Assembly: GCA_018266075.1 (NCBI GenBank) | Contig: JAFEBB010000041.1 | Coordinates: 1 to 64,000 of the forward strand | Direction: 5' to 3' | DNA: 64,000 bases | From: Deltaproteobacteria bacterium | GTDB lineage: Bacteria > Myxococcota > Myxococcia > Myxococcales > SZAS-1 | Shown: positions 1 to 64,000 of the stretch, one piece after another | Layout: each line of letters opens with the position of its first letter | Position numbering within the stretch: position 1 is the first letter of the stretch | The notes under the pieces: generated by a model | Seen by the model: only the letters and a program-made list of their open reading frames with translations | What the model was told of the DNA's origin: nothing | The model's database searches: none | Made by a program: the position numbers and the translations under genes

Positions 1-2
1 TC

Positions 3-332
3 GGCATCAGCAACGACAACGCCGTGGTCATGGGCTCGCTCGACAAGGAGCTCATTCGCCAGGTGATACATAAGAATCGGCAGCAGATTCAATACTGCTA
101 CGAAATTCAGCTCACAAAGTCGCCGAACCTCGTGGGCAAGGTGGCGGTCAGCTTCGTCATCGGGCCTGAAGGAACAGTGCAGTCGAGCCGGGTCGCCTCA
201 AGCACCTTCAACAATCCCGAGCTCGAGCAGTGCATCGCCGCGCGATTCAAGAGTTGGCTGTTCCCGAAGCCGAAGGGTGACGGAATCGTCAACGTGACCT
301 ATCCCATCATCCTCAACAAGGCCGCGCCCTAG
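3..332 (+). CDS. C-terminal part of an AgmX/PglI-domain (TonB-like) protein, cut by window start
   Basis: The frame is open through the left edge, so only the last ~109 residues are visible; the GTG at 24 is internal. The visible part is an AgmX/PglI C-terminal domain, a TonB-C-like module of myxobacterial envelope proteins. It shows the helix LDKELIRQVI, the paired-Cys pattern QYCYEIQL...LEQCIAARF, the GKVAVSFVI strand and the closing VNVTYPIIL strand. It closely resembles the end of the GltG-like protein at 57035-59047, where the same blocks read GKVAVNFTI and VVVTYPWIL. The missing N-terminus probably carries a membrane segment and perhaps an FHA domain. The stop TAG overlaps the Shine-Dalgarno of the next gene, so the two may be cotranscribed. 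Confidence 0.85.
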   Translation, partial: GISNDNAVVMGSLDKELIRQVIHKNRQQIQYCYEIQLTKSPNLVGKVAVSFVIGPEGTVQSSRVASSTFNNPELEQCIAARFKSWLFPKPKGDGIVNVTYPIILNKAAP

Positions 333-344
333 GAGGATCCAGCC

Positions 345-1247
345 ATGCCCGACTTCAGCACCCTCAAGATCGACGCCGATCCGCAGAATCCACGCATCGC
401 GCGACTGATCCTCAATCGGCCCGAGCGGCTCAACGCCATCGCCGAGCAAACCCCGCGCGAGCTGCGCGAGGCGATCGACTGGGCCAATTCACAAGATCAA
501 ATCCACGCGATCGTCATCGAAGGCGCAGGGAAGGGCTTCTGCGGCGGCTATGATCTTTCGCATTTCGGTGCCGGCCAGATCGATCATCCCTGCCAGCAGG
601 AGAAACAGCCGTGGGATCCGATGGTCGATTACGCCTTCATGAAGCGGAACACCGAAGACTTCATGAGCCTCTGGCGCAGTCCGAAGCCCACCATCGCCAA
701 GGTCCACGGCCACGCCGTCGCAGGTGGCAGCGACATCGCGCTCTGCTGCGATCTGCTGGTGATGGCCGAGGACGCTCGCATTGGCTACATGCCCACGCGC
801 GTCTGGGGTTGCCCCACGACGGCGATGTGGACCTTCCGCCTCGGCCCCACGCGCGCCAAGCAGCTCATGTTTACCGGCGACACCATCGATGGACGAACCG
901 CGCTCGAGTGGGGCTTGGCCAATGTGGTCGCGCCGGCCGACGAGCTCGAGGCCGCGGTGCGCAAGCTCGCCGACCGCATCTCCGGGGTTCCGCGCAGCCA
1001 CCTCGCGATGCACAAGATGGTCGTGAACCAGGTGATGCTCACCATGGGCCTCGAGCAAACCCAGAGCCTGGCCACGCTCTTTGACGGCATCACCCGACAC
1101 AACCCCGAAGGCCTCTGGTTTCGTCGCTACGCACAGGCGGAGGGCTTCAAGGCCGCAGTCCAATGGCGCGACAGCGGGAGGCCGATTCCCGAGGGCGACG
1201 AGGCGCGCGAGGAGATTCGGAAGCTCGAATCCAAGCGCGGCGCTTGA
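345..1247 (+). CDS. Enoyl-CoA hydratase/isomerase (crotonase) family protein
   Basis: The 300-aa product has the crotonase fold signatures. The oxyanion-hole loop is [10 protein letters not shown] near residue 65; the second block has [20 protein letters not shown] near 110-130, and later [19 protein letters not shown]. The usual first hydratase Glu aligns with Asp in AGGSDIA. The second Glu region reads GYMPTRVWG and has no equivalent Glu. This makes classical enoyl-CoA hydration doubtful; an isomerase, hydrolase or decarboxylase activity within the superfamily is possible. The start ATG at 345 has a strong AGGAGGA at 331-337, which overlaps the preceding stop. Substrate unknown. Confidence 0.85.
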
Positions 1248-1291
1248 GCCAAGTCGGTAGTGTTGAGTCTTCAGTGCAGCGAGGATTCCGG

Positions 1292-3862
1292 ATGCGGACG
1301 GCGCGGTACGTGTGGCTCGTGGCATCGCTGACCCTCGCAGCGTGCGGCGGCACGGGCGTGGTGGGTTCCGACGGCGGCGCGCAGCATCCCCTCGACGGCG
1401 GCCTGGACGCTGGCGGAATCGACGCGGGCCAAGCGCCGCTCGATGCCGGCCCTCCGACCGATGCCGGAAACGACGCAGGCGAGCAGGGTGATGCAGGGCC
1501 GCATGACGCGGGACTTGTCGACGCCGGCCCGGCTGACGCGGGTGGGCCGCTGGACGCCGGACCCACCGACGCAGGGCCCTTCGACGCCGGCTCCACGACC
1601 TCCTGGCCAGGACCGCAAGCGAGCATCGTGACGGTGCCTGGCTCGAGCGAGATTCACCTCGAGGTAAACGGACAGCAGTTCCAGCCGGTATTCGTGAGCG
1701 TCAATCCACAAGCCATTCAGGATCCCTCGGGCTGGCAGACGCTGCTCGCCGAGGTGGATCTGGCGAGCACGCAGGGCATGCCGGTCATTGATCTCATGCT
1801 GGGCAATCGTTCGCCGGCGTTTCTGGATCAGCTCGCCCAGGAGCTTGGCAATCGACAAGTTTATCTGTGGCTTCGCTTCGACTCATGGGTGCCCGAGCTG
1901 GCCAACGTGAGCCCGCCACTCTTGCAAGACACCGCCGGCGACGAGGCGCCGGGCTATCGCCAGACCTACGCGTACGGGCACTCCCAGACCTGGACGAGCA
2001 TTCCCTTCTACTCGAGCCTCAACGCCGACTGGCTCGCTGCCGAGCAGCTCGCGCTCGCGGAGCTCATTGCGGACATCAGCCAGTCGGCGATTGCGGACCG
2101 GGTCATCGGCCTGCGGCCGACCTACATGGCAGGTGGGGAGTGGTTCCAGCCGCCGATTGCGTTCCACGACAACACGCTCGACGAATCGCCGCCGAACGCG
2201 TTCCCCTGGAGCAATCCCGACGTCTATTCGCTGTGGGATTACGGCACGGCGGAGCAGTCGGACTTCGCGAGCTGGCTCACCGCGAATGGCTACGGGCCGA
2301 TCGCGTTTCCGACGCCGACCGAGCGCGTCGAGCCCACCTTGGGCCGCACGTTTGTGCTCGACGGCTCGGGCGCAGGGCTGGGCGCCGCGCTGTACCACCG
2401 CTTCGAGTCCGAGCGGGTGGCGGCGCTCCAGGACGCGCTCGCGCAGACGATCAAGCAGCTCACCGGCGGCAGGGCGCTGGTGATGATGAACAACGCCTAC
2501 CTGTATTCACTATGTCATTACAACGGCTCGTACCACACGGCATTCGAGAAGCTGCAGCAGAGCGCGTCGATCGACGCGATCGCCGCGCCTTACAACTACG
2601 ACACGGCGGGTGCGCGGCACGTGGGCAATCCGTTCATTCCGCACGGTCCGATGGACAGCCCGGCGTTGCACGGGAAGCTTTGGATCCACGAGGACGACAG
2701 CCGGCCGTACTGGAGCACCGACGGCTTCCGGACCACGAACACCTGGGCCGAGGACCGTGCACTGCTGCTGCGAAATGCAGTGACGAGCACGGTGCACGGC
2801 AACGCGCTCTACTTCTTCGACCTGGACAATCAAGGTTGGTTTGGCGGCGACCCGACGTACGCGAGCGAGACGCAGTCTCTCTATGCAGAGCTTCAGCAGC
2901 TGCTGCCCAAACTCGACGGGCATCTCATCAATGACGGCCCTGTGAAGCCCGAGATCGCCATCTTCATCGATGACACCTCGTATCAGCTGTATCCCGAGTT
3001 CGGCATGGATGGCGCGTCGAGCTATGGGACGTCGAATGCGTTGGTGCTGAGCATGGTGGAGAAGATCGCCAACCTGGGTGCGCCGGTTCGCTATTACCTG
3101 CTCGATGATCTCGGAAGTGCCAACCTCGACATCAGCGCGTTCAAGGCGGTGTTCTTCTTGAACACGCCGCGAATCACCCAGGGCCAGCGCGCGCAGATCC
3201 AGTCGCGGCTGATGAATTCGAATCGCACGTTGTATTTCCAGTTCGTCGCCGGGCTCTTCGACGAGAACCTCGTGCCCGACTGGTCGCTGGCGGCGGGCTT
3301 CTCGCCGGGGGGCGCCAGCCTGAGCGACATCGAGAGCTCGACGAGCACCTCGATCACGACCTCGGCGGGGAGCGGCTACACCCTCGCGTACTCACCGCGC
3401 GGCGCGGACGCGACGAGCCTCGCGTCGCTTGCTGACAGTGCGGGCGTGCATCGCTACGCGAACGGTGCCGTCGTGGATGGCGCGGGCTCGGTGCTGATGG
3501 TTCACGGCGCGAGCGGAACGCCGACGATCAGCCTCGCGCAGCCGCAGCGCGTGGTGGATCTGCTCCACGGCGCGGAGGTCTGCGAAAACTGCACGTCATT
3601 CGGACTCGATTTCACCACGCCGGACACGCAGGTGCTGGATCTCGCGCCCAAGCGGCGGTTGTTCAAGTACGAGTTCTCGCCCGGCTCGGTGGGCGGCGAC
3701 ATCACCACCGACGAGCTGACCTACTGTGGAATCGCCGATGCGACGGTTCTTCAGAACTGCGGCTTCACCGGCGCCGACTATGCAAATGCGCCACTGACCT
3801 CGTACGGCCAGCTCGGACTCACGTACATCGGCGACTGCAGCTGCACACCCGGCGTGCCTTGA
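1292..3862 (+). CDS. Secreted lipoprotein with glycoside hydrolase family 42-like domain
   Basis: The ATG at 1292 starts a lipoprotein signal peptide (MRTARYVWLVASLTLAAC, lipobox LAAC, Cys18). Residues ~25-110 are a low-complexity linker of repeated D-A-G triplets, typical of myxobacterial surface lipoproteins. The remaining ~740 residues read as a catalytic TIM-barrel-like region (VYLWLRFDSW, VIGLRPTYMAGGEWFQP) followed by a region starting PEIAIFIDD that resembles the trimerisation domain of GH42 beta-galactosidases. Near the C-terminus there are paired Cys residues. Catalytic Glu residues cannot be assigned safely by eye, so enzymatic activity is inferred. It converges on the minus-strand gene ending at 3877. 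Confidence 0.65.
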   Translation: MRTARYVWLVASLTLAACGGTGVVGSDGGAQHPLDGGLDAGGIDAGQAPLDAGPPTDAGNDAGEQGDAGPHDAGLVDAGPADAGGPLDAGPTDAGPFDAGSTTSWPGPQASIVTVPGSSEIHLEVNGQQFQPVFVSVNPQAIQDPSGWQTLLAEVDLASTQGMPVIDLMLGNRSPAFLDQLAQELGNRQVYLWLRFDSWVPELANVSPPLLQDTAGDEAPGYRQTYAYGHSQTWTSIPFYSSLNADWLAAEQLALAELIADISQSAIADRVIGLRPTYMAGGEWFQPPIAFHDNTLDESPPNAFPWSNPDVYSLWDYGTAEQSDFASWLTANGYGPIAFPTPTERVEPTLGRTFVLDGSGAGLGAALYHRFESERVAALQDALAQTIKQLTGGRALVMMNNAYLYSLCHYNGSYHTAFEKLQQSASIDAIAAPYNYDTAGARHVGNPFIPHGPMDSPALHGKLWIHEDDSRPYWSTDGFRTTNTWAEDRALLLRNAVTSTVHGNALYFFDLDNQGWFGGDPTYASETQSLYAELQQLLPKLDGHLINDGPVKPEIAIFIDDTSYQLYPEFGMDGASSYGTSNALVLSMVEKIANLGAPVRYYLLDDLGSANLDISAFKAVFFLNTPRITQGQRAQIQSRLMNSNRTLYFQFVAGLFDENLVPDWSLAAGFSPGGASLSDIESSTSTSITTSAGSGYTLAYSPRGADATSLASLADSAGVHRYANGAVVDGAGSVLMVHGASGTPTISLAQPQRVVDLLHGAEVCENCTSFGLDFTTPDTQVLDLAPKRRLFKYEFSPGSVGGDITTDELTYCGIADATVLQNCGFTGADYANAPLTSYGQLGLTYIGDCSCTPGVP

Positions 3863-3876
3863 ATCAAGCCCTGAAC

Positions 3877-5022
3877 CTACGGGCGAACCGACACCTTCGG
3901 CTCCGACAGGCTCTGCGGCGTCCAGTCGTAGGTCGCCAGCTTCTTCCCATTTCGCATGGTCACGCCTGCGCGCTGCCAGGTCACGCCGTCGCGCACGCCA
4001 TCCGGAGAAACCTGGATGCGCACGACGCCCGCCGCGCGCACGTCCAACACTTCGCCAGAGTCCGAGACGCCGTCGCTGTTCTGGTCGGTCCACAGAACCA
4101 GCCCGGCCAGCTCGTCGCCGGACAGCGCGCCGTCTCCATCGTCGTCCAGCAGCGCCAGGGGCTCGTAGCCGTCGCGCCACAGGCCCCACCAGGTCACGTT
4201 CCCGAAGAGCTGCCGGCCGTCGCGAATGCGTCCGCAGCCGTCCGGATCCCACGCCAGGAACGCCGCCGTCGGCCGCAGCCAGGGCCACGCCCGATTCCGA
4301 TCGAGGCCGTCCAGGTCGAAGTGCCGATGCGCCTGCGAATCCACATGCGGCACGAGCGCGTCGCTGCCGTCCAGGAGCACGACGACGGGCGAGATCGCCC
4401 GCGGCGCCTTCTCGGTCTTGTCCCGGTACGCTTTCAGCTCCGCCAATTCCTTCTGCGACGCCGCGTCCGACTTGCCGGCGAGCAGGCGCGCGATGCCGTC
4501 GGCGGCTTCGAGGTCGAGGTCGGGGCCGATGCCGCGGGCAGGGTGGGCGTCATCCACCTTGGTCCGCGCGAAGACCTTGCGCCACGCGGCCAACGCGTCG
4601 GCCGCGCCCTCGTGATTCGGCGAGCGCGCTGCGCGTTCCTCGAGAGCCCAGGCCAGCGACACCTGGGGGCGGACGTCGTTGGCGTCGAGCTTCACCGCGC
4701 GCTCCAACTCCGCGATGGCAGCGTCGAGCTCCGCGGCCGGGCCCTTTCCAGGCGGCGCACCGCGGCCCGGGTCATCGAAGTAGAGATACGGCGTCTGCTT
4801 CTCTCCGCCGATGAGCCGAACGTCCGTTTCGCCTCCGTAGGTCAAGAGGTGAAGGCGGCCGAGGGTGAAGTGACCCTGCTCATCGTCGGGATGGGCCTTG
4901 ACGTAGCGCTCCACATTGTTGAGCGCGCGCGCCATGGGCGCAGGTTCCGGCGGCATCATCGGCTTGGCCGCGGCATGGGACGCCCCGGCGAGCACCAGCG
5001 AGGAAATCACCCAGCGACGCAT
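3877..5022 (-). CDS. Secreted TPR-like protein with EF-hand-type calcium motifs
   Basis: The 381-aa product begins with a signal peptide (MRRWVISSLVLAGASHAAA). The ATG at 5022 is preceded by AAGGAAGGG, and the longer upstream open frame lacks signal-peptide character. Residues ~25-130 contain TPR-like helices (VERYVKAHPDDEQGHFTLGRL, LDAAIAELERAVKLDANDV). The C-terminal third carries two EF-hand-like loops, DDDGDGALSGDEL and DQNSDGVSDSGEV, plus a DPDGCGRIRDGRQLFG segment of the type seen in large extracellular calcium-binding proteins. A periplasmic or surface role is likely; the function is unknown. Confidence 0.7.
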   Translation of the reverse strand: MRRWVISSLVLAGASHAAAKPMMPPEPAPMARALNNVERYVKAHPDDEQGHFTLGRLHLLTYGGETDVRLIGGEKQTPYLYFDDPGRGAPPGKGPAAELDAAIAELERAVKLDANDVRPQVSLAWALEERAARSPNHEGAADALAAWRKVFARTKVDDAHPARGIGPDLDLEAADGIARLLAGKSDAASQKELAELKAYRDKTEKAPRAISPVVVLLDGSDALVPHVDSQAHRHFDLDGLDRNRAWPWLRPTAAFLAWDPDGCGRIRDGRQLFGNVTWWGLWRDGYEPLALLDDDGDGALSGDELAGLVLWTDQNSDGVSDSGEVLDVRAAGVVRIQVSPDGVRDGVTWQRAGVTMRNGKKLATYDWTPQSLSEPKVSVRP

Positions 5023-5223
5023 GCGGTTCCCTTCCTTCGGCTCGGTCGAGCGGGTTCTCCTCGAGGATAGGTCAAACCGTGACCGCGTCTCACCTGGCGC
5101 AGAAGCTCGTGAGGTGGCGGCGAACGCGCGGAGACCAGGTGGTGTTCGGCCCGCCAGGCACGAAGTCCTCCGAACGCACGAACGCGGGCGGTATGCTCGA
5201 GCACGCCTCCGGAGGAATAAGAA

Positions 5224-6225
5224 ATGACGACGAATCGCCAGGTGCGCCTCGCCGCGCGCCCCATCGGGCTCCCCAAGCGCAGCGACTGGAACTTCACCGA
5301 GGAAGCCGTGGCCCAGCCGGCCGATGGCCAGGTGCTCGTGAAGGTGTCGCACATCTCGCTCGATCCTGCGATGCGCGGCTGGATGAACGAGGGGAAGTCC
5401 TACATTCGTCCCGTGGACATCGGCGAGGTGATGCGCGCGGGCGGCGTCGGCGAGGTCATCGCGTCGAAGCATCCCGGCTTCGCCGTGGGTGACCCCGTCA
5501 CCGGGACCTTCGGCGTGCAGCAATATGCGCTCGCCGATGGCAAGGGCGTGCGCAAGGTTGATACCAAGTTTGCATCGCTCTCGACGTACCTCGGCGTGCT
5601 CGGTGCGCCCGGGATGACGGCCTACTTTGGATTACTCGATATTGGAAAGCCTCAGCCGGGCGAGACCGTCGTGGTCTCGGGCGCCGCGGGCGCGGTGGGT
5701 GCCGTCGTCTGCCAGATTGCAAAGATCAAGGGATGCCGCGTGATCGGCATCGCGGGCGGACCCGACAAGTGCAAGTACCTCGTGGAGGCGCTCCACTGCG
5801 ACGCCGCCATTGACTACAAGAACGAGGACATCAAGGCAGGGCTCAAGAAGCATTGTCCTGATGGCATCCACGTCTATTTCGACAATGTCGGCGGCGAGAT
5901 CCTCGACGCGTGCCTGGCGCGGCTCGCGATGCACGCCCGAATCATCATTTGTGGTGCGATCTCTCAATACAACGCCACGACGCCGCCGAAAGGCCCTGCG
6001 AACTACCTCTCGCTGCTCGTCAATCGCGCGAGCATGACGGGGATGGTCGTCTTCGATTATGCGGCGCGCTACGGCGAAGCGGCGAAGGAGATGGCAGGCT
6101 GGATCGCCGCGGGCAAGCTCGTGCACAAAGAAGATGTCGTGAGCGGCGGCATCGATGCGTTCCCGGAGACGCTCCTCAAGCTCTTCAAGGGTGAGAACTT
6201 CGGGAAGCTGGTGTTGGCACTGTAG
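5224..6225 (+). CDS. NADP-dependent medium-chain dehydrogenase/reductase (CurA/alkenal reductase type)
   Basis: The 333-aa product matches the zinc-free MDR subgroup of alkenal and prostaglandin reductases. It has an N-terminal PxxLPxxxDW-like start (RPIGLPKRSDWNF) and SLDPAMRGWMNE near residue 45. The Rossmann motif GAAGAVGAVVCQIAKIKGCRV lies near 155-175, and HVYFDNVGGEILD near 220. These enzymes reduce alpha,beta-unsaturated carbonyls with NADPH. GGAGGAATAAGAA directly upstream of the ATG is a good ribosome-binding site. The SDR gene follows 27 bp downstream in the same direction, so a two-gene redox operon is likely. Confidence 0.88.
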   Translation: MTTNRQVRLAARPIGLPKRSDWNFTEEAVAQPADGQVLVKVSHISLDPAMRGWMNEGKSYIRPVDIGEVMRAGGVGEVIASKHPGFAVGDPVTGTFGVQQYALADGKGVRKVDTKFASLSTYLGVLGAPGMTAYFGLLDIGKPQPGETVVVSGAAGAVGAVVCQIAKIKGCRVIGIAGGPDKCKYLVEALHCDAAIDYKNEDIKAGLKKHCPDGIHVYFDNVGGEILDACLARLAMHARIIICGAISQYNATTPPKGPANYLSLLVNRASMTGMVVFDYAARYGEAAKEMAGWIAAGKLVHKEDVVSGGIDAFPETLLKLFKGENFGKLVLAL

Positions 6226-6252
6226 AGCCCGGCGCGCGTTCGAGGTTTACAA

Positions 6253-7014
6253 ATGACTCAGCTTCTCTCTGGAAAAGCCGCGCTGGTCACCGGCGGTGGT
6301 GCGGGCATCGGTCGCGCAACCGCGCTCGCCTTTGCGCGCGAAGGCGTGCAGGTCGTGGTCTCCGACATCGACGCAAAGGGTGGTGAGACCACCGTCGAGC
6401 AGATCCGCGCGGCCGGCGGCAAGGCCACCTTCATCCGCTGCGACGTCACCCGCGACGCGGAGGTCAAAGCGCTCCTCGAGGGCACCCTCGCCGCCTACGG
6501 GAGGCTGGACTACGCCTTCAACAACGCCGGCATCGAGATCGAGAAGGGCAAGCTCGCCGACGGCGAGGAGAGCGAGTTCGACGCCATCATGGCCGTCAAC
6601 GTGAAGGGCGTCTGGCTGTGCATGAAGCACGAGCTGCCCATCATGGTCGCCCAGGGCGGCGGGGCGATTGTGAATACGTCCTCCGTGGCCGGGCTCCTGG
6701 CTGCGCCCAAGATGAGCATCTACGCCGCGTCGAAGCACGCGGTGCTCGGGCTCACGCGCTCCGCGGCCATCGAGTACGCAAAGAAGAATGTGCGAATCAA
6801 CGCGGTGTGCCCCGCCGTCATCGACACCGACATGTTCCGCCGCGCGTACGAGGCAGATCCGAAGAAGGCCGAGTTCGCCGCCTCCATCCACCCCGTAGGA
6901 CGCGTGGGCCGGGTCGAGGAGGTCGCCGCCGCCGCGCTGTACCTCTGCAGCGACAACGCGGGCTTCACCACGGGCGTCGCACTGCCTGTCGACGGCGGCG
7001 CGACGGCGATCTGA
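6253..7014 (+). CDS. Short-chain dehydrogenase/reductase (classical SDR)
   Basis: The 253-aa length is that of the classical SDR family. Visible motifs are the cofactor loop TGGGAGIG (residues ~13-20), the acidic residue after strand 2 (VVSDID) favouring NAD(H), NNAG near 90, the catalytic Ser in NTSS and YAASK with Tyr and Lys near 155-160, then the C-terminal PVDGGATAI. It resembles glucose/ribitol dehydrogenase-like and FabG-like oxidoreductases. The substrate cannot be read from sequence. It follows the MDR gene closely and is probably cotranscribed with it. Confidence 0.9.
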   Translation: MTQLLSGKAALVTGGGAGIGRATALAFAREGVQVVVSDIDAKGGETTVEQIRAAGGKATFIRCDVTRDAEVKALLEGTLAAYGRLDYAFNNAGIEIEKGKLADGEESEFDAIMAVNVKGVWLCMKHELPIMVAQGGGAIVNTSSVAGLLAAPKMSIYAASKHAVLGLTRSAAIEYAKKNVRINAVCPAVIDTDMFRRAYEADPKKAEFAASIHPVGRVGRVEEVAAAALYLCSDNAGFTTGVALPVDGGATAI

Positions 7015-7084
7015 TCCAGCGTATGGTTGTTGGAGGTGCTGCTTCTCGTCCAAGCGCCGGTCGGCCTGATCGCGCGCTTGTTCG

Positions 7085-7420
7085 GGCGTCGAGCCGAGCC
7101 GGTGCACGGACACGAGCATCGTTGCCCGGCTCGTCGACGTGCGAACCCTGGCGCTCGCTTATTTGATGGAGCTGACCGTCTCGGGCGACGTGAGCTGCCC
7201 TCCATGGCACCGAGGTTCGTGCAGCTCGTTCCAATGGCGTGCTCGCACGAACCTTTGTGCATGATGCGCGCGAGCTGTTCGTCCTTGGCCACGCCACGCC
7301 CGAGCTCATGGGCGATGGCCTCGGTCATGACGAGCGGGAGCAGATCATCAAGAACGTGGATCGGCGTTCGAGGGCGCGGCGATGCCGCGATTCCGGCTGG
7401 AAGGCGAGCTTGAACGCCGC
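7085..7420 (+). pseudogene. Possible decayed, frameshifted gene remnant in the 7015-7464 gap
   Basis: The 450-bp gap holds no intact convincing gene. Two plus-strand stretches in different frames read like real protein: VRTLALAYLMELTVSGDVSC around 7140-7200 and, after a shift, VLARTFVHDARELFVLGHAT continuing to about 7365. Joined by a single frameshift near 7200 they would make one domain. No start codon with a ribosome-binding site is evident, and the family is not recognised. Confidence 0.25.
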
Positions 7421-7464
7421 GCGGGCAGTGCCTCTCGCGCCCGCAACTGAGATACTGATTCAAG

Positions 7465-8025
7465 ATGCGCGAGGCGCCACTGAGCCCACACACGACAATC
7501 CTGCAGCAGCTCGACGCCATGGGACCCGCCGCCTGGGTTGCGGGTTGTGTACTCATTCTCTCGCTCGCGACACACGGAGCATGGCTCGCGCGCGATGTCG
7601 GCAAGCGGCTCGACGCGGCGGCGCTGGGTGTGATGTTGAAGAAGCTCATCGAGGCGGGCAACGCGGAGCGCGCGTTGAAGCTCGCCAAGGCACATGATGG
7701 TCCTGCGTGTCGGCTGGCGCGGATTGGAATTGCAGCCCGTCTTCAGGGCGCCAACTTCACAGCGCCGCTCGAGGAGGCGACGCCGCAGCTGTTGGCCGAG
7801 GCGCGCGCAGGATTGGTGCCAAGCCTCGCTCTGGGATGCGTGGCGATCGCCCTCGGCGGTTGGCTGCTCATGAATATCGTTTCGGTCGGCGCTCGCTCGG
7901 AGCTGCGAACCCTGGCCATCGTGGGGGTGGGCGCGGTGGTCACGCTGCAGATCGTGAACGGTCGTCGTTGGCGGGCATGGCAACGGGAGCTCGATGCCGT
8001 GGCCAATGCGGTGTGCGACCTCTGA
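7465..8025 (+). CDS. Small membrane protein resembling the N-terminal part of MotA/TolQ/ExbB channels
   Basis: The 186-aa product has a hydrophobic segment at ~22-42, a charged amphipathic region at ~45-110 (LKKLIEAGNAERALKLAKAH), then two hydrophobic segments around 118-138 and 145-162. The order TM, helical cytoplasmic stretch with the ERAL-type motif, then TM hairpin recalls ExbB/TolQ/MotA subunits. The protein is shorter and has no adjacent ExbD/TolR-type partner. The resemblance is by eye and could be superficial. Start ATG at 7465; an alternative ATG at 7519 would still precede the first TM. Confidence 0.6.
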   Translation: MREAPLSPHTTILQQLDAMGPAAWVAGCVLILSLATHGAWLARDVGKRLDAAALGVMLKKLIEAGNAERALKLAKAHDGPACRLARIGIAARLQGANFTAPLEEATPQLLAEARAGLVPSLALGCVAIALGGWLLMNIVSVGARSELRTLAIVGVGAVVTLQIVNGRRWRAWQRELDAVANAVCDL

Positions 8026-8093
8026 ACGGTCACGAGTGGCCCAGCCTCATCCTCGACAAGCCATGAAGCCAGCACGCGCTGGGCAAGCCTGTC

Positions 8094-8693
8094 TCAGCGC
8101 GTCGGTGGCACGGAGGCCCACGCCTCCACCGACTCCTCCAAGGCCCAGCGCCCGTCTTTCTTGGCGAGGGTGAGAAGCAATCCACGGTGTCCGGAGTCCA
8201 GCTGGAGCAGCGCTTCATCCGCCCCAGCGCAGAGCGGAGCGATGGAGAGCTCCAGGCGACCTCGCCGGGCGTGCGAATCGGGATGCGGCGACGGGCTGTG
8301 CTTCTCGAACTCCACGGCTCCAATCGTCTGTGACACATCGACCCGATTATCGAGCGGAGGCGCATCACCGGGCCGGCCCTCGGCGGGGGCTTGAACCGGG
8401 GTCCAAGAATGGCCCTGCGGACTGCAGAAGCACGGCGAGGGCATGTACGAAACCATGAGCAGGTACCTGCCCGTAGACTCCGCTGCCGCGATCTGGTTCG
8501 CCTCCACGAGCGCGATCAGGTCGCCGACCGGGACGCCACCCACGGACAGTTGAGCGGCAGCCGGGTCATCGGGCGAGAGGATGCTCACGCCTGGGGGAAT
8601 GCCCCGGTGAGCCGTCGAAACGCACCCGAGCAGAAGCGGCGCCAATGCGACGGACAGCAAAGTGGTCGTCCACGGCCTCAATGCGAGCCTCAT
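8094..8693 (-). CDS. Predicted lipoprotein of unknown function
   Basis: The chosen ATG at 8693 gives a 199-aa product with a clear lipoprotein signal (LRPWTTTLLSVALAPLLLGC, lipobox LLGC). The mature part includes GVSILSPDD, GGVPVGDLIALVEANQIAAA and a C-terminal ~70 residues with SIAPLCAGADEALLQLDSGHRGLLLTLAK-like content ending in WALEESVEAWASVPP. The latter may form a small sandwich domain in which the product of a measured activity is scored against a charged helix. No family is recognised. It converges on the membrane-protein gene ending at 8025. Confidence 0.65.
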   Translation of the reverse strand: MRLALRPWTTTLLSVALAPLLLGCVSTAHRGIPPGVSILSPDDPAAAQLSVGGVPVGDLIALVEANQIAAAESTGRYLLMVSYMPSPCFCSPQGHSWTPVQAPAEGRPGDAPPLDNRVDVSQTIGAVEFEKHSPSPHPDSHARRGRLELSIAPLCAGADEALLQLDSGHRGLLLTLAKKDGRWALEESVEAWASVPPTR

Positions 8694-8893
8694 TGGCGAA
8701 GGATACGTCGAAGTCCGGCGGCGAGGGCGACCGTGGTGGCTCCCTGCCACTGGGGACCACCAAGCTTGACCCTGGAGAGGTACTGTTGAGTCCGCCTACT
8801 CAGTTGCGGATGAGAAGGCGCCCCGTGGCCGGTTCTCCATCGCCCCGGCCAGGTGCCGCGGCCACCCACACGGCCGTGATATGCCAACGGCAC

Positions 8894-9280
8894 ATGGTCA
8901 TCCCAATTCTGGGCTTCGTGCTGCTCGCCGCGGTGGTGGCATTCGGCGTCATGGGGGCTCGCAGCGGGCGCAACGATCCGGCGGTCCCCTCGTGCCCGAC
9001 CTGCCAGACCCCATTGGTCAATCGCGGCTTCCTCGGTTGGAACGGAGGAAAGGCCGGCGACTTGAACATGGTGACCACGGGCGTCGCTGCTCCGTCGGAG
9101 GCGTTCATCGCCGGGTTGCGCGCTGCCGCGAAGGCTGCGCCCATCGAGAACACGCGTTTGGTCGGCGCACTCAACCTCTTCGAGTGCTCCGCCTGCCATG
9201 CACAGTTGCTCGACGAGCGCGGGCGCGGGCTGCGAACCTGCGACACCGAGCAGTGGCGCGCCTTGACGCGGCAAGGCTGA
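8894..9280 (+). CDS. Small single-TM protein with two CxxC zinc-ribbon knuckles
   Basis: Starting at ATG 8894, the 128-aa product has one N-terminal membrane segment (VIPILGFVLLAAVVAFGVMG). This is followed by two separated knuckles, CPTCQTPL near residue 35 and CSACHAQLLDERG near 98, which could together bind one zinc. The middle holds a short alpha-helical stretch. The function is unknown. An open frame extends upstream of 8894, but its sequence looks non-coding. It lies 53 bp before the DUF2378 gene, in the same direction. Confidence 0.6.
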   Translation: MVIPILGFVLLAAVVAFGVMGARSGRNDPAVPSCPTCQTPLVNRGFLGWNGGKAGDLNMVTTGVAAPSEAFIAGLRAAAKAAPIENTRLVGALNLFECSACHAQLLDERGRGLRTCDTEQWRALTRQG

Positions 9281-9333
9281 ACCTTCGGGCGAATCCGAGA
9301 CACGCCGACGACGCGGTCTCAGCGGGGAGCGAC

Positions 9334-9906
9334 ATGGTCAACGCGACGAGCGTGCCGCTGGCGGAGCGAGTCATCTTTGCGCATACCGTCGAGGGGCTCT
9401 TCATCAAGGCCCTCAAGCCCCGCTGGACGCCGCGGCTCCTCGAGCGCCTGCGCGTCGAAGGTGGACTCGATCTCAAGAAGAAGCTCGACCCGGCGATCCC
9501 ATTCGGCGCCTGGCAGAAGTGCCTGCTGATCGCGGCGGAGGAGCTCCACCCCGAGCTGCCCTGGGAGAAGGGGCTCGACGAGCTGGGCGCGTGCCTCACC
9601 TGGGGCTACTTCGACACCGTGCTGGGTTCGGCGCTCGCGGGGGTGCTGCGGCTCATTGGTCCGAATCGCGCGCTCAAGCGCTTCGATCGCAGCCTGCGCA
9701 GCGGCAACAACTACGCCGAGAGCCGCCTCACGGAGCTCGCGCCCAACCACTTCGTGATCTGGACCAACGAGGCGGGCTCGTCGCGGCACAACCTCGCCGG
9801 CGTGGTGCGGCAGGGGGTCGAGATCGCTGGCGCCCGGAACGTACGGGTGGCCATCACCGCGTTCGACGACGCCTCGACGACCTTCGACATCACCTGGGAT
9901 CTGTGA
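9334..9906 (+). CDS. DUF2378 (TIGR02265) family protein
   Basis: The 190-aa product matches the myxobacterial paralogous family TIGR02265/DUF2378 in length and in its features: the VEGLFIKAL motif near residue 20, PAIPFGAWQKCLLIAAEELHP in the centre, the GYFDTVLGSALAGVLRLIGP helix, and a C-terminal domain with FVIWTNEAG and a closing FDITWDL. Members are cytosolic and expanded in myxobacteria; their biochemical role is not established. The ATG at 9334 follows a GGGGAG ribosome-binding site. The family is a taxonomic marker supporting a myxobacterial origin. Confidence 0.88.
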   Translation: MVNATSVPLAERVIFAHTVEGLFIKALKPRWTPRLLERLRVEGGLDLKKKLDPAIPFGAWQKCLLIAAEELHPELPWEKGLDELGACLTWGYFDTVLGSALAGVLRLIGPNRALKRFDRSLRSGNNYAESRLTELAPNHFVIWTNEAGSSRHNLAGVVRQGVEIAGARNVRVAITAFDDASTTFDITWDL

Positions 9907-10141
9907 GCTTCGGTGGATACGAAGCCCAATCTGCTGAAAATCGCCGGGTTGCCATCGTCAAGCACACGCGTGCGAAACCAGTCCTTGGTTGGAGACGACG
10001 TTCATCGGCAACGGGCTCCGGAGAGAGCAATAAAAGATCTGTCGGATTTGCTCGCGTCGGCGATAGGCGTTCTCTGGCGAAGAAGAGCTCGGCGAAGAAA
10101 TGATCATCAAGTGTCATTGGGATGCTTGATACAATTCGAAA

Positions 10142-10792
10142 ATGGCCGATGAGCAAACCGCGCTGGATCTCGCAATGTTCCGTCGGGACGCGATCCACCG
10201 ACTGTCATGGGCCGGGAATCCACTGGTCTTCGCCTCGTTCTGGCTGGGCGGCATGTTCTGGCTGGTTTCGATCGCGATGGCCTGGCCATATCTCGCGTAC
10301 GTGACGACCGGAACGAAGGCACACGGCCAGACGTGGGCCTTCGACCCGACGAAGGAAGGCCCCGGCTCCTTTCACCTCTTCGTTGCCGCATCGGCGGTGT
10401 TCGCGTTCGGGATCGCCGTGCGTTTCCTGAGCGGCGCTGCGGGCCGGCGCCGACTCGCCGCGGAGACCGCGTGGGCCGCGAGGCTGCCGTTCCCGGTCGT
10501 TGGCTATCCCGCCGTGGTCGGTCGCGAGTGGTTCTGGTACCGGATCCACATCGCCTTCACGAGCCCGTTCGACGCCACCAGCGAAACCTTCGCCGGCCTG
10601 ATGCGCCGGATCGATCCAGCGATCAAGGTCACCGGCCGCGCTCAGGCGGCGGACCTCGAGATCGAGTACTCGAGGAACCGAACCGAAGCGCAGAACACGC
10701 GCGCACTGATCGCCACGGTTCACCGGCTCGTCGACGAGGTGCTCGTCCCGGGACTCGGGGCGAACCCGGTCGCGTCGGTCACGTTCGAGTGA
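10142..10792 (+). CDS. Membrane protein of unknown function, two predicted TM segments
   Basis: The 216-aa product has hydrophobic segments at ~28-50 (VFASFWLGGMFWLVSIAMAW) and ~78-98 (FHLFVAASAVFAFGIAVRFL). The C-terminal cytoplasmic region of ~115 residues contains GREWFWYRIHIAFTSPFD and ends in an alpha/beta stretch with LVDEVLVPGLGANPVASVTFE. No family is recognised. It converges on the methyltransferase gene with only 6 bp between the ends. The 235 bp upstream of its ATG, 9907-10141, is relatively AT-rich and shows no gene. Confidence 0.65.
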   Translation: MADEQTALDLAMFRRDAIHRLSWAGNPLVFASFWLGGMFWLVSIAMAWPYLAYVTTGTKAHGQTWAFDPTKEGPGSFHLFVAASAVFAFGIAVRFLSGAAGRRRLAAETAWAARLPFPVVGYPAVVGREWFWYRIHIAFTSPFDATSETFAGLMRRIDPAIKVTGRAQAADLEIEYSRNRTEAQNTRALIATVHRLVDEVLVPGLGANPVASVTFE

Positions 10793-10798
10793 GCGCCC

Positions 10799-11515
10799 CT
10801 ACGACTCAGAAGGAGAAGCAGGCGTCATCCGCGGCTCGGCCATCAGCAGCCGGTTCTTCGGCGTGATGCTCGCGGGAATGATCTGTGTCACCACGCGATA
10901 GCCCGACGCGCGCAGCCGGGCCGCGCGCGTCACATCGATGGCCAAAGCCTCGTCGAGCCAGCCTCCCAGCTCGCCGACATCGCAGGTGGCCGCGTCGTGG
11001 CAACAGGGCAAGACGACCACGCGCGCGCGCACCTCGATCGCCCGCGCGAGGACCACATCGGTCAGCGCACCGCACGCGTGGCACGACACGACCAAATCGT
11101 CGGCGGTGACCGCCACCTCGTTCAGCGCAGCCTGCACCCGCGACACCCGTCCAGAGAGCCGCGGCCACGCGACCTCGAGCGCATGCGCCACCGTGTTCGC
11201 GCTCGGCGGAAGCACACGATCCACCGCCAACACCGACGGCGACGAATCGTCGAGCAGAAGCATCAACTGCCCCACGAGGCCATGGCCGCACGCGAGGTCG
11301 ACGACGCGCCCGCCGCGGAACCGACGACGCGTGCGGCGTGCGAACTCCCACGACTCGAACAGCTCCTTGCGCGGCAAGCATCCCGCCTCGCAGAGCACGC
11401 GTCCGATGCGATCGAAGAGGGACGCGCTCGGGAAGCGGCCGAGGTCGCGATGGGTGAGGAGCGAGCGGCTCGAGGGATCGAACCGCGCGGCGCCGGTGGC
11501 AGGTTCTCGCTTCAC
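10799..11515 (-). CDS. SAM-dependent methyltransferase (Methyltransf_32-like)
   Basis: The 238-aa product carries a class I methyltransferase motif I (VVDLACGHGLVGQL, residues ~70-83), an acidic post-I residue in LAVDRVLPPS, and the distinctive SCHACGALTD plus VVLPCCHD blocks. That Cys/His pattern recalls the Methyltransf_32 group, whose better-known members are METTL25-like proteins and some tRNA methyltransferases. The substrate is unknown. The start is a GTG at 11515 without a strong ribosome-binding site. It is divergent from the ATP-grasp gene, with about 136 bp between the two starts. Confidence 0.75.
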   Translation of the reverse strand: MKREPATGAARFDPSSRSLLTHRDLGRFPSASLFDRIGRVLCEAGCLPRKELFESWEFARRTRRRFRGGRVVDLACGHGLVGQLMLLLDDSSPSVLAVDRVLPPSANTVAHALEVAWPRLSGRVSRVQAALNEVAVTADDLVVSCHACGALTDVVLARAIEVRARVVVLPCCHDAATCDVGELGGWLDEALAIDVTRAARLRASGYRVVTQIIPASITPKNRLLMAEPRMTPASPSES

Positions 11516-11651
11516 GATGCGATCGTTATCTCAAATCCGGGAGTCCAGCCTGGCGAACTCCAAAAGCAGGATTCGCGCAGCGTCGGGCGACAATGGACCC
11601 GTGATGTCATGACAGCGGTCGCAAGCGAATCCGTCGACTACACTGCCGCCC

Positions 11652-12521
11652 ATGCCCCGTATCGCCTTCGCAACCTGTGACGCCCAGCCAGACCTCTACG
11701 CAGAAGAGCGAGAGCTCTTGCCGCGGCTCGCAAAGCGAGGCGTCGAAGCCCACGCCGTGAGCTGGACGCGCACCGCGGATTGGCGCAGCTACGATCTCGT
11801 GGTCATCCGCTCGACCTGGGACTACTTCGAGCGCATCGCCGAGTTCCGGGCGTGGCTGGATTCGCTCGAGAACGCGAACGTGCGGGTCCAGAACCCGTTG
11901 AACGTGTTGCGCTGGAACCTCGACAAGCTCTACCTGCTCGACCTCGCCGAGCAAGGCGTGCGCATCGTGCCCACCAAGTTCGTGCGTCCCGGCGAGTCGG
12001 CAATCGTCGGAGACGTTCTTGCGAAGTACGGATGGACCGATGCGGTGCTCAAGCCGCTCATCTCCGGTGGCGCGTTTCGCACCTCGCGCTTCACGGCATC
12101 TGATGCGGCCGCGCACCAGCCGGAGCTCGACGCGCTCGCCGCGACCTGCGGCGCGATGATCCAACCGTTCCTCCCCGAGATTGGAACCGACGGCGAGTGG
12201 TCACTCTTCTTCTTCGGGAGCCAGTTCAGCCATGCGGTGATCAAGCGTCCCGCGGCGGGCGACTACCGCGTGCAACCGCAGTTCGGCGGCCGGGCCGAGC
12301 GCGTTCAGGCGCCGCCCGAGTTGATCGCGGAGGCCGCGAAGATCATTCGCCTGGCGCCCGAACCACTCTTGTACGCGCGCGTCGACGGCGTTCGGCGCGG
12401 CGATCGTTTCCTGCTCATGGAGCTCGAAGCCATCGAGCCGTATCTGTTCTTCGCGACGGCGCCTGAGGCGATGGACCGCTACGTCGACGTCGTGGTGAGC
12501 GCCGCGCATACCCGCCAATGA
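11652..12521 (+). CDS. ATP-grasp domain protein (RimK/glutathione-synthetase-like)
   Basis: The 289-aa product has an N-terminal pre-ATP-grasp part (VVIRSTWDYFERIAEFRAWL) and an ATP-grasp core. The nucleotide-binding Lys is in DAVLKPLISGGAF (residues ~130-145), followed by MIQPFLPEI, GEWSLFFFG, and the metal-binding segment YARVDGVRRGDRFLLMELEAIEP near 240-262. It resembles family members annotated as glutathione-synthetase-like or cycloserine-pathway-like ligases. These join a carboxylate to an amine with ATP; the substrates here are unknown. No biosynthetic partners are adjacent. Confidence 0.85.
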   Translation: MPRIAFATCDAQPDLYAEERELLPRLAKRGVEAHAVSWTRTADWRSYDLVVIRSTWDYFERIAEFRAWLDSLENANVRVQNPLNVLRWNLDKLYLLDLAEQGVRIVPTKFVRPGESAIVGDVLAKYGWTDAVLKPLISGGAFRTSRFTASDAAAHQPELDALAATCGAMIQPFLPEIGTDGEWSLFFFGSQFSHAVIKRPAAGDYRVQPQFGGRAERVQAPPELIAEAAKIIRLAPEPLLYARVDGVRRGDRFLLMELEAIEPYLFFATAPEAMDRYVDVVVSAAHTRQ

Positions 12522-12613
12522 ATCGCGAACACGCGCGTGCGAGCGGAGGACCATCGCATGAGCGAACAGGGGCCCGACGGGCGCACTCGGCTCGAGGTCA
12601 CCAAGGGCATGCT

Positions 12614-13060
12614 TCAGCGCGCGAGCACTTCGAGCCAAACACAAATCACGATCGCATCTCCATCGAGTGTGAAGCCGGGCAGGGCGGGCACCACGTGCGT
12701 CCGCCAGAAGTGCTCGTGCTGCGTTCGCCAGTCGGCCAGGGAGACGAAACCTTCGCCTTCTGCTTGGGCGAAATCCCAGGTCACGTCGTCGAGGCGGACG
12801 CGATCCACTCGAACATTGCGCGTGACCGCGACGGCGATGTCCCGTTCGTCGAGAATGGCCTCCACATCGCCCACGCGAGGCTCGGGACTTCCTTCGGCGA
12901 GGTACTCCGCAGCGAGGGAGGCCGTGGCGGTCTTCTCGCCGGAGACGATGAGCTGAACGAGCCTGTCGCGAAGTCCGCCGCGAACGCCGTACTCGCCGAG
13001 GCGAATGCCTTCCTGGCGGAGCTGAGCGGCGGTCTTGCCGAGGAGCGATGAGGCGGACAT
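12614..13060 (-). CDS. ASCH domain protein
   Basis: The 148-aa product matches the ASCH (PUA-like) fold: the GEKTATASLAAEY signature near residues 42-54, GDVEAILDERD, a VRVDRVRLDDVTWDFAQAEG block, then WRTQHEHFWR and a hydrophobic closing strand. ASCH proteins bind RNA or nucleotides and some are N4-acetylcytidine amidohydrolases; this one is longer than the minimal hydrolase. The function is unassigned. The start is the ATG at 13060. Confidence 0.85.
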   Translation of the reverse strand: MSASSLLGKTAAQLRQEGIRLGEYGVRGGLRDRLVQLIVSGEKTATASLAAEYLAEGSPEPRVGDVEAILDERDIAVAVTRNVRVDRVRLDDVTWDFAQAEGEGFVSLADWRTQHEHFWRTHVVPALPGFTLDGDAIVICVWLEVLAR

Positions 13061-13300
13061 CCACCGACTCTACGCGGGTCGCCCCGAGAGAGGTCGACTC
13101 AGGAGCGCTCCACGAGCCCGCGCAGCCTTCCGAGCGCACGTCCTCTACCGAAGGCCGCGAAGCTGTCCGAGTCGTTCCTCGCCAAGCTCGCCGCGGGAGC
13201 TTGCCTCGACAACGTCAGGCGCACGTCCCGCCGCTCCGGGGCTTGGTCCTGCGGTCGGCATGTTACCTTCACGGGGTCGCGCAGAGCGGCACACGCGAAC

Positions 13301-13807
13301 ATGACGCCTGCTCCACCTGACCATGCCGAGTTCCGGCTCAAGAGTCGGTTGCCGATGGCAGCGGGCGGCCTGCTCGTCTTCAGCGGCTGCAGCGCGTTGT
13401 GCTTTGTAACCCGAGGCTCGTTGTTCGACCCCACGATGGCCCTGGTGCTCGGATTCCTCTCCGCGGCGATGACCGTGCCCGCGGCCCTCGCAGTGTTCAA
13501 CCTGGTCACGCACGAGGGATGGTCGGTGGTGATCGGTGAAGACGCTCTCGAGCTGCCCGGTGCGCCGTTTCGTTCGAGGAAGCGTGACCGGATTGCCTAT
13601 ACCTCCATTCGCTTCCTGGCAGCCTCGCCCGCTCCGCCGCAGGAACCCACGCTGCTCCTCATTCATCTGTCGCCGCCGGCGCCGACTCGATGGGTGAAGC
13701 AACGAGACCTCCGCTCCGGCTCGCTGGCCATGCTCGCGCGCGTCCTCGTTGCGCGCGTGAGCGCTGCTTCCGAGGCCCAGGCGATCGGACCCCGGTCAAT
13801 TCAATGA
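13301..13807 (+). CDS. Small two-TM membrane protein with PH-like cytoplasmic part
   Basis: The 168-aa product has two closely spaced membrane segments at ~18-38 and 45-68. These are followed by a beta-rich domain (WSVVIGEDALELPG, RKRDRIAYTSIRFLAAS) typical of bacterial PH-like proteins. It has the same architecture as the product at 15723-16232, where the strand after the TM pair reads WSVTFAEGVVQLQSG, so the two may be distant paralogues. The function is unknown. The next ~220 bp (13808-14030) show no convincing gene. Confidence 0.6.
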   Translation: MTPAPPDHAEFRLKSRLPMAAGGLLVFSGCSALCFVTRGSLFDPTMALVLGFLSAAMTVPAALAVFNLVTHEGWSVVIGEDALELPGAPFRSRKRDRIAYTSIRFLAASPAPPQEPTLLLIHLSPPAPTRWVKQRDLRSGSLAMLARVLVARVSAASEAQAIGPRSIQ

Positions 13808-14030
13808 ATTGTGAAGTACGGTCCCGGCGATGAATCTCCTCGCGCTCGCCGACCCGCCGATTGCGGTTGAGCCACTCGCGGCGCAGGTTCGGGCGTCCTC
13901 GAACTTCTCGTTCGCGTCGATCTTCTACTTGTATGAAGACGCCAACCCGACCTCGCCTCGCGGAGCCCTGCGGTGTTCGACGCCAACCTCGAGACGCCAG
14001 CTGAACTCCACACGTGCTACCCTCTTCGAA

Positions 14031-14405
14031 ATGGGCATGCGAGAGAAGGCCATCCAAGACCTCGGCATTCGACTTTCGATCTTCCTGGCCGCTGCCCTGG
14101 CGACGGCCGGTTGCAACCTGGCGCCGAGCCAGGCGAGCTGCGACCTGCGTCCTCAGGAGCCGGTGTGCAACGACCTGCTCACCAACCGAGAGAACCAGCT
14201 CGACGCCACGCTCAAGGCGCTCTGCGTCGGCACCTACGCATCCGAGAAGCTCTGCGATCGCACCGGCGCGCTCGGCGGCTGCGAGTGCGACGGCTGCGAG
14301 AACGGCAAGGCGATCGAGTGGAAGTTCCCGGACCCGGACGGCGGCATCAACACCGCGGATGACGTGAAGAAGTCTTGCGGGAGTGAGACGTTCGTGAGTC
14401 CCTGA
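14031..14405 (+). CDS. Small Cys-rich predicted lipoprotein
   Basis: The chosen ATG at 14031 (alternative ATG 14037) gives a 124-aa product with the signal IRLSIFLAAALATAGC and lipobox TAGC. The mature domain has eight Cys in ~90 residues (SCDLRPQEPVC, ALCVGTYAS, LCDRTGALGGCECDGC) and ends in a short DPDGGINTADD loop that could bind calcium. The upstream open frame to 13830 has no signal-peptide character. Probably a disulphide-stabilised envelope protein; family not recognised. Confidence 0.6.
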   Translation: MGMREKAIQDLGIRLSIFLAAALATAGCNLAPSQASCDLRPQEPVCNDLLTNRENQLDATLKALCVGTYASEKLCDRTGALGGCECDGCENGKAIEWKFPDPDGGINTADDVKKSCGSETFVSP

Positions 14406-14514
14406 AGCCGTCGAGGGCTACGGCTCCCGCTCGGTCACGGTGAACCTCACGACGCCATCCGCGCCCTTGCACCTTCCTCGCCGGTTCACACGACGGGTCG
14501 GCTAAGCTCGGCAG

Positions 14515-14955
14515 ATGTCCTTCGTCGCCGAGGTGCAGAAGGTCGTCCAGATTCCGCCGGCCGCGTGCTTCGCCCGGCTGGCCGACTTCCCTTCATGGAC
14601 CCGTTGGATGCCGGCCTCGTTCCGACCCGTCGATGGCCCCAACCGTCCGCTGGCGCTGGGCGACGCCCTCCGCGTTCACATTCGAGGCGTGCCTGGCAAG
14701 ACGCGCTTGCACATCGCGACCTTCGAGCCCGGGCGCACGTTGGCCTGGCGCGGCGGCGTCGGGGGCGTGCTTCAGGCGCTTCACGCCTTCCGCTTCGAGC
14801 CCGAAGGGCAGGGCACTCGGATCATCTCGTCCGAGCTCTGGTCGGGCGTGCTCGCCCGGGGGCCAATCGCCAAACAGGTGCGCCGTGATGCGGAGCGCGT
14901 GGGACATGAGCAGGTCGATGCGTTGATCGGCGACCTTCAGGCCCACCCGACGTAG
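14515..14955 (+). CDS. SRPBCC (START-like/polyketide cyclase) family protein
   Basis: The 146-aa product is one SRPBCC domain. It begins with the beta strand VAEVQKVVQIPPAACFARLADFP, where the PPAACFARL helix and the W-x-x-W-M segment (SWTRWMP) are family hallmarks. It continues through LAWRGGVGGVLQALHAFRFEP to a long C-terminal helix (RGPIAKQVRRDAERVGHEQV). Members bind hydrophobic ligands in a helix-grip cavity. The ligand and role are unknown. Confidence 0.85.
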   Translation: MSFVAEVQKVVQIPPAACFARLADFPSWTRWMPASFRPVDGPNRPLALGDALRVHIRGVPGKTRLHIATFEPGRTLAWRGGVGGVLQALHAFRFEPEGQGTRIISSELWSGVLARGPIAKQVRRDAERVGHEQVDALIGDLQAHPT

Positions 14956-15003
14956 TGCCGTCGTCGATCTCATCCGCCCAGATTCCGTCTCCGGAGCGTG
15001 AGC

Positions 15004-15495
15004 TCAGCCTGGCAACTTCACGCCGTAACGCAGGAGCAGCGCTTCGGCTGCCGCTCGGTCTCGACTGAGCATCAGCGCGAGCTCCAGGCCATCGGCCATC
15101 GGCTTGGCTCCGGCGGCGAGCAGCAACTCCATTAACTCGGAGTTGGCCTTCCCGATCGCCACGTGCAGCGCGCAGTCCTTCGTTTTCGACGGTGCATTGG
15201 GATCGGCGCCGTGCTCGAGCAGGATCCGCGCAATCTCGACGTTCTCCAGAACAACCACATCAATGAGCGCCGTGTCACCGAACGCGTTCACCGCGTTGAC
15301 CGCGACCCCCAGCGTGGCCAGCAGGCGCACGGCATCCGCGAATCCCTCGACGGCGAGAAAGTGCAACGCGGTTTCGCTGTGGAGCCAGCGCGCATCGAGG
15401 AGGTCAGGACATGACGCCGCCATTCGCCGCGCATTGGCTGGGTCGCGGACCGCAGCATCGATGAAGTCTCCGATTTGCTTTCGGGTCGGTGTCAT
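15004..15495 (-). CDS. Ankyrin-repeat protein
   Basis: Starting at ATG 15495, the 163-aa product shows consecutive ankyrin repeats. SETALHFLAVEGFADAVRLL (near 55-75), GDTALIDVVVLENVEIARIL with LLEHGADPNAPS, and DCALHVAIGKANSELMELLL with AAGAKPM follow the TALHxA...LL..GAD consensus. It probably mediates protein interaction in the cytosol. No signal peptide or extra domain is visible. It is divergent from the membrane-protein gene at 15723. Confidence 0.85.
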   Translation of the reverse strand: MTPTRKQIGDFIDAAVRDPANARRMAASCPDLLDARWLHSETALHFLAVEGFADAVRLLATLGVAVNAVNAFGDTALIDVVVLENVEIARILLEHGADPNAPSKTKDCALHVAIGKANSELMELLLAAGAKPMADGLELALMLSRDRAAAEALLLRYGVKLPG

Positions 15496-15722
15496 CAGGG
15501 TCGGAGGTGCTGGGCTTGGATGGGGGAGGAGAGAGGCTTCCGCAATTCGCAAGAACCGATGCTTCGCCCGACGAGCTTGGACTGAAGGGCGCCCTGTCGT
15601 CACCGCCATCTGTGTCGCTCGCCCATACCTTCGGCGGTGGCCGCCCCGTCGAGCGTGCTGAACCGGCCCGTGTTACGTATCTCCAAGACCCGCACGCGAG
15701 TCCGACACCGCGGAGGTGCGGC

Positions 15723-16232
15723 ATGGCCAGGCCCTCTTCCGAGCTCTACCGAGACACGCTCTTCGGAGGAGTGATCGGCGTCGCCGCGGTCGTTGCCATT
15801 TGTTGGAAGAGCTCGCCCGGATGGCTCCGCGCGCTGGGTGGGCTCGTCGTGATCGCGGCGATGATCGCACCGGTGCTTCCCTTCTTGGCGCTCGTGCCCT
15901 GGCATTGGATCGCCAAGCACCGCGGATTGATCTCGCGAAGTCGAACGCCATGGAGCGTGACATTCGCGGAGGGTGTGGTTCAGCTCCAGAGCGGGACGAG
16001 AGCCTGGAGCATCCCGCTCGAGCGGGTTCAGCGCGCGCGGCTCGCACGGAATGACAACTGGACGGAATCGACGATGCTCGAAGACGCGCTCGGATTGATG
16101 GGAGCGAACGGCGGCGAGCTGGTGCGGCTTCCCTCATCGGCGAAAGGGTTTGAGCAGCTGCTCGCGGCGCTCAGGGCACGCGGCGTCGCCGTCGAGGAGG
16201 TGCTGGTGAGCGCGCCGGTGGTGCTTGATTAG
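15723..16232 (+). CDS. Two-TM membrane protein with PH-like domain
   Basis: The 169-aa product has TM segments at ~13-30 and ~36-58, followed by WSVTFAEGVVQLQSGTRAWS and LERVQRARLARN, a PH-like beta domain, and a C-terminal helix (KGFEQLLAALRARGVAVEEV). The architecture equals that of the 13301-13807 product. The ATG at 15723 is chosen because the upstream frame looks non-coding. The function is unknown. Confidence 0.6.
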   Translation: MARPSSELYRDTLFGGVIGVAAVVAICWKSSPGWLRALGGLVVIAAMIAPVLPFLALVPWHWIAKHRGLISRSRTPWSVTFAEGVVQLQSGTRAWSIPLERVQRARLARNDNWTESTMLEDALGLMGANGGELVRLPSSAKGFEQLLAALRARGVAVEEVLVSAPVVLD

Positions 16233-16734
16233 TGAGAGAATTATTGCTGCGTCTGCCGGAGCGTTATCCAGATCTTTGGACGTCCTCGACACGTCAGCAA
16301 CGCACGGATCGGTTTGCGGGTACTCACTGCTGGCTCGAGCCACCGTCGACCACCTCGTCGAACATCCAGAGCTCTCCCCGTAGGTAGGACACCCGGGCAG
16401 CATGCGCGAGCGTTCCCGGCGCATTTCCGAACGTCCTCCCGGAGGCATGAGACTTCCGGCCGAGCTTCTCGGACCGCCCCTGGAAGCTCGGAGCTTCGTT
16501 TGGCGGATCTCGATCTCCCGGCAGAGGTTCGGCCTTCCGCCAGCCAGCTCGAGAGCTCCAGTGGATCGTCCAATCGTTCCTTGCCAGGCATTTCAGTTCG
16601 CTGGTTCGGCTTCCGTCGCAGCGGCTGCTAACTGGCAAATCAATAGCGAGCCTCGTTTGACACTATCGCTTCTCCCTCTGCTGTCCCTCTTGCTTCAACG
16701 TCCGCGCCCGGCGAGGCCAACCCAGGGGGAAGGC
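16233..16734 (+). other. 500-bp intergenic region without a supported gene
   Basis: No frame here has a ribosome-binding site, a signal peptide and coding character together. A minus-strand frame ending near 16324 contains the protein-like string RVSYLRGELWMFDEVVDGG, which may be the tail of a lost gene. The stretch is otherwise unremarkable. Confidence 0.4.
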
Positions 16735-17334
16735 ATGGCAAAGAAGAAGGGCGTGAGCGCAGTTAAGGAGTTGCTGGCCGCGAGTCGGAAGAGCGGTGTC
16801 CCCACGTCTCACGCGGCCGACGACGGTGCGGGCTCGCTGCCCACCACCCACGACGTCTCGTTCCTGGAGAAGACGGCGCTCCCCGCGCCCATCTCGGATC
16901 GGGTCTTCCACACGGTCCCCGGCGCCTTCACGCCGCGGGTGACCAAGGTTCTTCGCAAAGAGGACGCCAAGGCCTTCTTCGGCAGCCGGCTCAAGCCGGA
17001 GAAGATCGTGGACGACGTGACCCTGGCCACGAACGCGGAGAGCGTGGCCGCGCGCATGACGCACGGGGCGTCGATCGCCCAGCAGATCGCGGCGCCGGCC
17101 GAGCTGCGGTTGGTGGAGCAGCTCCAGCTCATCGTGGACAACGCCGCCGACTTCCTGGCGCAGTTTCCCCAGTACCAGGACGACCTAGAGCCCGCGCTGA
17201 CCTGGTGGACGAGCACGTTCCCCGGCGGCGGGCCGCGGCAGAAGCCCGCGAATGGAACGACGTCACCCTCGACGCCTTCGGGAACGAAGCCGACGGTGGT
17301 CCCGACGCCTCCGCCGACGGGTTCGACGCCGTAG
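16735..17334 (+). CDS. Hypothetical protein with Lys-rich start and Pro/Thr-rich tail
   Basis: The 199-aa product starts at ATG 16735 after a GGGGGAAGG ribosome-binding site. The N-terminus is basic (MAKKKGVSAVKEL); the central part is helical (RLVEQLQLIVDNAADFLAQF) and the last ~30 residues are Pro/Thr/Ser-rich. No signal peptide or TM is visible, so it is probably cytosolic. It resembles the 31530-32411 protein in general plan (basic start, helical core, low-complexity tail), but homology cannot be shown by eye. Confidence 0.65.
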   Translation: MAKKKGVSAVKELLAASRKSGVPTSHAADDGAGSLPTTHDVSFLEKTALPAPISDRVFHTVPGAFTPRVTKVLRKEDAKAFFGSRLKPEKIVDDVTLATNAESVAARMTHGASIAQQIAAPAELRLVEQLQLIVDNAADFLAQFPQYQDDLEPALTWWTSTFPGGGPRQKPANGTTSPSTPSGTKPTVVPTPPPTGSTP

Positions 17335-17469
17335 TGTTGAAGTGGGGCAGGGCGCAGGCCCTGTCCTTCTTTCATCCCGTTCCCCACGTGAGGTGGGCTG
17401 CGAAGCGTCCCGTGGGGGAAGGGTCGGGCCGTGGGGGCATGGGCCGAAGCAGAGCGCTAGACTTCGCCC

Positions 17470-18183
17470 ATGCCTTCGTCCGGCTCAAAGTCGACGCTCT
17501 GGATTGTCCTCGGCGGCATCGTGGCCGTCGTGGGGTTGTGGATTTACGTCGTCATGAACGACAACATGGAATCGTGGTCCGCCCGGAATCCGGTGAGTGT
17601 CCATGCGCTCGGCGGGCCGGAGCCGCTGCCGTCGGGACTGAAGGCGGTGCCCGCGAAGTCTTCTCACGCTCCAGACTTCCCAGCGCGCATGGTGGGGCAC
17701 AGCGACGACGCACCTCTGCCGCGCATCGATAATGGACAGGTCGCTTCGGGGGGCAACGGGACGGGCGGTGGCAGGGCGGAGATGACCGCGCATGGCCGCG
17801 TCGGCGAACCGCCTCCCAATCGCGAGCAGGACACGCCCGAGGAGCGCGCCGCGCTCGACAAGAGCGACATCCAGAGTGTGATTCGCGATCTCAAGCCTCA
17901 ATTCATTGATTGTTATCAACAAGGCCTCAACCAGAAGCCCGACCTCGCCGGCAAGGTCACCAACGGCTTCACGCTCAAGCGCGACGTGATCATGGGCTCG
18001 GTTCCAGATGACGGAAGCATCGAGGACAGCACGCTCGGCGCGCCGCTGGTCGAAGCGTGCATTCTCGACAAGCTCCGCAACGCGAAGTTTCCCGAGATGA
18101 AGGGGAAGGGCACGGTGAGCGTGAGATACCCGCTCATGTTCGCGAACGACGCGGACGCCGGAGCGCCACCGACGCCGCCGTAG
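17470..18183 (+). CDS. AgmX/PglI C-terminal (TonB-like) domain protein, single TM
   Basis: The 237-aa product has one N-terminal membrane segment (STLWIVLGGIVAVVGLWIYV), a periplasmic Gly/Pro-rich linker (~40-125) and a C-terminal AgmX/PglI domain. The domain shows LDKSDIQSVIRDLKPQFIDC, QKPDLAGKVTNGFTL, VEACILDKLRNAKFPEMKG and VSVRYPLMF, with the family's two conserved Cys. This is the TonB-like topology: anchored inside, domain reaching across the periplasm. No proton-channel partner is adjacent. Confidence 0.85.
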   Translation: MPSSGSKSTLWIVLGGIVAVVGLWIYVVMNDNMESWSARNPVSVHALGGPEPLPSGLKAVPAKSSHAPDFPARMVGHSDDAPLPRIDNGQVASGGNGTGGGRAEMTAHGRVGEPPPNREQDTPEERAALDKSDIQSVIRDLKPQFIDCYQQGLNQKPDLAGKVTNGFTLKRDVIMGSVPDDGSIEDSTLGAPLVEACILDKLRNAKFPEMKGKGTVSVRYPLMFANDADAGAPPTPP

Positions 18184-18354
18184 AGCAGTTCGTGTTCTAT
18201 TCGCTGCCGTCGTTCCACGCGCGACATGCCTTCGCGAAGCCGACCAGCGCCCCAGCAGGGAAGCCGCTCAATCAGATTCCGCGCGCGGGTGAGGCCATTG
18301 CAGCGAGTGCGTATCTGAGGTCGCTGCTGAAGCAGCAGTAGCCCTCTCCAACCG

Positions 18355-18396
18355 CGCGAAACCCCATCCCCCGACCCCTTCCCCGTCTCACGCGGG
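18355..18396 (+). repeat. Left inverted repeat of DUF559 element (REP-like hairpin)
   Basis: The 42 bp are identical to the reverse complement of 18866-18907. From 18373 onward the sequence folds as CCCCTTCCCCG, a 7-nt loop (TCTCACG), and CGGGGAAGGGG: an 11-bp GC-rich stem extending a few bases beyond the shared block. Confidence 0.9.
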
Positions 18397-18460
18397 GAAG
18401 GGGAGTCAAGTGGGTGTCGGGGATGCGTGGTACCTCCTCTCGGGCGAGAGGGGGTGGGCG

Positions 18461-18874
18461 ATGGGCGAAAAACCTTGGTTGCACAGGATGCCTGTGCCGC
18501 GACGTGTTCGTGCACGGGCCATCACGATTGCGCGCGATCTCCGAAAGCAACCGACTCAAGGCGAGTGGCTGCTCTGGTCTGCGCTTCGTGGCTCACGGCT
18601 CGGTGTGAAGTTTCGACGCCAGCAATACGTGGGACCGTTCGTCGTCGATTTCTACGCGCCTGAGTTGCGGCTCGTCATCGAAGTCGACGGACCTCATCAC
18701 ATGAGGCAACTCGACTACGACCGCGAGCGCCAGGGGCATCTCGAGTCGCTCGGATTTCGCTTCCTGCGGCTCACGACGCCTGAGGTGGAGCGCGATCTCC
18801 CCGCGGCGATCGATCGAATCGCCAAGACACTTGCGACTCTTCGCTCACCCACCCCCGACCCCTTTCCCGCGTGA
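18461..18874 (+). CDS. DUF559 (Vsr-like PD-(D/E)XK endonuclease fold) protein
   Basis: The 137-aa product from ATG 18461 (alternative ATG 18488) matches DUF559: basic N-terminus with RARAITIARDLRKQPTQGEW, the family Glu in QGEWLLWSALR, the core KFRRQQYVGPFVVDFYAPEL, the acidic active-site strand LRLVIEVDGPHH, and a C-terminal GFRFLRLTTPEVERDL helix. The family is related to very-short-patch-repair endonucleases; its cellular role is poorly defined. The last residues (around PTPDPFPA) and the stop codon are encoded by, or directly abut, the right inverted repeat. Gene and repeat therefore appear to move as one unit. Confidence 0.88.
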   Translation: MGEKPWLHRMPVPRRVRARAITIARDLRKQPTQGEWLLWSALRGSRLGVKFRRQQYVGPFVVDFYAPELRLVIEVDGPHHMRQLDYDRERQGHLESLGFRFLRLTTPEVERDLPAAIDRIAKTLATLRSPTPDPFPA

Positions 18875-18907
18875 GACGGGGAAGGGGTCGGGGGATGGGG
18901 TTTCGCG
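18866..18907 (+). repeat. Right inverted repeat of DUF559 element
   Basis: This is the exact reverse complement of 18355-18396 over 42 bp. It overlaps the stop codon of the DUF559 gene (TGA at 18872-18874) and ends 29 bp before the start codon of the next lipoprotein gene. It may therefore form part of that gene's leader. Confidence 0.9.
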
Positions 18908-18936
18908 GGGGGAAGGGCGCTAATCTCCTCCACCCC

Positions 18937-21522
18937 ATGCGCCACCTCTCTCCACTCCTCCTCGCCACGCTCATCGCCTCCGGCTGCTCCTGCGGCGCGA
19001 CGAAGGCAGGGAACGGCAGCTCATCAGGCAGCACGGGCGCGTCGGGCTCCAACGGCAGCTCCGGTTCGACGGGCGGCACGTGCAGCGGCGCGGCGCCGCT
19101 CTGCACCCTTCAGCACGGAGTCTGCTCCGGCTCGCACGCCCACTGCACGAACGGCGCCTGGCAGCCCTGCGACGCGAGCGACTACGGCTCGAACTACTCA
19201 CCGACTGAATCGACCTGCGACGGCCTCGACCACAACTGCGACGGCACACCGTCAGGCACGGTGGCTTGTGGCGCGAGCTGCTGTCCCACAGGGGATCTCT
19301 GCGTGGCTGGCTCGTGTGTGGTGGGCGGCTCGGGCTGCACCAGCGACGGCGCGTGCCAGAGCGACACGCATTGCGTCGGGGGCCACTGCGTCCCCTGGGG
19401 TGACGGCGGCTTCGACCCGACCTGCTCGCACCCCATCACCCCCGCGCACTTCTCGCCGAGCATCCGCTGCGCCTGGCCCGGCACGCAGACCGGCTTCGCG
19501 GATCCCGACCACGTGCAGGTCATCACCACGCCGCTGGTCGCGGACTTCCACCTCTATCCCGACGCGCATCCGATGGTGGTCTTCCCCACCCAGAACTCAC
19601 TCGGCGGCGGCGCGCCCGAGTGCGTCGGTGACGCCACCGACTTCGGCCTCATCCGCGTCCTCGATCCACAGAGCTGCACCGTCGTCGCCACGCTCGACGC
19701 CGCCGACCAGCACGTCATCGGCAGCTCCACGCCTGCAATCGGCGACCTCGACGGCGACGGAAATCCGGACATCGTCGCCGCGGCCGTGGGCGGGGGACTG
19801 GTGGCCTTCCACTTCAACACCGCGACCCAGGCCTGGGAGACGCTCTGGCACTCCACCGACCCGAGCGGAAACCCGAGCACGCTCAACAGCGGCGGCTGCA
19901 TGTGGGGCGGCCCGTCGATCGCCGACGTCGACGGCGACGGACTTCCGGAGGTCGTCTTCGGCGGCGTGATTCACGATCACACCGGCAAGATCATCGGCCA
20001 GTCGCTGGGCATGCAGAGCTACTCCAACGGCATCGATCCCGTGCTCGCGGACGTGGATCTCGACGGCGGCCCCGAGCTCGTCACCGGCAACGGTCTCTTC
20101 AGCTACGACCCGACCGCGCGCGACTTCGTGGCCGTCCCATCCTTCGCCGGGACCACGCTCGCGAACGGCTTCACCGCCGTGGCGCGCTTCGGGAGCTGGC
20201 CCGTCGCCGGCCAACCCGATCCTGGCTATCCGCAGATTGCCGTGGTGAGCGCGGGCCAGGTGCGCGTGCAGACGCTCGATGGAACGGTGGTCTTCGGCCC
20301 CTACGCGCTGCCCGGCTCGAGCGGAGGCGGTCCTCCGACCATCGGCGACTTCAACGGCGACGGCCAGCCCGACATCGCCGCCGCCGGCAGCGACAGCTTC
20401 ACCGTCTTCAGCTTCCACTGCTTGCTCGACGGCGGCGCGCTCCCGAGCGACTGCCAGTCCGAGGGCATCCTCTGGAGCAAGCCCAGCCAGGACCACAGCT
20501 CCAACATCACCGGCAGCTCGCTCTTCGACTTCACCGGCGGCGGGCGCGTGAACGGCGTCTACGCCGACGAGTGCTTCACGCGCGTCTACGACGGTCCCAC
20601 GGGTCAGGTCATCTACTCGCAGTGGCACTCGAGCTGCACCTGGTACGAGAACCCGGTCGTGGCCGACGTGCTCGCCAACTACAGCTCGCAGCTCGTGGTG
20701 GGCTCGAACCAGAACTGCAACGTCGACTGCACCGGCTCCACCGAGGACGACGGCACCGGCCGCCGCGTGGACATCGCCTTCGAAGGACTGACCTGCGTCA
20801 CCGCCGACGACTGCCCGGCCGTGAGCGATACCTGCGTGGGCGGGTTGTGTCGATGCACGAGCGACGACGGCTGTTGCGGCAACGCCGGTCAGTGTCCGAG
20901 CGAGGGCTTCGTCTGCGCGCCGCCGCCCGCCTCGGGCGATCCCGCCTCGGGCAACACCTGCCGCGCGGTGCACAACGGCAGCTACGCGGGCGTCCGCATC
21001 TACGCCGACGGCAAGAACCGCTGGGCCGACTCGCGCAGCATCTGGAACCAGCACGCGTACGCAGTCACCAACGTCAACGACGATGGAACGATTCCTTCGA
21101 TGTCCGCGGCGAGGCACAACTGGCTCGTCTCGGGGCTCGACAACTTCCGCCAGAACGTCCAGGGCCAGCTCACGCCGCTCGCGGCCGCCCACTTGACGAT
21201 CGACTTCACCAACGTCACCTGCGTCGATGGCGGCGCCACGCTCGATTTCCAGGGCGAGGTCTGCAATCGCGGCGCAGGCGGGGTGGCCGGCGACGTGCCG
21301 GTCCAATTTGACGACGCTCAAGGCAACCCCATCTGCAGCACCACCACGCCCATCGCGCTCGGGGCGGGCGCGTGCGTGCAAGTGGGCTGCTTCGGAACCT
21401 CGCCCGACGCCGGGACAGCGCAGCTCGTGGCCGTCGTGGATCCCACGGGCGCCACCCGGCCCTGCGACGGGGCTCAAAACGACTCCACCCTCACCGGGTT
21501 TGCCTGCTTCAGCGCTCGCTGA
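18937..21522 (+). CDS. Lipoprotein with VCBS/FG-GAP repeats and a MopE-type motif
   Basis: Starting at ATG 18937, the 861-aa product has a lipoprotein signal (HLSPLLLATLIASGC) and a Ser/Gly linker. A MopE-type metal-binding motif (CDGLDHNCDGTPSG) comes next. Four FG-GAP/VCBS-like calcium loops follow: GDLDGDGNPDIVAA, ADVDGDGLPEVVFG, ADVDLDGGPELVTG and GDFNGDGQPDIAAA. A Cys-rich insert lies near residues 630-690 and a CARDB-like domain near the C-terminus (FTNVTCVDGGATLDFQGEVC). The repeats suggest a seven-bladed-propeller-like surface protein. The DUF559 element sits immediately upstream and may affect its promoter. Confidence 0.8.
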   Translation: MRHLSPLLLATLIASGCSCGATKAGNGSSSGSTGASGSNGSSGSTGGTCSGAAPLCTLQHGVCSGSHAHCTNGAWQPCDASDYGSNYSPTESTCDGLDHNCDGTPSGTVACGASCCPTGDLCVAGSCVVGGSGCTSDGACQSDTHCVGGHCVPWGDGGFDPTCSHPITPAHFSPSIRCAWPGTQTGFADPDHVQVITTPLVADFHLYPDAHPMVVFPTQNSLGGGAPECVGDATDFGLIRVLDPQSCTVVATLDAADQHVIGSSTPAIGDLDGDGNPDIVAAAVGGGLVAFHFNTATQAWETLWHSTDPSGNPSTLNSGGCMWGGPSIADVDGDGLPEVVFGGVIHDHTGKIIGQSLGMQSYSNGIDPVLADVDLDGGPELVTGNGLFSYDPTARDFVAVPSFAGTTLANGFTAVARFGSWPVAGQPDPGYPQIAVVSAGQVRVQTLDGTVVFGPYALPGSSGGGPPTIGDFNGDGQPDIAAAGSDSFTVFSFHCLLDGGALPSDCQSEGILWSKPSQDHSSNITGSSLFDFTGGGRVNGVYADECFTRVYDGPTGQVIYSQWHSSCTWYENPVVADVLANYSSQLVVGSNQNCNVDCTGSTEDDGTGRRVDIAFEGLTCVTADDCPAVSDTCVGGLCRCTSDDGCCGNAGQCPSEGFVCAPPPASGDPASGNTCRAVHNGSYAGVRIYADGKNRWADSRSIWNQHAYAVTNVNDDGTIPSMSAARHNWLVSGLDNFRQNVQGQLTPLAAAHLTIDFTNVTCVDGGATLDFQGEVCNRGAGGVAGDVPVQFDDAQGNPICSTTTPIALGAGACVQVGCFGTSPDAGTAQLVAVVDPTGATRPCDGAQNDSTLTGFACFSAR

Positions 21523-21556
21523 GTTCCTGCCCCCAAGCCGTGCTAGGTTTCGCGGC

Positions 21557-22279
21557 ATGAGCGAGCCGCAGAATCCCAACCCGTCGCCTTCGCCTGCGCC
21601 GTCGGATGCGTCGGCCAGCCCCCAGCCCCCAGCCCCCAGCCCCCAGGCTTCGGCCCCCAGCGCACAAGCGGCTGCTGCCCCTGCCAAAGAAGGTTCGCGC
21701 TGGACGAGCCTCGCGCTCGCCGTGGCGGTGGTGACCGTGGGCGGCTTCTTGCTCGGGCGTGCTGGCGGCTCTTCGTCCGCGCCCGAGCCGATGCGGACCC
21801 TCACCCAGCTGCCGCCGCGCAACGTGCCCGCGCTCTCGCCCACGCGCCTGCCGCCCGGGGTGCTCGCGCAGCGCCTGCGCGATGCCCGCTTCAGGCCGTC
21901 GACCGCGATGCAGCCGACCCAGGGTGCTTCGCTCCCCGCCTCGCCTCGCGCGATGCTCAAGGCCCCGCCCGAAGAGGCCGTCGCGCTCCAGGCCGTGGCC
22001 AACGTCGTGGGCGCCGCCGCCACCGCCGCGCGGCCCCGGGTCGAGACCTGCCTGAGCAAGGCGAGCACCCAGCCCGCGACGGCCACGGTGGCGTACACCG
22101 TCCACCGCGATCCCAACGCGGGCGGAAGCATTCGCGACGCGCACATCACCAACGCGAGCTTCGAGGACGCCCAGGTGCGGCAGTGCGTGGTCGACGCGTT
22201 CGCGGCAACGCACATCCCGGAGCTGCGCGGCACCGGCGACCTGGTGGGCTCTGGGAACTTCAGCGCGCCCGCTCATTGA
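21557..22279 (+). CDS. Single-TM protein with divergent TonB-like C-terminal domain
   Basis: The 240-aa product starts at ATG 21557. It has a Pro/Ser/Ala-rich cytoplasmic start, one TM at ~52-71 (LALAVAVVTVGGFLLGRAGG), a Pro/Arg-rich linker and a C-terminal domain. In the domain, AARPRVETCLSKA, ATVAYTVHRDP and VRQCVVDAFAATHIPEL follow the AgmX/PglI pattern of two Cys separated by beta strands. It is shorter and more divergent than the other three copies in this window. It is probably an envelope-spanning protein; the partner is unknown. Confidence 0.7.
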   Translation: MSEPQNPNPSPSPAPSDASASPQPPAPSPQASAPSAQAAAAPAKEGSRWTSLALAVAVVTVGGFLLGRAGGSSSAPEPMRTLTQLPPRNVPALSPTRLPPGVLAQRLRDARFRPSTAMQPTQGASLPASPRAMLKAPPEEAVALQAVANVVGAAATAARPRVETCLSKASTQPATATVAYTVHRDPNAGGSIRDAHITNASFEDAQVRQCVVDAFAATHIPELRGTGDLVGSGNFSAPAH

Positions 22280-22322
22280 CCGCGAAGGCGCTGCGAACTA
22301 GAGCACCGCAATCGGAGGAACC

Positions 22323-22607
22323 ATGAAGCGCGTGGCGTTGATTCTCCTGGCCGGGATGCTCCTGGCTTCCTCGGCCGAGGCGCGGGGCAAGCGGTCGAAG
22401 TCCGGTCTCAACGACAAGAACCCCAGCGAAGACTTCTCGAGCCACTTCGATCAGGAAGTGAAGTACGACCGCGAGCACCCCAAGGCCGACGAGGCCTCGA
22501 GCTCCACCACCGAAGCGCCTGCGCCCAAGAAGAAGCGCTCCTCGTCGTCGCACCGGCGCCGCAGCAAGCCGTCCACGCCGGCGCCGAGCACCACCGACTC
22601 CCTCTGA
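22323..22607 (+). CDS. Small exported basic protein
   Basis: The 94-aa product has a signal peptide (MKRVALILLAGMLLASSAEA) and a hydrophilic mature region with acidic patches, followed by a Lys/Arg/Ser-rich tail (KKKRSSSSHRRRSKPS). The GGAGG just upstream of ATG 22323 is a strong ribosome-binding site. The mature part is likely disordered. It precedes the CoA-transferase genes by 25 bp, but a functional link is not evident. Confidence 0.7.
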   Translation: MKRVALILLAGMLLASSAEARGKRSKSGLNDKNPSEDFSSHFDQEVKYDREHPKADEASSSTTEAPAPKKKRSSSSHRRRSKPSTPAPSTTDSL

Positions 22608-22631
22608 TCTTCGCAGCAAGCCGAGGCAACC

Positions 22632-23327
22632 ATGAACAAGGTGTACCAGGACGCGGCCGCCGCGCTCTTTGACCTCAAGGACGGCGCGGTCGTCATGAGC
22701 GGAGGCTTCGGCCTCTGCGGCAACCCCGAGAACCTCATTGCCGCCATCCACGCCAAGGGCACCAAGGGCCTGACCGTGGTGAGCAACAACTGCGGCACCA
22801 CCGAGCTCGGGCTGGGCGTGCTGCTCCAGGCCAAGCAGGTGAAGAAGATGGTCGCCAGCTACGTGGGCGAGAACAAGGAGTTCGAGCGCCAGTTCCTCTC
22901 CGGCGAGCTGGAGGTGGAGCTCAATCCCCAGGGCACGCTCGCCGAGCGCATCCGCGCGGGCGGGGCAGGGCTGGGCGGCTTCTACACGCCCACCGGCGTG
23001 GGCACCAAGATCGCCGAGGGCAAGGAGACGCGGGTCATCGACGGGCGCGAGTACGTGCTCGAGAAGCCCCTCAAGGCCGACTTCGCCATCATCCGCGCCT
23101 GGAAGGCCGACAAGTGGGGCAACTGCCAGTTCCACGAGACCGCCCGCAACTTCTCGCCCATCATGGCCATGGCCGCGAAGACGACGATCGTCGAAGCCGA
23201 GACGCTCCTCGAGGTGGGCCAGCTCGATCCGGACAATGTCCACCTGCCGAGCATCTTCGTGAAGCGCGTCTTCAAGGGCCGCGGCTACCAGCAGTGGATC
23301 GAGAAGCGCACCGTCCGCGCGGGCTGA
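22632..23327 (+). CDS. scoA: 3-oxoacid CoA-transferase subunit A
   Basis: The 231-aa product is the alpha subunit of a two-subunit succinyl-CoA:3-ketoacid CoA-transferase. Family features include DGAVVMSGGFGLCGNPENLI near residues 17-36, the VSNNCG block, LAERIRAGGAGLGGFYTPTG near 105-125 and FSPIMAMAAKTTIVEAE. The enzyme transfers CoA from succinyl-CoA to acetoacetate or related ketoacids, allowing their use through acetyl-CoA. The subunit B gene follows after 36 bp, forming a clear operon. Confidence 0.92.
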   Translation: MNKVYQDAAAALFDLKDGAVVMSGGFGLCGNPENLIAAIHAKGTKGLTVVSNNCGTTELGLGVLLQAKQVKKMVASYVGENKEFERQFLSGELEVELNPQGTLAERIRAGGAGLGGFYTPTGVGTKIAEGKETRVIDGREYVLEKPLKADFAIIRAWKADKWGNCQFHETARNFSPIMAMAAKTTIVEAETLLEVGQLDPDNVHLPSIFVKRVFKGRGYQQWIEKRTVRAG

Positions 23328-23363
23328 TTTCCTCTTCCGACATCCAGATCAAACGAGACCACC

Positions 23364-24017
23364 ATGCCTCTGACGCGTGAACAGATCGCCAAGCGGGTCG
23401 CCATGGAGATGCGCGACGGCTTCTACGTGAACCTGGGAATCGGGCTTCCCACGCTCGTCGCCAACTACGTGCCCCAGGGCGTGGACGTCGTCTTCCACTC
23501 CGAGAACGGGCTGCTCGGCATCGGGCCCTATCCCAAAGAGAGCGAGGTCGACCCCGACCTCATCAATGCGGGCAAGGAGACGGTGACCGTCATCCCCGGC
23601 GGCGCGTTCTTCGACTCGGCCACCAGCTTCGCCATGATCCGCGGCGGCCACGTGGACATGGCCGTGCTCGGCGCCATGGAGGTCTCCGAGAAGGGCGACC
23701 TGGCCAACTGGATGATCCCCGGCAAGATGGTGAAGGGCATGGGCGGCGCCATGGACCTCGCCACCGGCGCGAAGAAGGTGTTCGTGGCCATGGAGCACGT
23801 GGCCAAGAACGAGCCCAAGATCCTCTCCACCTGCAAGCTGCCGCTCACCGGCAAGGGCTGCGTGAACGTCATCGTCACCGACTACGCGTACATCGACGTC
23901 ACGCCGCAGGGGCTGCTCCTCAAGGAGCTCGCGCCCGGCCACAGCTTCGACGAGGTCCAGAAGCTCACCGGCGCCAAGCTCATCGCCGCGCCCGAGCTGA
24001 AGACGATGCCCGTCTGA
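23364..24017 (+). CDS. scoB: 3-oxoacid CoA-transferase subunit B
   Basis: The 217-aa product is the beta subunit. It contains the catalytic Glu in the [13 protein letters not shown] motif (about residue 47), which forms the covalent CoA thioester, and the [20 protein letters not shown] segment. It acts with the upstream subunit A. The length and motif order are canonical. Degradation of ketone bodies or branched intermediates is the expected role. Confidence 0.93.
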
Positions 24018-24076
24018 GCCGGCATCCCAGAATCTTTCGCGCGTGGTCCGGTTGGTGTTGAATTTGGCTGAAGCCT

Positions 24077-24080
24077 GGAG
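24077..24080 (+). promoter_or_regulatory. Shine-Dalgarno GGAG supporting a CTG start
   Basis: GGAG lies 7 nt upstream of the CTG at 24088. An in-frame TGA at 24082-24084 prevents any start further upstream. No ATG, GTG or TTG occurs before the conserved N-terminal motif, so this site helps to place the start. Confidence 0.55.
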
Positions 24081-24087
24081 CTGACGC

Positions 24088-24867
24088 CTGATCATCACGC
24101 TCACCACCGACTTCGGCGCCGACTCCGGCTACGTGGGTCAGATGAAGGGCGTGCTCGCGACGCGCGCGCCCGGCGCCGCGCTGGTGGACCTCTCGCACAG
24201 CATCCCGGCCTTCGACATCAGCGCCGCTGCGCTGCTGCTCGAAGATTGCATCTCGGCGTTCCCCGACGGCACCACGCACCTGGCCATCGTCGACCCGGGC
24301 GTGGGCACGGGACGTCGCGCGCTGGCCATCGAGTGGAAAGGGCATCGATTCGTCGGTCCGGACAACGGCATCTTCGAGCCGTTCCTCGACTCGGCCGCGG
24401 TGCACGTCATCCAGCGCCGCGAGATCTACCGCCACCCGGTGAGCGACGTGTTCCACGGCCGCGACATCTTCGCGCCTGCCGCCGCGTTCCTGGCCAAGGA
24501 TCGGCTGCCCGCCGAGCTCGGCCCGCCGCTCGCGGATCCGGTGCGGCTCAAGTGGCCCGAGGTGGAATGGGAGCCGCAGCGGCTGCGCGCGCCCATCATC
24601 CGCGCCGACTCCTTTGGCAACCTGCAGACCCGGCTTCGCCGCGAGTATGTTCCCGCCGACCGCAAGATCCAGGTGATCCTCGAGCAGCAGGGTGGGGAGC
24701 GCACCGAGCTGCCCTTGCGGCGCGCGTACGGCGAGGTGGAGATGGGCGAGCTGGTGGCGCTCTGGGGCTCCAACGGGCGCCTGGAGATCGCCGAGGCGCG
24801 CGGCTCCGCGGCCAAGCGGCTCAACTTCGCCCCGGATGAGCTCTGGGTCGAGGTGGCCTGGAGCTGA
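24088..24867 (+). CDS. SAM hydrolase (SAM hydroxide adenosyltransferase, DUF62)
   Basis: The family hydrolyses S-adenosylmethionine to adenosine and methionine. The conserved N-terminus IITLTTDFGADSGYVGQMKG is encoded from 24091, upstream of the first standard start (GTG 24133). Beginning at 24133 would remove the TDFG motif that binds the adenosine moiety. The frame closes upstream at TGA 24082, so the likely start is CTG 24088 (259 aa), with GGAG 7 nt before it. Other motifs are AIVDPGVGTGRRALAIE, FVGPDNGIFEPF and FHGRDIFAPAAAFLA, all canonical, with a C-terminal beta-barrel region (SFGNLQTRL). Confidence 0.88.
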   Translation: MIITLTTDFGADSGYVGQMKGVLATRAPGAALVDLSHSIPAFDISAAALLLEDCISAFPDGTTHLAIVDPGVGTGRRALAIEWKGHRFVGPDNGIFEPFLDSAAVHVIQRREIYRHPVSDVFHGRDIFAPAAAFLAKDRLPAELGPPLADPVRLKWPEVEWEPQRLRAPIIRADSFGNLQTRLRREYVPADRKIQVILEQQGGERTELPLRRAYGEVEMGELVALWGSNGRLEIAEARGSAAKRLNFAPDELWVEVAWS

Positions 24868-24952
24868 AAATCGCGAGGGTATTGCCGCCCCTGGTGGCTT
24901 GTGCCTAGTGTCGAAACGTTCCCGCGAATGATTTGTCGAGGGCAAGTACGCC

Positions 24953-25318
24953 ATGGGTGAGCGAAACCAGCGGCGATCGGATCGGCTGCACCACGAGCTG
25001 CTCGTGGCGTACCGGACGGTCGACGGCTTCATCACCGACTGGGCGGTGAACATCTCCAAGGGCGGCATCTTCATCAACACACGCACGCCGCTCGCGGTGG
25101 GCACGATGGTGAAGCTCATCATCTCCCTGCCCGACGCCGCCTTCCCCTTCGATCTCACGGGCCGCGTGACGCGCATCCACGAGTACGACAACACCACGAA
25201 TCTGGTGCCCGGCATGGGCCTCGAGTTCGTGGACGTGGACGACGAGAAGCGCGTGCGCATCGAGAAGTTCGTAGACCGGCTCCGCAAGGACCTGCCGGAC
25301 TCCAACGAGCCCGCTTAG
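24953..25318 (+). CDS. PilZ domain protein (cyclic-di-GMP-binding type)
   Basis: The 121-aa product is essentially one PilZ domain. It has an N-terminal RRSDR (RxxxR-like) motif and NISKGGIFI, corresponding to the (D/N)xSxxG motif, followed by the beta-barrel strands VKLIISLP and FDLTGRVTRI and by PGMGLEFVDVD. Both c-di-GMP contact motifs are present, so binding is plausible. It belongs to the myxobacterial group TIGR02266 by its appearance. It is a cytosolic adaptor; the target is unknown. Confidence 0.9.
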   Translation: MGERNQRRSDRLHHELLVAYRTVDGFITDWAVNISKGGIFINTRTPLAVGTMVKLIISLPDAAFPFDLTGRVTRIHEYDNTTNLVPGMGLEFVDVDDEKRVRIEKFVDRLRKDLPDSNEPA

Positions 25319-25496
25319 CTCGACGGTTTCGCTTCACGCCCAGTGAAACACTCGCGCCGCCTTCGTGGCGCTGCTCCGCTTGGGGCTACGACGCCTGTTG
25401 AGCGGTTTTCTCGAGCCTTCACAAGCTTGTCCAAGTCCGCGCGGCACTTGGTAACATGTTGCTCCGGACCTGGCGGGTTGGTCCACCGGAGCATTC

Positions 25497-28400
25497 ATGA
25501 CACGCATCAAGATGGGCTGGTCTGCGCTGCTGATTGCAGCCCTGGCCCTTCCGCTGACGGCGCCGACGTGCAGTGGTGGCGGCGCGCTGCACTCGTTCAG
25601 CGCGAACTCGATCATCATCCCGATGGACGCGTGCTACCAGCGCGACACCGCGACCACCTTGCCCGGCTACTGCGTGGGCACCGCCCAGACGGGCGACGAC
25701 GGCATCCTCAAGGCCTACGGCCTCGTTTACTTTTTGGTTAAGCACGGCATCGCCGTGTACTGGGTGATCGATCCGAACAAGACCGCGGTCACGAGCGTGG
25801 ACATGACGCTCGTCGACTCCGCCGAGCCGGTCACGCACTACAACTGGGCGGGCGCCACCACCTCGTTCATGAACGGCCAGACGCGCATCGACTACCGCGG
25901 CGGCCCCTTCGTCATCGACGGCGTGGATCACGACACGGTCATCAACCTGCTGCAGAACGACCCCGACTTCGCCCAGTTCAAGACCGCCAAGCACGTGGAC
26001 CTGCACGTGGCGGCCTCGGGCTTCCAGGCGCCGGTGGCGCGCACCCTGGCGGGCCTGCCGCCCACGCTGGCGCTGCTCAACATCACCGGCGGCGCCGACA
26101 CCCAGAACTCGCTCGGCGTGCTCACCGACTACCTCACCCTGGCCGGCCTGAACTTCACCGGCGCCGGCGGCACCGCGGCGGGGGCCACGCACGGCGCCAT
26201 CTACGACACCCTGGCCACGAGCGACTTCCTCTCCAACCTGCCCGACGGCGGCAGCCTCCTCCAGGCCAACGGCTACAAGCTGCTCTGGGTGCCGCACTGG
26301 GAGGGCCCGAACTCGTACCTGGTGGGCAGCAACGGCACGCAGATCACCAGCGCCCAGCTCACCCAGATCCTCACCAACATCGGCGGGTTCGCCGACCGAG
26401 GCGGCAACATCTTCGCGGAGTGCGCGGGCATCGGCACCATCGAGGGCGCGTACAGCTGGAACAACAACACCGTCACCGCGGCGTACGGCGCGGGCGCCTC
26501 GGCGAGCGACTCGCTGTCCACCGGCGCCAACCTGGGCCTGCGCATCAACTCGCCCGGCTCGCCCATCGCCGCGCCGTACACCTTCAACTTCCCCGCGAGC
26601 CCGTTCTCGCAGATCGGCGACTTCCCGCTCGCGGCGGTGGGCGGCGCCATCAACGACTACGCGGTGCGCACCAACGGCAGCTACGTGAGCTACGCCCAGC
26701 GGATGATCGTCCAGAGCGACAGCTCGGACCTGTTCACCGTCATTCCCAACAAGGGCAACGTGGGCACCGCGGGCACCGTGGTCTACATGGGCGGCCACGA
26801 GTACAGCGCCACCGCGGGCGTGCGCCTGGTGCTCAACACCCTCTTCAACCTCTCGGCGAGCTGCGTGAGCCCGAACACGCCCTGCAACACCGGCAAGCCC
26901 GGCGCGTGCGCGGCCGGCAAGCTCCAGTGCGACGCGACGGGCAACGTGGTCTGTAACCAGGTGGTGCAGCCGACTGCCGAGACCTGCAACAACGTCGACG
27001 ACGACTGCGACGGCCTCATCGACAACCTCCCGCCGCAGACCTGCTACGACGGCCCGGCCGCCGCGGTGTACCCCGACGCGGGCGGCGTGGGCCCGTGCCG
27101 TCCGGGCACCAAGAGCTGCGTGGCCGGCAACTTCGGCCCGTGCGTGGGCGAGGTGCTCCCCACCAGCGAGGTCTGCAACGGCGTCGACGACGACTGCAAC
27201 GGCACCATCGACCTCTTGCCCGACGGCGGCGCGATCTCCTCCGCCTGCTACGACGGCCCGCTGGGCACCGAGAACGTGGGCGTGTGCAGGGACGGCTCGC
27301 AGATCTGCGATCCCAGCACCGGCACCTTTGGCGCTTGCACCGGCGAGACCACGCCCGGCGCCGCGCAGTGCAACGACGGCGGCCTCGACTACAACTGCGA
27401 CGGCTCTCCCGATGCCTGCGACTGCAACAGCGGCGACACCCAGTCCTGCTACGACGGCCCCACGGGCACGCTGCTTCCCGACGGCGGCCCCATCGGCATC
27501 TGCCACGCGGGCGTGATGACCTGCACCAACGGCCTCTGGGGCACGTGCGTGGGCGAGCAGGGCCCCGAGCCCGAGCAGTGCGACGGCACCAACACCGACT
27601 ACAACTGCAACGGCATCCCCGGCGACGGCTGCGTGGCCTGCAACAACGGCGACACGCGCCCCTGCTACGACGGCCCGGCCGGCTCGCTCTTGCCCGACGG
27701 CGGCGCGAACGGCAGCTGCCACGCGGGCATCGAGGTCTGCCAGAACAACCTCTGGGGCACCTGCCAGCAGGAAGTGACGCCGGGCACCGAGCTCTGCGAC
27801 GGCCAGGACAACGACTGCAACGGCCAGACGGACGACAACGCCGTCTGCCCGCCGCAGCAGGCCTGCATCAACGGCACGTGCGTGCCCGCCACCTGCACCG
27901 GTGAGCTGGCCACCTGCGCCGAGGGCTTCAACTGCGACAACGGCAGCTGCGTGCTCGGCACCTGCGGCGACGGCGGCGCGTGCCCGGTGGGCCAGCGCTG
28001 CCACGCCGGCACTTGCGTGGACCCCTGCGCGAGCGTCACCTGCGGCGCGGGCGCGACCTGCTCCGGCGGCGCTTGTGTGGCCGGCGGCTGCTACGACTCG
28101 GCCTGCGCCTCGGGCCAGGTCTGCGTGAACGGCGCCTGCGTGAATGACCCGTGCTCCGGCGTGGTGTGCCCCACCGGCGACTTCTGCCGCGGCGGCTACT
28201 GCGTGCCCAGCTGCGTGTTCGCGCACTGCTCGGCCAACCAGGTCTGCAACAGCGACGGCACCTGCGCGGCCGCGCCCTGCAACGGCGCCTGCGGCTCCGG
28301 GAGCTGCCTCGCCGACGGCGGCTGCGGCGCCAACGTCTGCGCGGGCGTGGGCTGCGCCTCGGGCCAGACCTGCGTGGACGTGAACGGGGTCGCCACCTGC

Positions 28401-30851
28401 GTGGCCGATCCCTGCTCGGGCGTCTCCTGCCCGGTGGGTTTCTGCGTGGACGGCCAGTGCCAGCGCACCAACCCGGACGCGGGCGGCTCGTCGTCGACCA
28501 CCGCGACCACCAGCGCGAGCGGCAGCGCCACCAACGGCAGCGGGACCAGCGGCACCTCGGGCAACGCGACGACCAGCGGCGGCTCGACGGGCGGCACCAA
28601 CGGCGCGGGCAGCACCGGCGGCGCCACGACCGGCGCAGCGGCGGGCTCGGGTGGCGCGGCGGCGGGCGGCTCCACCGGCTCCACCAGTGGCGGCACCAAG
28701 TCCGGCTGCGGCTGCGGCGCGGGCAGCGACGTCTCGCCCATCTGGCTCTCGCTGGGGCTCGTGGTGTTCCTTCGGCGGCGGCGGTCGGCGGCGCGGACGC
28801 TCGCCCTGGTGGCGATGGTCGGCGGCGCAGCGGCCCTGAGCGCCTGCAGCGGCGGCAAGGCCGGCTCGAGCGGATCGACCGGCGCCACGTCGACCACCAC
28901 CGCGGGCACGACTGCGGGCTCCGGCTCGACCACGGGCACGACGGGTCATCCCTCGACGGGCGGCAGCGGCGCGACCGGCTCCGGGGGAAGCACCGGCGGC
29001 GGCTGTCCCACGGGGCAGGCGATGTGCTCGGGCTCGTGCGTCGACGTGCTCAGCTCCAACACCCACTGTGGCAACTGCACCACCCGCTGCGCGCCCGACG
29101 AGACCTGCGACGACGGCTTCTGCGCGCCCACCAGCCCGCAGAACCCGGCGCTCTACACGGTGAGCCCGGACCACGGCATTCCCGGCTCCACGGTGGTGCT
29201 GGTGGTGACCGGCGATCGCATCGATCCCGCGGGCCAGCTGCACTTCACCGGCGGCGGCGTGGTGGACGAGGTGCTGGCGAATACGACGGTGACCGACTCG
29301 CAGAACGCGTCGGCGACGCTCTCGCTCACCATGGACGACGGCGGCCCGCTGCTCTCCGGCCCGGCCGAGGTGCGCGTGGTGAACCCGGGGCAGATCATCT
29401 CCAACGCGGTGGCGTTCACCATTGGCGGCTCGAGCGCGCCCACCCTGATCTCGCTCAACCCCAACTCGGCGGCGCCCGGCGCGGACGCGACCATCGACGC
29501 CACGGGCACGCTCTTCAACTCCACGACGCAGCTCCACGCCTCGGGCCCGGGCGTGAGCGACCTGGTGCTGGCCACGACGTTCGTGAGCGACACCGACGTG
29601 ACCGCGATCTTCCCGCTCGGCGTCCCGGATGGCGGCGGGCGCGGGCTCATCCCCGGCTCGTACACGGTCGTGGCGGTGAACGGCGGCGCGTCGCCGTCGA
29701 ACGGGCTGCCTTTCACGGTGACGTCCGAGGTGCCGGTGCTGACGTCGGTGACGCCGAACCAGGCGGCCATCGGCGCGCAGGTGGCGCTCACCGCGAGCGG
29801 CGATCAGTTCGACCCGAGCACGGTGCTGCACTTCCAGCAGACCGACGGCGGCGGCGACGTGGCGCTCACCACGAACTTCGTCCGCGTGGACACGGTGCTG
29901 GTGCCGGCCTCGAGCCCGCTGGATCTCTCGGGCCTCTCGCCCGGCAGCTACCAGGTCATCGCCGCCAACCAGAGCGGCCAGAAGCTCAGTTCGCCGGTGC
30001 CCTTCACCATCAACTCCAACGCGCCGCACGTGACCACGGTGACCCCGAACTCCGGGCTGCAGGCGCACACGGTGTCGGTGACGGTGACCGGCAGCGGGTT
30101 CGATCCCACGTCGGTCATCCACTTCCTGCAGGGCTCGGGGGACGTGGCCGAGGCCACGACGTACGTGAGCGCGACCCAGCTCACCTGCACCATCGATCTC
30201 ACCAGCGCACCCGCGGGCACGGCGGAGGTGGCGGTCATCAACTCCGGAAACCTGGCGTCGAACACGGTGCGCTTCACGGTGCTCAGCAACGTGGCGGTGC
30301 TCACCTCGCTGTCGACGGCCGGTGCACTTCAGGGCTCCACGCTGGCGATGACGCTCACCGGCACCAACTTCGAGCAGGGCGCGCTGGTGAACTTCTCGGG
30401 CCAGGGGCTCAACAACAACATCATCCCGGACACCGTCACGGCCACGTCGATCGCCATCAGCAACGTGGACCTGTCGAGCTACCAGACGGGCTCGTACGCG
30501 GTGACGGTGGTGAACCCGAGCGCGTCGCCGTCGGCGGGGCTGTCGTTCACGGTGGAGCCGGGCACGCCTACGCTCACCGGCATCTCGCCGAACCCGGTGA
30601 AGATGAACACGGTGCAGAGCTTCACGCTCACCGGCACGCTGTTCGCGCAGGGCGCCACCGTGCACGTGACCGCCACCGGCGTGGACACCTCCTACAACGC
30701 GACCATCACCAACCCCACCACCGCGACCATCTCCAACCTCAGCCTCGCCAACGTGCCCGCGGGTCAGTACACGGTGACGGTGGTGAACCCCGGGCCGCAC
30801 GCGTCGGGGTCGGTGGCGCTGCACGTGGAGTGGCCGGACGGCGGCGGGTGA
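25497..30851 (+). CDS. Giant surface protein: MYXO-CTERM protein fused in frame to an IPT/TIG lipoprotein
   Basis: The uninterrupted 1,784-aa frame appears to contain two proteins. Part 1 has a signal peptide (MGWSALLIAALALPLTAPTC), an uncharacterised ~440-residue domain, five MopE-type metal-binding motifs (such as CNNVDDDCDGLIDN and CNGVDDDCNGTIDL), a Cys-rich region and a Ser/Thr/Gly linker. It then ends like a MYXO-CTERM tail at ~1069-1095: CGCG, a hydrophobic WLSLGLVVFL stretch, then RRRR. Part 2 starts at once with a lipoprotein-type signal (LALVAMVGGAAALSAC, Cys ~1117), a Ser/Thr/Gly linker, a Cys knot and about six IPT/TIG-like beta domains (TLISLNPNSAAPGADA, VLTSVTPNQAAIGAQV). A GTG at 28764 could start part 2 internally. 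A lost stop or an assembly error is also possible. Confidence 0.7.
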   Translation: MTRIKMGWSALLIAALALPLTAPTCSGGGALHSFSANSIIIPMDACYQRDTATTLPGYCVGTAQTGDDGILKAYGLVYFLVKHGIAVYWVIDPNKTAVTSVDMTLVDSAEPVTHYNWAGATTSFMNGQTRIDYRGGPFVIDGVDHDTVINLLQNDPDFAQFKTAKHVDLHVAASGFQAPVARTLAGLPPTLALLNITGGADTQNSLGVLTDYLTLAGLNFTGAGGTAAGATHGAIYDTLATSDFLSNLPDGGSLLQANGYKLLWVPHWEGPNSYLVGSNGTQITSAQLTQILTNIGGFADRGGNIFAECAGIGTIEGAYSWNNNTVTAAYGAGASASDSLSTGANLGLRINSPGSPIAAPYTFNFPASPFSQIGDFPLAAVGGAINDYAVRTNGSYVSYAQRMIVQSDSSDLFTVIPNKGNVGTAGTVVYMGGHEYSATAGVRLVLNTLFNLSASCVSPNTPCNTGKPGACAAGKLQCDATGNVVCNQVVQPTAETCNNVDDDCDGLIDNLPPQTCYDGPAAAVYPDAGGVGPCRPGTKSCVAGNFGPCVGEVLPTSEVCNGVDDDCNGTIDLLPDGGAISSACYDGPLGTENVGVCRDGSQICDPSTGTFGACTGETTPGAAQCNDGGLDYNCDGSPDACDCNSGDTQSCYDGPTGTLLPDGGPIGICHAGVMTCTNGLWGTCVGEQGPEPEQCDGTNTDYNCNGIPGDGCVACNNGDTRPCYDGPAGSLLPDGGANGSCHAGIEVCQNNLWGTCQQEVTPGTELCDGQDNDCNGQTDDNAVCPPQQACINGTCVPATCTGELATCAEGFNCDNGSCVLGTCGDGGACPVGQRCHAGTCVDPCASVTCGAGATCSGGACVAGGCYDSACASGQVCVNGACVNDPCSGVVCPTGDFCRGGYCVPSCVFAHCSANQVCNSDGTCAAAPCNGACGSGSCLADGGCGANVCAGVGCASGQTCVDVNGVATCVADPCSGVSCPVGFCVDGQCQRTNPDAGGSSSTTATTSASGSATNGSGTSGTSGNATTSGGSTGGTNGAGSTGGATTGAAAGSGGAAAGGSTGSTSGGTKSGCGCGAGSDVSPIWLSLGLVVFLRRRRSAARTLALVAMVGGAAALSACSGGKAGSSGSTGATSTTTAGTTAGSGSTTGTTGHPSTGGSGATGSGGSTGGGCPTGQAMCSGSCVDVLSSNTHCGNCTTRCAPDETCDDGFCAPTSPQNPALYTVSPDHGIPGSTVVLVVTGDRIDPAGQLHFTGGGVVDEVLANTTVTDSQNASATLSLTMDDGGPLLSGPAEVRVVNPGQIISNAVAFTIGGSSAPTLISLNPNSAAPGADATIDATGTLFNSTTQLHASGPGVSDLVLATTFVSDTDVTAIFPLGVPDGGGRGLIPGSYTVVAVNGGASPSNGLPFTVTSEVPVLTSVTPNQAAIGAQVALTASGDQFDPSTVLHFQQTDGGGDVALTTNFVRVDTVLVPASSPLDLSGLSPGSYQVIAANQSGQKLSSPVPFTINSNAPHVTTVTPNSGLQAHTVSVTVTGSGFDPTSVIHFLQGSGDVAEATTYVSATQLTCTIDLTSAPAGTAEVAVINSGNLASNTVRFTVLSNVAVLTSLSTAGALQGSTLAMTLTGTNFEQGALVNFSGQGLNNNIIPDTVTATSIAISNVDLSSYQTGSYAVTVVNPSASPSAGLSFTVEPGTPTLTGISPNPVKMNTVQSFTLTGTLFAQGATVHVTATGVDTSYNATITNPTTATISNLSLANVPAGQYTVTVVNPGPHASGSVALHVEWPDGGG

Positions 30852-30943
30852 TGGGAGGCGCTGGAGATCGTCTGGGTCGTGCCTGATTCGCCTCAGCCAG
30901 CGAAGCCCGCTTCGAGGCAGGATCGACCGGAGAGGTGAGCTTC

Positions 30944-31008
30944 GGTCGCCTCCGGTTCACACCCGTCAACGAGGACGTGAAGCGGGTTCACCCGGTCCAA
31001 TTTTTTGG
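30944..31008 (+). repeat. Left arm of the palindromic element
   Basis: It contains GGTCGCCTCCGGTTCAC and GTGAAGCGGGTTCACCCGG, and ends in a run of six T. It is about 92% identical to the reverse complement of 31253-31318. Confidence 0.85.
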
Positions 31009-31252
31009 CAGACCCCGGGCACCACCTCCGAGGCTGTTGCGCCACGGCGCCGTACGCCTCGCTGCGCTCGGTCGTTGAGGCAGGGCGTTCGTTCGCTGCC
31101 GAGACGCCCGCTGGACGTGCTTCTGCTTCTTGGGGTTGAAAATGCTTTTTCCCTCAAAAGCCACAAGAAGGCGTCGTGGCTTCTGAGGAGCGCCTCGAGC
31201 ATCACGCCTCAACGCCCGAGCGAAGCGAGGCCCGGGCCTCCTCCCCATTTCC

Positions 31253-31318
31253 GCAAAAAAATTGGACCGGGTGAACCCGCTTCACGTCCTCGTCGACAGC
31301 GGTGAACCGGAGGCGACC
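31253..31318 (+). repeat. Right arm of the palindromic element
   Basis: It begins with a run of seven A followed by TTGGACCGGGTGAACC, and ends in GGTGAACCGGAGGCGACC. It pairs with 30944-31008. Confidence 0.85.
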
Positions 31319-31346
31319 TGAGCCTCCCGCTCAGCTCGCCTCGACG

Positions 31347-31529
31347 TCACCGCGGACCCTGTCGCGTGATCGAGACCCGCACCTCGTCGACCGAGGCCCC
31401 GCCCAGCGAATCTGCCGCCCCGCCCAGCAAATCCGCGGCCCCGCCCAGCGAATCTGCGGCCCCGCCCAGCGGATCTGCGGCCCCGCCCAGCGGATCTGCG
31501 GCCCCGCCCAGCGGATCCGCGGCCCCGCC
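31347..31529 (-). pseudogene. In-frame continuation of the repeat gene beyond a TAG stop
   Basis: Downstream of the TAG at 31530-31532 the same frame remains open for 60 codons: six further heptapeptides (GGAADPL three times, then GGAADSL, GGAADLL, GGAADSL), then GGASVDEVRVSITRQGPR and TGA (plus-strand 31347-31349). At the TAG, neighbouring units have CTG, so a codon change inside one unit would explain the truncation. Alternatively, the array expanded in non-coding DNA. Confidence 0.6.
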
Positions 31530-31605
31530 CTACGAACCCGCGGCCCCGCCCTGAGGATTCGCGGCCCCGCCCTGGGGACCTGAGGCCCCGCCCTGCGCCG
31601 AGGAC
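31396..31605 (-). repeat. Ten-copy 21-bp tandem repeat (heptapeptide GGAADPL-like)
   Basis: On the minus strand the core GGCGGGGC recurs exactly every 21 bp, with plus-strand positions 31396, 31417 and so on to 31585. Each unit encodes seven residues of the GGAADPL/GGAADSL/GGAANPQ type. The array runs across the stop codon of the 31530-32411 gene. Confidence 0.92.
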
Positions 31606-32411
31606 TTTCCGTGCGGCTTGACGCCCTCCATCGAATACAGCCCCGACCTCGACACGGGCAGTACGCCGTGCGCCGCCTTCGAGAGCCGCACCATCTCCAG
31701 ATAGATGATCCCCGCCGTCCGCCAGACGCTCCGCACATCCGGCGCCACCTTGGCCCGCGCCGACGCGTTCGCGTTCCGGGCCGCGCTCAGCGCCGCGGCG
31801 GTGTCGCGCAGCTTCTGGGACAGGGCGGCGTCGGCGCCGTAGGGCGCGAGCTCGCCGACGTGGGCGTCGAGGAATTCGGCCAGGCTGGTGAGCGCGGTGG
31901 CCATCTCCTTGGGCGAGTGGGGCTCGCGCAGGTGCGGCGCCTGGACGCTCACCGCGTGCGGCGCGACGGCCAGCACCGTGTGCACCCGCTTGATCAGGCC
32001 ATCGCCTTGGGTGAGCGCGTCGTCGACCTGAGCGGAGCTGGGGTGTGTCGCGCCGGCGTCGAGGTTGCGGGTGGCCACGTTGGACTGGAGCTGGGACAGA
32101 TAGGGCTGCAGCGCCGCGCGCCAGCCCGTGTTGAAGCTCAGCGGCGCGAGCGCGGCGTCGTCCTCGGCGGCGAGGGTGAGATGACGCGCGGCCGCATCGG
32201 CGAGCCGCGCCGCGACCACCCGCGCGCCGACCTCTTCCAAGTGCTGCTCGGGTTCGCTGGTGGAGAGCAGCGCGGGCACGGGCGGGTTGCCCGGCGTGCC
32301 CCCGGGATTGGCGATGGTGGCCTGCTTCTTCGCGGCGGGCTTCTTGGCGACGGGCTTCTTGGCGGACGTCTTCTTCGCCGCCGGCTTCGACTTCCGGGAC
32401 TTCGCAGCCAT
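31530..32411 (-). CDS. Hypothetical protein with histone-H1-like Lys/Ala start and repeat tail
   Basis: The 293-aa product begins with ~35 residues rich in Lys-Ala-Pro (KKTSAKKPVAKKPAAKK), like bacterial histone-H1-type tails. A helical core of ~220 residues follows (EEVGARVVAARLADAAARHL, WRTAGIIYLEMVRLSKAAHG), and the end is GGASGPQ-GGAANPQ-GGAAGS. The stop codon lies inside a ten-unit 21-bp tandem repeat that continues in frame. No signal peptide or TM is visible. The basic tail suggests nucleic-acid contact, which is inference only. Confidence 0.75.
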   Translation of the reverse strand: MAAKSRKSKPAAKKTSAKKPVAKKPAAKKQATIANPGGTPGNPPVPALLSTSEPEQHLEEVGARVVAARLADAAARHLTLAAEDDAALAPLSFNTGWRAALQPYLSQLQSNVATRNLDAGATHPSSAQVDDALTQGDGLIKRVHTVLAVAPHAVSVQAPHLREPHSPKEMATALTSLAEFLDAHVGELAPYGADAALSQKLRDTAAALSAARNANASARAKVAPDVRSVWRTAGIIYLEMVRLSKAAHGVLPVSRSGLYSMEGVKPHGKSSAQGGASGPQGGAANPQGGAAGS

Positions 32412-32468
32412 GTGTGTTCCCCCTGAGATGCGGACAAGCGGGCCACAGGGCGGGGGGCGGTGTCAACG

Positions 32469-33350
32469 TCAGCCCCCGAAAGGAGCCTCCGGGCCAGGTC
32501 GCCCGTTCGGCATCGGCTTCCCGTTGGGATCGCCCGTCGTCGCGAAGGCGTCGAGCACGGACCAGACCTCGGGCATGGTTCGCATGACAGGATTGTGCGT
32601 GTCGAGGACGTCGTCGTGGCCAGCGTTGCGCGAGATGAACGTCGCGCCGAGCGCCTCCGCGAGCTTCCTGCCGAGCTCAACGGGAACGACCTCGTCGCCG
32701 TTGCCGTGGAGAACGAGCACCGGCACGTGCACGTCCTTCGCGCGCGCGAGCGAGTCGAAGCGATCGCGCACCATGAGCCGCGTCGGCAGGAACGGCACCA
32801 CTTTCTGCGCGACATCGGGGATCGACGTGTAAGGCGAAATCAGAATCAGCCGCGCCCCCAGCCCGCGCGCGGCCATGGCGACGGCCACACCAGTCCCGAG
32901 CGATCGACCTTCGAGCACCGTGCGGGCAATCGGGACGTTCAACTTGTCGTGCAGATGCGCGAGCGCCGCTTCGGCATCCGCGAGGATCGCCGCTTCGCTC
33001 GGCCCACGATCGGCGCTCGCGCCGTAGCCCGGGTACTCGACCGCAAAGAAGCCGAATCCCAGTCCGTGCCAACGCGAGGCGAGGCCGTCGAGATCGTCGA
33101 GCTGCTCGGCGTTGCCGTGGAAATGAACGATGACCGGTGCGTCCTTTTGCCCCGGCATCCACAGCGCGTGGGCCGTCCCACCAGCAACCGGAATCGACAG
33201 CAACTGTGCGCCCGCGACGCGCACCTCGCGCGGCGGCGGCGCGGGAAACAGCAACTTTCGCTGCACGGAGAAGAAGAACGCGGCCACGGCCAGGTAGGCG
33301 ACGGCCAGCGTCACCAGCGCCACCTTCCCGAGCCGCCTCACCCGTTGCAT
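32469..33350 (-). CDS. Membrane-anchored alpha/beta hydrolase
   Basis: The 293-aa product starts at ATG 33350 with one TM segment (LGKVALVTLAVAYLAVAAFF). The oxyanion-hole motif is HFHGNAEQ, with FFAVEYPGYGAS typical of this subgroup. The nucleophile elbow is GRSLG (Ser near residue 150), the acid is probably Asp in LHGNGDEVVP, and the His is in RNAGHDDVL. It resembles the BEM46/ABHD13-like serine hydrolases anchored to membranes. The substrate is unknown. It is divergent from the carboxyltransferase gene, 51 bp start to start. Confidence 0.87.
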   Translation of the reverse strand: MQRVRRLGKVALVTLAVAYLAVAAFFFSVQRKLLFPAPPPREVRVAGAQLLSIPVAGGTAHALWMPGQKDAPVIVHFHGNAEQLDDLDGLASRWHGLGFGFFAVEYPGYGASADRGPSEAAILADAEAALAHLHDKLNVPIARTVLEGRSLGTGVAVAMAARGLGARLILISPYTSIPDVAQKVVPFLPTRLMVRDRFDSLARAKDVHVPVLVLHGNGDEVVPVELGRKLAEALGATFISRNAGHDDVLDTHNPVMRTMPEVWSVLDAFATTGDPNGKPMPNGRPGPEAPFGG

Positions 33351-33401
33351 GCGCGAATCGTAGCGCGTACAAGCGCCGCGCATCGTCGCGCGAGGTTCAA
33401 C

Positions 33402-34931
33402 GTGTCCTACGACTCCAAGTTGCACGAAGTCATGGCCAAGGTCGCCCAGGGCGGCGCGGCCAAGTACCACGCCAAGAACAAGGAGAGCGGCAAGCTCTTC
33501 GTGCGCGAGCGCCTGGCGCTGCTCTTCGACAAGGACACCTTCGTCGAAGACGCCATGCTCGCCAACAACCTCGACCCCGAGCTGCCCAGCGACGGCGTGG
33601 TCATCGGCGTGGGCAAGGTGGACGGCCGGCCGGTCGCCGTGATGGCCAACGACTCCACCGTGAAGGCCGGCAGCTGGGGCGCGCGCACGGTGGAGAAGAT
33701 CCTCCGCGTGCAAGAGACGGCCATGCGCCTGCGCTGCCCGCTGCTGTACCTCGTGGACTCGGCCGGTGCGCGCATCACCGACCAGGTGGAGATGTTCCCC
33801 GGCCGGCGCGGCGCGGGACGCATCTTCTTCAACGAGGTGGCGCTCTCCGGGATGGTGCCGCAGCTCTGCCTGCTCTTTGGCCCGAGCGCGGCGGGCGGCG
33901 CGTACATCCCCGCGTTCTGTGACGCGGTGATCATGGTGGAGGGCAACGCGAGCATGTACCTGGGCTCGCCGCGCATGGCGGAGATGGTCACGCGCGAGAA
34001 GGTGACGCTGGAGGAGATGGGCGGCGCCAAGATGCACTGCTCCGTCTCGGGCTGCGGCGACATGCTGGTGAAGACGGAGCAGGAGGCCATCGCCGCGGCC
34101 AAGACCTACCTCTCGTTCTTCCCCTCGAACTGCGGCGAGCTGCCCCCGCGCGCGACCCCGAAGGCGCCCAAGAGCTCGGGCAAGCGCATCGAGGACATGA
34201 TCCCCGCCGAGGAGCGCAAGTTCTTCGACATGAACGCGGTCATCGCCGAGCTGGTGGACGAAGGTCCGCAGTTCGAGGTGAAGAAGCTGTTCGCCGGCGA
34301 GGTGCTGACCACGCTCGCGCGCATCGACGGCCGGCCGGTGGGCATCATCGCCAACCAGCCGAAGATGAAGGGCGGCGTGCTCTTCGTGGACTCGGCCGAC
34401 AAGTGCGCGCGCTTCATCTGGCTCTGCGACGCCTTCAACATCCCGCTGCTCTACCTGGCCGACGTGCCCGGCTTCATGATCGGCAGCGCCGTGGAGCGCG
34501 CGGGCATCATCCGCCACGGGGCGAAGATGATCAGCGCCGTGTCGGAGGCGACGGTGCCGCGCATCAGCGTCGTGATTCGCAAGGCGTACGGCGCGGGCTT
34601 GTATGCGATGAGCGGTCCGGGCTTCGGGCCGAGCTGCACCATCGCGCTGCCGCAGGCGATGATCGCGGTGATGGGCGCCGAGGCCGCGGTGAACGCGGTG
34701 TACGCCAACAAGATCGCCGAGAAGCCCGAGGGCGAGCGCGCCGCGTACGTGCAGCAGCTCCGCGACGAGTACAACCGGGACATCAACATCTACAAGCTCG
34801 CCAGCGAGCTCGTGGTCGACGCGATTGTTCCCGGCGACGCGCTACGCAACGATTTGGTGAAGCGCTTCGAGCTCTACCAGGCCGAGCTGCAGCCGCAGCG
34901 CGCCAAGAAGCACGGCGTCCACCCTGTCTAA
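33402..34931 (+). CDS. Acyl-CoA carboxylase carboxyltransferase (beta) subunit
   Basis: The 509-aa product begins at GTG 33402 with GAGG upstream. It has the two crotonase-fold halves of biotin-dependent carboxyltransferases: an N-terminal part with GVGKVDGRPVAVMANDSTV and LVDSAGARI, and FGPSAAGGAYIPAFCD near residues 165-180. The C-terminal part has GIIANQPKMKGGVLFVDSADK, LADVPGFMIGSAVERAGIIR and KAYGAGLYAMSGPGFGP. It transfers carboxyl from carboxybiotin to propionyl-CoA, methylcrotonyl-CoA or a related acyl-CoA. The biotin carboxylase subunit is not in the window. Its TAA overlaps the end of the convergent lipoprotein gene. Confidence 0.92.
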   Translation: MSYDSKLHEVMAKVAQGGAAKYHAKNKESGKLFVRERLALLFDKDTFVEDAMLANNLDPELPSDGVVIGVGKVDGRPVAVMANDSTVKAGSWGARTVEKILRVQETAMRLRCPLLYLVDSAGARITDQVEMFPGRRGAGRIFFNEVALSGMVPQLCLLFGPSAAGGAYIPAFCDAVIMVEGNASMYLGSPRMAEMVTREKVTLEEMGGAKMHCSVSGCGDMLVKTEQEAIAAAKTYLSFFPSNCGELPPRATPKAPKSSGKRIEDMIPAEERKFFDMNAVIAELVDEGPQFEVKKLFAGEVLTTLARIDGRPVGIIANQPKMKGGVLFVDSADKCARFIWLCDAFNIPLLYLADVPGFMIGSAVERAGIIRHGAKMISAVSEATVPRISVVIRKAYGAGLYAMSGPGFGPSCTIALPQAMIAVMGAEAAVNAVYANKIAEKPEGERAAYVQQLRDEYNRDINIYKLASELVVDAIVPGDALRNDLVKRFELYQAELQPQRAKKHGVHPV

Positions 34932-36034
34932 GGCGGGGTGAGCGGGACGTCGAAGCGCTCGCGGATCTCCAGCAGGCTGTTGCGCAGCGGGAAGCCGGCG
35001 TCGTCGTAGCCGCCGTCGGTGGGGCCGACCTGCCAGTAGGCGCTGCCGGTGAGGTGACCCGGGAGCGAGCCGGCGTCGGCGCTGAGTACGCGGCCGGGCG
35101 TGTACGCGGTGATGGTGATCGACGCCGCGCGCACCGAGAGCGAGTCGTCGTCGGGGACCACGCCCGGGCCGCAGAGGAACGGCAGGGTGAGGTTCTGCCA
35201 GGTGCCCGGGAGCAGCGTGGCGAAGTTCGTGGAGTTGGTGGTGTTGGTGGTGGCCACGGCGAAGATGCTGCCGCCGTCGGGGGCGGGCGAGCCGCCGCCG
35301 TCGCAGGCGAAGGTGCCCAGCGGCGCGTCGGGGTGGAGGTCGATTTCGAGATTTCGGCCGAGCGGTGGCGCGAAGAGCAGATCGCTCGACGGGCCGACCG
35401 AGCCCAGGTACGCGGTGGTGTCGGCCACGAGCGTGCCGTCGACGTAGTAGGCCGCATAGAACGGGCCGCCGTCGTCGCCGCCGGGGCCGGGAGGGCCGGC
35501 GTCGTAGGTGGGGCCGCCGTCGCCCTGGGGGCCGCACGCGGGATCGAGCACGCAGAGCAGCTCGGGGTTGCCCACGCCGCCGGAGAGATCTTCGCAGCAG
35601 ACCTGGGAAGCGCCCGCGCAGTCGGCATTCGTCTGGCACACCTGGCTGCACTCGGTGACGGCGCCCGTGGAGTCCGACAAGCAGAGCAGGCCGGCGCCGC
35701 ATTCGCCGCCGGTGGGGCAGGGATCGCCGAGGCCGGCGTCGCCGGTGTCGTTGCAGAGCGCGGCGATGGCGCAGACCACCTCGCCGGACTGGGTGGGGAC
35801 GCAGCAGCCGCCGAGGTAGTCCTTGAAGCAGTCGCCGACGTGCTTGCAGGGCTCGCTGCAGAAGCCGATGGGGGTGTTGGCGTCGGGGAGCAGGCAGATG
35901 CCGCTCTGGCAGTCGGCGTTGGAGGTGCACTCGGAGCCCGGGCCGTTGGAGCCGCCGGCGTCGGGGGTGCTGGAGCCGTGGCAGGCCGACAGCGCGAGCG
36001 CGGTGAACGCGAGGAGGAGGGAAGAGCGCTTCAC
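34928..36034 (-). CDS. Cys-rich lipoprotein
   Basis: The start is a GTG at 36034, giving 368 aa with a lipoprotein signal (KRSSLLLAFTALALSAC, lipobox LSAC). Residues ~30-150 are Cys-rich and resemble the Dickkopf/TIL-like repeats of other myxobacterial lipoproteins (CTSNADCQSGICLLPD, CPTGGECGAGLLCLSD, CQTNADCAGASQVCCEDL). A Gly/Pro/Asp linker follows, then a beta-rich domain of ~190 residues (NLTLPFLCGPGVVPDDDSL, ITITAYTPGRVLS). It is probably exposed on the outer membrane; the function is unknown. It overlaps the carboxyltransferase gene by 4 bp, tail to tail. Confidence 0.8.
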   Translation of the reverse strand: MKRSSLLLAFTALALSACHGSSTPDAGGSNGPGSECTSNADCQSGICLLPDANTPIGFCSEPCKHVGDCFKDYLGGCCVPTQSGEVVCAIAALCNDTGDAGLGDPCPTGGECGAGLLCLSDSTGAVTECSQVCQTNADCAGASQVCCEDLSGGVGNPELLCVLDPACGPQGDGGPTYDAGPPGPGGDDGGPFYAAYYVDGTLVADTTAYLGSVGPSSDLLFAPPLGRNLEIDLHPDAPLGTFACDGGGSPAPDGGSIFAVATTNTTNSTNFATLLPGTWQNLTLPFLCGPGVVPDDDSLSVRAASITITAYTPGRVLSADAGSLPGHLTGSAYWQVGPTDGGYDDAGFPLRNSLLEIRERFDVPLTPP

Positions 36035-36166
36035 GGAGAGACCTTGGACGGCGGCCGGAGTGGCAGGGATTCTCACCCCGAGTGGGCCCCGCCGCCAAGT
36101 CGCCCGGGGCGCCCGGCCGAGGGCCGTGCGCAAATGGGACGCATGGTGAACGAAGAGGGGTGACAG

Positions 36167-36334
36167 GCTTTCCCTGGCACGCTCGGACGCCCGCGTGCTT
36201 GGGGAACGGTGATTGTGACTGGTGAACCGTGAACAAGAACGGATGCCAGGGATCTGGATGCTCGCGTTTCCCAGGGACGCTCGGACGCACAGCGATTGGG
36301 GAACTGTGATCGTGACGGTGATGGTGACGTCAGA
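36167..36334 (+). repeat. Left arm of the S23/IVP element
   Basis: The arm holds two tandem units, starting near 36176 and 36275. The outer unit matches the right arm best: a 46-nt block around 36194-36239 has only two differences from the reverse complement of the right arm. Confidence 0.85.
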
Positions 36335-36383
36335 CCGGACGAGTAGGGTGCACGATCGGTGAGTGGGAAGGGGGGGCGGCGAA

Positions 36384-36746
36384 ATGCTGGTCGAGAGGTT
36401 TACGGATTTGAAGACATGGCAGATCGCGCGCTCGTTCAGGAAGAGCGTGTGCGATCTCGCGCGGCGACCTGAGTTCAGCAATCGCGTGCTGGCCCAGCAG
36501 ATGATGCGCTCCGCCGACTCGATTCCTTCGAACATCGCCGAGGGTTTTGGCCGGCTCAAGTTGAACGACCGATTGCACTACCTGCGGATGGCGCTCGGTT
36601 CGAGCTACGAAACCCAGAGTCATCTCCATCTCGCCTACGACGATGGCCTCTGCTCAGCCGCCGAGTTGGCCGCTCTTCTCGAGCTGGCCCAATCGACGGA
36701 CCGCCTCATCCTCGGTCTCAGTCGAGCGCTCCAGGTTCGCAGCTGA
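36384..36746 (+). CDS. Four-helix-bundle protein (S23/IVP, TIGR02436 family)
   Basis: The 120-aa product from ATG 36384 matches the S23/IVP family. It begins with RFTDLKTWQIARSF, where the F-x-x-L-x-x-W/Y pattern is the hallmark. It continues with RVLAQQMMRSADSIPSNIAEGFGR, whose SIPSNIAEG is diagnostic, then FLRMA-like YLRMALGSSYETQSHL and a last amphipathic helix. The family is encoded in 23S rRNA intervening sequences and is structurally related to Avd of diversity-generating retroelements; members bind nucleic acid. No reverse transcriptase or variable repeat is nearby, so it is not a DGR accessory here. The stop overlaps the start of the right repeat arm. Confidence 0.93.
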   Translation: MLVERFTDLKTWQIARSFRKSVCDLARRPEFSNRVLAQQMMRSADSIPSNIAEGFGRLKLNDRLHYLRMALGSSYETQSHLHLAYDDGLCSAAELAALLELAQSTDRLILGLSRALQVRS

Positions 36747-36912
36747 CGGTCACCATCACTGTCACGATCACGGTTCCCCAAGCAGTGGGCGTCCGAGCGT
36801 CTGAGGAAAACGCTGGCATCCAGGTCCCGCGCGTCGCGGTCTTGTGCACGGTTCACCAGTCACGATCACCGTTCCCCAAGCACGCGAGCATCCGAGTGCC
36901 CGGGGGAAAGCC
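36743..36912 (+). repeat. Right arm of the S23/IVP element
   Basis: The reverse complement of the left arm, with scattered differences. It begins CTGACGGTCACCATCACTGT and ends in CGGGGGAAAGCC. A further short copy of its TGCATCCGAGCG motif occurs near 36928, just outside the arm. Confidence 0.85.
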
Positions 36913-37008
36913 GTGCATCCCTCTCTTGCATCCGAGCGTTCCAGTAGCGCGCGGCCCTTCGGGCGCGCGCCTGTGGCGTCTCTGCTTGCATCACTGCGCG
37001 ATAGCGAT

Positions 37009-37665
37009 ATGTCTCGAGTGTCCATGCCCGATCTCGCGCTCGCTCGTCTGCTCCAGTCCCGCGGCATTCGGGATACGCGGGTGCTGTCCGCCATCGCCGC
37101 GCTCGACCGCACCGAGTTCGTCCCGCCCTCCAAGCGCGCCGAGGCCGGCCAGGACGCCGCGCTCTCCATCGGCTACGGCCAGACCATCTCCCAGCCCTGG
37201 GTGGTGGCCTACATGACCGAGCAGCTCCACCTCGCCGGCGACGAGCGCGCCCTCGAGGTCGGCACCGGCTCCGGCTACCAGGCGGCCGTGCTTGGCCAGC
37301 TCTGCGAGGAGCTCTGGACCATCGAGCGCTGGCCCCAGCTCGCCTGGGCCGCCCGCGAGCGCCTCGAGAAGCTCGGCCTCGACGACAAGGTCCACGTCCT
37401 CGTCGGCGACGGCATGGCCGGCCTCGCCGAGCACGCGCCCTACGACGCCATCCTGGTCACCGCCGCCGCCCCCGAGGTGCCGCCCGCCCTCGTGGCCCAG
37501 CTCGCGCCCGGTGGCCGCATGGTCATCCCCGTGGGCAGCTCCGGCGGGCCCCAGCACCTGGAGCGCATCACCCGCCGCGTCGACGGCACGCTCACCTCGC
37601 TGCGCCTGCTCGACGTGCAGTTCGTCCCGCTCTTGCCCGGCGTGGTCGAGCCGCCCTCGGCATAG
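37009..37665 (+). CDS. pcm: Protein-L-isoaspartate O-methyltransferase
   Basis: The 218-aa product matches PCMT. It has the N-terminal VLSAIAALDRTEFVPPSKR, the substrate loop LSIGYGQTISQPWVVAYM, the SAM motif I ALEVGTGSGYQAAVL near residues 80-95, and the post-motif DAILVTAAAPEVPPAL. The enzyme methylates isoaspartyl residues in aged proteins to allow repair, in the cytosol. The start is ATG 37009, with ATG 37024 as an alternative. A hairpin of GCGCGC arms around CCCTTCGGG lies at 36947-36970 upstream, after the S23/IVP element. Confidence 0.93.
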   Translation: MSRVSMPDLALARLLQSRGIRDTRVLSAIAALDRTEFVPPSKRAEAGQDAALSIGYGQTISQPWVVAYMTEQLHLAGDERALEVGTGSGYQAAVLGQLCEELWTIERWPQLAWAARERLEKLGLDDKVHVLVGDGMAGLAEHAPYDAILVTAAAPEVPPALVAQLAPGGRMVIPVGSSGGPQHLERITRRVDGTLTSLRLLDVQFVPLLPGVVEPPSA

Positions 37666-37738
37666 CCCCCAAGAATCACCTCGGGCGAATTCCGGGCTTC
37701 TTGGTACAACCGGCACCTCACTCGTTTGGGGAGGCGTC

Positions 37739-38641
37739 ATGCGCTGGTCGTGGGTCGTCGCGCTGGGGATGTTGGTGGCGTGCTCGGGGAACAACGGCAG
37801 CAGCAGCTCGAGCGGTGCCGTCGGCGCCACCGGCGGCAGCGGGAGCCACGGCAGCAGCGGCGCGGCGGCGGGCAGCAACAGCAGCAGCAGCAGCGGCCCC
37901 GCGGGCTCCGGTGCTGGCACCAATACTGGCGGGACGAGCGCGACCACGGGGACCACCACGGCCGGCACCGGCGCGTCGACGACGACCACCGCCGGGTCCG
38001 CGGGCACCAACACCACCGGGAACACCAGCACCGCCAGCTCGACCGGCGGCTCCAGCGGCACCACGGGCGGGCCGAGCCTCGCGTTCACGCCGAGCAACGG
38101 CCGCTTCGAGGCGGGCTTCTCCACGAGCTCGCCCGTCTGCTCGGACGGCACGCAGACCTGCACCAACACCTGCGACAGCTCCAACAGCTGCAACCCGTGC
38201 ACGTGCGACGACAACACGTGCGGCCAGGTCCCCGCCGTGGGCAACGACTTCGTGCTCACGGACTACAGCGCGACGGTGGGTCAGGATTGCTCCAACTATG
38301 AAGGCTTCGCGTTCCCCGGCACAGGCCAGCACCTGCTCGACTTCGTCCTCACCGACAACGCCACCGCCTGCACGCCGGGCGTCCCGTGGGAGCACGGCTC
38401 GACACCCGTGTTTGGTGGGCAGGGCACCGCGCCCGACGTGTTCTGGCAGGTGAGCGGCGTGGTGGATGGCTTCACGCCGTTGATCGCCGTCTCGGGCACC
38501 GTCAACCTGCACCAGATGACGCCCACCGGCGCCCAGGTGGACTACGACATCGTGCTCTCCACGGGCCTGGACTCGAACGGCCAGCCGATTCAGCCCACCG
38601 TCCCGATGAGCGGCAGCTTCGCGCTCGCGACCTGCCCGTAG
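37739..38641 (+). CDS. Lipoprotein with long Ser/Gly/Thr linker
   Basis: The 300-aa product starts at ATG 37739 with a lipoprotein signal (MRWSWVVALGMLVAC). About 95 residues of Ser/Gly/Ala/Thr-rich linker follow. The C-terminal ~180-residue domain has a Cys cluster (CSDGTQTCTNTCDSSNSCNP and following CTCDD), then a beta-rich region (NDFVLTDYSATVGQDC, LIAVSGTVNLHQM). The linker is a spacer typical of surface lipoproteins in this genome. The domain is not recognised. It ends 4 bp from the convergent oxidoreductase gene. Confidence 0.75.
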   Translation: MRWSWVVALGMLVACSGNNGSSSSSGAVGATGGSGSHGSSGAAAGSNSSSSSGPAGSGAGTNTGGTSATTGTTTAGTGASTTTTAGSAGTNTTGNTSTASSTGGSSGTTGGPSLAFTPSNGRFEAGFSTSSPVCSDGTQTCTNTCDSSNSCNPCTCDDNTCGQVPAVGNDFVLTDYSATVGQDCSNYEGFAFPGTGQHLLDFVLTDNATACTPGVPWEHGSTPVFGGQGTAPDVFWQVSGVVDGFTPLIAVSGTVNLHQMTPTGAQVDYDIVLSTGLDSNGQPIQPTVPMSGSFALATCP

Positions 38642-38645
38642 CCGT

Positions 38646-39728
38646 CTACGGGTGCAGCACGCACCCGCCAGTCACCTCGCCGCTCCAGCGCGCCCGCATC
38701 GCGGCCTTGAACTCCGCGAGCGGGAAGGTGTGCGAGACGTGCGGCGAGATCCGGCCCGCCTCCGCCCACGCCAGCACCTGGGCGAGCCGCGGGCCTCGCG
38801 TCGACGGGTCCATCGCGGTGGAGATCGCGGTGGGGCAGCCGAGGACGTCGAGGCCCTTCATCATGATGAGGTTGGTGGGCAGCTGGTTCGCGTTGGGCGC
38901 GCCACGCTGGCCTTTGCCCTGGGCCACGAACGGTGTCGACGCCCAGCCCACGATGAGGAACCGCGCGCCGAAGCGCACGCAGCGCAACGACTCGAGCGAG
39001 ATGTCGCCGCCCACTGCGTCGTAGACCACGTCGACGCCGCGGCCGTCGGTGAGATCCTTCACCTTCTCCCGGAAGCCGCCCTGGACGTTGACCGTATGGT
39101 CCGCGCCGTGCGCCGTCACCGTGGCGAGCTTCGAGTCCGAGCGGCCGGTGGCGATCACCGTGGCGCCGCAGAGCTTGGCCACCTGGACCGCCGCGAGGCC
39201 GGTCGCGCCGGACGCGCCGTGGATGAGCACCGTCTCGCCCGCTTGCAGGCGCCCGCGCGTCACCAGGCAGTGGTAGGCGGTCTCGTAGCTCCCGAGCAGC
39301 GCAGCGGCCTGGTCGAAGCTGAGCTTCCCCGGAATGGGAATCACCGCTTCGGTGGGCGCGACCACGTAGGTCGCGAAGCCGCCGTACGCCTGGTAGGCGC
39401 CGAGCGAGCGCGGCCCGGATAGCAATCCGTCGACGAGAACCCGCGCGCCAGGCTTCACCCTCGCCTCGGCACCGGCCCAAATGACCTCGCCCGAGCATTC
39501 GAGCCCGGGTGTGTAGGGCGGCTTCGGCATGTGCTGGTACTGGCCGCTGGTCATGAGCAGGTCCACCCAGCCCACCGCCGCGCTCTTCACCTGGACCACC
39601 AGGTCGCCCGGCTGCAGCGCCGCGGTGTCGATCGACTGCGGCGCGAGCGACATCTTCGACTCGACCGCCTCGAGCGGGTTCTCCGCGAACTCCGAGACCA
39701 CCACGCGGATTCCAGTGAAGATCGTCAT
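38646..39728 (-). CDS. Zinc-free MDR, quinone oxidoreductase type
   Basis: The 360-aa product has GroES-like and Rossmann domains: PYTPGLECSGEVIWAGAEA near residues 70-90, AYGGFATYVVAPTEAVIPIP, the nucleotide motif IHGASGATGLAAVQVAKL near 170-188, and VVYDAVGGDISLESLRCV. Structural-zinc Cys residues are absent. This fits the NADPH:quinone oxidoreductase group. The substrate is unknown. It is divergent from the AAA ATPase gene, with about 97 bp between starts. Confidence 0.88.
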   Translation of the reverse strand: MTIFTGIRVVVSEFAENPLEAVESKMSLAPQSIDTAALQPGDLVVQVKSAAVGWVDLLMTSGQYQHMPKPPYTPGLECSGEVIWAGAEARVKPGARVLVDGLLSGPRSLGAYQAYGGFATYVVAPTEAVIPIPGKLSFDQAAALLGSYETAYHCLVTRGRLQAGETVLIHGASGATGLAAVQVAKLCGATVIATGRSDSKLATVTAHGADHTVNVQGGFREKVKDLTDGRGVDVVYDAVGGDISLESLRCVRFGARFLIVGWASTPFVAQGKGQRGAPNANQLPTNLIMMKGLDVLGCPTAISTAMDPSTRGPRLAQVLAWAEAGRISPHVSHTFPLAEFKAAMRARWSGEVTGGCVLHP

Positions 39729-39825
39729 GCTCGTTGCCTCGTCGGGCTTCCGGATGAGCTTGCCATCTTCCGCCGGGGCGTTCCGGCGCGCACGCCCGGC
39801 GTCGACTCCGGACTAGGATTGGTCC

Positions 39826-41373
39826 ATGAGCGCAAGCGAGCCGCTGTCCACCACGTCCGTCGCCACCGCGCGCTTCCTGGAGGAGCTCGACACCCTCGTC
39901 CGGGCGCGCTACCCGCTCATCTACCTCGTCTCCTGGGAAGAGCAGCGCCTCGACGCCATCATGGCCTCGCTGGCGCAGAACCACGGCAAGCAGCTCTACG
40001 TGTGGAGCGTGACCAAGGGCCTGCGCAAGCTCTCGGGCGCGCGCGTGGTGCCGCCGTTCGAGAACAGCGAGGACCCGCTGGTCGCGCTGGCCGCCGTCGA
40101 GAAGCTGGGCGAGCCGAGCCTCGTGGTGTTGAAGGATCTGCACCCGTTCCTGACGGAGCCCAAGCTGGTGCGCGCGCTGCGCGAGCTCGGCCAGTCGCTG
40201 CAGAAGACGTACACCACCTGCATCCTGCTCTCGCCCACGCTCACGCTGCCCACGGAGTTGGAGAAGGAAGTCACCGTCCTCGACGTGCCGCTCCCCACGT
40301 TCCGCGACCTTGCCAGCCTGCTGCGCGAGATCGTGGGCGTGCTCCGCAAGAACAAGACCGCCGAGGTGGAGCTGCGCAAGGACCAGGCCGAGCAGCTGGT
40401 GAAGGCCGCGCTCGGGCTGACGCTGCACGAAGCGGAGAACGCGTTCGCCAAGGCTGTCGCCAACGACCAGCGGCTCGACGCGCAGGACATCCAGCTCGTC
40501 CTCGAGGAGAAGCGGCAGGTCATCCGAAAGAGCGGGCTGCTCGAGTACTACCCCGTGGACGACACGCTCTCGGGCGTGGGCGGGCTCGACAACTTGAAGA
40601 ACTGGCTCAGCCAGCGGACGTCGGCGTTCACCGAGGCCGCGCGCCAGTTCGGCCTGCCCGAGCCGAAGGGGCTCTTGCTCCTCGGCGTGCAGGGCTGCGG
40701 CAAGAGCCTCACCGCCAAGGCCATCGCCTCGCAGTGGAGCCTGCCGCTGTTGCGCCTCGACATGGGCCGCATCTTCAGCGGCCTCATTGGCAGCTCGGAG
40801 GAGAACCTGCGCCGCGCCATTCGCGTGGCCGAGAGCGCCGCGCCGGCGGTGCTCTGGGTGGACGAGATCGAAAAGGGCCTCTCCGGCATCGCCAGCTCGG
40901 GCTCGACGGACGGCGGCGTCACCGCGCGCGTGTTCGGCGCGCTGTTGACGTGGCTGCAGGAGAAGACGGCGCCGGTGTTCGTGGTGGCCACCGCCAACCG
41001 CATCGACGGGCTGCCGCCGGAGCTTTTGCGCAAGGGCCGCTTCGACGAGATCTTCTTCATCGATCTCCCCGACGTGGACGAGCGCGCGCAGATCTTCGAC
41101 ATCCACCTGCGGCGCCGCCATCGCGATCCCGCGAACTACGATCTCGCCGAGCTGGCGCGACTGGCCGAGGGCTTCTCGGGCGCGGAGATCGAGCAAGCGG
41201 TCGTCGCGGGCTTGTACGAGGCGTTCGCCGAGCAGAAGGAGCTCGAGTCGCAGCACCTGCATAAGGCCATTCGCGAGACGTTCCCGCTGTCGATGACCCT
41301 GCGCGAGGAGATCGAAAGGCTGCGCGCGTGGGCGCGCGAGCGCACCCGGCCGGCGTCGACGGTGCCGGCATGA
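39826..41373 (+). CDS. Ycf46-like AAA ATPase
   Basis: The 515-aa product has an N-terminal ~250-residue domain starting [20 protein letters not shown], characteristic of Ycf46. A C-terminal AAA module contains Walker [16 protein letters not shown], Walker [13 protein letters not shown] (near residue 345), sensor 1 [23 protein letters not shown] with arginine finger, and an AAA lid ([13 protein letters not shown]). Ycf46 proteins are poorly characterised, with reported links to stress and photosynthesis in cyanobacteria. Its stop overlaps the start of the next gene (ATGA at 41370-41373), which indicates translational coupling. Confidence 0.9.
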
Positions 41374-42146
41374 GCGACGACAAGAAGCACGAGCGCTTTG
41401 CACACCTCGAGAGGGAGCGCGCGGCGCCGTTGCGCGAGAGCGTCGTCCCGGGTGCCGCCGATCGCTTTGGCTCTGAGCCGCCAGCGGCCGTCGAGCGCGA
41501 GCCGGCGCCGCTGATTCCGAAGCCCACGCCAACCGCCGCGCGGTTCGACGTGCCCACCGGGCCCGATCAGCTCGATCTGGAGAAGGCGTCGGATGACGAG
41601 CAGCCGTTCGTGGTCTGCGCGGGCTGCGGGACGGAGTCGGGCAAGTTCGCGCAGTTCTGTCCCACGTGCGGCGCGAGCTTCGACACGCCCCAGCAGCGCG
41701 AGCACAACGCGCGCGTGTGGGCGGGCCGCAAGGCGCAGCTCCAGGCCGATCGGGACTCGGCGCACGCCAGGCAGGACGCGCTCCTCGAGGACGCCAAGCA
41801 GCAGGCCGCGGTTCGCCACAACCAGGCCGTGGCCATGGCCGAAGAGGTGAAGCAGGCCTACGAGCGCGACGGCGCGCTGGCCTCGCAGAACAAGCGGCCC
41901 TGGATCCAGCGCGAAGCGGGCGGCTCGGGCTCGCCGCTGCTCACGCTGCTCTCGGGTTTGCCCGAGCCGTGGAACTGGGTGGTGGGCGGGGTGACAACGC
42001 TCGTTCCGCTCGCGATGGTTGCGGTCGCGCGCACGCACAGCACGGCGTGGGACATCGGCGCCGCCTGGCTGGGGATCGACTTCCTCTTGCTGTTGCCGCG
42101 GGAGTTCTGGCGGCCGCGTCGGCGAACCTGGTGGGACGACTTCTGA
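41370..42146 (+). CDS. Zinc-ribbon membrane protein coupled to the Ycf46-like ATPase
   Basis: The 258-aa product starts at ATG 41370, overlapping the ATPase stop by 4 bp. Residues ~80-110 hold a zinc ribbon (CAGCGTESGKFAQFCPTCG). A long charged helix follows (RKAQLQADRDSAHARQDALL), then two membrane segments near the C-terminus (WNWVVGGVTTLVPLAMVAVA and IGAAWLGIDFLLLLP). The coupling suggests it acts with the ATPase, perhaps as its membrane anchor. This is inference from gene order. Confidence 0.75.
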   Translation: MSDDKKHERFAHLERERAAPLRESVVPGAADRFGSEPPAAVEREPAPLIPKPTPTAARFDVPTGPDQLDLEKASDDEQPFVVCAGCGTESGKFAQFCPTCGASFDTPQQREHNARVWAGRKAQLQADRDSAHARQDALLEDAKQQAAVRHNQAVAMAEEVKQAYERDGALASQNKRPWIQREAGGSGSPLLTLLSGLPEPWNWVVGGVTTLVPLAMVAVARTHSTAWDIGAAWLGIDFLLLLPREFWRPRRRTWWDDF

Positions 42147-42187
42147 GGATTGGCCGCACGGCTGCCTGCTTTGGTAGGGTGCCGCGC

Positions 42188-43558
42188 ATGAAAATCCAGA
42201 ACCTCCTCGTCTCCTCGCTCGCCGCGCTGGCCCTCGTGGGTTGCGGCGGCAGCAGCTCGAGCAGCAGCGGCTCCAGCACCGGCACCAGCGCCACCAACGC
42301 GGGCAACGGCAGCACCACGACCACGGCGGCGGCTGGCTCGAGCGGCGCGGCATCGACGGGCTCCACCGGCGCGGCGTCGACGAGCAGCGGCTCGAGCGGC
42401 GGCTCCACGAACTCGGGTGTGAGCGGATCTTCGACGTCGACCACGGCGAGCTCGGGCTCCAGCGGCTCGACGGGCACGACCGCGTCGACGGGCAGCAGCG
42501 GGTCGACGGGCAGCAGTGGCTCGAGCGGCGGCAGCACCACCGGCGGCACCGGGGCCATCAGCGCGCCCGACCTCACCTGGACCTGGGTGGACTTCCCGGG
42601 CGCGCACTGCCGCGACGGCTCGGCCACGGGTATCGGCGTGAACCTGAACCCCAACTCGGACAAGGTCCTCGTCTTCTTGATGGGCGGCGGCGCCTGCTTC
42701 AACAGCATCACCTGCGGGCAGAACCCGTCGCACTTCGGCGCGAGCGACTTCAACTCGCAGGTCGGCACGGTGCAGCTCGACGGCGTCTTCGACCGCACCA
42801 ACACCGCCAACCCGTTCGCCGACTGGAACATGGTCTTCGTGCCGTACTGCACCGGCGACGTGCACGCGGGCAACAACCCCTCGGGCTCCGTCTCGGGTGT
42901 GAGCGGCACGCAGCAGTTCGTGGGTTACACCAACGTCCAGCAGTACCTGCAGCGCCTGGTGCCCACGTTCCCCAACGCCACCCAGATCGTCTGGAGCGGC
43001 GCGAGCGCGGGCGGCTTCGGCGCGGCGGCCACCTACGCCCAGGCGGCCGCGGCGTTCAGCCCCATCCACGTCGACATGCTCGACGACTCGGGCCCGCTGA
43101 TGGAGGACCCGTACCTTGCGAGCTGCCTCCAGGATCAGGTGCGCCAGCTCTGGGGCCTCGACGGCACCATCCTCGCCGACTGCGGCAGCGACTGCCCCGA
43201 CAACACCAACTACATGCTCGCGTACCTCAAGCACGTGGTGAACGCCTCGCCCGCGCGCCAGTTCGGCCTGATGGACTCCACCGACGACAACACCATCACC
43301 CTGTTCTTCGGCTTCGGGCAGAACAACTGCTCGGGCTTCGGGGTGGTCTCCGCTTCGACGTTCACCGCGGGCCTCGAGGACATCCGCACCCAGATGGCCA
43401 GCTCGCCGAACTGGGGCGAGTTCATCTTCGACGGCACCCAGCACACGGCCATGGGCGACGCGGACTTCTACACGCTCGAGGCGCCGGACGGCGGCGTGGT
43501 CATGAGCGACTGGGTGGAGGCCCTGGCCGACGGCGGCGTGAGCAACACCGGCCCGTAA
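42188..43558 (+). CDS. Pectinacetylesterase (PAE/Notum)-family lipoprotein
   Basis: The 456-aa product starts at ATG 42188 with a lipoprotein signal (MKIQNLLVSSLAALALVGC). About 100 residues of Ser/Gly/Thr linker precede the PAE domain. The domain shows VFLMGGGACFNSITC (oxyanion-hole block), MVFVPYCTGDVHAG, the nucleophile elbow WSGASAGGFGAA, and an Asp and His in FDGTQHTAMGD. Family members deacetylate pectin or remove palmitoleate from Wnt; the bacterial substrate is probably an acetylated polysaccharide. Surface localisation is inferred from the lipobox and spacer. Confidence 0.85.
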   Translation: MKIQNLLVSSLAALALVGCGGSSSSSSGSSTGTSATNAGNGSTTTTAAAGSSGAASTGSTGAASTSSGSSGGSTNSGVSGSSTSTTASSGSSGSTGTTASTGSSGSTGSSGSSGGSTTGGTGAISAPDLTWTWVDFPGAHCRDGSATGIGVNLNPNSDKVLVFLMGGGACFNSITCGQNPSHFGASDFNSQVGTVQLDGVFDRTNTANPFADWNMVFVPYCTGDVHAGNNPSGSVSGVSGTQQFVGYTNVQQYLQRLVPTFPNATQIVWSGASAGGFGAAATYAQAAAAFSPIHVDMLDDSGPLMEDPYLASCLQDQVRQLWGLDGTILADCGSDCPDNTNYMLAYLKHVVNASPARQFGLMDSTDDNTITLFFGFGQNNCSGFGVVSASTFTAGLEDIRTQMASSPNWGEFIFDGTQHTAMGDADFYTLEAPDGGVVMSDWVEALADGGVSNTGP

Positions 43559-43586
43559 GCGGTCCAGCAGAGCAGGGCAGCAACCA

Positions 43587-43627
43587 GGAGCCGCTCCGGT
43601 CGCAAGCTTGCGCCCGCGGGCGGCTCC
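43587..43627 (+). terminator. Hairpin downstream of the esterase gene (weak terminator candidate)
   Basis: GGAGCCGC (43587-43594) pairs with GCGGCTCC (43620-43627), enclosing the perfect palindrome CGCAAGCTTGCG (43601-43612). Only TTGT follows, so termination may be partial. Confidence 0.45.
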
Positions 43628-43670
43628 TTGTATGAGAGCCGCCCCCATTTCCGGGGCTCGACCTCTGCGG

Positions 43671-43686
43671 CGCGAGGATCCTCGCG
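43671..43686 (+). promoter_or_regulatory. 16-bp perfect palindrome in the rplC leader
   Basis: CGCGAGGATCCTCGCG lies 33 nt before the rplC start codon. It could be an operator or an mRNA hairpin that controls L3 synthesis. No known ribosomal-protein leader is recognised in it. Confidence 0.4.
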
Positions 43687-43718
43687 TTCGGCACGTCGGG
43701 ATTCACACGAGGCACAAA

Positions 43719-44411
43719 ATGAAGAAGCAGATCCTGGGCAAGAAGGTCGGCATGACGCAGGTCTTCGGCGAGGACGGCTCGCGCATTCCCGTCACCGTCG
43801 TCGAGGCCGGTCCGTGCACCGTCATCGGCCACCTCACCGAAGAGAAGAACAAGTACAGCGCCATCAAGGTCTCCTTCGACGAGTTCGCCAAGCCGGCCGA
43901 GGGCAAGAAGCCCCGCTGGGAGAAGGTGATGTCCAAGGCCGAGGTCGGCGCCTTCACCAAGGCTGGCCAGACCCCCGCCCGCGTGGTGCGCGAGTTCCGC
44001 GTGCAGCCCAAGGAGCTCGAGGGCTTCGCCATCGGTAGCCAGCTGAAGGCCGAGATCTTCGCCAAGGGCGAGATGGTCGACGTCAGCGGCATCACCAAGG
44101 GCCACGGCTTCGCGGGCGTCATGTTCCGCCACAACATGTCCGGCATGGGCGCGCCCCAGAGCCACGGCGCGCACGAGTACCACCGCCACCAGGGCGCCAT
44201 CGGCCAGCGCAAGACGCCCGGCCGCACCTACAAGAACAAGCGCATGCCCGGCCACATGGGCGTGGTGAAGCGCACGGTGCAGAACCTCACCGTCGTCGAC
44301 GTGGACGCGGCCAACAACCTCATCCTCATCAAGGGCGCGCTGCCCGGCGCCAACGGCACCGTCCTCACCATCCGCAGCGCGGTGAAGGCGCGCCCCGCAG
44401 CCGCGAAGTAA
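43719..44411 (+). CDS. rplC: 50S ribosomal protein L3
   Basis: From ATG 43719 the product is 230 aa and begins KKQILGKKVGMTQVFGEDG, the canonical L3 start. The signature FAKGEMVDVSGITKGHGFAG is followed by the core loop SHGAHEYHRHQGAIG and TPGRTYKNKRMPGHMG, which enters the peptidyl-transferase region; then RTVQNLTVVDVD. L3 nucleates 23S rRNA folding. Normally rplC lies second in the S10 operon (rpsJ-rplC-rplD); here no other ribosomal gene is in view, and the gene is bracketed by hairpins and its own terminator. Either the gene has been relocated or this is an extra copy. Confidence 0.95.
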   Translation: MKKQILGKKVGMTQVFGEDGSRIPVTVVEAGPCTVIGHLTEEKNKYSAIKVSFDEFAKPAEGKKPRWEKVMSKAEVGAFTKAGQTPARVVREFRVQPKELEGFAIGSQLKAEIFAKGEMVDVSGITKGHGFAGVMFRHNMSGMGAPQSHGAHEYHRHQGAIGQRKTPGRTYKNKRMPGHMGVVKRTVQNLTVVDVDAANNLILIKGALPGANGTVLTIRSAVKARPAAAK

Positions 44412-44461
44412 GAGAAACGCAGAGCGCACCGGCGCCTACATCCGCAGGGCTTGCCGCGAGG

Positions 44462-44493
44462 GGCCGCTGACTGTAAGGTCGGCGGCCTTTTTT
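44462..44493 (+). terminator. Intrinsic terminator after rplC
   Basis: Stem GGCCGCTGAC / GTCGGCGGCC (10 bp with one G-U), loop TGTAAG, then a run of six T at 44488-44493. This is a textbook rho-independent terminator and isolates rplC from the following lipoprotein gene. Confidence 0.93.
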
Positions 44494-44536
44494 GTATCCG
44501 GGTGATGGATTGCCTGGCCGGTTCGGGAGTTCTGCG

Positions 44537-46306
44537 ATGCGCCTCGCGGGTTTGGTTGCGGTGCTTGTGCTGGCGGTGGGTTGTAGCGGCTCCTCCACCA
44601 AGAAGATCGCGGTGGGCGGCTCGTGCACGCCCGAGGCCGACGGCAAGAGCACCGAGTGCGCCAGTGGCTTGTGCCTGGCTCTGGATACGGGGGCGGGGTT
44701 CTGCACCCAGGACTGCGCCAAGAACCCCACCTGCCCGGACGGCTACAGCTGCCAGCACGCGGGCCAGTTCGGCATCGTGTGCATGAAGACCCAGGGCTGC
44801 AAGACGGACAACGACTGCCCCGCCGGTCACATCTGCGACGCCACCACGAGCACCTGCTACATCAAGGTCAGCCGCGCGCTCTGCGAGCCGTGTGAAGACG
44901 ACGCCCAGTGCGCCGGCGGCGGCTCCTGCTTCACCGCGCTCGGCTCGGGCGAGAAGTTCTGCACCGACGCCTGCGACTCCAACGGCAACTGCCCCGCGGG
45001 CTACACCTGCGAGAACCTGCCCAACGGCGGCAAGACCAACCAGTGCGTGCCCGTGTCGGGCTCGTGCGACTTCGGCAAGCCGCTCTGCGCGCCCTGCCGT
45101 GGCGACAATGAGTGCGGCGGCGCGCTCGACCTCTGCGTGCGCAACGTGGTCTCGGGCGAGCAGTTCTGCGGCACCCAGTGCGCCCCGCCGGATGCGGGCC
45201 GCGACGACTGCCCGAGCGGCTTCACCTGTACCGACCTCAAGCTCGACGCGAGCGGCTCGGGCCCGTACCAGTGCGTGCCCAACTCCAACACCTGCCAGGG
45301 CTACTGCGACACCACCGACCCGCACGTGCAGACGCTGGAGTGTGGACTGGGCCGCACCTGCGACACGGACTCCAAGCAGTGCGTGCCCGCCAACGACGGC
45401 CGCCAGTGCTCGCCCTGCGAGACCAACGACGACTGCGCCAAGGCCGCGAACCCGAACAACCAGTGCATCGTGAACACCTCCACCAACAGCGCGGCGCACG
45501 GCGAGACCTTCTGCGCCGAGCCCTGCCCGGCCACGGGCGGCGACGCGATCTGCCTCCAGGATCTGGGGCCCGGCTTCGTCTGCTCGCAGGTGGGCCAGGA
45601 GCACTTCTGCACCCCGGTGCAGGGCACCTGCACCAAGGGCCTGGGCCGGCTGGGCGACAACTGCTCGGCCAACCTCGCCGGCGATTGCGTCACCGGGGTG
45701 TGCCTGGGGGCTGGCGTGAACAACCTCGAGAGCATCTGCTCGGCGGCATGCGGCCTCGACTCGGACTGCGGCGACTCGCGCTACCACTGCTGCCAGACGG
45801 AGCAGATCTTCCCGCCGGACGGCGGCGCTCCGTTCGTCACCTACGACTGCACCCAGCGCAACGCCACCAACACCGGCGCGCCCGACGCGGGCGTGTGCGC
45901 GCCGCCGGGTGGCGCGTTCGGTGATGACTGCTCGCCGGGCCGTCCGCCGTGCACCTCGGGCGCGTGCCTCGACCTCGGCACCGCGGAGCTCTGCTCGCTG
46001 TACTGCGATACCCAGAGCTGCCCGCCGGACTTCACCTGCGAGTCGGCGCTCGACGTCTCCACGGGCAACACCGCGCAGGTCTGCTTCCCCAACGGCGGCG
46101 GCCTCGCTGGCGGCGACTGCACCTTCGGTCCCGCGGCCTGCGCCTCGGGCCTCTGCATCGCCAAGGTCTCCGGCAACATCTGCACGGTGGCCTGCGACAC
46201 CACCCACGGCAGCGCCGACTGCCCCAGCGGCTGGGCCTGCACGCAGCACACGCCGGTGGCCGGCGGCGGCGACACCACGGTCTGCATCCCGCCGGACCTC
46301 CAGTAG
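44537..46306 (+). CDS. Cys-rich lipoprotein upstream of the Glt cluster
   Basis: From ATG 44537 the 589-aa product has a lipoprotein signal (MRLAGLVAVLVLAVGC). The mature protein contains about ten similar Cys-rich modules of 35-55 residues of the form CxxDxDCPxGxxC (CKTDNDCPAGHICDATTSTC, CETNDDCAKAANPNNQC, CGLDSDCGDSRYHCC). It is probably a rigid, disulphide-rich rod on the cell surface. The CglB-like gene lies 73 bp downstream on the same strand. A gliding-related role is possible from position only. Confidence 0.8.
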   Translation: MRLAGLVAVLVLAVGCSGSSTKKIAVGGSCTPEADGKSTECASGLCLALDTGAGFCTQDCAKNPTCPDGYSCQHAGQFGIVCMKTQGCKTDNDCPAGHICDATTSTCYIKVSRALCEPCEDDAQCAGGGSCFTALGSGEKFCTDACDSNGNCPAGYTCENLPNGGKTNQCVPVSGSCDFGKPLCAPCRGDNECGGALDLCVRNVVSGEQFCGTQCAPPDAGRDDCPSGFTCTDLKLDASGSGPYQCVPNSNTCQGYCDTTDPHVQTLECGLGRTCDTDSKQCVPANDGRQCSPCETNDDCAKAANPNNQCIVNTSTNSAAHGETFCAEPCPATGGDAICLQDLGPGFVCSQVGQEHFCTPVQGTCTKGLGRLGDNCSANLAGDCVTGVCLGAGVNNLESICSAACGLDSDCGDSRYHCCQTEQIFPPDGGAPFVTYDCTQRNATNTGAPDAGVCAPPGGAFGDDCSPGRPPCTSGACLDLGTAELCSLYCDTQSCPPDFTCESALDVSTGNTAQVCFPNGGGLAGGDCTFGPAACASGLCIAKVSGNICTVACDTTHGSADCPSGWACTQHTPVAGGGDTTVCIPPDLQ

Positions 46307-46379
46307 GCAACGGGGTTGGCTTCTTGTTGTAGCTCCACTTTTCGCTGTGGTAGGTCACACCGCCCTCAGTAGGTCGCCC

Positions 46380-47885
46380 ATGACGAGCCGCTACCGGTCG
46401 AGCCTCTTCGTATTGCTGGGCCTGATTGCCGTGTCGGGCTGCAACTGCGGCAAGGCCGCGAAGCTCACGCACGCGCCCGAGGACTACGACGTCGAGCCCG
46501 GCAGCCCCGAGGTGGCGCCGGACCTGCCCGTGGTCGACGCGAACAGCCAGCCGCCGCCGGTGACCTACGCCATCAACGTGCCGCGGCAGTGCGACATCTT
46601 CACCCAGAACACGGTGCGCAAAGTCGACATCATGTGGGTGATTCAGAACTCGGGCTCGATGGCCTCGCACCAGGCCCAGCTCGCGAACAACTTCAGCGGC
46701 TTCATCAACTTCCTCCTCTCGGCCGATCCGCCGATCGACTTCCACATCGGCGTGGTGACCACGGACACCGACGACCCCAACGAGAGCGGCACCCTGCACA
46801 ACTGGGGCATCCCCGATCCCGATCTGAACTCGGCGGTGGATCACCCGCTCTGCAACGGCATCTCCGGCTTCGGGCTCGCGGGCAGCTTCATCCAGTGCAC
46901 CCCGCCCACGGATGGCGGCCCCACGCTCTGCAACACCGACCCGGACGAGACCAACACCTCGGGCAGCGTGCAGTGCGCGTTCAACGAGATGTCGGCGGTG
47001 GGCACCCGCGGCAGCTCGCACCAGCGCGGTCTGTACGCGAGCTACCTGGCGCTGAACCGACCCGAGAACGTGGACACCGGCGCAGGCACCAACTTCATCC
47101 GCCCCGACGCGGCCCTCTACGTGGTGTACGTGGGCAGCGAGGACGACCTCTCCTGCAGCCCGACCGTCGGCAATCCGCTCACCGACCCCAACTCGGGCGG
47201 CACCTGCAACACCGTGGACCCGGAGTGCAAGTGCCAGCCCGACGCGCAGCTGCAGTGGGGCGGCACGGCGTTCTTCGAGCGCTTCCTCTCCAACTACAAG
47301 GGCTACGGCCACAGCGACCTGGTGGCCGCGGCGGCGGTGGTGGCCACCGAGCACAACTCCGTGCCCCAGTTCTCCACCGCGCCGTACCCGGGCGTGGGCT
47401 GCTCGAGCGGCGTCATCGACCCCAACACCAACCAGCCCATCGAGGCGTTCTACGGCCAGCGCTACATCGAGGTGGCCCAGGCCACGGGCGGCGCGGCCAC
47501 CAGCATCTGCGCCTCCGACTTCAACGACGCGCTGAACCGCCTCGGCTTCGCCGTCTCCGGCCTGCGCCGCGACTTCAAGCTCTCGCGCGGCCCGAGCACG
47601 CAGACCATTGAGGTCTACGTGTCGCCGCGCAACGCGCTCACCTGCACCACCGACCAGGAGTGCGCCACCGATCCCGACGGCTACAACTCCTGCCAGGCCG
47701 GCCACTGCAGCAAGCTGGTGCAGAGCTCGCTGCAGCCGCTCGACACCGGCGCCGAGTACATCCAGTGCGACAACGGCGTGCTCCGCAACACCGTCGAGTT
47801 CGGCGCGGATGCCGTTCCGCCGGCCGAGGGCACCGTCGAGGTCTGCTACGACGTCGACGCCCACTTCAACTCCATCTGCCAGTAA
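46380..47885 (+). CDS. VWA-domain lipoprotein, CglB-like (candidate gliding adhesin)
   Basis: The 501-aa product starts at ATG 46380 with a lipoprotein signal (YRSSLFVLLGLIAVSGC). A von Willebrand A-like domain begins near residue 82 with VDIMWVIQNSGSMASHQAQL, followed by DFHIGVVTTDTDD and, later, AALYVVYVGSEDDLSC. In the MIDAS DxSxS motif the Asp position is Gln89 (Q-N-S-G-S), so classical metal coordination is altered. The C-terminal part has paired Cys and beta strands. In M. xanthus the VWA lipoprotein CglB is the focal-adhesion adhesin of gliding. This gene's place directly before outer-membrane Glt genes supports the same role, though assignment rests on fold and position. Confidence 0.68.
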   Translation: MTSRYRSSLFVLLGLIAVSGCNCGKAAKLTHAPEDYDVEPGSPEVAPDLPVVDANSQPPPVTYAINVPRQCDIFTQNTVRKVDIMWVIQNSGSMASHQAQLANNFSGFINFLLSADPPIDFHIGVVTTDTDDPNESGTLHNWGIPDPDLNSAVDHPLCNGISGFGLAGSFIQCTPPTDGGPTLCNTDPDETNTSGSVQCAFNEMSAVGTRGSSHQRGLYASYLALNRPENVDTGAGTNFIRPDAALYVVYVGSEDDLSCSPTVGNPLTDPNSGGTCNTVDPECKCQPDAQLQWGGTAFFERFLSNYKGYGHSDLVAAAAVVATEHNSVPQFSTAPYPGVGCSSGVIDPNTNQPIEAFYGQRYIEVAQATGGAATSICASDFNDALNRLGFAVSGLRRDFKLSRGPSTQTIEVYVSPRNALTCTTDQECATDPDGYNSCQAGHCSKLVQSSLQPLDTGAEYIQCDNGVLRNTVEFGADAVPPAEGTVEVCYDVDAHFNSICQ

Positions 47886-47911
47886 CTCTCATCGTGCGAG
47901 GCACTCTCTTC

Positions 47912-48691
47912 ATGCGAACGCGGAACATCCTGCTCGTGCTCGCGACGCTGATGTTGGCGTCGAGCGCGTTCGGCGCCGAGCCCGAGCGCGTGGTGGTGCG
48001 CAACCGCCTCTACAGCCCCGAGGGCCAGATTGAGCTCGGCGTGGAAGCGAGCATGTCGCTCATCAACCGGCTCGTCTCCACCAACAACTTCCAGGTGACG
48101 GGCGCCTACAACTTCACCAACGAGTGGGCGGTGGAGCTGTTTGGCGGCTACGCGCTCTCGGGCCACACCGACATCGCGGATCAGGTGAACAGCGAGGTGG
48201 CCTCCAAGCCCATCAACACCTTCCAGACCGTCGACGACTTCGCCGGGCTCTGGGAGATGAAGTGGAACGTGGCGGCCGGGGCGCGCTGGGCGCCGCTCTA
48301 CGGCAAGCTCAACCTCTTCGCCGACCTGCCGGTGCACTTCCAGGCGTACCTCGCCGGCGGCCCGGGCGTGGCCGGCCTGGAGCGCAAGAGCGTGACCTAC
48401 TGCCTCGCGGCGCCCACCAAGGACCAGGACGGGAACACCATCTGCGATCAGCCGCTCGACGAGACCCGCGTGGCGCCGATGGGCCAGGTGGGCGGCGGCC
48501 TTCGCTTCTGGCTGGGGCCCAAGGTGGTGCTGCGGCTGGAGGCGCGCGACTACTTCTTCCCCGACAAGTACCAGATCAACATCGACCGTCAGCTGGCCGC
48601 GGGCGGCGCCACCGATGCGGGGCAGCAGGTGGGAAGCCCCGGCTTCCAGAACATCATCTTCCTCTCTGCCGGTCTGAGCTACGTCTTCTGA
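47912..48691 (+). CDS. Outer-membrane beta-barrel (TIGR04565-type), GltB/GltA-like
   Basis: The 259-aa product starts at ATG 47912 with a signal peptide (NILLVLATLMLASSAFGA). It has alternating amphipathic strands (QIELGVEASMSLINRLVST, YNFTNEWAVELFGGYAL, PMGQVGGGLRFWLGPKVVLRLE) and a C-terminal Phe (LSYVF), as required for BAM insertion. The domain fits the myxobacterial barrel family TIGR04565. In M. xanthus two such barrels, GltA and GltB, are outer-membrane parts of the gliding complex. This gene and the next occupy equivalent positions. Confidence 0.75.
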   Translation: MRTRNILLVLATLMLASSAFGAEPERVVVRNRLYSPEGQIELGVEASMSLINRLVSTNNFQVTGAYNFTNEWAVELFGGYALSGHTDIADQVNSEVASKPINTFQTVDDFAGLWEMKWNVAAGARWAPLYGKLNLFADLPVHFQAYLAGGPGVAGLERKSVTYCLAAPTKDQDGNTICDQPLDETRVAPMGQVGGGLRFWLGPKVVLRLEARDYFFPDKYQINIDRQLAAGGATDAGQQVGSPGFQNIIFLSAGLSYVF

Positions 48692-48752
48692 CCCTTGTCC
48701 CGGGGCTTTTGCGCGGCGCGAGCTGCGTGACGCCCGGGCCCGAGCGAACACC

Positions 48753-49862
48753 ATGAGCCTGCTCCGAAACCGCCTCTTCCTCGCCGCGCTCGCCGTGAGC
48801 GCGCTGGCCCTCGCGCCCGCGCGCGGCTACGCGGCCAGCGACGACGACGACGACGAGATCCCGCCCTCGGCGGCCCAGCCGAACACCACGCCGACCTCGC
48901 CGACGCCGGCCAAGCCCGCCACGCCTGCCTCGCCGGCCAAGCCCGCCTCGCCCGCGCCGGCGTCGACCGCGACGCCCGCTCCGACGCCTTCGGCGACGAC
49001 CGAGGCTCCCCCGGCGCAGCCCGCGCAGCCGACGGGACCCGCCGTGGGTGGTCCGGAGATCAAGCTCACCGGCGGGGCGCCGCTGAACGACCCGGACGTG
49101 CACGTGCACACCGTGCAGCGCAAGGTGCTCGCCGACAAGGGCCGCTCGGAGGTGGTGCTCTTCCCCGCGGTGGCGCAGGTGAACGGCAAGTTCACCAACC
49201 ACCTGGGCGTCGCGGCCGAGTACCTGTACCACTTCCAGGAGAACGTCGCGTTTCAGATCACGCCCTCGTACTTCTACGTGAACGGCGAGAGCAGCTTCAA
49301 CGAGGACCTGGTCAACATCGCCCGCCTGCAGGCCCAGGCCGCCACGGCGCTGACGATGATCTGGAACGTGGAGGCGGGCGTGGAGGCCGCGCCCATCTAC
49401 GGCAAGTTCGCCTTCTACGAGGGCAACATGGCCAGCTTCGCGCTGGTCATCGACGCCGGCGTGGGCGTGGGTCAGACCCGCGTGCAGCTTCGCCCCTCGA
49501 GTGTGGACGAGGCGGGCAACACCATCAACGCCACCTTTGGCGACACTGGCTACCGCTTCCTGGGCAACGTGGGCGGCGGCTTCCGTGTGCGCTTCGGCGA
49601 GCACTGGGTGGCGCGCCTCGAGGTGCGCGACCAGGTGTACACCGCGGCCGTGTCCAGCGTGAACGGCTGCGACGCCACCGACCTGGAGCAGCTGGTGGCC
49701 GGCGGCCAGCCGGTGAACGCCTCCTGCAACCCCGCCAAGTTCGCCACCGCGGCGGACGGCAGCCAGCCCGACATCCCGCTGGCGCGCGCGCTCGTGAAGA
49801 CGCCCTCGAGCGACGTGCTGAACCAGGTCCTGTTCTTCGGCGGCGTCGCGTACGTCTTCTAG
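48753..49862 (+). CDS. Outer-membrane beta-barrel with periplasmic Pro/Ala-rich arm, GltA/GltB-like
   Basis: The 369-aa product has a signal peptide (LFLAALAVSALALAPARGYA), then an Asp-rich patch (DDDDDE) and ~60 residues of Pro/Ala/Thr repeats. The ~270-residue barrel domain is related to the upstream protein: KVLADKGRSEVVLFPAVAQV, YRFLGNVGGGFRVRFGEHWV, ARLEVRDQVYTAAVS, ending FGGVAYVF. The flexible N-terminal arm could reach periplasmic partners. It is probably cotranscribed with the next gene, which starts 27 bp after its stop. Confidence 0.75.
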   Translation: MSLLRNRLFLAALAVSALALAPARGYAASDDDDDEIPPSAAQPNTTPTSPTPAKPATPASPAKPASPAPASTATPAPTPSATTEAPPAQPAQPTGPAVGGPEIKLTGGAPLNDPDVHVHTVQRKVLADKGRSEVVLFPAVAQVNGKFTNHLGVAAEYLYHFQENVAFQITPSYFYVNGESSFNEDLVNIARLQAQAATALTMIWNVEAGVEAAPIYGKFAFYEGNMASFALVIDAGVGVGQTRVQLRPSSVDEAGNTINATFGDTGYRFLGNVGGGFRVRFGEHWVARLEVRDQVYTAAVSSVNGCDATDLEQLVAGGQPVNASCNPAKFATAADGSQPDIPLARALVKTPSSDVLNQVLFFGGVAYVF

Positions 49863-49889
49863 CCGGCCCCTCTTCGCTTCGAGATCACC

Positions 49890-51410
49890 ATGCGTCGCAC
49901 GGCAATCCTCCTCGCCTTCGCGCTCATCCTGGCCCCGCAGCTCGCGGTGGCCGACGAGACGGAGACGTTCGTCCACGCGGTGGGCTTGTACAAGGCCGGC
50001 ACCTACGCCGACGCCGCGCGCGAGTTCTACGAGCTCGCCAACGGCCCCAAGGGCAACACCCGCCAGCAGAGCGAGTACTACCTGGCCGAGTGCTTCTTCG
50101 GCATGAAGCTCTACCAGAGCGCGCTCAGCTACTATTCGGGCATCCTCGACCAGGGCCCCAACCACCCCAAGTACGCCGACTCGCTGGTGGGCCTGGTGAA
50201 GGTGGACGAGGCGCTGGGCGACGACGTGCTCATCCCGTCGCGTCTGAACAAGGAGTACGACACCGCCAACAACGTCCTGGGCAGCAAGGACTTCCCCCAG
50301 GATGTGCTGCTGAAGATCAACTACATCGTCGGCCGCGTGAACTACGAGAAGGGCCGCTACGACGACGCCATCTCGTTCCTCGACACCGTCACGCCCGACT
50401 CGCTCTACTTCGCGCGCGCCCAGTACCTCCGCGGCGTGGTGCTCGCCCGCAGCGGCAAGCAGAACGACGCCGCCATCGCCTTCGAGAAGACGCTCGCCCT
50501 CAAGGACGACAAGGTGAAGTACATCGAGCTCGCCGACATCCACGACCTGGCGCTGCTCGGCGCCGCGCGCGTGGCCTACGGCCAGGGCGACTACGCGAAG
50601 GCCGTGAAGTACTACGAGAGCGTCCCGCGCTTCTCCCGCTTCTGGGACCAGGCGCTGTTCGAGAACGGCTGGGCCCGCTTCCAGAACGAGGACCTGGGAG
50701 GTTCGCTCGGCTCGCTCCAGGCGCTCCACGCGCCGCAGTTCGAGGGCAGCTTCCAGCCCGAGTCGTGGATCTTGAGCTCCACGGTCTACTTCTTCTCGTG
50801 CCTGTACGACGAGGCCAAGTTCGCCCTCAAGAGCTACGAGGACAACTACCTCCCCATGCGCGAGAAGATTCAGCCGCTCCTCGAGGGCGACCACGACAAC
50901 GAGTTCTTCGCACACCTGCTGGACGAGCAGAACGCCAGCCAGCTCCCGCCGGCCGTTCGCAACTGGCTGCTCGCCAACTCGCGTCTGCAGGGCTTCCGCA
51001 CCTTCTTGGGCCAGCTGGAGGCCGAGAAGGGGCAGGTGGCCGCGGTGCAGACCTGGCGCAGCTCGCCCATGGCCAACGAGCTCGATCAGGCCATCGACGC
51101 CCAGCGCCAGCTGCTCACCCAGGTGACCGGCAAGTTCGTGAAGGAGCGCCTCAACGACGTGGTGGGCACCATCAAGGGCTTCGAAGGGCAGGTGGCCATC
51201 ATCCGGTTCGAGACCACGAAGGCGGAGAAGGAGATCCTGGAGTCGAACACCAACATCCAGGCCCGCCTCGAGGGTCAGCGCCTGCTGCGTCCGGAGATGC
51301 CCGCCGAGGATTGGGAGTACTGGAGCTTCCAGGGCGAGTTCTGGATCGACGAGATTGGCTACTACCAGTACACGCTGAAGTCGGGCTGCGCGAAGGCCAA
51401 GACCGAATAG
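49890..51410 (+). CDS. gltC: Periplasmic TPR protein, GltC-like
   Basis: The 506-aa product has a signal peptide (MRRTAILLAFALILAPQLAVA) and TPR helices through residues ~30-260 (AVGLYKAGTYADAAREFYEL, SEYYLAECFFGMKLYQSALS, KAVKYYESVPRFSRFWDQAL). A helical region follows (KGFEGQVAIIRFETTKAEKE). It ends in a WEYWSFQGEFWIDEIGYYQY segment. In M. xanthus GltC is a periplasmic, outer-membrane-associated TPR protein encoded with GltA and GltB; the order barrel-barrel-TPR is kept here. It would bridge outer-membrane barrels and periplasmic GltD/E. Confidence 0.72.
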   Translation: MRRTAILLAFALILAPQLAVADETETFVHAVGLYKAGTYADAAREFYELANGPKGNTRQQSEYYLAECFFGMKLYQSALSYYSGILDQGPNHPKYADSLVGLVKVDEALGDDVLIPSRLNKEYDTANNVLGSKDFPQDVLLKINYIVGRVNYEKGRYDDAISFLDTVTPDSLYFARAQYLRGVVLARSGKQNDAAIAFEKTLALKDDKVKYIELADIHDLALLGAARVAYGQGDYAKAVKYYESVPRFSRFWDQALFENGWARFQNEDLGGSLGSLQALHAPQFEGSFQPESWILSSTVYFFSCLYDEAKFALKSYEDNYLPMREKIQPLLEGDHDNEFFAHLLDEQNASQLPPAVRNWLLANSRLQGFRTFLGQLEAEKGQVAAVQTWRSSPMANELDQAIDAQRQLLTQVTGKFVKERLNDVVGTIKGFEGQVAIIRFETTKAEKEILESNTNIQARLEGQRLLRPEMPAEDWEYWSFQGEFWIDEIGYYQYTLKSGCAKAKTE

Positions 51411-51433
51411 GCGGGCGAAGCCGTTGGTAAAGC

Positions 51434-51474
51434 GGCCGCACCGTCGCCCGGAAGCCCGGGTTGACCGTGCGGCC
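51434..51474 (+). other. Strong hairpin in the gltC-gltD intergenic region
   Basis: GGCCGCAC (51434-51441) pairs with GTGCGGCC (51467-51474); an inner CCCGG/CCGGG pair sits in the loop. There is no T-run, so an mRNA-processing or stability element is more likely than a terminator. Confidence 0.55.
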
Positions 51475-51529
51475 GTCGTGCGCTTGAGTGCAGGTCCTTT
51501 TCAGTCGCTTGTCGTTCCCGGAGAGACAC

Positions 51530-54500
51530 ATGAAGCGGTTGCAGAAGCTGCTGTCGGGCGCGCTGATCCTGGCCCTCTCGCTGCCGCTCGCGGCGAGCGC
51601 TGCCAAGGACAAGAAGAAGAAGGAAAAGGCGCCGCCCTCGGCCGTGGACACCAGCGCCCCGGCCACGCCGCCCACCGCCAAGAAGGACGACAAGAACAAG
51701 AAGAAGGACGAGCGCAAGGGCCCGGCCAGCTACAACGCCGAGAACGCGCGCCCAGGCCAGCAGACGGCCGAGGAAGAGCAGCGCGCCGCGGCCCTCGACA
51801 AGAAGAACGACGAGAGCATCGCCGAGCTGAAGAACGTCATCCGCCAGGTGCCGGCCGACAGCCCGCAGAAGGCCGACCTCATCTTCCAGCTCGCCGAGCT
51901 GTACTACGACAAGAACAAGTACATCTACGCGAAGGAGATGCGGAAGTACTTCAAGGAGCAGGACGAGTACGCCGCCAAGCAGGACCGCGGTGAGAAGGTG
52001 GGCGGCGAGCCCAAGGTCGACACGAAGGAGAGCGACCTCTGGCGCAACGAGGCGCTGCGTCTGTACGAGCAGATCTTGAAGGAGTTCCCCACCTACGAGC
52101 GCAAGGACGAGGTGCTCTTCACGCTGGCCTACAACCAGTACGAGAACCCCAAGACCAAGACGACCGCCGTCCAGAACTACTTCACCCTCATCAAGCAGTA
52201 CCCGCAGTCGAAGTTCGTGCCCGACGCCTACCTCCAGCTCGGCGAGCACTTCTTCAACACCAACGACCTGGAGAAGGCGCGCCGGAGCTACTCCGAGGCC
52301 TTCAAGAGCCAGGAGCCGAAGATCCACAACTTCGCCGAGTACAAGCTCGCCTGGTGTGACTTCAACGCCGGCGACTACGACGGCGCCATCAAGAAGTTCA
52401 AGGACGTGATCGCCGCCTCCCAGAGCAAGGACAAGGTCCAGCTCCGCAACGAGGCCTTGAACGACCTGGTGCTGCCCTTCACCCAGATCGAGGCGACGGA
52501 CGAAGCGATCACCTACTTCGAGGCCAACGCCGGCAAGAAGAAGGCGCACCACCTCACCCAGAAGCTCGCCGAGAGCCTGGGCCAGAGCGGCAAGCACGAC
52601 GCCGCCATCAAGGTCTACCGCGAGCTCATCGCCAAGGACCCGAACGACACCGAAGCGCCGGGCTACCAGCAGTCGATCGTCGCGTCGTACGAGAACCTGC
52701 GCCGCCGCGATCTCGTGTCGAAGGAAATGAAGGTCCTCGTCGAGAACTACGGCCCGAAGAGCCAGTGGGCCCAGGTCAACAAGGACAACAAGAGCGCGAT
52801 GTCGGCGGCCTACGAGGCCACCGAAGGTGCCATGCGCAAGATGGTCACCGAGTACCACCAGGAGGCCCAGCGCACGAAGGACGTGGCCACCTACAAGCTC
52901 GCGCGCGACATCTACAAGCAGTACGTCGACAACTTCGGCGAGTCTGAGTACGCGTTCAACCTCCGCTTCTACTACGCCGAGATCCTCTACACCTTGCAGC
53001 AGTGGGAGCCCGCGGCCGAGCAGTACGAGATCGTCTCCACGGCCAACCCCGGCGAGTACGGCAACAAGAGCTACAAGAAGACCTCCGCCTACGACGCGCT
53101 GCTCTGCTACGAGAAGCTCGCGGCCATCGCCCGCGGTGAGATCAAGCAGGCCGAGCTCGCCGACAACCAGAAGGTCGACGAGGGCAAGAACAAGGGCGAG
53201 TTCAAGAAGGTCACCATCAAGATCGACAAGAACTCGGCCGAGCAAAAGGAGGAGGAGATCCCCAAGTGGGAGACCAAGCTCGCCGCCGCGTGTGACACCT
53301 ACGCGGGCCTGGCCGGCAACGACGCGGATGAGATCGCCGTCCGCTACAAGGCCGCCTTCATCTACTACTCGCACCACCACGACATCGAGGCCGCCAACCG
53401 CTTCGGCGAGATCATCAAGAAGTGGCCCACCGACAAGTTCTCGGGCCAGGCCGCCGACTTCAGCTTGAACATCCTCGAAAACAAGAAGCAGTGGGCCGAC
53501 CTCAACAAGCTCTCGCGCGAGTTCCTCGCCAACAAGAAGCTGATGGCGGGCAACAAGGACTTCGCCACGCGGCTGCCGAAGATCGTCGAGGGCAGCCAGT
53601 ACAACGTGGATGAGGAGCTCTACAAAGTGCAGAAGAAGCCGGCCGAGGCGGCCGTGGCCTTCCGCGACTTCGTGAAGGAGTTCCCCAAGAGCCAGTACGC
53701 CCCGCAAGCGCTGCTCTACGCGGTGATCATCTTCCAGGACGCCAACCAGCTCGATCAGGGCATCGCCGTGGGCGAGCAGCTCCTCAAGGAGTACGGCACC
53801 TCGACGCTCGTGCCGCGCACCACGCTCACGCTCGGCTACTTCTACGCCAAGACCGCGCAGTACACGCCGAGCGCCAAGGCCTACGAGGCCTACGTGAAGC
53901 TCTGGGAGAAGAGCCACGGCCTCGCCACCGACGACGACAAGAAGGGCAAGAAGGACGACAAGAAGGCCAAGAAGGCCGTGGCCAAGAAGGAAGAGAAGAA
54001 GTCCGACAAGAAGGGCGACAAGAGCAAGGACAACCCGGGCTCGGAGCTCGACCAGAACGTGGCCGACGCGCTCTTCAACGCGGCGCTGTACCACGAGGGC
54101 CTCGGCGAGGATGAGCCCGCCATCGCCGAGTACCAGAAGTACGTGGACTACACCGAGAAGAAGCTCCCCGGCTTCGACAAGAAGACCGACGCCCCCGAGG
54201 TCTTCCTGGGCATCGCGCGCATCCACGCCAAGAACAAGGACTGGAAGGTCGCCGCGGAGACGTACCAGCAGTACGTCACCAAGTACGGCAAGGAGCTCAC
54301 GCCCACCCAGATCTACCAGGCGCGCTACCGCGAGTTCACGGCGCTGCGAGAGATCCACCCGCCCAGCGTCAACGGCGCCAAGTTCTCCGAGGACAAGGAG
54401 ATCGCCCCGCTGATGAAGGACCTCATGACGAGCTACGCCAAGCTCGACGACAAGGCCAAGAGCGACGACGAGGTCCTCAACGGGTACGCCCACGTGAGGT

Positions 54501-55093
54501 TCCTGTCGCTCGAGCCGCTGTGGCACGAGTACGTGGCGGTGTCCTTCAAGGACCCCAAGCACGTGGTCAACGACCTGAAGGCCAAGATCAAGCTGCTCGA
54601 CCAGGTGAAGAACGCGTACACCGAAGTGGTGACCACCAAGTCCGGCGAGTGGGCCATCGCGTCGCTCACCCGGCTCGGCCTGGCGCACCAGGACTTCGCC
54701 AAGGACCTGCGCGACAGCCCGGATCCCAAGGGCCTCACGCCGGATCAGCTCGACATGTACCACGCTGAGCTCGAGAACAAGGCGTACCCGCTCGAGGACA
54801 AGGCCGTGGAGTTCTTCGAGACCGCGGTGGCCAAGAGCTCCGACCTGCGCCTCTACAGCGACTGGACCCTCAAGGCCCAGGACCAGCTGAACAAGCTCAA
54901 GCCCAACACGTTCCTCGACATCAAGGCCGTCGGCTACCGCGGCAGCGAGTTCTTCAAGACCGCGCCCGCGATCACCCAGGCCGAGGCGCCGCCGCCTCCC
55001 GCCGCTCCGGCCCCTGCGCCGGCGCCGGCTCCGGGCGCTGCGCCGACCGACGCCAAGCCGGCCACGCCGGCAGCCGGCGCGGGCGGGAACTAG
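51530..55093 (+). CDS. gltD: Large periplasmic TPR protein, GltD/AgmU-like
   Basis: The 1,187-aa product starts at ATG 51530, after GGAGAG, with a signal peptide (KLLSGALILALSLPLAASA). A Lys-rich segment follows (residues ~20-70). TPR and TPR-like repeats fill the rest (SDLWRNEALRLYEQILKEFP, SKFVPDAYLQLGEHFFNTND, HDAAIKVYRELIAKDPNDTE, PSAKAYEAYVKLWEKSHGLA). A second Lys/Asp tract lies near residues 800-840 and a Pro/Ala tail ends the protein. AgmU/GltD of M. xanthus is a giant periplasmic TPR protein that decorates a helical track. Size, repeats and the following GltE-like gene agree. Confidence 0.8.
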   Translation: MKRLQKLLSGALILALSLPLAASAAKDKKKKEKAPPSAVDTSAPATPPTAKKDDKNKKKDERKGPASYNAENARPGQQTAEEEQRAAALDKKNDESIAELKNVIRQVPADSPQKADLIFQLAELYYDKNKYIYAKEMRKYFKEQDEYAAKQDRGEKVGGEPKVDTKESDLWRNEALRLYEQILKEFPTYERKDEVLFTLAYNQYENPKTKTTAVQNYFTLIKQYPQSKFVPDAYLQLGEHFFNTNDLEKARRSYSEAFKSQEPKIHNFAEYKLAWCDFNAGDYDGAIKKFKDVIAASQSKDKVQLRNEALNDLVLPFTQIEATDEAITYFEANAGKKKAHHLTQKLAESLGQSGKHDAAIKVYRELIAKDPNDTEAPGYQQSIVASYENLRRRDLVSKEMKVLVENYGPKSQWAQVNKDNKSAMSAAYEATEGAMRKMVTEYHQEAQRTKDVATYKLARDIYKQYVDNFGESEYAFNLRFYYAEILYTLQQWEPAAEQYEIVSTANPGEYGNKSYKKTSAYDALLCYEKLAAIARGEIKQAELADNQKVDEGKNKGEFKKVTIKIDKNSAEQKEEEIPKWETKLAAACDTYAGLAGNDADEIAVRYKAAFIYYSHHHDIEAANRFGEIIKKWPTDKFSGQAADFSLNILENKKQWADLNKLSREFLANKKLMAGNKDFATRLPKIVEGSQYNVDEELYKVQKKPAEAAVAFRDFVKEFPKSQYAPQALLYAVIIFQDANQLDQGIAVGEQLLKEYGTSTLVPRTTLTLGYFYAKTAQYTPSAKAYEAYVKLWEKSHGLATDDDKKGKKDDKKAKKAVAKKEEKKSDKKGDKSKDNPGSELDQNVADALFNAALYHEGLGEDEPAIAEYQKYVDYTEKKLPGFDKKTDAPEVFLGIARIHAKNKDWKVAAETYQQYVTKYGKELTPTQIYQARYREFTALREIHPPSVNGAKFSEDKEIAPLMKDLMTSYAKLDDKAKSDDEVLNGYAHVRFLSLEPLWHEYVAVSFKDPKHVVNDLKAKIKLLDQVKNAYTEVVTTKSGEWAIASLTRLGLAHQDFAKDLRDSPDPKGLTPDQLDMYHAELENKAYPLEDKAVEFFETAVAKSSDLRLYSDWTLKAQDQLNKLKPNTFLDIKAVGYRGSEFFKTAPAITQAEAPPPPAAPAPAPAPAPGAAPTDAKPATPAAGAGGN

Positions 55094-55135
55094 TCCACGA
55101 GATTCGATTCGAACTTTGCTGAACCGAGGTTGGTC

Positions 55136-56572
55136 ATGAAGATCCGCAACACCGTCATCGCTGGGTTCGCGCTGGGCGCCGTTCAGATTGGCTGCGCCGC
55201 CGAGCAGGCCGAGGTGAAGCCGCAGCCGGTGGTCGCGGCCGCCCCGAAGCCGCCGCCCGAGCCCACCCCGCAGGAGCGCTTCGACAAGGCCAACCAGGCC
55301 ATCGCCGCCAAGGACTGGGCGGGCGCTCAGGCGGAGCTCGAGAAGGTGGTGGCCAAGAACCCCGAGTTCTTCGCCGGCCAGTACAACCTCGGCTACGTGA
55401 AGAGCCAGCAGGGCGACGTGAACGGCGCCATCGACGCGTACGAGAAGGCCCACGCGCTCAACGCCGAGGACAACCAGACGGTGCTGAACCTCGGCAAGCT
55501 GTACCGGGCCGGGCAGAGCTACGACAAGGCCATCGCGCTCTACGAGGCCGCGCTCGCCAAGAAGCCGTACGACGTCGACCTCTTGAACAACGCGTCGGTG
55601 CTCTACCGGCTCGACAAGAAGTACGACAAGGCCGAGGCCGCGCTGAAGAAGCTGCTCTCGCGCACCAAGGACAACCCCGAGGCGTACAAGAACCTGGCGC
55701 TCGTGAAGTACGACCAGGGCAACTACCGCCTCGCCGAGACGCTCTGCGCCGACGCGCTCAAGCTCGACGCGAAGGACCCCGGCGTCTACAACAACCTGGG
55801 CATGATCCTGCTGAAGCTCGGCGATCAGCGCGGCGCGCTCGCGCAGTTCACCAAGGCCAGCGCGCTGGATCCGAACTTCCTGCCCGCGCACATCAACCTG
55901 GGCGCCATGGCGCTGAACTACCGCGACTACGCGACCGCCGAGAAGGAGTTCGGCAAGGCCGTGGAGCTCGACGGCACCTCGATGGAGGCGCACCTCAACC
56001 ACGCCTACGCGCTCGAGGGCATCCGCAACAAGGACGGCTCGCACCGCGTGAAGGACGCCGTGGCCGAGTACGACAAGGTCCTCTCCATCCGCGCCGATCA
56101 GCCCGACGCCGTGTACGGCGAGGCCCAGGCCTACGCGGGCGAGCTCAAGGATCTGCCCAAGGCTGCCGAGCTCATCAAGAAGTACCTCGGGCTCCAGGGC
56201 ACGCTCACCTACAAGGACAAGGCGACCCAGCTCGCGACCGTCGTCGACGCCAAGCTCAAGGCCGGCGTCGGTCAGCAGCCGCAGGTCAAGCAGGAGGTCA
56301 AGCAGGCGCCCAAGGGTGACACCGGCGACGAGATGCTGAACAAGGTCAACCAGGACAACGGCGGCGACGCGGCGGCCAACAACGGCGCCCCGGCGCCCCA
56401 GGGCCAGACGCCCACCAACGGCACCCAGCAGCCGGCCCCGCCCCCGAACCCTACGCCCGCTCCGGACGGCAAGGCGCCGCCTCCCGCGGGCGCTCCCCCG
56501 GCGACGTCCGCCGCTCCGGGGACCCCCACCGCGGAGGCTACCCCTCCGGGGCAGGGTGGGGTAGCAAAGTAA
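55136..56572 (+). CDS. gltE: TPR lipoprotein, GltE/AglT-like
   Basis: The 478-aa product starts at ATG 55136; the signal segment NTVIAGFALGAVQIGC gives a plausible though atypical lipobox (QIGC). Seven or more canonical TPRs span ~50-330: FAGQYNLGYVKSQQGDVNGA, QTVLNLGKLYRAGQSYDKAI, PEAYKNLALVKYDQGNYRLA and PGVYNNLGMILLKLGDQRGA. The last ~90 residues are Pro/Ala/Gly-rich. In M. xanthus AglT/GltE is an outer-membrane-associated TPR lipoprotein that works with AgmU/GltD. The immediate adjacency (42 bp) supports this. Confidence 0.82.
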   Translation: MKIRNTVIAGFALGAVQIGCAAEQAEVKPQPVVAAAPKPPPEPTPQERFDKANQAIAAKDWAGAQAELEKVVAKNPEFFAGQYNLGYVKSQQGDVNGAIDAYEKAHALNAEDNQTVLNLGKLYRAGQSYDKAIALYEAALAKKPYDVDLLNNASVLYRLDKKYDKAEAALKKLLSRTKDNPEAYKNLALVKYDQGNYRLAETLCADALKLDAKDPGVYNNLGMILLKLGDQRGALAQFTKASALDPNFLPAHINLGAMALNYRDYATAEKEFGKAVELDGTSMEAHLNHAYALEGIRNKDGSHRVKDAVAEYDKVLSIRADQPDAVYGEAQAYAGELKDLPKAAELIKKYLGLQGTLTYKDKATQLATVVDAKLKAGVGQQPQVKQEVKQAPKGDTGDEMLNKVNQDNGGDAAANNGAPAPQGQTPTNGTQQPAPPPNPTPAPDGKAPPPAGAPPATSAAPGTPTAEATPPGQGGVAK

Positions 56573-56677
56573 AGGCGTGATCCAGTAGTGTGCGCCGCCT
56601 TTGTGGGAACCCCCGTCGAGACGTGGTGTCTGGACGTTGGGGTGGTGAGCGTGGCGAGCTGACCTGAGGAGCCTTGG

Positions 56678-56944
56678 ATGAAGCGCTTTGTGGCAGGGGC
56701 TGTACTGGGATCGATCCTTCTCGGCGGGGTTGCCTTCGCTGAGGACAAGGTCATCCACGAAGAGGACAAGACCATTTTCAAAAAGAAGACGGTCGTCGAC
56801 TTCAACGACGTCACCCTCGAAGGCGACCTCACCAAGCCCGAAGGCAGCTACCTCATCGACAAGAAGAAGGCGCGCTTCTCGAGCCTCATCAAGCTCCGCG
56901 ACAACTTCCTCCCCGAGCTGCAGAAGTCGGTGGACAACCTTTAA
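56678..56944 (+). CDS. Small exported protein in the GltF/CglF position
   Basis: The 88-aa product has a signal peptide (RFVAGAVLGSILLGGVAFA) and a short mature part with three features: alternating Lys/Asp (EEDKTIFKKKTVVDFNDV), a GDLTKPEGSYLIDKKKARF block, and a last helix (LRDNFLPELQKSVDNL). It is plausibly the small GltF/CglF component that lies between the aglT- and pglI-type genes in Myxococcus. The assignment rests on size, export signal and position. TGAGGAGCC upstream supplies the ribosome-binding site. Confidence 0.6.
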   Translation: MKRFVAGAVLGSILLGGVAFAEDKVIHEEDKTIFKKKTVVDFNDVTLEGDLTKPEGSYLIDKKKARFSSLIKLRDNFLPELQKSVDNL

Positions 56945-57034
56945 CCCTCGCGCGCGTGCGCCCGGAGCATCGGGCGCGGTGCGTGAAGCAACGGATGCGC
57001 GGTCGGTGTGAGCGCCGACCGGAGGCTCAAGCCC

Positions 57035-59047
57035 ATGGCTGACTCCAAGAAGATGCCGATCATCCTCAAGATCACCGGCCCCGACGGCTCGCTGCAGGAC
57101 GCCGTCGTCGACGCCGAGCAGGTGATCATCGGCTCCGGCCCTTCAGCGGGTGTGAAGATTGCGGATCCGAAGGTCTCCAGCCTCCACTTCATGCTCAAGG
57201 TGGACAAGGCGGGCGTGGTGAACGCGCTCGACCTCGGCTCCGAGGGCGGCACGCTCCTCGGCGGCAAGAAGATCATCGAGCCCACCGCGCTGGCCTCGGG
57301 CGACACGCTCATGGTCGGCGACCACAAGATCCGCATCGCCTACGGCGACGCCGAGCGCACCGACATCATCACCGCGCCGGGCCCCGTGAGCCCTCGTCCG
57401 CCGTCGAAGCCCGCCGAGGCCGTGGCCGCGAGCGCGCCGAACACCGCGCGCCCCTCGACGAAGCCGCCCCCGGCCCCCGAGAACAAGGCCGAGAACAAGG
57501 TGGAGAAGGTCGAGAACAAGGTCGAGGCCAAGGCCGAGGAGAAGAAGGCCGAGAAGTCGGAGAAGAAGGCCGACAAGAAGAACGAGAAGAAGGCCGACAA
57601 GCCCGCCAAGAAGGTCGCCGCGGGCACCATCGGCGCCACGGCCATGCTCTTCAACGAGGAGCTGCCCGCCGAGGAGACTCCGAGCGACGACAACAAGGTC
57701 CTCGAGGTGGCGCACCTCTGGGGCGACACCCTCATCAGCCTGGGCCAGTTCCCCACCGGCGAAGTGACCGTCGGCTCCGAGAAGCCGAACCACTTCCACG
57801 TCTTCAGCGACAAGGTCGGCAACGGGATGATCCTGGTTCGGGCCGAGGGCTCGAGCCTGCTGGTGACCATCCCCGACGGCGCGGATGTGGTGTTCCGCTC
57901 CAGCCGCTCGCAGAAGACCCGCGAGCAGCTCAAGGGCGAGGGCCTGCTCTCGCGCAACGACGGCGCGGTGAAGGGCGAGGTCCTCAAGCTGGGCCTGCAC
58001 GACCGCGCGCTGGTCTCCATCGACAGCGTGTCCTTCGTGATCCGCTGGACGCGGCCGCAGAAGCGGCTGCCCATGGGCCTGGACCAGACCCTCGACTTCT
58101 ACTTCACCAAGGTCCTCACCGTGACCTTCATGGCCTTCCTGGCCATGTGGTGGGCCATCAAGTTCACCGACCTCGCCTCGGGCGCGCTCTCGGATGACCT
58201 CTTCAAGAACGCGCAGAAGTACCAGAAGCTGGTCATCGTGCCGCCCGCCGAGCAGAAGAAGAAGCTCGACCTCTCCGGCGTGAAGGAAGGCGCCAAGGCC
58301 AAGAAGGAAGAGGGCAAGTTCGGCAAGAAGGAGGCGAAGAAGCAGGACGCCGATCCTTCCAAGAAGGGCGCGCCGACCGTCGACCCGAACAAGCGCGAAG
58401 AAGACCGCATGAAGGTCGCCAAGGCCGGCATGCTCGGCGCGCTGTCGAAGCTCGGTGACACGGCCGTCTCCAACGTCCTCGGGCCCGGCGGCATGGGCAC
58501 AGGCATCAACAACGCGCTCGGCGGCCTCAAGGGCGGCGCCGGCATGGGCGACGCGCACGGCGTGGGCGGCCTGGGCTCGCGCGGCACCGGCGTGGGCGGA
58601 GGCGGCAACGGCCTCGGCCTCGGCGGTCTCGGCACCAAGGGCAACGGCCATGGCAAGGGCGGCTACGGCCAGCTCGACCTCGGCGGCCGCGGCAAGGACA
58701 CCGTCCGCGTGGTGCCCGGCAAGACCACCGTCGTCGGCTCGCTGTCGCGCGAGGAGATCGAGCGCGTCATCAAGCGCCACGAGAACGAGATCCTGTTCTG
58801 CTACAAGACCGAGCTGAACAAGGACCCGAACCTCTACGGCAAGGTGGCTGTGAACTTCACCATCGACGGCTCGGGCAGCATCTCCGACGCCCAGGTGGCT
58901 CAGACCACGATGAACAACAACAACGTCGAGAGCTGCATGCTCAGCCGCATCCGCCGCTGGAAGTTCCCGGAGCCCAAGGGCGGCGGCGTGGTGGTCGTCA
59001 CCTACCCGTGGATCCTCCGCTCGGCCGAGGGCGGCGGCGACGAATAG
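57035..59047 (+). CDS. gltG: FHA - TM - TonB-like protein, GltG/PglI-like
   Basis: The 670-aa product starts at ATG 57035, after CCGGAGG (the GTG at 57008 lacks such a site). Residues ~8-95 form an FHA domain (IIGSGPSAGVKIADPK, SSLHFML), expected to bind phosphothreonine in the cytosol. A Lys/Glu-rich tract (~150-195) and a second beta domain follow. One TM lies at ~359-378 (TVTFMAFLAMWWAIKF). The periplasmic part has a Gly-rich region (GGLGSRGTGVGGGGNGLGLG) and a C-terminal AgmX/PglI domain from ~569 (LSREEIERVIKRHENEI to VVVTYPWIL). This protein could pass force or signal from cytosol to periplasmic GltC/D/E. Confidence 0.83.
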   Translation: MADSKKMPIILKITGPDGSLQDAVVDAEQVIIGSGPSAGVKIADPKVSSLHFMLKVDKAGVVNALDLGSEGGTLLGGKKIIEPTALASGDTLMVGDHKIRIAYGDAERTDIITAPGPVSPRPPSKPAEAVAASAPNTARPSTKPPPAPENKAENKVEKVENKVEAKAEEKKAEKSEKKADKKNEKKADKPAKKVAAGTIGATAMLFNEELPAEETPSDDNKVLEVAHLWGDTLISLGQFPTGEVTVGSEKPNHFHVFSDKVGNGMILVRAEGSSLLVTIPDGADVVFRSSRSQKTREQLKGEGLLSRNDGAVKGEVLKLGLHDRALVSIDSVSFVIRWTRPQKRLPMGLDQTLDFYFTKVLTVTFMAFLAMWWAIKFTDLASGALSDDLFKNAQKYQKLVIVPPAEQKKKLDLSGVKEGAKAKKEEGKFGKKEAKKQDADPSKKGAPTVDPNKREEDRMKVAKAGMLGALSKLGDTAVSNVLGPGGMGTGINNALGGLKGGAGMGDAHGVGGLGSRGTGVGGGGNGLGLGGLGTKGNGHGKGGYGQLDLGGRGKDTVRVVPGKTTVVGSLSREEIERVIKRHENEILFCYKTELNKDPNLYGKVAVNFTIDGSGSISDAQVAQTTMNNNNVESCMLSRIRRWKFPEPKGGGVVVVTYPWILRSAEGGGDE

Positions 59048-59074
59048 CGTGACGCGCAGCGTCTGCTGAACCGC

Positions 59075-59111
59075 GCGGCGGGGCTCGAGAGGGCTCCGCC
59101 GCGACGCTTTT
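59075..59111 (+). terminator. Hairpin with short T-run between gltG and the barrel gene
   Basis: GCGGCGGGGCTC pairs with GGGCTCCGCCGC (12 bp, two wobble pairs) around the loop GAGA. TTTT follows 5 nt later. Probably partial termination that lowers expression of the downstream barrel gene. Confidence 0.65.
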
Positions 59112-59218
59112 CAGGGTGGGCTCAAACCGTTTGGAACGGCGCTTCTCGCGTTGATCGCCCCTCGGGGATTCTGATACTCAAGGCGACCCGGCAGTCTCCG
59201 CTCCAACGAGGTTTCTCC

Positions 59219-59887
59219 ATGAAGCTCGCGGCCCGCCTCCTCGCCATCGCCACCTTCGCGCTGCCCGCCCTCGCTGGCGCGGCAACCCCGCAGGTGGGCG
59301 TGGAGCAGAAGCTCCGCCGCGGCTTCTTCACCGAGACCGACCTCGGCACGTACTTCGACGTGGGCGGCGGCACGGCGTCCAACGCCCAGGCGTACATGCA
59401 GCTGGGCGTCGGCTACGACATCACCGACCGCTTCACGCTCTCGCTGCAGTTCGGCCTGGGCGCGAGCTCGGGCGTTTGCCTGGCCCACGTGGCCAACGAC
59501 GGCACCTGCGGCATCACCGACGCGTCGGGCAACATCACCACCGTCACCGACGCCAGCGGCGTGCCTCAGAAGCAGGTGCTCCCCGACAACTTCTCCAACA
59601 CCTTCTACCAGCTCAACGTGAGCTACCGCCTGCCGCTGGCGGAGCGCCTGGGCCTGGTGGGCGGGGTGGTGGCCGGCTACCAGAAGCTCGACCCGGCGCC
59701 GCTCTTCCAGAACGACGATCCCACCACGCCCATCTCCGGCGGCTTCATGGCCGGGGTGGACCTCTCGCTCGAGTACGCCACCAACATGGACCACTTCTTC
59801 GTGGGCCTCGATGTGGTGCCGCGCTACCTGTTCGGGCCGAACCTGTTCTCCATGGCCATCTTCCCGCGCGTGAAGTACACGTTCTGA
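59219..59887 (+). CDS. Outer-membrane beta-barrel, GltH/CglE-like
   Basis: The 222-aa product has a signal peptide (MKLAARLLAIATFALPALAGA). It shows barrel strands (GFFTETDLGTYFDVGGGTA, NAQAYMQLGVGYDITDRFTL, LVGGVVAGYQKLDPAPLF, FFVGLDVVPRYLFGP) ending VKYTF with a C-terminal Phe. It is a small outer-membrane barrel. In the Glt system a third barrel, GltH, is encoded after the GltG gene, and this protein fits in size and place. A terminator-like hairpin on each side suggests separate dosage control. Confidence 0.7.
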   Translation: MKLAARLLAIATFALPALAGAATPQVGVEQKLRRGFFTETDLGTYFDVGGGTASNAQAYMQLGVGYDITDRFTLSLQFGLGASSGVCLAHVANDGTCGITDASGNITTVTDASGVPQKQVLPDNFSNTFYQLNVSYRLPLAERLGLVGGVVAGYQKLDPAPLFQNDDPTTPISGGFMAGVDLSLEYATNMDHFFVGLDVVPRYLFGPNLFSMAIFPRVKYTF

Positions 59888-59911
59888 CCCACGCTGGACG
59901 TGGCGGTGCAC

Positions 59912-59946
59912 GAGGCCCTGGCCGGTTGGCCGGGGCCTCTGCGTTT
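59912..59946 (+). terminator. Terminator candidate at the end of the Glt cluster
   Basis: GAGGCCCTGGCC pairs with GGCCGGGGCCTC (12 bp, one wobble) around GGTT, followed by TGCGTTT. The T-run is short but the stem is strong. Confidence 0.6.
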
Positions 59947-60066
59947 CAGCGGCGGGATGCGGGCGGGGCGGACTGCGGTTAACCTGGGGACGTCTCGAAG
60001 GCTCGCCGACCGGTCTCCGGGCAGGCGGGCAGGGCCCTCGCTGCGCACAAGGACGGCACCCGCGCC

Positions 60067-61608
60067 ATGGCCCGCTCGCACGATCAGTTCTCGTTCAAGC
60101 GCACCTTCTTGCTGCTCGTGTTCACGGTGGTGGTGCCCTCGGCGGCGCTGTCCGGGTTCGGCGTGCTGGCCATCAAGAACGAGCGGCTGGCCGTGGAGAA
60201 GAGCCTGGAGGTCGGCTACCAGGCCCAGCTCAACCGGCTCGAGCAGGCGCTGGCCAAGCGCATCGACCAGCCCCTCTCGCGTGTCTCGCTGCTGTTCTCC
60301 GAGTTTCCACCTGCCGAGGCCGCCCAGCGGCTCCACGCCGAGGATCCGCTGGTGGGGCCCGTCGTGGCCCTGGGCGACGGCCCGGAGCCGCTCTACGCCG
60401 AAGGGACGCTGCCCGAGGGCTTTCGAAACCAGTCGCTACCCAAGCGCGTGGGGCAGGTGAGCGAGCTCGATTTGAACGGCCAGCTCTGGGCCGTGGCGCG
60501 CACCGATCGCGGGCTCGTGGTGTACCGAATCGAGCTGCCGCTGCTGGCGGAGAAGGTCTTCCCCAAGCTGGTGTCCGAGAGCCTGCCCGGCGAGACGGCG
60601 CAGATTCGGCTGGAGCCGGTGGAGTCGGCGCAGCCGCACAAGGACGGCCTGCCTGGCGTGATGGCCGACGTGGTCGCGGCCGAGCAGCAGGTGACCGGGC
60701 CGCATCCCATCGCCGAGCGGCGGCTGGCCGAGCCCCTGGCCGGCTGGCGCATCACCGCCTGGCTCGGCGGCGCCGAGGACGTGGGTCGCCACACGCTGCG
60801 AAACCGCATCATCTACGTGGCGCTGCTCGTCGTGTTCTACGCGGCGCTGGCGATTGGCGTCGTGTTCACGGGTCGCAGCCTGTACCGCGAGGCGCGGCTC
60901 TCGCGGATGAAGACAGACTTCGTGTCCCAGGTGAGCCACGAGCTGCGCACGCCCCTCACCAGCATCCGCATGTTCATCGAGACCCTGGCCGAGGGCCGCG
61001 CCACGACCGACCAGGAGGTGAAGGAGTGCCTGACGCTCCTAGGTCGCGAGAGCGAGCGGCTCACGGCGATGATCGACCGCGTGCTCGACTGGAGCCGCCT
61101 CGAGGCCGGCCGCAAGACCTACCACCGCGAGCCCGTGCCGCTGCGGACCGTCGTCGACCGGGCGCTCGAGGCCTTCCGCGCTCAGCGGCTGGGCGAGAAG
61201 GGTGAGAAGGGCGAGCTTGAAGAGACCGTCTCGCTCGAGCTCAACGACGCCGGAAACGTGGACGTCGACGTGGAGGCCATGACCGGCGTGGTGGTGAACC
61301 TGCTCCAGAACGCCTTCAAGTATTCGGGCGAGGACAAGCGAATCGTCATCCGCACGCGAAACAAGAGCGGCGCCGCCGAGCTCGAGGTCGAGGACAACGG
61401 GATCGGCATTGCGCGCCGCGACCGCAAGCGTATCTTCGAGCGGTTCTACCGGGCCGACGACCTGTTGACGCGAAAGACCGAAGGCACCGGGCTGGGGTTG
61501 GCCATCGCCAAGCGCATCGTGGAGGCGCACGGCGGCAGCATCGCCGTGGAGAGCGAGCTCGGACGCGGCAGCCGCTTCCGGGTGAGCCTGCCGCACGCTG
61601 CGGCGTAG
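60067..61608 (+). CDS. Membrane sensor histidine kinase
   Basis: The 513-aa product has TM1 at ~12-34 ([20 protein letters not shown]), a ~205-residue periplasmic sensor region and TM2 at ~245-268 ([20 protein letters not shown]). There is no clear HAMP domain. The H-box is [15 protein letters not shown] (His ~291), the N-box [12 protein letters not shown]1 [12 protein letters not shown], the F-box FERFYRA and G2 [18 protein letters not shown]. All kinase motifs are intact. The response-regulator gene starts 22 bp downstream, so the pair forms a two-component system. The signal is unknown. Confidence 0.93.
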
Positions 61609-61630
61609 CGAGCGGGACGGGATTTCGAGA

Positions 61631-62320
61631 ATGGGCGAGACGCGCAAGCGCAAGGTGCTGGTGGTGGAGGACGACCTCTCCATCCTCACCGGCCTGTCGA
61701 TGAACCTGCGCTTCGAGGGCTACGAAGTGCTCCAGGCCCAGGACGGCCAGAAGGGCCTGCAGCTCGCCATCGACGAGGAGCCCGAGGTCGTGGTCCTCGA
61801 CGTGATGCTCCCGGGCATGAACGGCTACGAGGTCTGCAAGGAGCTGCGCCGCCGCGGCCGCGACACCGCCATCGTCATGGTCTCGGCCAAGGGGCAAGAG
61901 TTCGAAAAGATCATGGGCCTCGACCTCGGCGCCGACGACTACGTGGCCAAGCCCTTCGGCGTGAAGGAGTTGATGGCGCGCATCAAGGCCGTGCTCCGGC
62001 GCAAGGGCGGCGACGCCACGCCGCCGGTTCGCTTCGGCGATGTGTCCATCGACATGGGCGCGCAGGCCGTCAGCCGCGAGGGCAAGGTGGTCCCGATGAC
62101 GGCGCAGGAGTTCAAGCTGCTGCGCTACTTCGTGGAGCACGCCGGCAAGGTGCTCTCGCGCGAGGCGCTCATCGAGGGCGCGTGGGGCTTCGGCTACGAG
62201 GGCACCGCGCGCACCGTGGACAACTTCGTGCGGCAGCTGCGGCTCAAGCTGGAGCTGGACCCCGAAGACCCGCGACACTTCACCACCGTGCGCGGCGCAG
62301 GGTATCGATTCGTGGAGTGA
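61631..62320 (+). CDS. OmpR/PhoB-type response regulator
   Basis: The 229-aa product has a receiver domain with acidic pocket VLVVEDD, phospho-acceptor Asp ~57 in VVLDVMLPGMNG, Thr/Ser switch in MVSAKG and Lys in VAKPFGVKEL. A winged-helix DNA-binding domain follows (LTAQEFKLL-like MTAQEFKLLRYFVEHAGKVL, RTVDNFVRQLRLKLE, TTVRGAGYRF). It is phosphorylated by the upstream kinase and acts as a transcription factor; its targets are unknown. It may also control the aldehyde dehydrogenase gene 24 bp downstream. Confidence 0.95.
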   Translation: MGETRKRKVLVVEDDLSILTGLSMNLRFEGYEVLQAQDGQKGLQLAIDEEPEVVVLDVMLPGMNGYEVCKELRRRGRDTAIVMVSAKGQEFEKIMGLDLGADDYVAKPFGVKELMARIKAVLRRKGGDATPPVRFGDVSIDMGAQAVSREGKVVPMTAQEFKLLRYFVEHAGKVLSREALIEGAWGFGYEGTARTVDNFVRQLRLKLELDPEDPRHFTTVRGAGYRFVE

Positions 62321-62344
62321 CGACGTTTCACCGGGAGTGAAGCC

Positions 62345-63736
62345 ATGGCCGAGGTTCTCGAGGTTCGCAGCCCGTGGTCGGACGAGGTCGTGGCGAAGGT
62401 GGAGCTCGCCGATCCCGCGAAGGCCGCGAAGATGGTGGCCGCGGCGGGTGAGGCCCAGCGCGCGTGGCGGAAGACGTCGATCGCCGAGCGCGTGGCGCTG
62501 GTGGAGCGCTTCAACGACGCCATCGCCGCCGACAAGGAGCGCATCGCCCGCGAGGTAAGCCAGCAGATGGGCAAGCCGCTCGGGCAGGCGCGCGGCGAAG
62601 TGGACGGGATGCTCTCGCGCAGCAAGCACCTGGTGTCGATCGCCGCCGAGGCGCTCGCCGAGGAGAAGCTGCCCGAGAAGCCAGGCTTTCAGCGCAGCAT
62701 CGTGCGCGAGCCGCTGGGGGTGGTGCTCGACATCGCGCCGTGGAACTACCCACTGCTCACGGTGGTGAACCTGGTGGTGCCGGCGGTGCTCGCGGGCAAC
62801 ACGGTCATCATCAAGCACGCGCCGCAGACGCCGCTCTGCGGAAGTCACTTCGCGGACGCGTTCGCCAAGGCCGGCGCGCCCGCGGGCCTGGTGCAGGCGC
62901 TCAACGCCAACCACGCGACCATCGCCGAGCTGCTCGCCAAGCCGGGCATCGACCACGTGGCGTTCACGGGCTCGGTGCGCGGCGGCAAGCAGGTGCTGCT
63001 CGCGGCGGCGCAGCGCTTCATCGACGTGGGCCTCGAGCTCGGCGGCAAGGATCCGGGCTACGTGGCCGCCGACGCGAACTTCAACCACGCGGTCGAGAAC
63101 CTCATCGACGGCGCCTTCTACAACGCGGGCCAGAGCTGCTGCGCCATCGAGCGCATCTACGTGCACAAGTCGCACTACGACCGCTTCGTGGAGAAGGCGA
63201 CTGAGCTCGTGAAGGCCTACGTCCTCGGCGATCCCATGGACGCGAAGACCACGCTCGGCCCCATGACGCTCACCAGCGCGCCGGCGCTGCTCCAGGAGCA
63301 TGTTAACGAAGCGGTTAAGCTCGGCGGCAAGCTGATGTGCGGCGGCTCGCCCACCAAGGTCGACGGCAAGGGCCGCTTCTTCCAGCCCACGCTCGTCGCC
63401 AACGCGCCGCAGAAGAGCCAGCTCATGCAGGAGGAGAGCTTCGGACCGGTGATCGGCATCCTCCCCGTGGCAGACGACGACGAGGCGCTGCGCCTCATGA
63501 ACGACTCGCGCTACGGCCTCACCGCGGCGATCTGGACGGAGGATCCCGAGCGCGCGCGGCGCATGGCGCGCGACCTCGAGACCGGCACCGTGTTCATGAA
63601 CCGCTGCGACTTCCTCGATCCCGCGCTGCCCTGGGTGGGCGTGAAGGACTCCGGCCGCGGCGCCACGCTCGCGCACGAGGGCTTCCGCCACCTGACGCGG
63701 CCCAAGTCGCTGCACTTCCGCGTGAAGACCTCGTAG
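62345..63736 (+). CDS. Aldehyde dehydrogenase (succinate-semialdehyde-type)
   Basis: The 463-aa product matches NAD(P)-dependent ALDHs. It has the cofactor segment APWNYPLLTVVNLVVPAVLA with IIKHAPQTPL near residues 137-165, FTGSVRGGKQV, the catalytic Glu in LELGGKDPGYV (~231) and the catalytic Cys in NAGQSCCAIERIYV (~265). QEESFGPVIGI and a short C-terminus follow. Length and motif spelling resemble the succinate-semialdehyde/gamma-aminobutyraldehyde group. The substrate is not certain. It lies directly after the two-component system, same strand. Confidence 0.9.
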   Translation: MAEVLEVRSPWSDEVVAKVELADPAKAAKMVAAAGEAQRAWRKTSIAERVALVERFNDAIAADKERIAREVSQQMGKPLGQARGEVDGMLSRSKHLVSIAAEALAEEKLPEKPGFQRSIVREPLGVVLDIAPWNYPLLTVVNLVVPAVLAGNTVIIKHAPQTPLCGSHFADAFAKAGAPAGLVQALNANHATIAELLAKPGIDHVAFTGSVRGGKQVLLAAAQRFIDVGLELGGKDPGYVAADANFNHAVENLIDGAFYNAGQSCCAIERIYVHKSHYDRFVEKATELVKAYVLGDPMDAKTTLGPMTLTSAPALLQEHVNEAVKLGGKLMCGGSPTKVDGKGRFFQPTLVANAPQKSQLMQEESFGPVIGILPVADDDEALRLMNDSRYGLTAAIWTEDPERARRMARDLETGTVFMNRCDFLDPALPWVGVKDSGRGATLAHEGFRHLTRPKSLHFRVKTS

Positions 63737-63739
63737 CGA

Positions 63740-64000
63740 ATGCTCCGCCTCTCGCTGCGCTGGAAGCTCGTGCTCGCCGCGCTGGTGCCGGCAGTGCTCG
63801 TCTTCCTCGCGACGGGCGTGCTGGTCATCGCGCTCACGCGTCAGATGCTCGAGGCGGAGCTCGGCGAGCGGCTCATCGGCGTGGCGCAGGCGACCTCCGC
63901 GACGCTGCCCGTGGATCGCTTGCAGTTGCTCGCGCCGGGCGACGAAGGCACGCGAACCTACGGCCACGTGCGCGAGCGATTGACGGCGATGCAGCACGAG
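63740..64000 (+). CDS. N-terminus of a membrane sensor protein, cut by window end
   Basis: The 87 visible residues start at ATG 63740, 3 bp after the aldehyde dehydrogenase stop. They comprise a basic start (MLRLSLRWKL), one strong TM segment (LVLAALVPAVLVFLATGVLV) and a helical extracytoplasmic start (RQMLEAELGERLIGVAQATS). This is the usual opening of a sensor histidine kinase or diguanylate cyclase with a periplasmic sensing domain. The output domain lies beyond the window, so the class is uncertain. Confidence 0.7.
   Translation, partial: MLRLSLRWKLVLAALVPAVLVFLATGVLVIALTRQMLEAELGERLIGVAQATSATLPVDRLQLLAPGDEGTRTYGHVRERLTAMQHE

Follow-up and report, generated by a model that had tools for sequence, protein, structure and literature searches.

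The window, by which we mean the whole stretch of 64,000 nucleotides that was analysed, contains a DUF559 gene lying between two inverted hairpin repeats. Comparison within the window shows that the 42 bp at 18355-18396 form the exact reverse complement of those at 18866-18907, and the single gene between them, at 18461-18874, matches PF04480 with E=5e-27. Both the exact pair and the lone DUF559 gene had been claimed in a first-pass annotation of this DNA, and both are confirmed here. The same annotation had described each repeat as folding into an 11-bp hairpin. Single-strand DNA folding bears out the hairpins but not the stem length, which was set slightly low: the stem measures 12 bp in the upstream repeat (z -2.6), and is longer, at about 22 bp, in the downstream repeat (z -4.8). 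The features of the locus are as follows.

18355..18403, minus strand: upstream REP-like element (exact repeat, dispersed copies, DNA fold)
18432..18460, plus strand: inner hairpin before the gene, CCTCTCGGGCGAGAGG, whose G-rich tail is GGGTGGGCG (sequence; fold z only -0.8)
18461..18874, plus strand: DUF559 gene, 137 aa (PF04480 match, AF2, Foldseek, active-site alignment)
18848..18907, plus strand: downstream REP-like element, into which the 3' end of the gene extends (sequence, repeat copies, DNA fold)

The upstream element, which includes the 42-bp repeat, is composed of a hairpin at 18375-18403 and a G-rich tail, the reverse complement of CCCCATCCCCCGA, at 18362-18374; this tail is directed away from the DUF559 gene. 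The downstream element opens with a gene-facing G-rich tail, CCCACCCCCGA (18848-18858), and continues with the long hairpin and then an outward tail, GGGGGATGGGG, the 42-bp repeat making up its final part. The gene starts with the ATG at 18461 and its stop codon, at 18872-18874, falls in the loop of the downstream hairpin, such that the repeat itself encodes the C-terminus of the protein.

The inner upstream hairpin differs in sequence from the 42-bp repeat, and its tail faces the gene and adjoins the ATG. Neither this hairpin nor the gene-facing tail of the downstream element is noted in the first-pass annotation. A hairpin with a gene-facing tail is the arrangement typical of other DUF559 loci, unlike most of which the outer 42-bp pair of the window has its tails pointing outward. 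An Rfam scan returned no intron family, and only sub-threshold, miRNA-like chance matches.

The DUF559 protein

The only Pfam matches of the window protein are of the DUF559 type; no HUH/Y1 domain (PF01797) was found in the bracketed gene by the Pfam scan, and the fold is PD-(D/E)XK/Vsr-like. The AF2 model is confident (pLDDT 90.7), and a sequence comparison together with a Foldseek search with this predicted model gave 3hrl (NGO0050), I-Bth0305I (3r3p), AbaSI, PvuRts1I and Vsr as the nearest solved folds, with 3r3p being matched both by sequence (5e-4) and by Foldseek (2e-4). NGO0050 of Neisseria, the closest solved structure, is likewise of the DUF559 type and is described only as putative endonuclease-like. 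Residues E35, D63, E74 and H80, which we take from knowledge of the family to be those of the active site, are intact in the window protein and conserved in at least 216 of 219 sequences. The window protein is a predicted PD-(D/E)XK/Vsr-like nuclease.

Copies of the repeat in the window genome

A genome search located the 42-bp repeat not only here but at about 45 places. Most copies are solo and several form inverted doublets (L016, L020, L022, L025, L027), and this recurrence argues that the bracket is not the product of chance. The extracted copies have CGCGAAACCCCATCCCCCGACCCCTTCCCCGTCTCACGCGGGGAAGGGGAGTC in common, and the two members of a doublet are oriented towards each other just as are the 42-bp repeats flanking the DUF559 gene, with their tails outward.

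The genome carries a second DUF559 gene (L010, G000:C20:1140-1490), which is preceded by a hairpin and tail similar to the inner upstream ones of the window. Comparison of its flanks revealed no REP pair like that of the window, and in the alignment its active-site His region is lost (ELDDAQ---); this gene is probably decaying. Elsewhere, an IS200-type Y1 TnpA gene of 159 aa lies between two inverted copies of the window repeat (G000:C28:20931-22952, L013), and this gene also has CCCCGGGGCAAGCCCCGGGG hairpins of its own.

Because the outer pair has its tails outward and the same repeat also brackets the IS200-type TnpA, either DUF559 or TnpA may drive the repeat in this genome. For the window alone, the outer bracket could be coincidental, with the DUF559 gene having come to lie between two members of a REP family that is driven by IS200. 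Such a coincidence would fit the orientation of the outer pair, which is that of the genome's other doublets, as well as the bracketed Y1 gene, but it leaves aside the inner gene-facing hairpin and tail, which are present here as at other DUF559 loci, and the generality of the bracket across phyla described below. We regard it as unlikely, and it would in any case be compatible with a general link between DUF559 and REPs elsewhere.

Bracketing of DUF559 genes in other genomes

Brackets were scored as the best inverted repeat between two 300-bp flanks, a score of 25 or more being counted as a pass, and the cross-phylum set comprised 80 named loci from Proteobacteria, Chloroflexi, Nitrospirae, Omnitrophota, Desulfobacterales, Gastranaerophilales and others. 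An inverted repeat flanks 51 of 77 DUF559 genes from many phyla, as compared with 1 of 640 random places and 3 of 324 other short ORFs on the same contigs, and dinucleotide shuffles produced a bracket in 0-1%. Among the Xanthomonadaceae, the bracket passes in 75/110 DUF559 loci (control, 1/61), and in the Myxococcota 21 of the 27 testable stand-alone DUF559 genes are bracketed by inverted C/G-rich hairpins.

A finder for the hairpin together with its tail gave hits on both sides of 51/80 DUF559 loci and 0/884 control windows, and on at least one side of 74/80 loci and 24/884 control windows. The hairpin was absent from both sides in 10 of 214 DUF559 loci. The association between DUF559 genes and hairpins of this kind, which in relatives the first-pass annotation had made a check of its inference, is very strong, both there and in other phyla.

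Architecture of the repeat

The repeat unit consists of a stem, CCYTYYCC..GGRRARGG, followed by 2-3 nt and a G-rich tail, which faces the gene in most loci. The tail duplicates the 3' arm of the stem, frequently with a single A-to-T substitution (GGGAGAGGG/GGGGTGAGGG; GGGGGAAGG/GGGATGGGGG). Stem and tail have interruptions of equal length between their G-runs in 269 of 290 repeats; this table of interruption lengths is the informative form of the comparison, rather than the pooled identity between each tail and its own 3' arm, which is only slightly above that of shuffled pairs (0.782 vs 0.769). Certain classes have a second hairpin, variable in sequence, that fills the gap between the arm and a displaced tail; a pattern search run independently and with no requirement for pairing also found this hairpin to be self-complementary. 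No GTAG-type head was found at the foot of the hairpin, the flanking motif being the G-rich tail that copies the 3' arm.

A canonical G-quadruplex motif is present on the G-rich strand of 202 of the 318 repeats at DUF559 loci. The G-quadruplex was rejected as the universal recognised form, since it does not accommodate those classes in which a second hairpin separates the arm from the tail.

Coding sequence takes up 93% of the DNA, yet the repeats are mostly found in the gaps between ORFs. The downstream element begins a median of 19 nt past the DUF559 domain, and in 126 of the 173 loci with a downstream REP the stop codon is located within or past the repeat. At these 173 loci, the downstream repeat is usually translated, providing DUF559 with its C-terminus in the form of spurious-looking proline/glycine-rich ends.

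These positions bear on the idea that the hairpins serve to terminate transcription of the gene or to autoregulate it, with similar terminators elsewhere in the genome. While G/C-rich stems and mostly intergenic positions would suit a terminator, an inverted arrangement on both sides of the gene, a conserved tail and second-hairpin variants would not, and a stop codon so frequently inside or beyond the downstream copy would be odd for one. Furthermore, such pairs are all but restricted to DUF559 among the genes compared (3/324 for the others), and the repeats are lacking in genomes that lack DUF559, as described in the next section. A terminator or autoregulatory role is highly improbable.

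Copy number and the presence of DUF559

The main repeat classes were counted with a sequence pattern in 193 Myxococcota genomes. Five or more copies are present in 20 of 29 genomes with DUF559 and 7 of 164 without (p=8e-15), these being species counts in which the genomes are not phylogenetically independent; at the genus level, the difference is weaker yet significant (11/20 vs 6/70, p=2.5e-5). In a set of 149 Xanthomonadaceae genomes, copies occur in 79/79 of those with DUF559, with a median of 23 as against a median of 0 in those without, and at least five copies are found in 69/79 and 5/70, respectively (p=4e-25). Across phyla, dispersed copies are present in 42 of 50 named DUF559 genomes.

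The number of repeats does not follow the RAYT-type Y1 transposase (Y1_Tnp), which was counted in the Myxococcota only: no association was found in that phylum (p=0.32), and the transposase was rejected as a correlate of repeat number there. Genomes with hundreds of copies are mostly devoid of a strong Y1 gene.

There are exceptions, in which many copies occur without a detectable DUF559 gene: among others, G048 has 104, G188 has 203 and G014 has 16. A search for missed DUF559 genes in repeat-rich genomes without DUF559 gave weak matches or none, besides one remnant. The copy-rich genomes G048, G188 and G014 require either gene loss or another driver; for the first two, an assembly gap was considered as well. 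In G293, a frameshifted DUF559 remnant still has a repeat downstream (L330, G293:C2:49713-49820), and a few REPs are kept in this genome.

Repeat class, enzyme subtype and turnover

In genomes with several DUF559 genes, distinct repeat classes are found at distinct genes, and the upstream and downstream classes agree at 46 of 76 loci, compared with 10 by shuffling. Repeat class changes 30 times on the DUF559 tree as against 45.6 times when shuffled, with 0 of 200 shuffles being as low, in a test to which near-copies contribute and in which many forks are unresolved. The class CCCTCCCTTTCGC..GCGAAGGGGAGGG is present at two copies or above in 7 of 8 genomes with a matching DUF559 and in 1 of 61 other sampled genomes with DUF559 (p=6e-8); it also occurs in G279, which is without any DUF559.

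The repeats are also subject to turnover between species. In two species of 92% identity, 18 of the 19 alignable repeats occupy the same position, and in two species of 86% identity 6 of 14 alignable repeats are absent, the missing ones including a doublet as well as solo copies. These comparisons yielded neither a clean insertion boundary nor a target duplication, boundaries being not resolvable at 86% identity.

Two further explanations can be weighed against these data. In one, DUF559 is a selfish, homing-type endonuclease that inserts at pre-existing REP hairpins, and the repeats are generated by, for example, a RAYT/Y1 transposase. The presence of the homing endonuclease I-Bth0305I among the closest solved folds would be in keeping with this, as would the insertion sequences that are known to target REPs (PMC1525189), and the IS200-type TnpA bracketed by the repeat in the window genome. 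Yet the repeats are all but missing from genomes that lack DUF559, their number in the Myxococcota is unrelated to Y1_Tnp, with copy-rich genomes mostly lacking a strong Y1 gene, and their class follows the DUF559 subtype, all of which makes homing a doubtful account.

In the other, DUF559 is a maintenance nuclease that opens or resolves hairpins (cruciforms), and whose presence lets repeats of other origin be tolerated and is required for them to accumulate. The same copy-number dependence, class specificity and Vsr-like fold would be expected, but maintenance alone does not account for the location of the gene between two copies, one of which usually overlaps its coding region. We consider this explanation a little less probable still than homing.

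A proposed partnership between DUF559 and the repeat

The linkage of gene and repeat, the dispersal of the latter, the dependence of copy number on DUF559 and the specificity of class together point to an enzyme-repeat partnership resembling REP/RAYT, in which both the enzyme and the repeat are unrelated to their counterparts. Judged from sequence, stand-alone DUF559 proteins are probably nucleases dedicated to a family of short, REP-like hairpin elements. With somewhat less assurance, we lean towards a convergent REP replicator, based on PD-(D/E)XK and found in many phyla, in which each enzyme subtype would spread its own hairpin class by nick-primed copying. The RAYT-like system on a different enzyme that the first-pass annotation had inferred is supported, well beyond the window: the repeat is dispersed, DUF559 genes in relatives and other phyla are bracketed in like manner, copy number tracks DUF559 in two clades and class follows subtype.

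In such a replicator, the unit would comprise a hairpin and tail, the DUF559 gene, and a tail and hairpin in inverted orientation. The hairpin and tail would become exposed in single-stranded or cruciform DNA, for instance on the lagging strand; the nuclease would recognise the folded hairpin along with the tail that copies its 3' arm, and then nick there. Repair or replication from the nick could copy or transfer the short element into intergenic sites. Hairpins without a gene, whether solo or in doublets, would accumulate in the manner of minimal non-autonomous derivatives whose spread or upkeep depends on the enzyme. Bracketing, dispersal, the dependence of copy number on DUF559, class specificity, the intact active site and the turnover of positions between species were observed; we infer that the hairpin is cleaved, on which strand and where it is nicked, and that copying follows.

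RAYT genes always lie between two inverted REPs (PMC2817692), and TnpA_REP cleaves single-stranded REP (PMC8266576). The two systems are alike in that the gene is bracketed by two inverted hairpin repeats, repeats are dispersed outside genes as solo copies and doublets, an unpaired motif lies beside the stem, enzyme and repeat diversify together, and the dispersed type matches the bracketing pair. However, TnpA_REP is an HUH Y1 enzyme, whereas DUF559 is PD-(D/E)XK and has no HUH/Tyr domain; the DUF559 repeats, which are found across many phyla, have a G-rich tail copying the 3' arm of the stem in place of a GTAG head. Since enzyme and repeat are both unrelated, bracketed DUF559 genes are not filed as RAYT: DUF559 is probably a functional analogue of RAYT and is not a homologue, and the enzyme-repeat pair would be new, with a proposed working principle that is RAYT-like.

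Among other relatives, the EDxHD homing endonucleases (I-Bth0305I, 3r3p) have a related fold, sequence and catalytic residues, but they sit in introns or inteins, whereas DUF559 is free-standing between dispersed hairpins, with no intron. Vsr and Caulobacter VsrA share the fold, and VsrA the DUF559 domain. The accessible part of the VsrA report links the protein to DNA damage in vivo, proposes a role in T:G mismatch repair tied to cytosine methylation, and contains no association with repeats (PMC12907096).

REPs without a known RAYT have been described previously, in that CGTC-tagged REPs were reported without a transposase or known partner enzyme, in a study that also raises the question of which proteins go with palindromes that have no tag (PMC3733652). 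CGTC-type REPs were rejected as the partner of DUF559, their ATTCCC..GGGAAT core having 0 matches near DUF559 in the sampled loci.

No paper linking DUF559 to REPs was found in the literature searched, which did not cover subscription journals, so that novelty is uncertain. The partnership would assign a candidate enzyme to a very common family of G/C-rich hairpins, and provide a testable substrate for DUF559, a domain that is widespread and whose function is unknown. If true, a REP/RAYT-like partnership would have been invented convergently on the basis of different chemistry, and the finding might bear on the recombination near DUF559 segments that has been reported for Legionella (PMC12308824).
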